Assembly (NCBI GenBank): GCA_016213865.1
Contig: JACQZL010000130.1
Coordinates: 1-13,794 of the forward strand
DNA: 13,794 bases
Direction of reading: 5' to 3'
From: Candidatus Rifleibacteriota bacterium
GTDB lineage: Bacteria > UBP17 > UBA6191 > JACPRK01
Part shown: one piece after another, positions 1 through 13,794 of the stretch
Position numbering within the stretch: the stretch's first letter is position 1
Layout of the letters: each line of letters begins with the position of its first letter
Made by a program: the position numbers and the translations under genes
The notes under the pieces: generated by a model
Told to the model about the DNA's origin: nothing
The model's database searches: none
Seen by the model: only the letters and a program-made list of their open reading frames with translations

Positions 1-571
1 ACACGGGGATGTCCCTGGCGCTGCCAAAGGTCTCGATGGTGCCGTTCGCCAGGATGCGGCGGATCCGCGAGTGACCGCGATCGATGATGTAGAGGTACCC
101 TCCGGGGCCGTACGACAGGCCGGTCGGGTACATGAGCGTGGCCGTCATGGCCGGCCCGCCGTCTCCGTGCTCGCCTGCCTCCGTGGTCGACGTCGTCCTC
201 GCCCCACCAGCCACGCTGTACAACTTCCCGCTGGCCAGGTCGAGGCGCCGGACCCGGTGCCCAGCGAACTCCGAGACGAGCACGTCTCCGTTTCGATCCA
301 GGAGCATGCCGCCCGGGCCATTGAGGTAGGCATTTCGCGAGGCCGTGCCGTCAGCCGAGTAGCCCCAGGAGCCCTGGCCCGCGAGGACCTCGATGCGGCC
401 TGACAGGGCATCGACGCGGTCGATGCGACCCGAGTAATGCTCGGCGATGTAGAGGTTCCCCGCGGCATCCGGGAAGGCTGCGAAATCCGTATCCAGGGCG
501 GCGGCCGTGGCCGCTCCGCCAGAGTGAGGACTGCCGCACCCACCGCCGGCCAACGTCTCCACGACCGTGTC
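1..571 (-). other. NHL beta-propeller, first three blades (continues outside window)
   Basis: Residues 4231-4420 and beyond. Three blade-like repeats are seen. The first has TLAGGG and GNLYIAEHYSGRIDRVD with EVLAGQG. The second has GPGGMLLDRNGDVLVSEFAGHRVRRLD with SVAGGA. The third has YPTGLSYGPGGYLYIIDRGHSRIRRI with IETFG. The pattern A.L..P.G...D..GNLYIAD....RIR.V is that of NHL repeats. A closed propeller normally needs about six blades, so at least 150 further residues are expected past base 1. Confidence 0.85.
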
Positions 572-3500
572 TTCCATGTCGGCGACCCTCACCTCGACCA
601 AGGTCGAAGCAGTGGCCTGGGTGCCGGCGTCATCGGTGGCCGTCAACGTGAAGACGTAGACACCCGGGGTCTGCGGGGCGATGAACCGCGCCCGGCCGTA
701 CTCGACCGAGGTAAAGACCACCGCGGCGGCGCCGGCAGGACCCGAGGCCTGCGACCAAACCAGGCTGGAAACCGTCCCATCGCTATCCTGGGCCCAGCCG
801 TTCAGGACGACCTCGGTGCCCGGATAGACGCGGCTGTTGCCGCCGGCAGTGACGGTGGGCGGCTGGTTCCCGACCACCTGGACCACGCCCGCGAAGCCGG
901 AGGCGGTGCAGGTGACGCCGCTGACCGTATCGCGGCCCCACACCTCGACCCGACCGGTCGTCCATCCGATAGCCGCGGTCGAGGCCGCGCTGACGTCGAA
1001 GGAGAGATAGGTCGAGGAACCGCCGTAGACCATCAGGCCGCCTGTCGAAGGCTGAGTAACCCAGGAAGCCACGACCGCCGGGTTGGAGTACCGCAACTGC
1101 GCCGACAACACTTCGGCCGTGGCGGAACCAGAGGCATTGCTGACAGGCAGCATCAGCCGAAGCGGCCCGGGCACGCGCATGCTGAGCGTCACCGGAGGTG
1201 CCGGGGCGACCGACAATGACGACGGCCCAAAGTCGGCTACCTCCATCTGGTAGAAGCCCACGTTGTTGGACTCCGAGGTCTCTTCCACCTGCGAGTAGGC
1301 GTCGGCAGAAAGACGTACGTAGTACCACCCCACGTCCACGACCTGGGGGATTGGGGCCAGGACTTCGAGGGAACGCGATTCACCCGCGGCCAGCGGCGCC
1401 ATCTGCTGGTCCGCCAGCCACCAGACTTGATCGCTGCCCGTCGTGCCAGGGAGCGGTCCACGCGACAGCTCGAAGCGGTTGGTGAAGGTCACGCCGTCGG
1501 TCGTCGGGCCGTTGCCCGCGTTGTAGACCGAGGCGCTCAGCGAGACCGAGTGCCCGCGATTGGCAATGCGGGGCCCGCTGACCCAGTTGACGGTCAAGTC
1601 TGCGGTGGGAAGCTCCGCATCGACGAGGATCGGCCTGGCCCACACGTTGTTTCGCTCGTTCGATTCGGCGATGACGTTGTCGAGATCGGCGATCATACCC
1701 AGGCTGTACTGGCCGGTCGTGATCGACGAATCGACGTAGGCCGACACCGTGACCGTCCGGGTCTCTCCCGCGGCCATCGAACAGACGTAGCTGTCGCCCA
1801 GGTAGCGGTCGAGATTCGTGACCGCACTGTCCTTCGACAGCACGAAGCGCACGGAGAAACACCCGGAAGCCTGCTGACCCTGGTTGGCCAGCACTCCAGT
1901 GAACTGGCAAGTCCGTCCCTGCCGGGCTACCGGCGGCGCGTAGAGGTCGACCGCCACGAGGTCGGCCGGCGAAGTGGTGCCGGTTGCGGGGTCGGAACTG
2001 AAGGCCCAGACCGCATTGCGTCCATCGGCGGGGTCGCCGAAGCTGTTCTCGAAGTCGGCCGAGGCGATGAGGTAGTAGTTGCCCGGTGCCAGAGCCGGCA
2101 GCCAGGCCCACGCGCTGAGGTTTCTCACCTCGCCCGAGCGAACGTCCAACTCGCCCATGTGCCAGGTCCACTGGTCATCGCTGGATGCCGCAGTGTCCTC
2201 GGAGATCAGCAACTGCGTCCAGAAGTGAACGGGAACCGGTGAGGTCGTTCCTTCGTAGCCCACGCTCCAGCTCACGAGCTGACTGTTGGCGGCCGCAACG
2301 GTGGTCGGGGCCTGGTGGAAAGTGCTGACCAGTCGGCCTGTCTGACCCACCGGGAGCTTCGCGGCGTCCAGGTAGTACAGCCCGACGTTGCCGTTGATCG
2401 TGATGAAGTAGCGGCCTGCCTGCCGTGCGGTGAGGGTCCTGCCAATTGCAAGCTCCGCAGCAGTCTGTCCGGAGTACCAGCTACGAACACCGCGATAGAC
2501 CTTGCCGTCGGGTGTCGTCACCAGCAGATCGACCCACCGACCGTCCCGGCGTGACAGCTTCAGGCTCAGGGTCTCGCCCTCGAGCAAGTCGGCCCTGAAG
2601 CAGTCCGTGTCGTAGGCGCTCGAGGTCGTTCCGGTCGTCGGCGCCACCGCCTGGATGGATAGCGTTTGGTGCCCCAGGGGAAGCTGCGCTGCCTGGTCGG
2701 TCGTCTCGTTCGGTTCGAACGCGTCGGACGCGATCGCCTCGATCCGCAAGGGCTGGGCCAAGAGGTTGTTCTCCTCGTCGGCCTCGGCGACCTGGTTGGC
2801 TGCGTCGACCACCGTTCGGACGTAGTAGGTCGCGGGGGTCACGGCCGGAACGGACGTACCCAGTTGGGTCCACACCGACGACCCAGGCCAGACCTGCCCG
2901 TCGAACTTCGCCCGGCCCAGGTACGGGTCGCCGGTTGCCGGTCGCGTGGCATCGCGTGACAGATAGAAGTCCACGGCAAACGACCCCGCAGTCAAATCGC
3001 CCTGGTTTCGGACAGTCGCCGATGGCCAGAACTGCTCGCCCACGTAGGCGGTCCCGTAGATCCCGCTCAGATCGGCCACGAGATCCGGGGCCGCCTGGGA
3101 CGGGCCCTGCACCCGCAGGCCGTAGCGGCCCGTGCCCGTGGGACTGTTGTGGCGCACCATCACGAAGTAACGGCCTGTGACCGTGACGTCGTAGGCAATG
3201 CGGGAAGCGGCCCCCAGTCCGGAGGCGTCGTCGTTGTACCCGAGCTGGGTCACGCCGTCCCTTCCGTAGAGGTACAAGACCGAGTCGCTCAGGGTATAGA
3301 GCCGCGTCTCGATCGTGTAAAGCCCCGGGGTGCGGGCGGTGAAGTAGAAGTAGTCGACATCTCCGGCCCGCTCGACCTCGCCATAGGCGGTTCCGGTGGA
3401 GGTGCCGCTCGTGGTGACCGAGACCTGGTCCCTGTAGTCGAGCCGCACCTGCGCTGCCGTGTTGGGATGGTCGTCCCGCGCCAGGATCTGCACCGGAGCG

Positions 3501-6500
3501 GTGCAGATGGCAATGTTGTTGGCCCGGGTGACTTCGGCGCAGGCCCCTGCCGACTGGGGGTTGACGATCATCCCGACGTAGTAGGTGCCCTCCGGGAGGG
3601 TGCCGGTCACCCAGCCGGTGGTCCGCAAGGAGAGCGTGCCGGCCGCGTCGAGGCAGAAGGGGACCCACGCCAACCGGTGGTCGGTCTCGGAGATCACCGG
3701 ATCGGGCGACAGCACGAACTGCACCGAGGAGCATCCGTTGAGAAGACCGCTGTTCCCGATCTCTGCCGACAGGAGCAGCTCGTTGCCGAGCCCAGTGGAA
3801 GTGACGAGCGGCCTGACGGACTGGGCCACGAAATCGGGCAGGGAGGGCTGGGTTACCGTGAAGGGAGCGGCGAGCTGGCGCGCGTTGTTCCCCTCATTGG
3901 TCTCGAGAACGTTGGCATCCGAGTCGGCCAGCACACCCAGGTAGTAGGTCCCCGACCCGACGGTGGAAGGCAGCCACGCCCACGGAGTGACGGTCACCGT
4001 GTCGCCGGAAGCAAGCTCGGAGACCCACCAGTTTCCCAACTCGGCGGACAGGCCGTCGAGGATCGGTGTCTGCGACAGCTTGACCGCAACCTGGAAGCTG
4101 CCGGCCCCGCGGAGACCCGCATTTGACACGACAGCTGTGACCTGGAATCCCGAACCGATCGAAGCGGTGCTGGGGCCCACGAACTGGGTGACCTGCAGAT
4201 CCGGCGCCTGGCCGGATGCCTCGTCACGGAACGCGAGGACCTGGAGGTTGCCGAAGTTGTTCAACTCGTCCGTCTCGACGATGTCATTGAGCGGATCAGC
4301 GGCCATCACGAGGTAGTACGCCCCGGGCTCGACGGGCGGCATCCGGAACGTGGAACTGAAGACCGCCGGTTGGTACGGCTCCACGGGCGTGAAGCTCCAC
4401 CTGAGGATGGGCCGATCCAGGTCGTCGTACACCGCGTCCCTCGAGAGGACTCCACTCAGCGAGAACGCCACCGGGATCGAGGTCGCGTTGGCGCAGGTCA
4501 CGGACACCTCGGCGTAGGCTCCGGCAGCGACCGTGGTCTGTTGCGACTGCACGTTCGACACGGCCACGTCGACCAGAGACCCGGCGCGTGCAATGAAGAC
4601 GTAGAGCGAATAGGTGCCGATCGAGCCACCGGCGTACACGACGTGGGGACCTGCCGTCCTTGCGGTACGCGTCACCCCCGCCAGCCCCGCCACTGCACTG
4701 CCGGCGGAGCTGCGGCCATCGGGCTCCGTCAGTTGCAGCCAGAGGTAGTTATTCGGAGCGCAACGCGCCACCACCGAGAGCGTGTCGCCCGCGTTCAGGT
4801 CGACCGTGAAGAAGTCATTGTCGCCCGCCTGCAGGGTCAAGTCGTAGTGACCCGGCCCAATTCGGATCGCGGCCTCGGCGGTCTCGTTGGGCTCGTAGGC
4901 GTCAGGGCCGAGGTGCAGCACCCAAACCTCGGCCAGAGCCGTGTTGTTGGTTTCGTTCGACTCGGGGACGGCATTCCGCGGGTCGACGGCGACCTCGAGG
5001 CGGTAGGCCCCCGTCGCCAGGGTGGTCGGCAACGTGCTCCCGACCCCCACCCACTGGCCCTGCCCCGAGGCGATGGAAGACGCCGTCGTGCTGCCCAGGA
5101 GGATGTTCACGAGTTGGCCGGACGTGGCAGAGTCGCGGAGGTAGAAATCGACCGCCACGGTCGTCGACAGCCCGTTGCCCGCATTGGAAACGAGGGCCTC
5201 GAACCACTGCGGCTGGCCAGAGTAGAGCGTCCCCGGGTCCCGGACACTGTCGACCCTGAAGTCCGGGGTCGACTGCTCGGTGCCCGTCACCAGGACCCGA
5301 TACGTGCCAGTGCGAGAAGAGCTGTACTCGCGGACCATGAGGAAGTAGCGTCCAGGGACCGTCAGGTTCCAGACGATCCGGGACGAGAGGCTTCCGCCGG
5401 AGTCGTCGTCCTGGGTCAGGACCGTCGTTCCATCGCGGTCATACAGGTACAGGTACGAGTCGCGCATCGTCACGAGCTGCGTGAAGCACACGAACTGGCC
5501 CGGCCGGGTCACGTCGAAGTAGAAGAAGTCGGCATCGCCAGCCAGTTCGACATTGCCCGTCGCGGCGGCGCCGTTGATCTCGATCCGGTCGGAGGTAGTG
5601 GTGTCCGAGGCCCGATTCGGGTGATCGTCCAGCGCCGAGTCCAGGCGGACCGTGCCGGCGAGCAAGGCCACATTGTTGCTTTCGCTCGCCTCGACCAGCC
5701 TGCCCGAGGGGTCGACGATGGCCCCGAGGTAGTACGCGCCCGTCGCCAGGCCCGCGGGCGCCGTGACCGTCACGATCACCGTCGTCGTCGCCTCCGAGCC
5801 CAGCACGGAGATCGTGCCCACCCCGAGGAACGTGTCACCTGGGTTCACATTGCTGTCCGTGGAGAGGTAGAAACCGACCTCGACCTGCGACGCAACGGTC
5901 GTGGAGAGGTTGGTCACCGTGGCACTGACCAGGGTCGGGCTCCCCATCTCCAGGTGGTCCGGAGCGGAGACCGCGATGGCGGCCGGGTCGGGCAGAGGCG
6001 TCGGGGCCCGGACCACGAGCTGCGTCGGCGCGGTGGTCGCGTTGTTCCCCTCGTTCGATTCGGCAACATAGCCGTGGATATCGGCGATCGCGCCCAGGTA
6101 GTACGTACCTGGCAACACGTCCAGCGGGATGAAGAGCGAGGACGACATCGAGGTGCTCTGCAGAGGCGCCAGCGACGGGGTGTAGCTCGACGCCAGATGC
6201 CTGTCCAGCGTGGATATCCTGGGCTCCGAGGACAGGTACCACCCGGTATAGCTGTACTGGGCGGTCTGGTCACCCGGATTGCTGATGAGGGCAGCGGCCT
6301 GCACGTAACTGCCAGCTTCCACAGCCGTCACCGGCAGGGTCTGGTTGACGGCCACCAGGTCCGGACCGCCGGTCGTGACGGGGGGCCCGACCACGGAGAT
6401 GGGGATACTGCGCAGGTTGTCGGTTTCCTTCGCTTCCGCGAGCGCATCGCGCGAGTCGATCTTGAGGCCCGCGTAGTACGTGCCGGAAGCCAGCGCGCCT

Positions 6501-9500
6501 GGCACGTACATGCTCCAGGAGGAGGAACCGATTGGGGAGCCCGCGGACAGCCACTGTTCGTACTCGCTGTAGGAGCCGTTGGCCCCCTCCGCCGAATCGG
6601 AGATGAAGAACCTGAGGTAGGTCCGCACCGGGAACGAGGCGGGCGCCACGACCCCGGCCGACCAGCTCGTGTAGATGTAGCTGCCGGCGGAAACCGTCGA
6701 CGTATTGGTCACTGTGAACCCAGCCGCGTACACGTCCACGCCCGTCGCCTTCTGGAAGTCCAGGCTGTACTCGCAGGGACTCCCGTACACCTGCAGGATG
6801 TAGTCACCTGTCTGCCTGGCCGTGAACGAGCGATACGGATCGAGGGTGCGACCGCCCGGTACCGAGGCGAAGCTGAAGCTGGGCGTCCACCCGGAAGTGG
6901 CCTGCAAGCCGAGCGTGACTGTCTCGCCCACTTCCAGATGAAGCTTGAAGTAGTCGACGTCGGTCACGGTGCTCAGGGTCGCCGAAGTGAGCCCCGTGCC
7001 CAGCAGCGAGGCCGTGGCAATGCTGTCATTGGGCTCGAACGGGTCAGGCAGGATCCTGATAACGGTGACGGGGTAAGTGGCCGCGTTGTTCCACTCGCGG
7101 CTCTCCGTCACGGCACCTGTGGAGTCGACCATCCACGCCAGCGTGTACGACCCTGGCGGAACGGTGGCCGGAAGCACCGCACTTGACGAGTAGTACTGCT
7201 GAGAACGAGCGGAGAGCCCCGAAATGACGACGTCGTGCAGCGCCATGGCCCTGGCGCGATCGAACGTCGAGCCCGGTGAGAGGTACTCGGTGAAGTGCAC
7301 CGGCGAGGCCAAGTCCGTGTCCCCGAGGTTCCGGGCGTAGGCAGAGCTCTCGAACGAAGAGCCCGCATAGAGGACAGAGGGCACGCTGTACCACACGGCA
7401 TCCAGGTCGAGGGCGGCCGTCGGGACCCACGTTGGCTGGATGGACGTATTGTTGGTCTCGTCCAGTTCCACCACGTTGCCCCAGGTATCGACTCGGGCCA
7501 CCAGGTTGTAGGCGCCCGGCAACAGGGAGTAGGGCAGACGGACCGTCACCGGAACCGCGACAGCCTGAGAGGCCCCTGGCGAGACCGGCGCCGACTGCCA
7601 CAGGTCCGTCGACCAGTACGAGCTGCTGCCGGTCGCCACGCCCGTCAGGGCGAGCGACGTGTAGAAGCCGCCCTGCGCATCGTCGTTGCCCAGATTGCTC
7701 AGCGTCACCCAGACGACGTTCGCCTCCTCCTTGGGCAACGTAGGCGGCGCCGCGACCGAGACGACCAGGTCTGGCGTCCCCCGCAAGCGAACGCCAAGCC
7801 CGTAGCTGCCATAGTTGTAGTTCCAGGGCGGGGGCTCGACGCGCGCATAGTAGCGGCCCGGGATCGTGAAGTTGAAGGCGAGCTGGGCCCTGTAGTTGCC
7901 GCCGCTGTTGTCGTCCGTCGCCAGGACGGTCGTGCCGTCGCGATCCAGCAGCGACAGATACGAGTCGCGGAGCGTGCCCGTGGTCGTGTAGACGCGATAC
8001 GTCCCGGTGGTCCCGATATCGAAATAGAACAGGTCCCGGTCGCCGTACTGCTCGATGGCGCCAGCCGCCGGCAGCCCACCGACAGCGATTGCCTCCGTGG
8101 GCCCCAGCGCCGCCACCGTGTCCGGGTGGTCGTCCACGACGTCGAATCGAACCTGTTGGCCGGCAGTCAGGTAGTTGTTGTCATCGCTGAGCTCGGCGAC
8201 GGTGCCGTTCGGGTCCACGTTTGCCTGCAAGGAGTACGAACCCGAAGCAGGCCCGTAAGGGGCCGTGAAGGTCCCGAACACCGTGGTGGTCTGCCCCGCA
8301 CCCACGGAGACCGAGACGTCCCCAAGGTCGTAGAAGCTGTGGAACTGCGGATTTAACAGAGTCCATCTGACCGCCACGTCAGTCACCGGGATCGTCGTGG
8401 GGTTGGCCACGACCGCGCTGACGACGATCTGGGAGCCGGGCCGGGCCGAGCTTGGACCGTCGACCCCCAACATGACCAGATCTGGCCTTGCGGCTACGGG
8501 CACCACGGTCACTGCCACGGTTCGCGTGGTCGCGTTGTTCTGCTCGTTCGACTCGGCAACATAGCCGTAGAAGTCAGCGATCGCTCCCAGGTAGTACGTC
8601 CCCGCCTGCAGGTTCTGATTCAGGTAGACGCTGGCTGTGGCGGTCATAGCTTGGGACGGCGCCAGCGAGTTGACCCAGGCGGATCCCACGTTGGCGTCGA
8701 GCACAGTCACTCGTGGTTCGCGGGACAAGTACCAGCCGACATAACTGGAATCCGCCCAGCCGTTCCCGAGGTTCCGGATCAACGCGGAGGCATAGAGATA
8801 CGTCCCCGCCGCGGCCGCCGTCACAGGCGCAGTCTGTTCGAAGGCCACCAGGTCCGGGCCGCTCGTCGTGATCGGCTGGCCCAGGACCGAGATCGGCGAT
8901 AACGCCTGATTGTCCGCTTCGTTGGCCTCGGCTAGCAGATCCGAAGGATCGACCTTGAACCCGGCGTAGTAAGTGCCGGAGGCCAGGGCATAGGGCACCC
9001 CGATACTCCAGTCGGTTCTCGAGCTCGGCGAATCCGAGCTCAGCGTCCAGTCGTACCAATCGTACCTGATGCCCATCCCGGCGCCGCTCGAGAGGAAGAA
9101 CCCGAGGACAGTCCGCACCGGGAAGCCGGCGGGCGCAGTCACGCCGGCTGTCCAGCTCGTGTAGAAGTAACTGCCCACCGACACGGTCGACGAACTGGTG
9201 ACGGTGAAGGCACTGGCGTGCACGTCGACCCCCGTGGCCTTGCGGACGTCCACCCAGTACTCGCACGGGCTGCCCTGGGCCCTCAGGAGGTAATCACCCG
9301 TCGCCTTGGCCGTGAACGAGTAGTAGAGGTTGACAGTGCCACCCCCGGGAACGAGGACGCAGGTCAAGGCCGGGGCGTAGCCCGAATAGGCACCCGACTG
9401 GATCGTGACCGTCTCGCCCGCCTCCAGGAACAGACGGAAGAAGTCGACGTCGGCCGCCGTGTGCAGGGTTGCCGAGGTCAGTCCCGTACCCAACCCCGAT

Positions 9501-12500
9501 GCGTGGGTCGCGCTGTCGTTCGGCTCGAGGCTGTCTGGCGCGATGACGACCACCGTCGTCCCGTACTCCAGCCGGTTGTTGACCTTGCTCGATTCGGTGA
9601 CCTGCCCGTCCGGATCGACTACCCAGGCGACGGTGCTGGGCCCAGCCGTCGCGGTCGAGGGCGCCGTGAGGGTCGCGCCGACGTAGAAGTTGGACCGCGC
9701 GGCCAGTCCGTTCAGGACAGTGGAGTGGAGTAGCACGGCTTGCGCCGGGTCGAAGGGCACCGCCGCACTGAGATAGGCGTTCACCTTCACCGGACCTGTT
9801 ACCGCCTCGTCCCCGTGGTTGTACACATAGACAGCAGACGAGAACGCGGACCCGGCATACACGGGAGAGGGCGGGTACTCGTACCAGCTCAGGCTCAGAT
9901 CGACCGGCGCCGTCGTCAGCGAGACCGGTGCGTAGGCCGAGTTGTTCGTCTCGTCCAGCTCTCCGACGTCGTTCCCGCTGTCGGCGCGGGCCACGAGATA
10001 GTAGTTGCCGGGCTGCAATTGAGGGACCTGCAGCGACATCGGCATGAAAACCGCCTGCGAGGTCCCGGGGGACACCGCTGACGACCAGTAGTACGTGTTG
10101 GAGGTGTGCAGCACGCTGCCAGACGTGTCCGAGCAGAGCGCCACCGACGTGTAGAACCCTCCGGACGTGGCGCCGGCCCCCAGGTTGGTGACGACTGCAG
10201 TCGCCAGGAGAGTCTGGCCCCTGGCAGCCACCGTCGGGCCATGGACGGCCACCTGGAGATCGGGCATCCCACCCTGGAGAATGACTCCAACCCGGTAGCT
10301 TCCAGTTCCGGAATGACCGAAAGAGTAGACCCGGGCATAGTACCTGCCCGGCGTCAGCGCCCGCGTGATCTCGGAAGCCATCCCGGGACCGCTGTCGTCA
10401 TCATAGGCGATCACCGTGGTGCAGTCCGAGGCGAAAAGGTACAGGTAGGAATCGCCCAGGGTCACCAGTTCGGTGTACAGCTTGTACGTGCCCGGCTCCA
10501 CGATGTCGAAGCTGAACATGTCCTCGTCCGAGCTGGGCATGATCACGCCGGTAGCGAGCGGTCCATCGGGGACGATGACATCGGACGTGGTCAGCAGAGA
10601 ACACGTGTTCGCGTGGTCGTCAGCCGGGGCTGTCGTGACGGTCACGGGCGCATAGCTCGAGTTGTTGGTCTCGTCCAACTCGCCGATGGAGTTGTTGACA
10701 TCCGCCCGGGCCACCAGGAAGTAGCCGCCGGGCTGGAGGACGGGCACGGCCATGGAAACCGTGACCTGAACGGCGTTCGATGCCCCAGGCATCACAGGCG
10801 ACGACATCGTGTTGAGGCCGGAGGCGTGCGAGACGGTTCCGGTGCTGTCCGAGCAGAGCGCGACCGACGTGTTGAACTGACCCGAGGTCGCATCAGTGCC
10901 CAGGTTGGTGAGAAGTGCCGTCACGGACAGCGTTTGCCCAGGCACCGCGGACGACGGCCCGACGATCGCCACCTGGAGATCGGGCGTCCCGCTGGCGTTT
11001 GCCCACAGCCAGTAGGTCCCGGTTCCGGAGTGCGCGAACGAGTGGACCTTGAGGAAGTACGTGCCGGGTGTGAGGGACCGGGTGAGCAGTGAGGCCGCGC
11101 CTTCACCACTGTCGTCATCGCTGGCGATCACCGTGGTGCAATCCTGGTCGTACAGCCACAGGTAGGAATCGCCCAGCGTGCCCAGCGTCGTGTAGATCCG
11201 GTACGTCCCCGCCTCCGGGACCACGAAACTGAACATGTCCTCGTCCGAACTGGGCTGGATCTCGCCGCCCACGGCCCCCCCCCCCACGACAACGACATCA
11301 GCCGTGGTCAGCAGCGAACAGGTGTCGGAGTGGTCGTCGGGCGCGGCAATCGTGAACGCGGGACTGCGGGAGCTGGTTCCCACGGCGTTCGTGATGGCCA
11401 CTTTGTAAGTGCCCGGAGTGAGGCCCGCGGGAACGACCGTCACGATCTGGGCGGGAGAGGTCGTGGTCGTGACGTCGAACGGGGAGAGCGACACCGTGGT
11501 GACACCCGTGAGCGCGACGGCCGTCACGCCGTCGAAGCAACTGCCCAGGATCGTCAACGTCGTGGGAGCCGTGTTGAGCATGCTACTGGGCGACAGCGAC
11601 GAGATGTTCGCGACGCCTGGCAAATCGAGGATGCCTCGCGCAATGAAGACTTGCTGGATCTGACTGCGGTGCGAGCCGCCATAGAGGGTGTCGTCGACCG
11701 TCAACAGCGCGTTGGCGCCGTCGGCGAACGTCAGGTTGGACGTGTAGAGGAAGTGGCTCTCCAGCGCGAGCCGCAGGGAGACCTCGTTTCCGACCGCGTT
11801 TCGCAGCGCCCAGAGCGAGGCCGCCCAGATCTCACCGTCTTCGTGGACCTCGCCCGCCAGGTCTTCCGGGTAGTGCTTGGGGCTGTCCAGCCGTCGCAGA
11901 CACCGCCCGTTCCACGCCCACTCGCCCATGCAAGCAGGGTCCGGGTCCACTCCCCCGGCGTTGACCGCCTTTTCGGACGAGTAGACGCCTGCCAGGAAGT
12001 CCGCCCAGCCCTCCATGATGCCGCCGGTCTCCCCGGAGTAGCTCATCCCGCCGACCTGATTGTCCTGGGTCGCGTGGCCGTACTCGTGGACGACCACGTC
12101 GGCATCCTCGGCCAGGTCGGTCGTCCCGCCCCCGTCGCCGAAGTAGAGCTCGCGCGTGACCGGCGAGTAGAAGGCGTTGAGAAAGTCACCCTCGTGCGCG
12201 TTGACCGTCGTCACCCGATTGTTGGCGTTGGATACCTGCCCCCGCGCCTGGATGAACCGCTGGACCGAATCGAGGTGGTAGTAGCACATGACCTCCTCGA
12301 ACCGCTGGTCGGAGCGGTTGTAGATGAAGTCCTGCGTCGGCTCGTAGGCCCGGGTGACAGGGTAGGTGTTACCGTTCGAGCGGTCCTGCTGCGTCAGAGC
12401 ATCGGCGTACTGGCCTCGCAGATACCCCGAGCCGTCCAACCCCTGGAGCGTGACCGTCGAATAGGCCGGGCCGAAGACCGGCAGATCCTGGTTGGAGTTG

Positions 12501-13261
12501 TCTCTGATGGACGTGTCGCCCAGGACGACGACGGGGTTCGGGTCAAAGACCCGTCCCTGCTGGTAGGAGACGAGCAGATTTCGAGTCTGGAGCACCTGGC
12601 CGTCCTCGGCGCCCACCATGACCTCCCAGTCGGCGATGGGCTTGCGCACCGCCAGTTGGACACGCCACGCGACTGTTCCGGCTGGTCCGCTGGGGAGGAC
12701 GACCTTCTCTGCGGCTGCCGGGGCGCGCAGTCCCCCTTGGACCCCGACCGCGGCGCTGGCCGCCTCGAGGGCTTGCTGACGCGTCACCTTCCCGTCCGTA
12801 CCCACGATCTTGAGCAACGGGCGGCAATCGCTGACGGCGGCCTGGACCCTCAGTTTCGGGTCCACCGACACCATGACCGCCTGGCCATGAACGGGCAGGC
12901 CACGTTCGTACTGGCCGTACAAAAAGTGGATACCTGTCTTGGAAGTCACCTTCCGGACCAGCTTTCGGCCCGAGGAGACGACCGGTGCGCCGAGAAGGCG
13001 CGCGTGGGTCGCCAAGAACGAGGCAGCCACTTCATCAGGCGTGCGCCCGGAAGCTGTCGCCCTGGCGCCCCAGAGGGCGTGGACGGTGCCCTCCTGGGCC
13101 CCCGCGTACACTCGCCACTGGCCCTGGCTTGCGGACTGCAAGGTGGCCAGGTCAGCCGCCATTTGCGGCGTCTGCGGCCCGGCAAGAAGCCCGGCGGCCC
13201 CCAACGTCAGCGCCAGAATGGAAACAAACCAACCGTGAGTGAAGCCGCGTCGAACCATCAT
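1..13261 (-). CDS. Giant secreted M36 (fungalysin-like) metallopeptidase with PPC/CARDB/PKD/NHL modules, 3' end outside window
   Basis: Seen: one open frame of 4,420 codons from ATG at 13261 to the window edge, every codon read and no stop found. The start is chosen because a GGGGAG lies 6 bases upstream (13268-13273) and a signal peptide follows at once; a second ATG is the next codon. Order by residue: signal peptide 1-28 (MMVRRG, hydrophobic core FVSILALTL, no lipobox Cys); FTP/PepSY-like propeptide about 31-235; M36 catalytic domain about 236-545 (HEYGH 392-396, EGWAD 417-421); IPT/TIG 551-638; nine PPC and nineteen CARDB-like domains 641-4012; unassigned Ig-like 4013-4130; PKD-like 4131-4230; NHL blades from 4231 onward. 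Known: M36 enzymes are secreted endopeptidases made as proenzymes; PPC and CARDB are extracellular beta-sandwich modules, CARDB being considered adhesive. Inferred: a secreted or surface-displayed protease on a very long stalk or binding array. The substrate and the C-terminal sorting signal are not visible. Bacterial M36 proteins are usually several times shorter. No neighbouring gene is in the window, so no operon can be judged. Confidence 0.96.
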   Translation of the reverse strand, partial: MMVRRGFTHGWFVSILALTLGAAGLLAGPQTPQMAADLATLQSASQGQWRVYAGAQEGTVHALWGARATASGRTPDEVAASFLATHARLLGAPVVSSGRKLVRKVTSKTGIHFLYGQYERGLPVHGQAVMVSVDPKLRVQAAVSDCRPLLKIVGTDGKVTRQQALEAASAAVGVQGGLRAPAAAEKVVLPSGPAGTVAWRVQLAVRKPIADWEVMVGAEDGQVLQTRNLLVSYQQGRVFDPNPVVVLGDTSIRDNSNQDLPVFGPAYSTVTLQGLDGSGYLRGQYADALTQQDRSNGNTYPVTRAYEPTQDFIYNRSDQRFEEVMCYYHLDSVQRFIQARGQVSNANNRVTTVNAHEGDFLNAFYSPVTRELYFGDGGGTTDLAEDADVVVHEYGHATQDNQVGGMSYSGETGGIMEGWADFLAGVYSSEKAVNAGGVDPDPACMGEWAWNGRCLRRLDSPKHYPEDLAGEVHEDGEIWAASLWALRNAVGNEVSLRLALESHFLYTSNLTFADGANALLTVDDTLYGGSHRSQIQQVFIARGILDLPGVANISSLSPSSMLNTAPTTLTILGSCFDGVTAVALTGVTTVSLSPFDVTTTTSPAQIVTVVPAGLTPGTYKVAITNAVGTSSRSPAFTIAAPDDHSDTCSLLTTADVVVVGGGAVGGEIQPSSDEDMFSFVVPEAGTYRIYTTLGTLGDSYLWLYDQDCTTVIASDDDSGEGAASLLTRSLTPGTYFLKVHSFAHSGTGTYWLWANASGTPDLQVAIVGPSSAVPGQTLSVTALLTNLGTDATSGQFNTSVALCSDSTGTVSHASGLNTMSSPVMPGASNAVQVTVSMAVPVLQPGGYFLVARADVNNSIGELDETNNSSYAPVTVTTAPADDHANTCSLLTTSDVIVPDGPLATGVIMPSSDEDMFSFDIVEPGTYKLYTELVTLGDSYLYLFASDCTTVIAYDDDSGPGMASEITRALTPGRYYARVYSFGHSGTGSYRVGVILQGGMPDLQVAVHGPTVAARGQTLLATAVVTNLGAGATSGGFYTSVALCSDTSGSVLHTSNTYYWSSAVSPGTSQAVFMPMSLQVPQLQPGNYYLVARADSGNDVGELDETNNSAYAPVSLTTAPVDLSLSWYEYPPSPVYAGSAFSSAVYVYNHGDEAVTGPVKVNAYLSAAVPFDPAQAVLLHSTVLNGLAARSNFYVGATLTAPSTATAGPSTVAWVVDPDGQVTESSKVNNRLEYGTTVVVIAPDSLEPNDSATHASGLGTGLTSATLHTAADVDFFRLFLEAGETVTIQSGAYSGYAPALTCVLVPGGGTVNLYYSFTAKATGDYLLRAQGSPCEYWVDVRKATGVDVHASAFTVTSSSTVSVGSYFYTSWTAGVTAPAGFPVRTVLGFFLSSGAGMGIRYDWYDWTLSSDSPSSRTDWSIGVPYALASGTYYAGFKVDPSDLLAEANEADNQALSPISVLGQPITTSGPDLVAFEQTAPVTAAAAGTYLYASALIRNLGNGWADSSYVGWYLSREPRVTVLDANVGSAWVNSLAPSQAMTATASVYLNQNLQAGTYYLGAIADFYGYVAESNEQNNATTRTVAVTVVPVAARPDLVMLGVDGPSSARPGSQIVVSAVVANPTTIPVTDVAVRWTLLNPQFHSFYDLGDVSVSVGAGQTTTVFGTFTAPYGPASGSYSLQANVDPNGTVAELSDDNNYLTAGQQVRFDVVDDHPDTVAALGPTEAIAVGGLPAAGAIEQYGDRDLFYFDIGTTGTYRVYTTTGTLRDSYLSLLDRDGTTVLATDDNSGGNYRAQLAFNFTIPGRYYARVEPPPWNYNYGSYGLGVRLRGTPDLVVSVAAPPTLPKEEANVVWVTLSNLGNDDAQGGFYTSLALTGVATGSSSYWSTDLWQSAPVSPGASQAVAVPVTVRLPYSLLPGAYNLVARVDTWGNVVELDETNNTSIQPTWVPTAALDLDAVWYSVPSVLYAGSSFESSAYARNLGDTDLASPVHFTEYLSPGSTFDRARAMALHDVVISGLSARSQQYYSSSAVLPATVPPGSYTLAWMVDSTGAVTESREWNNAATYPVTVIRILPDPFEPNDSIATASLLGTGLTSATLSTVTDVDYFKLHLEVGETVTLGLQATSGWTPSFSFASVPGGRTLDPYRSFTARQTGDYILQVYGSPCEYSLDFQKATGVDVYAAGFTVTNTSTVSAGSYIYTSWSAGVVAPASFPVRTYLRFFISDSAEGANGSYSEYEQWLSAGSPIGSSSWSMYVPGALASGTYYAGLKIDSRDALAEAKETDNLRSIPISVVGPPVTTGGPDLVAVNQTLPVTAVEAGSYVQAAALISNPGDQTAQYSYTGWYLSSEPRISTLDRHLASSYTPSLAPLQSTSMSSSLFIPLDVLPGTYYLGAIADIHGYVAESNEGNNATTAPTQLVVRAPTPLPDPAAIAVSAPDHLEMGSPTLVSATVTNLSTTVASQVEVGFYLSTDSNVNPGDTFLGVGTISVLGSEATTTVIVTVTAPAGLATGAYYLGAIVDPSGRLVEASESNNVALLAGTVRLDSALDDHPNRASDTTTSDRIEINGAAATGNVELAGDADFFYFDVTRPGQFVCFTQLVTMRDSYLYLYDRDGTTVLTQDDDSGGSLSSRIVWNLTVPGRYFLMVREYSSSRTGTYRVLVTGTEQSTPDFRVDSVRDPGTLYSGQPQWFEALVSNAGNGLSTTVAVDFYLRDSATSGQLVNILLGSTTASSIASGQGQWVGVGSTLPTTLATGAYRLEVAVDPRNAVPESNETNNTALAEVWVLHLGPDAYEPNETAEAAIRIGPGHYDLTLQAGDNDFFTVDLNAGDTLSVVARCAPNNYLWLQLTEPDGRSSAGSAVAGLAGVTRTARTAGPHVVYAGGSIGTYSLYVFIARAGSLVDVAVSNVQSQQTTVAAGAYAEVSVTCANATSIPVAFSLSGVLSRDAVYDDLDRPILRWSFTPVEPYQPAVFSSTFRMPPVEPGAYYLVMAADPLNDIVETDELNNFGNLQVLAFRDEASGQAPDLQVTQFVGPSTASIGSGFQVTAVVSNAGLRGAGSFQVAVKLSQTPILDGLSAELGNWWVSELASGDTVTVTPWAWLPSTVGSGTYYLGVLADSDANVLETNEGNNARQLAAPFTVTQPSLPDFVAQSVRPLVTSTGLGNELLLSAEIGNSGLLNGCSSVQFVLSPDPVISETDHRLAWVPFCLDAAGTLSLRTTGWVTGTLPEGTYYVGMIVNPQSAGACAEVTRANNIAICTAPVQILARDDHPNTAAQVRLDYRDQVSVTTSGTSTGTAYGEVERAGDVDYFYFTARTPGLYTIETRLYTLSDSVLYLYGRDGVTQLGYNDDASGLGAASRIAYDVTVTGRYFVMVRHNSPTGTGRYGLRVQGPSQAAPDLVADLSGIYGTAYVGEQFWPSATVRNQGDLTAGSFAVDFYLSRDATRPATGDPYLGRAKFDGQVWPGSSVWTQLGTSVPAVTPATYYVRTVVDAANQVAEADEENNLLAQPLRIEAIASDAFEPNETTDQAAQLPLGHQTLSIQAVAPTTGTTSSAYDTDCFRADLLEGETLSLKLSRRDGRWVDLLVTTPDGKVYRGVRSWYSGQTAAELAIGRTLTARQAGRYFITINGNVGLYYLDAAKLPVGQTGRLVSTFHQAPTTVAAANSQLVSWSVGYEGTTSPVPVHFWTQLLISEDTAASSDDQWTWHMGELDVRSGEVRNLSAWAWLPALAPGNYYLIASADFENSFGDPADGRNAVWAFSSDPATGTTSPADLVAVDLYAPPVARQGRTCQFTGVLANQGQQASGCFSVRFVLSKDSAVTNLDRYLGDSYVCSMAAGETRTVTVSAYVDSSITTGQYSLGMIADLDNVIAESNERNNVWARPILVDAELPTADLTVNWVSGPRIANRGHSVSLSASVYNAGNGPTTDGVTFTNRFELSRGPLPGTTGSDQVWWLADQQMAPLAAGESRSLEVLAPIPQVVDVGWYYVRLSADAYSQVEETSESNNVGFYQMEVADFGPSSLSVAPAPPVTLSMRVPGPLRLMLPVSNASGSATAEVLSAQLRYSNPAVVASWVTQPSTGGLMVYGGSSTYLSFDVSAASTAAIGWTTGRVEVWGRDTVSGVTCTASGFAGVVQVVGNQPPTVTAGGNSRVYPGTEVVLNGWAQDSDGTVSSLVWSQASGPAGAAAVVFTSVEYGRARFIAPQTPGVYVFTLTATDDAGTQATASTLVEVRVADMEDTVVETLAGGGCGSPHSGGAATAAALDTDFAAFPDAAGNLYIAEHYSGRIDRVDALSGRIEVLAGQGSWGYSADGTASRNAYLNGPGGMLLDRNGDVLVSEFAGHRVRRLDLASGKLYSVAGGARTTSTTEAGEHGDGGPAMTATLMYPTGLSYGPGGYLYIIDRGHSRIRRILANGTIETFGSARDIPV
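572..871 (-). other. PKD-like domain
   Basis: Residues 4131-4230. It begins NQPPTVTAGGNSRVYPGTEV, followed by VLNGWAQDSDGTVSSLVWSQ and a closing TPGVYVFTLTATDDAG. This is the usual PKD/REJ pattern of NxxPxVxAG, DxDGxIxxxxW and GxYxFxLTVTDxxG. PKD domains are extracellular spacers, often found next to secreted peptidases. Confidence 0.85.
872..1225 (-). other. Unassigned beta-rich (Ig-like) segment
   Basis: Residues 4013-4130. It is rich in S, T, V and A with alternating hydrophobics (PLRLMLPVSNASGSATAEVL, TYLSFDVSAAST, GRVEVWGRD, one Cys in GVTCTAS). It has no E..E.NN ending and no DDxSG, so it is neither CARDB nor PPC by eye. It probably folds as a beta-sandwich joining the CARDB array to the PKD domain. 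I do not recognise the family. Confidence 0.5.
1226..3481 (-). repeat. Unit 4: PPC8-CARDB16-PPC9-CARDB17-CARDB18-CARDB19
   Basis: Residues 3261-4012. Domain starts are PPC8 3263 (DDHPNTAAQ, DVDYFYF, YNDDASG), CARDB16 3393, PPC9 about 3511 (AFEPNET), CARDB17 about 3641, CARDB18 3766 and CARDB19 about 3887. It follows the six-domain plan of unit 3; CARDB12 and CARDB16 share VDFYL. CARDB17 is longer and most divergent, ending GDPADGRNAV in place of E..E.NN. CARDB18 ends AESNERNN and CARDB19 ends EETSESNN. Confidence 0.78.
3482..5641 (-). repeat. Unit 3: PPC6-CARDB12-PPC7-CARDB13-CARDB14-CARDB15
   Basis: Residues 2541-3260. Domain starts are PPC6 2545 (DDHPNR, DADFFYFDV, DRDGTTVLTQDDDSG), CARDB12 2667, PPC7 2785 (AYEPNET), CARDB13 2897, CARDB14 3021 and CARDB15 3142. 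It has the same order as units 1 and 2 but lacks the second CARDB, so it is about 718 residues. CARDB ends read PESNETNN, VETDELNN and LETNEGNN; CARDB15 ends in a looser VTRANN. Confidence 0.8.
5642..8137 (-). repeat. Unit 2: PPC4-CARDB7-CARDB8-PPC5-CARDB9-CARDB10-CARDB11
   Basis: Residues 1709-2540. Domain starts are PPC4 1710, CARDB7 1831, CARDB8 1951, PPC5 2071, CARDB9 2171, CARDB10 2301 and CARDB11 about 2425. Position-by-position partners in unit 1 share short diagnostic strings: GGFYTS in CARDB2/7, LGTGLTSATL in PPC3/5, SPCEY in PPC3/5, KATGVDV in CARDB4/9, and GYVAESNE in CARDB5/10. The stretch 6039-6110 matches 8532-8603 at 62 of 72 bases (hand count), which indicates a fairly recent 2.49 kb duplication. 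Confidence 0.85.
8138..10624 (-). repeat. Unit 1: PPC2-CARDB2-CARDB3-PPC3-CARDB4-CARDB5-CARDB6
   Basis: Residues 880-1708. Domain starts are PPC2 881, CARDB2 1001, CARDB3 1121, PPC3 1241, CARDB4 1341, CARDB5 1470 and CARDB6 1594. PPC2 opens with DDHANT, PPC3 with LEPNDS. CARDB ends carry the E..E.NN signature (ELDETNN, TESSKVNN, AEANEADN, AESNEQNN, AELSDDNN). CARDB4 begins KATGVDVHA and CARDB5 begins GPDLVAF. The whole order recurs in unit 2 with an offset near 830 residues. Confidence 0.85.
10625..11341 (-). repeat. Unit 0: PPC1-CARDB1 half unit
   Basis: Residues 641-879. PPC1 (641-757) has PDDHSDT, PSSDEDMFSF, a strand of the form AGTYRIYTTLGTLGDSYLWLY, the acidic ASDDDSG, and LTPGTYFLKV with SGTGTYW. 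CARDB1 (760-877) has PDLQV, PGQTLSVTALLTNLG, LQPGGYFLVARAD and ELDETNNS. It is a close copy of the next PPC2-CARDB2 (residues 881 onward), offset 239 residues. At DNA level, 11295-11338 matches 10578-10621 at 37 of 44 bases by hand count. Confidence 0.85.
11348..11611 (-). other. IPT/TIG Ig-like domain
   Basis: Residues 551-638. The pattern ISSLSPSS, then TTLTILGSCF and TAVALTGV, then IVTVVPAGLTPGTYKVAITN and a closing SPAFTI is the usual IPT/TIG run (PxxG-type opening, TLTITGxxF strand, VPxGLxxGxYxVxVTN end). One copy only, between the peptidase and the PPC/CARDB array. It probably acts as a rigid spacer. Confidence 0.85.
11627..12556 (-). other. M36 fungalysin-like zinc peptidase catalytic domain
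   Basis: Residues about 236-545. GRVFDPNPV opens the domain as in other M36 enzymes. VVVHEYGHA contains the HEXXH zinc site (H392, catalytic E393, H396). GGIMEGWADF supplies the third zinc ligand, E417, 21 residues after H396 and in the EGxxD form of this family. Further family marks are NAFYSPVTRELYFGDGGG (362-379) before the zinc helix, VHEDGEIWAASLWALRNAVG (472-491) after it, and SQIQQVFIARGI (533-544) closing the domain. No key residue is missing, so activity is expected. M4 thermolysin is the nearest alternative, but the EGWxD and GEIWAxxLW elements favour M36. Confidence 0.93.
12557..13171 (-). other. FTP/PepSY-like propeptide region
   Basis: Residues about 31-235. Seen: TPDEVAASFLATHARLLG (74-91), the helix typical at the start of fungalysin/thermolysin propeptides; GLPVHGQAVMVSVD (121-134), which matches the FTP core pattern of a short strand, V.G..V.V.vd; VTRQQALEAASAAVGV (159-174), a PepSY-type helix; and DWEVMVGAEDGQVLQTRNLL (211-230), the closing strand pair. 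Known: this region acts as chaperone and inhibitor and is removed on activation. The border with the catalytic domain (GRVFDPNPV, about 236-244) is inferred from the usual M36 layout. Confidence 0.8.
13178..13261 (-). other. Sec signal peptide of the giant peptidase
   Basis: Residues 1-28. The N-region is basic (MMVRRGFTHGW), the hydrophobic core is FVSILALTLGAAGLL, and the likely cleavage is after A27 (LLA-G). There is no Cys after the core, so it is not a lipoprotein signal, and no twin-arginine motif of the SRRxFLK type. Export through Sec is inferred. The cleavage site is approximate. Confidence 0.85.
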
Positions 13262-13267
13262 GAATGT

Positions 13268-13273
13268 CTCCCC
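13268..13273 (-). promoter_or_regulatory. Shine-Dalgarno sequence of the giant gene
   Basis: GGGGAG on the minus strand, 6 bases (ACATTC) before the ATG at 13261. It supports that start, and the signal peptide begins immediately after it. Confidence 0.75.
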
Positions 13274-13374
13274 GTGCTGCCCGTCAAGCCTGGAGCGGCA
13301 TGACACACCTGTCGAGTGCCGGAACTGAAAATCGTTGCCCTGGAGATTCGCGGAGCGTCGGCACGCCCCGGCTC

Positions 13375-13512
13375 TCAACCGCCTGGGTCTCTCTCTTCGA
13401 GCTCAGGCACCACGGCTCGTGGCACGACGGCTTCCCTCCCCGCACCCGTCGGGCGCACTCTGCCCGCGATTTCCTGTCCGAGCCGATCGACCACTTCAAG
13501 GCTGCCCACCAT
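13375..13512 (-). CDS. Possible 45-residue small ORF in the leader
   Basis: An ATG at 13512 is preceded by AGGAAGG with a 5-base gap, a strong Shine-Dalgarno, and opens a 45-codon frame (MVGSLEVVDRLGQEI...) ending in TGA at 13375-13377. First codon positions are G-rich (about 25 of 45), as in real genes. It has many charged residues, no membrane segment and no Cys. It sits downstream of the candidate promoter and about 113 bases before the giant gene, so it could be a leader peptide or a separate small protein. I recognise no family. A chance frame is equally possible in this GC-rich sequence. Confidence 0.25.
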   Translation of the reverse strand: MVGSLEVVDRLGQEIAGRVRPTGAGREAVVPRAVVPELEERDPGG

Positions 13513-13565
13513 GCTTGCCTTCCTCATGTCCCCGGAGACCGTGATTACTCTACTAATGGAAATCA

Positions 13566-13595
13566 AGATTAGCCGCGATTCTGAACATTTGTCAA
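13566..13595 (-). promoter_or_regulatory. Candidate sigma70-type promoter for the giant gene
   Basis: On the minus strand TTGACA (13590-13595, perfect -35) is followed after 18 bases by TAATCT (13566-13571, a weak -10 matching TATAAT at positions 1, 2 and 6). It lies in the only clearly AT-richer patch of the intergenic region. Transcription would begin near 13559 and leave a leader of about 300 bases before the ATG. No operator was recognised. Confidence 0.4.
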
Positions 13596-13667
13596 GAGAG
13601 ACGATCCGTTGGGGTGTGAACGCAGAATCCGGGGAGCCGCATGACTGGGTGCGTCGTCCGAGGAGTT
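13596..13667. other. Intergenic stretch with no recognised feature
   Basis: Lies between the candidate -35 box and the inverted-repeat cluster. No convincing ORF, RNA gene or promoter was seen on either strand. Confidence 0.5.
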
Positions 13668-13762
13668 GTAGCGCGGGCCCCCTTCGACAAGCTCAGGACA
13701 TGCTTGTGGCCCGCTACGGTCGGCGGACCGCTTCCAAAGCGGGGGACAAGCCCCCGCGCTAC
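13668..13762. repeat. Nested GC-rich inverted repeats, likely dispersed intergenic element
   Basis: The outer arms GTAGCGCGGG (13668-13677) and CCCGCGCTAC (13753-13762) are perfect 10-base complements. Inside are three smaller hairpins: GTAGCGCGGGCC with GGCCCGCTAC (13668-13679 and 13708-13717, 2-base bulge); CGGTC-GGCG-GACCG (13717-13730); and GCGGGGG-ACAAG-CCCCCGC (13739-13757). The loop holds TTCGACAAGCTCAGGACA, a string I recall from dispersed intergenic repeats in many environmental genomes (from memory, not searched). It may be a REP/MITE-like element or a terminator region of the upstream gene. Confidence 0.5.
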
Positions 13763-13794
13763 TCGACTCCAGAGGCCAGTTGCGATTGTGGACC

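What the first reader, a model, noticed from the sequence alone, without database searches (positions are those of the whole stretch)
1226..10624. Higher-order repeat: four units of PPCa-CARDB-(CARDB)-PPCb-CARDB-CARDB-CARDB
The 8 PPC and 18 CARDB domains after the half unit are not randomly mixed. PPCs opening with DDH (881, 1710, 2545, 3263) and PPCs opening with EPN(D/E) (1241, 2071, 2785, 3511) alternate in fixed positions, each followed by a set number of CARDBs. This points to growth by duplication of whole 720-835 residue blocks, as in a designed stalk or array of binding modules, and suggests the two PPC types have distinct roles.
Basis: seen in the sequence. Interest (0 to 1): 0.75.

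Follow-up and report, generated by a model that had tools for sequence, protein, structure and literature searches.

The report
Giant protease with duplicated domain blocks
A very long, probably secreted bacterial protease carries a tail of repeated blocks of domains, at least two of which are copies of one whole block, much as in the muscle protein titin; it is a good new example of a known way proteins grow.

Summary
The minus-strand ORF is an M36 (fungalysin-type) metallopeptidase of at least 4,420 residues, cut off by the contig end. Its tail holds 9 PPC and 19 CARDB domains; without the half unit, 8 and 18, at the stated places. The two PPC types alternate and form separate groups. Units 1 and 2 are a block duplication: all seven positional pairs match (40-62% identity), and positional pairing is the best of 120 CARDB assignments. 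Units 3 and 4 keep the domain order, but beyond PPC-A, which is firm, positional signal is weak (PPC-B, CARDB-d) or not visible (other CARDBs). So "four equal units" is two clear copies plus two old, eroded ones. The half unit is not a remnant: it is the closest copy of the start of unit 1 (62%). Rooted PPC-A trees mostly put the root near units 3/4, far from the enzyme, which hints at growth beside the enzyme but does not show it. PPC has the fold of collagenase collagen-binding domains and CARDB is Ig-like. The likeliest role is a long multivalent arm tethering the protease to protein substrate; this is untested. Block duplication of domain repeats is known (titin, nebulin); this is a new member of that kind.

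The parts
2..13261 (-). Coding sequence of the giant M36 metallopeptidase, ATG at 13261, open at the contig end (at least 4420 aa)
   Evidence: (P0002, 4420 aa)
11630..12121 (-). M36 catalytic region with HEYGH (12074-12088) and downstream EGWADF (11996-12013)
   Evidence: Pfam PF02128; motif places
11351..11608 (-). IPT/TIG domain (weak match)
   Evidence: PF01833 E 8e-4, just under the curated cut-off
10622..11338 (-). 'Half unit' P0-C0: PPC-A + CARDB-a, closest copy of P1A-C1a (62% and 62%)
8135..10621 (-). Unit 1: PPC-A, CARDB a, b, PPC-B, CARDB c, d, e (residues 920-1748)
5630..8134 (-). Unit 2: same seven domains (residues 1749-2583)
3476..5629 (-). Unit 3: PPC-A, one CARDB, PPC-B, three CARDB (residues 2584-3301)
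1229..3475 (-). Unit 4: PPC-A, one CARDB, PPC-B, three CARDB (residues 3302-4050)
848..1228 (-). Unassigned segment after unit 4 (residues 4051-4177)
   Evidence: no Pfam match confined to it at E 0.1
590..847 (-). PKD domain (K319L-like)
   Evidence: PF22352
2..511 (-). Start of an NHL-type propeller, cut by the contig end (borders approximate)
   Evidence: PF25021, PF01436; NF035926 from residue 4287

Best explanation
It is a (probably secreted) zinc metallopeptidase of family M36 whose C-terminal tail grew by duplication of multi-domain blocks (PPC-A, CARDB, (CARDB), PPC-B, CARDB, CARDB, CARDB). Shown: block duplication of units 1 and 2, and duplication of the first PPC-A/CARDB-a pair into the 'half unit'. 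Inferred: units 3 and 4 are older copies of the same block, and the array grew at the protease-proximal side. Inferred: the tail is an elongated multivalent arm; PPC domains, relatives of collagenase collagen-binding domains, grip protein substrate while Ig-like CARDBs space them, holding the protease on its substrate. Because a seven-domain block was copied, adjacent CARDBs are only 21-31% identical, which fits avoidance of misfolding between neighbours.
Against: CARDB a, c and e of units 3 and 4 show no supported positional kinship, and 6 of 28 domains match one of 374 external domains better than any in the protein. Even CARDB-d: C1d and C2d match an external CARDB (P0102; 72.8 and 71.2 bits) slightly better than C3d or C4d (60-69 bits). 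PPC-B across units is only a little above external PPCs. Growth direction: 5 of 6 rooted PPC-A analyses, which share rows, root near units 3/4, one (P0095) weakly at P0; P3A and P4A pair in the PPC-only tree (84/89) and in the P0095 set (80/84), which is not the ladder. PPC domains are usually cleaved off after secretion, and in one serine protease they reduce catalytic efficiency (PMC3327674, passages). No substrate was tested; the C-terminus and any anchor are missing.
Confidence: 0.55

Rival explanations
1. Only units 1 and 2 (and the half unit) are block duplicates; units 3 and 4 were assembled piecemeal by duplication or capture of single PPC and CARDB domains, and share order by convergence or selection on spacing.
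For: U1/2 against U3/4 positional pairing is reached by 4-41 of 120 assignments; 5 of the 8 CARDBs in units 3/4 match external CARDBs best, and C1d and C2d match an external CARDB better than C3d or C4d; U3-U4 identities of c and e (27-29%) equal those of non-equivalent neighbours.
Against: PPC-A is one clade in all units, the order PPC-A/CARDB/PPC-B/3 CARDB is the same, CARDB-d is the best partner of CARDB-d within the protein in each unit pair of the z table, and U3/U4 positional pairing is best of 24.
Confidence: 0.28
2. The array is a surface stalk that only projects the protease away from the cell, with PPC and CARDB as inert spacers (periscope-like).
For: Long array of beta-sandwich domains with the catalytic domain at the N-terminal end; PKD and NHL domains follow towards the missing C-terminus.
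Against: Neighbouring CARDBs are unlike (21-31%), whereas neighbours in periscope proteins are highly similar (PMC8201768, abstract and passages); PPCs of some proteases bind proteins (PMC3327674, passages).
Confidence: 0.2
3. The repeat structure is an assembly artefact.
For: Single contig, one member sequence known.
Against: Listed repeat stretches of 68-300 nt differ by 16-40% at DNA level, lie in one open frame, and pN is below pS for U1/U2.
Confidence: 0.02

Closest known systems
M36 metallopeptidases with one PPC-CARDB pair (P0008, P0009)
   Same: Propeptide, M36, PPC-A type, CARDB in the same order; 40 and 37% identity over 71-72% of the query
   Different: One PPC and one CARDB, then a C-terminal segment without further PPC or CARDB hits; 1070 and 1064 aa
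Titin A-band super-repeats
   Same: Ordered blocks of two domain kinds repeated; likeness by position is clear only in some repeats (PMC10665226, passages)
   Different: Eukaryotic Ig/FnIII domains; here PPC/CARDB on a protease
Multi-domain duplication of domain repeats (nebulin unit of seven)
   Same: Autocorrelation peak at seven domains (PMC1553488, passages)
   Different: One domain family; here a mixed seven-domain block
Other CARDB arrays (P0099, P0005, P0104, P0107, P0003)
   Same: Periodic similarity at offsets 4, 6, 2, 2, 9 (at most 8 of 500 shuffles; 5 of the 21 other arrays with 8 or more domains)
   Different: Of the 116 other proteins scanned, 3 had both PPC types (order PB PA PA, no CARDB) and 3 had PPC-A with CARDB; none had both PPC types with CARDB
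Periscope proteins
   Same: Long tandem array of folded domains behind an N-terminal functional domain (PMC8201768, abstract and passages)
   Different: Their neighbours are highly similar; here adjacent CARDBs are 21-31% identical

Membership tests
Peptidase family M36 | Match to PF02128 above the curated cut-off, with HExxH and a downstream Glu | tested here: met
   58.6 bits against 23.3; HEYGH at residue 431 and EGWADF at 456
PPC (PF04151) | Sequence match and collagen-binding-domain fold | tested here: met
PPC (PF04151) | Binds protein or collagen | not testable with these tools
   known for other PPCs only (PMC3327674, PMC6168687, passages)
CARDB (PF07705) | Sequence match and CARDB fold | tested here: met
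Multi-domain super-repeat (titin/nebulin type) | Domains at a fixed offset more alike than neighbours | tested here: met
   offset 7, 0 of 500 shuffles; U1/U2 positional pairing 1 of 120; CARDB-only and PPC-only offset tests not significant
Multi-domain super-repeat (titin/nebulin type) | Positional kinship in every unit | tested here: inconclusive
   firm for PPC-A, weak for PPC-B and CARDB-d, not seen for the rest
Periscope proteins | Highly similar adjacent domains | tested here: not met
   adjacent CARDBs 21-31%, mean 26.8%, n = 10

The most novel reading that the evidence does not exclude
A bacterial protease tail that grew with polarity: new multi-domain blocks were inserted next to the enzyme, so the oldest copies lie farthest from it. 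The block copying keeps neighbouring domains unlike, and two PPC types inherited from before the first duplication serve as different grips at fixed intervals along a very long arm.
Probability: 0.25. Interest if true: 0.5.

Novelty: new member of a known kind. Interest (0 to 1): 0.35.

Why it matters
It is a clear bacterial case of titin-like super-repeat growth, on a protease, in which the order of duplications can partly be read off. If the arm binds substrate, it would be an example of a protease whose tethering valency is built by block duplication, and the PPC-A/PPC-B pair gives a direct test of whether two PPC types do different jobs.

Tried and rejected
Considered and rejected: the half unit as a leftover of an incomplete unit (it is the closest copy of P1A-C1a). 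Considered and left open: a 2 x 2 doubling ((U1,U2),(U3,U4)). U3-U4 identities are no higher than U1-U3, but P3A and P4A pair (84/89) and in the P0095 set (80/84), and where that pair had to be tested p-AU was 0.046 to 0.55. Considered: lower divergence of the centre of units 1/2 (PPC-B, c, d) as gene conversion; synonymous divergence is near saturation, so undecided. The single CARDB after PPC-A in units 3/4 aligns mostly with CARDB-b in the unit alignment, groups with b at 64/74 only, and pairs at up to 40% with C2a: not settled.

Led nowhere: the genome-contig scan gave one distant locus, L001; the genome behind it has six weak matches to unit 1, five in the CARDB d/e region and one to PPC-A at E 3e-5. 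The Rfam scan gave no match at the gathering level. Literature: CARDB with 'pre-peptidase C-terminal' gave one survey of serine proteases (search listing only); CARDB with 'giant' and 'metallopeptidase', with 'giant proteins' and 'bacteria', and 'CARDB domain' with 'Ig-like' and 'tandem' gave none. A paper on giant proteins of lactic acid bacteria (PMC12863079, passages) showed no comparable block repeat in the passages seen. The unit 1 model is of moderate confidence (pLDDT 69.5, pTM 0.40, four sequences), so its overall shape is not used. The 50 whole-model Foldseek rows shown have TM-scores of 0.20 or less and are not used.

Full report
What is there. The window is a 13,794-base contig that holds one long reading frame, on the minus strand from an ATG at 13261 (one search shows GGGGAG six bases upstream) and still open at the contig end. 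The protein is 4,420 residues long as known (P0002). Below, residues are those of P0001, which starts 39 residues earlier. The order is: hydrophobic N-terminus (read), weak propeptide match, M36 catalytic domain with HEYGH at 431, a TIG-like domain (weak), then 9 PPC and 19 CARDB domains, an unassigned stretch, PKD, and the start of an NHL propeller.

Checking the pattern. The domain table gives unit 1 = 920-1748, unit 2 = 1749-2583, unit 3 = 2584-3301 and unit 4 = 3302-4050. PPC-A is followed by 2, 2, 1 and 1 CARDBs, PPC-B always by 3. HMMs built from these domains find the same 28 domains. Of the 116 other proteins scanned, 41 had any hit; 3 had both PPC types (PB PA PA, without CARDB), 3 had PPC-A with CARDB, none had both PPC types with CARDB. 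Those proteins come from three searches limited in length range and number of candidates, so this is not an exhaustive absence.

How strong is the higher order. The best measure is the comparison of units 1 and 2. All seven positional pairs score 170-380, while none of 22 non-positional pairs of one family exceeds 128. For the five CARDBs the positional pairing is the best of 120. The tree joins b, c and d at 98-100, e at 86/90, and a with C0/C1a at 94/91. Over the whole protein the mean similarity peaks at offset 7 (135 against a background of 62; 0 of 500 shuffles). Tests on CARDBs alone, or PPCs alone, with a maximum over all offsets are not significant (224 and 482 of 2000); large offsets with few pairs are noisy. 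The DNA shows the block spacing: 300 nt at 71% at 2490, 127 nt at 72% at 2505, and 259 nt at 74% at 717.

Where the claim weakens. Units 3 and 4 share the domain order, but identities of their CARDB c and e with the equivalents in the other units (24-30%) are those of non-equivalent neighbours (21-31%). Positional pairing between units 1/2 and 3/4 is reached by 19, 14, 4 and 41 of 120 assignments, and between 3 and 4 by 1 of 24. AU tests do not reject clades a, c, d, e across units (p 0.12-0.20) and do not show them; grouping unit 2's CARDBs together is rejected (5e-52). C3c even joins the CARDB-a group at 84/83. Six of 28 domains, one in unit 2 and five in units 3/4, match one of 374 external domains better than any in the protein. 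Across all four units PPC-A is firm. CARDB-d is the best partner of CARDB-d within the protein, but C1d and C2d match a CARDB of P0102 (72.8 and 71.2 bits) a little better than C3d or C4d (60-69 bits). PPC-B of units 1/2 and 3/4 match at 30-37 bits, near their best external matches of 24-35 bits.

Order of events. The nine PPCs split into two types at 100/99. In a tree with 32 external PPCs the five PPC-As stay one clade at 99/99, and so they do in the five outgroup sets (86/96 to 100/99). The single-block relatives P0008 and P0009 are closest to the far units: their PPC to P4A, their CARDB to C3a. With them as outgroup the PPC-As form a ladder P4A, P3A, P2A, (P0, P1A), supports 97/96, 87/87 and 97/95. 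Of five further outgroup sets, two give the same ladder (one of them includes P0008, P0009 and P0095 again), two swap P3A and P4A, and one (P0095) roots weakly at P0 and pairs P3A with P4A. In the PPC-only tree P3A and P4A also pair (84/89). Adding the neighbouring CARDB leaves units 3 and 4 unresolved. So the half unit and unit 1 probably split last, and the array may have grown next to the enzyme; the direction is suggested, not shown. Synonymous sites are near saturation, so the duplications are old; pN below pS in units 1 and 2 fits selection on the protein.

Known or new. Domain repeats often expand several domains at a time, nebulin by seven (PMC1553488, passages), and titin's A-band has super-repeats in which positional likeness is clear only in some units (PMC10665226, passages). 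Five of the 21 other arrays with 8 or more domains also show periodicity (at most 8 of 500 shuffles, not corrected for many tests). Unlike periscope proteins (PMC8201768, abstract and passages), adjacent CARDBs here are only 21-31% identical. No paper on a PPC/CARDB super-repeat was found. The finding is a good new member of a known kind.

Noticed in passing
window 10274-10621 and 10991-11338: P0 and P1A share a pair of cysteines (TCSLL and DCTTV) that the other PPC-As lack (alignment), a possible disulfide gained in their common ancestor.
   Followed up: partly
window 3476-3844 and 1610-1972: CARDB C3e has four and C4d three cysteines, while 14 of the 19 CARDBs have none.
   Followed up: no
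window 13640-13794: GC-rich inverted repeats upstream of the gene (gcgggggcttgtcccccgc and others); the fold is not clearly better than shuffles (z -1.47).
   Followed up: partly
P0099 (named Myxococcaceae MAG, 2848 aa): 24 CARDBs with a strong period of four domains (0 of 500 shuffles).
   Followed up: partly
window 8864-9526 and 6371-7036: PPC-B and CARDB-c are the most alike pairs of units 1 and 2 (59-62%) while PPC-A, a, b and e are 40-45%; stronger constraint or conversion in the centre.
   Followed up: partly
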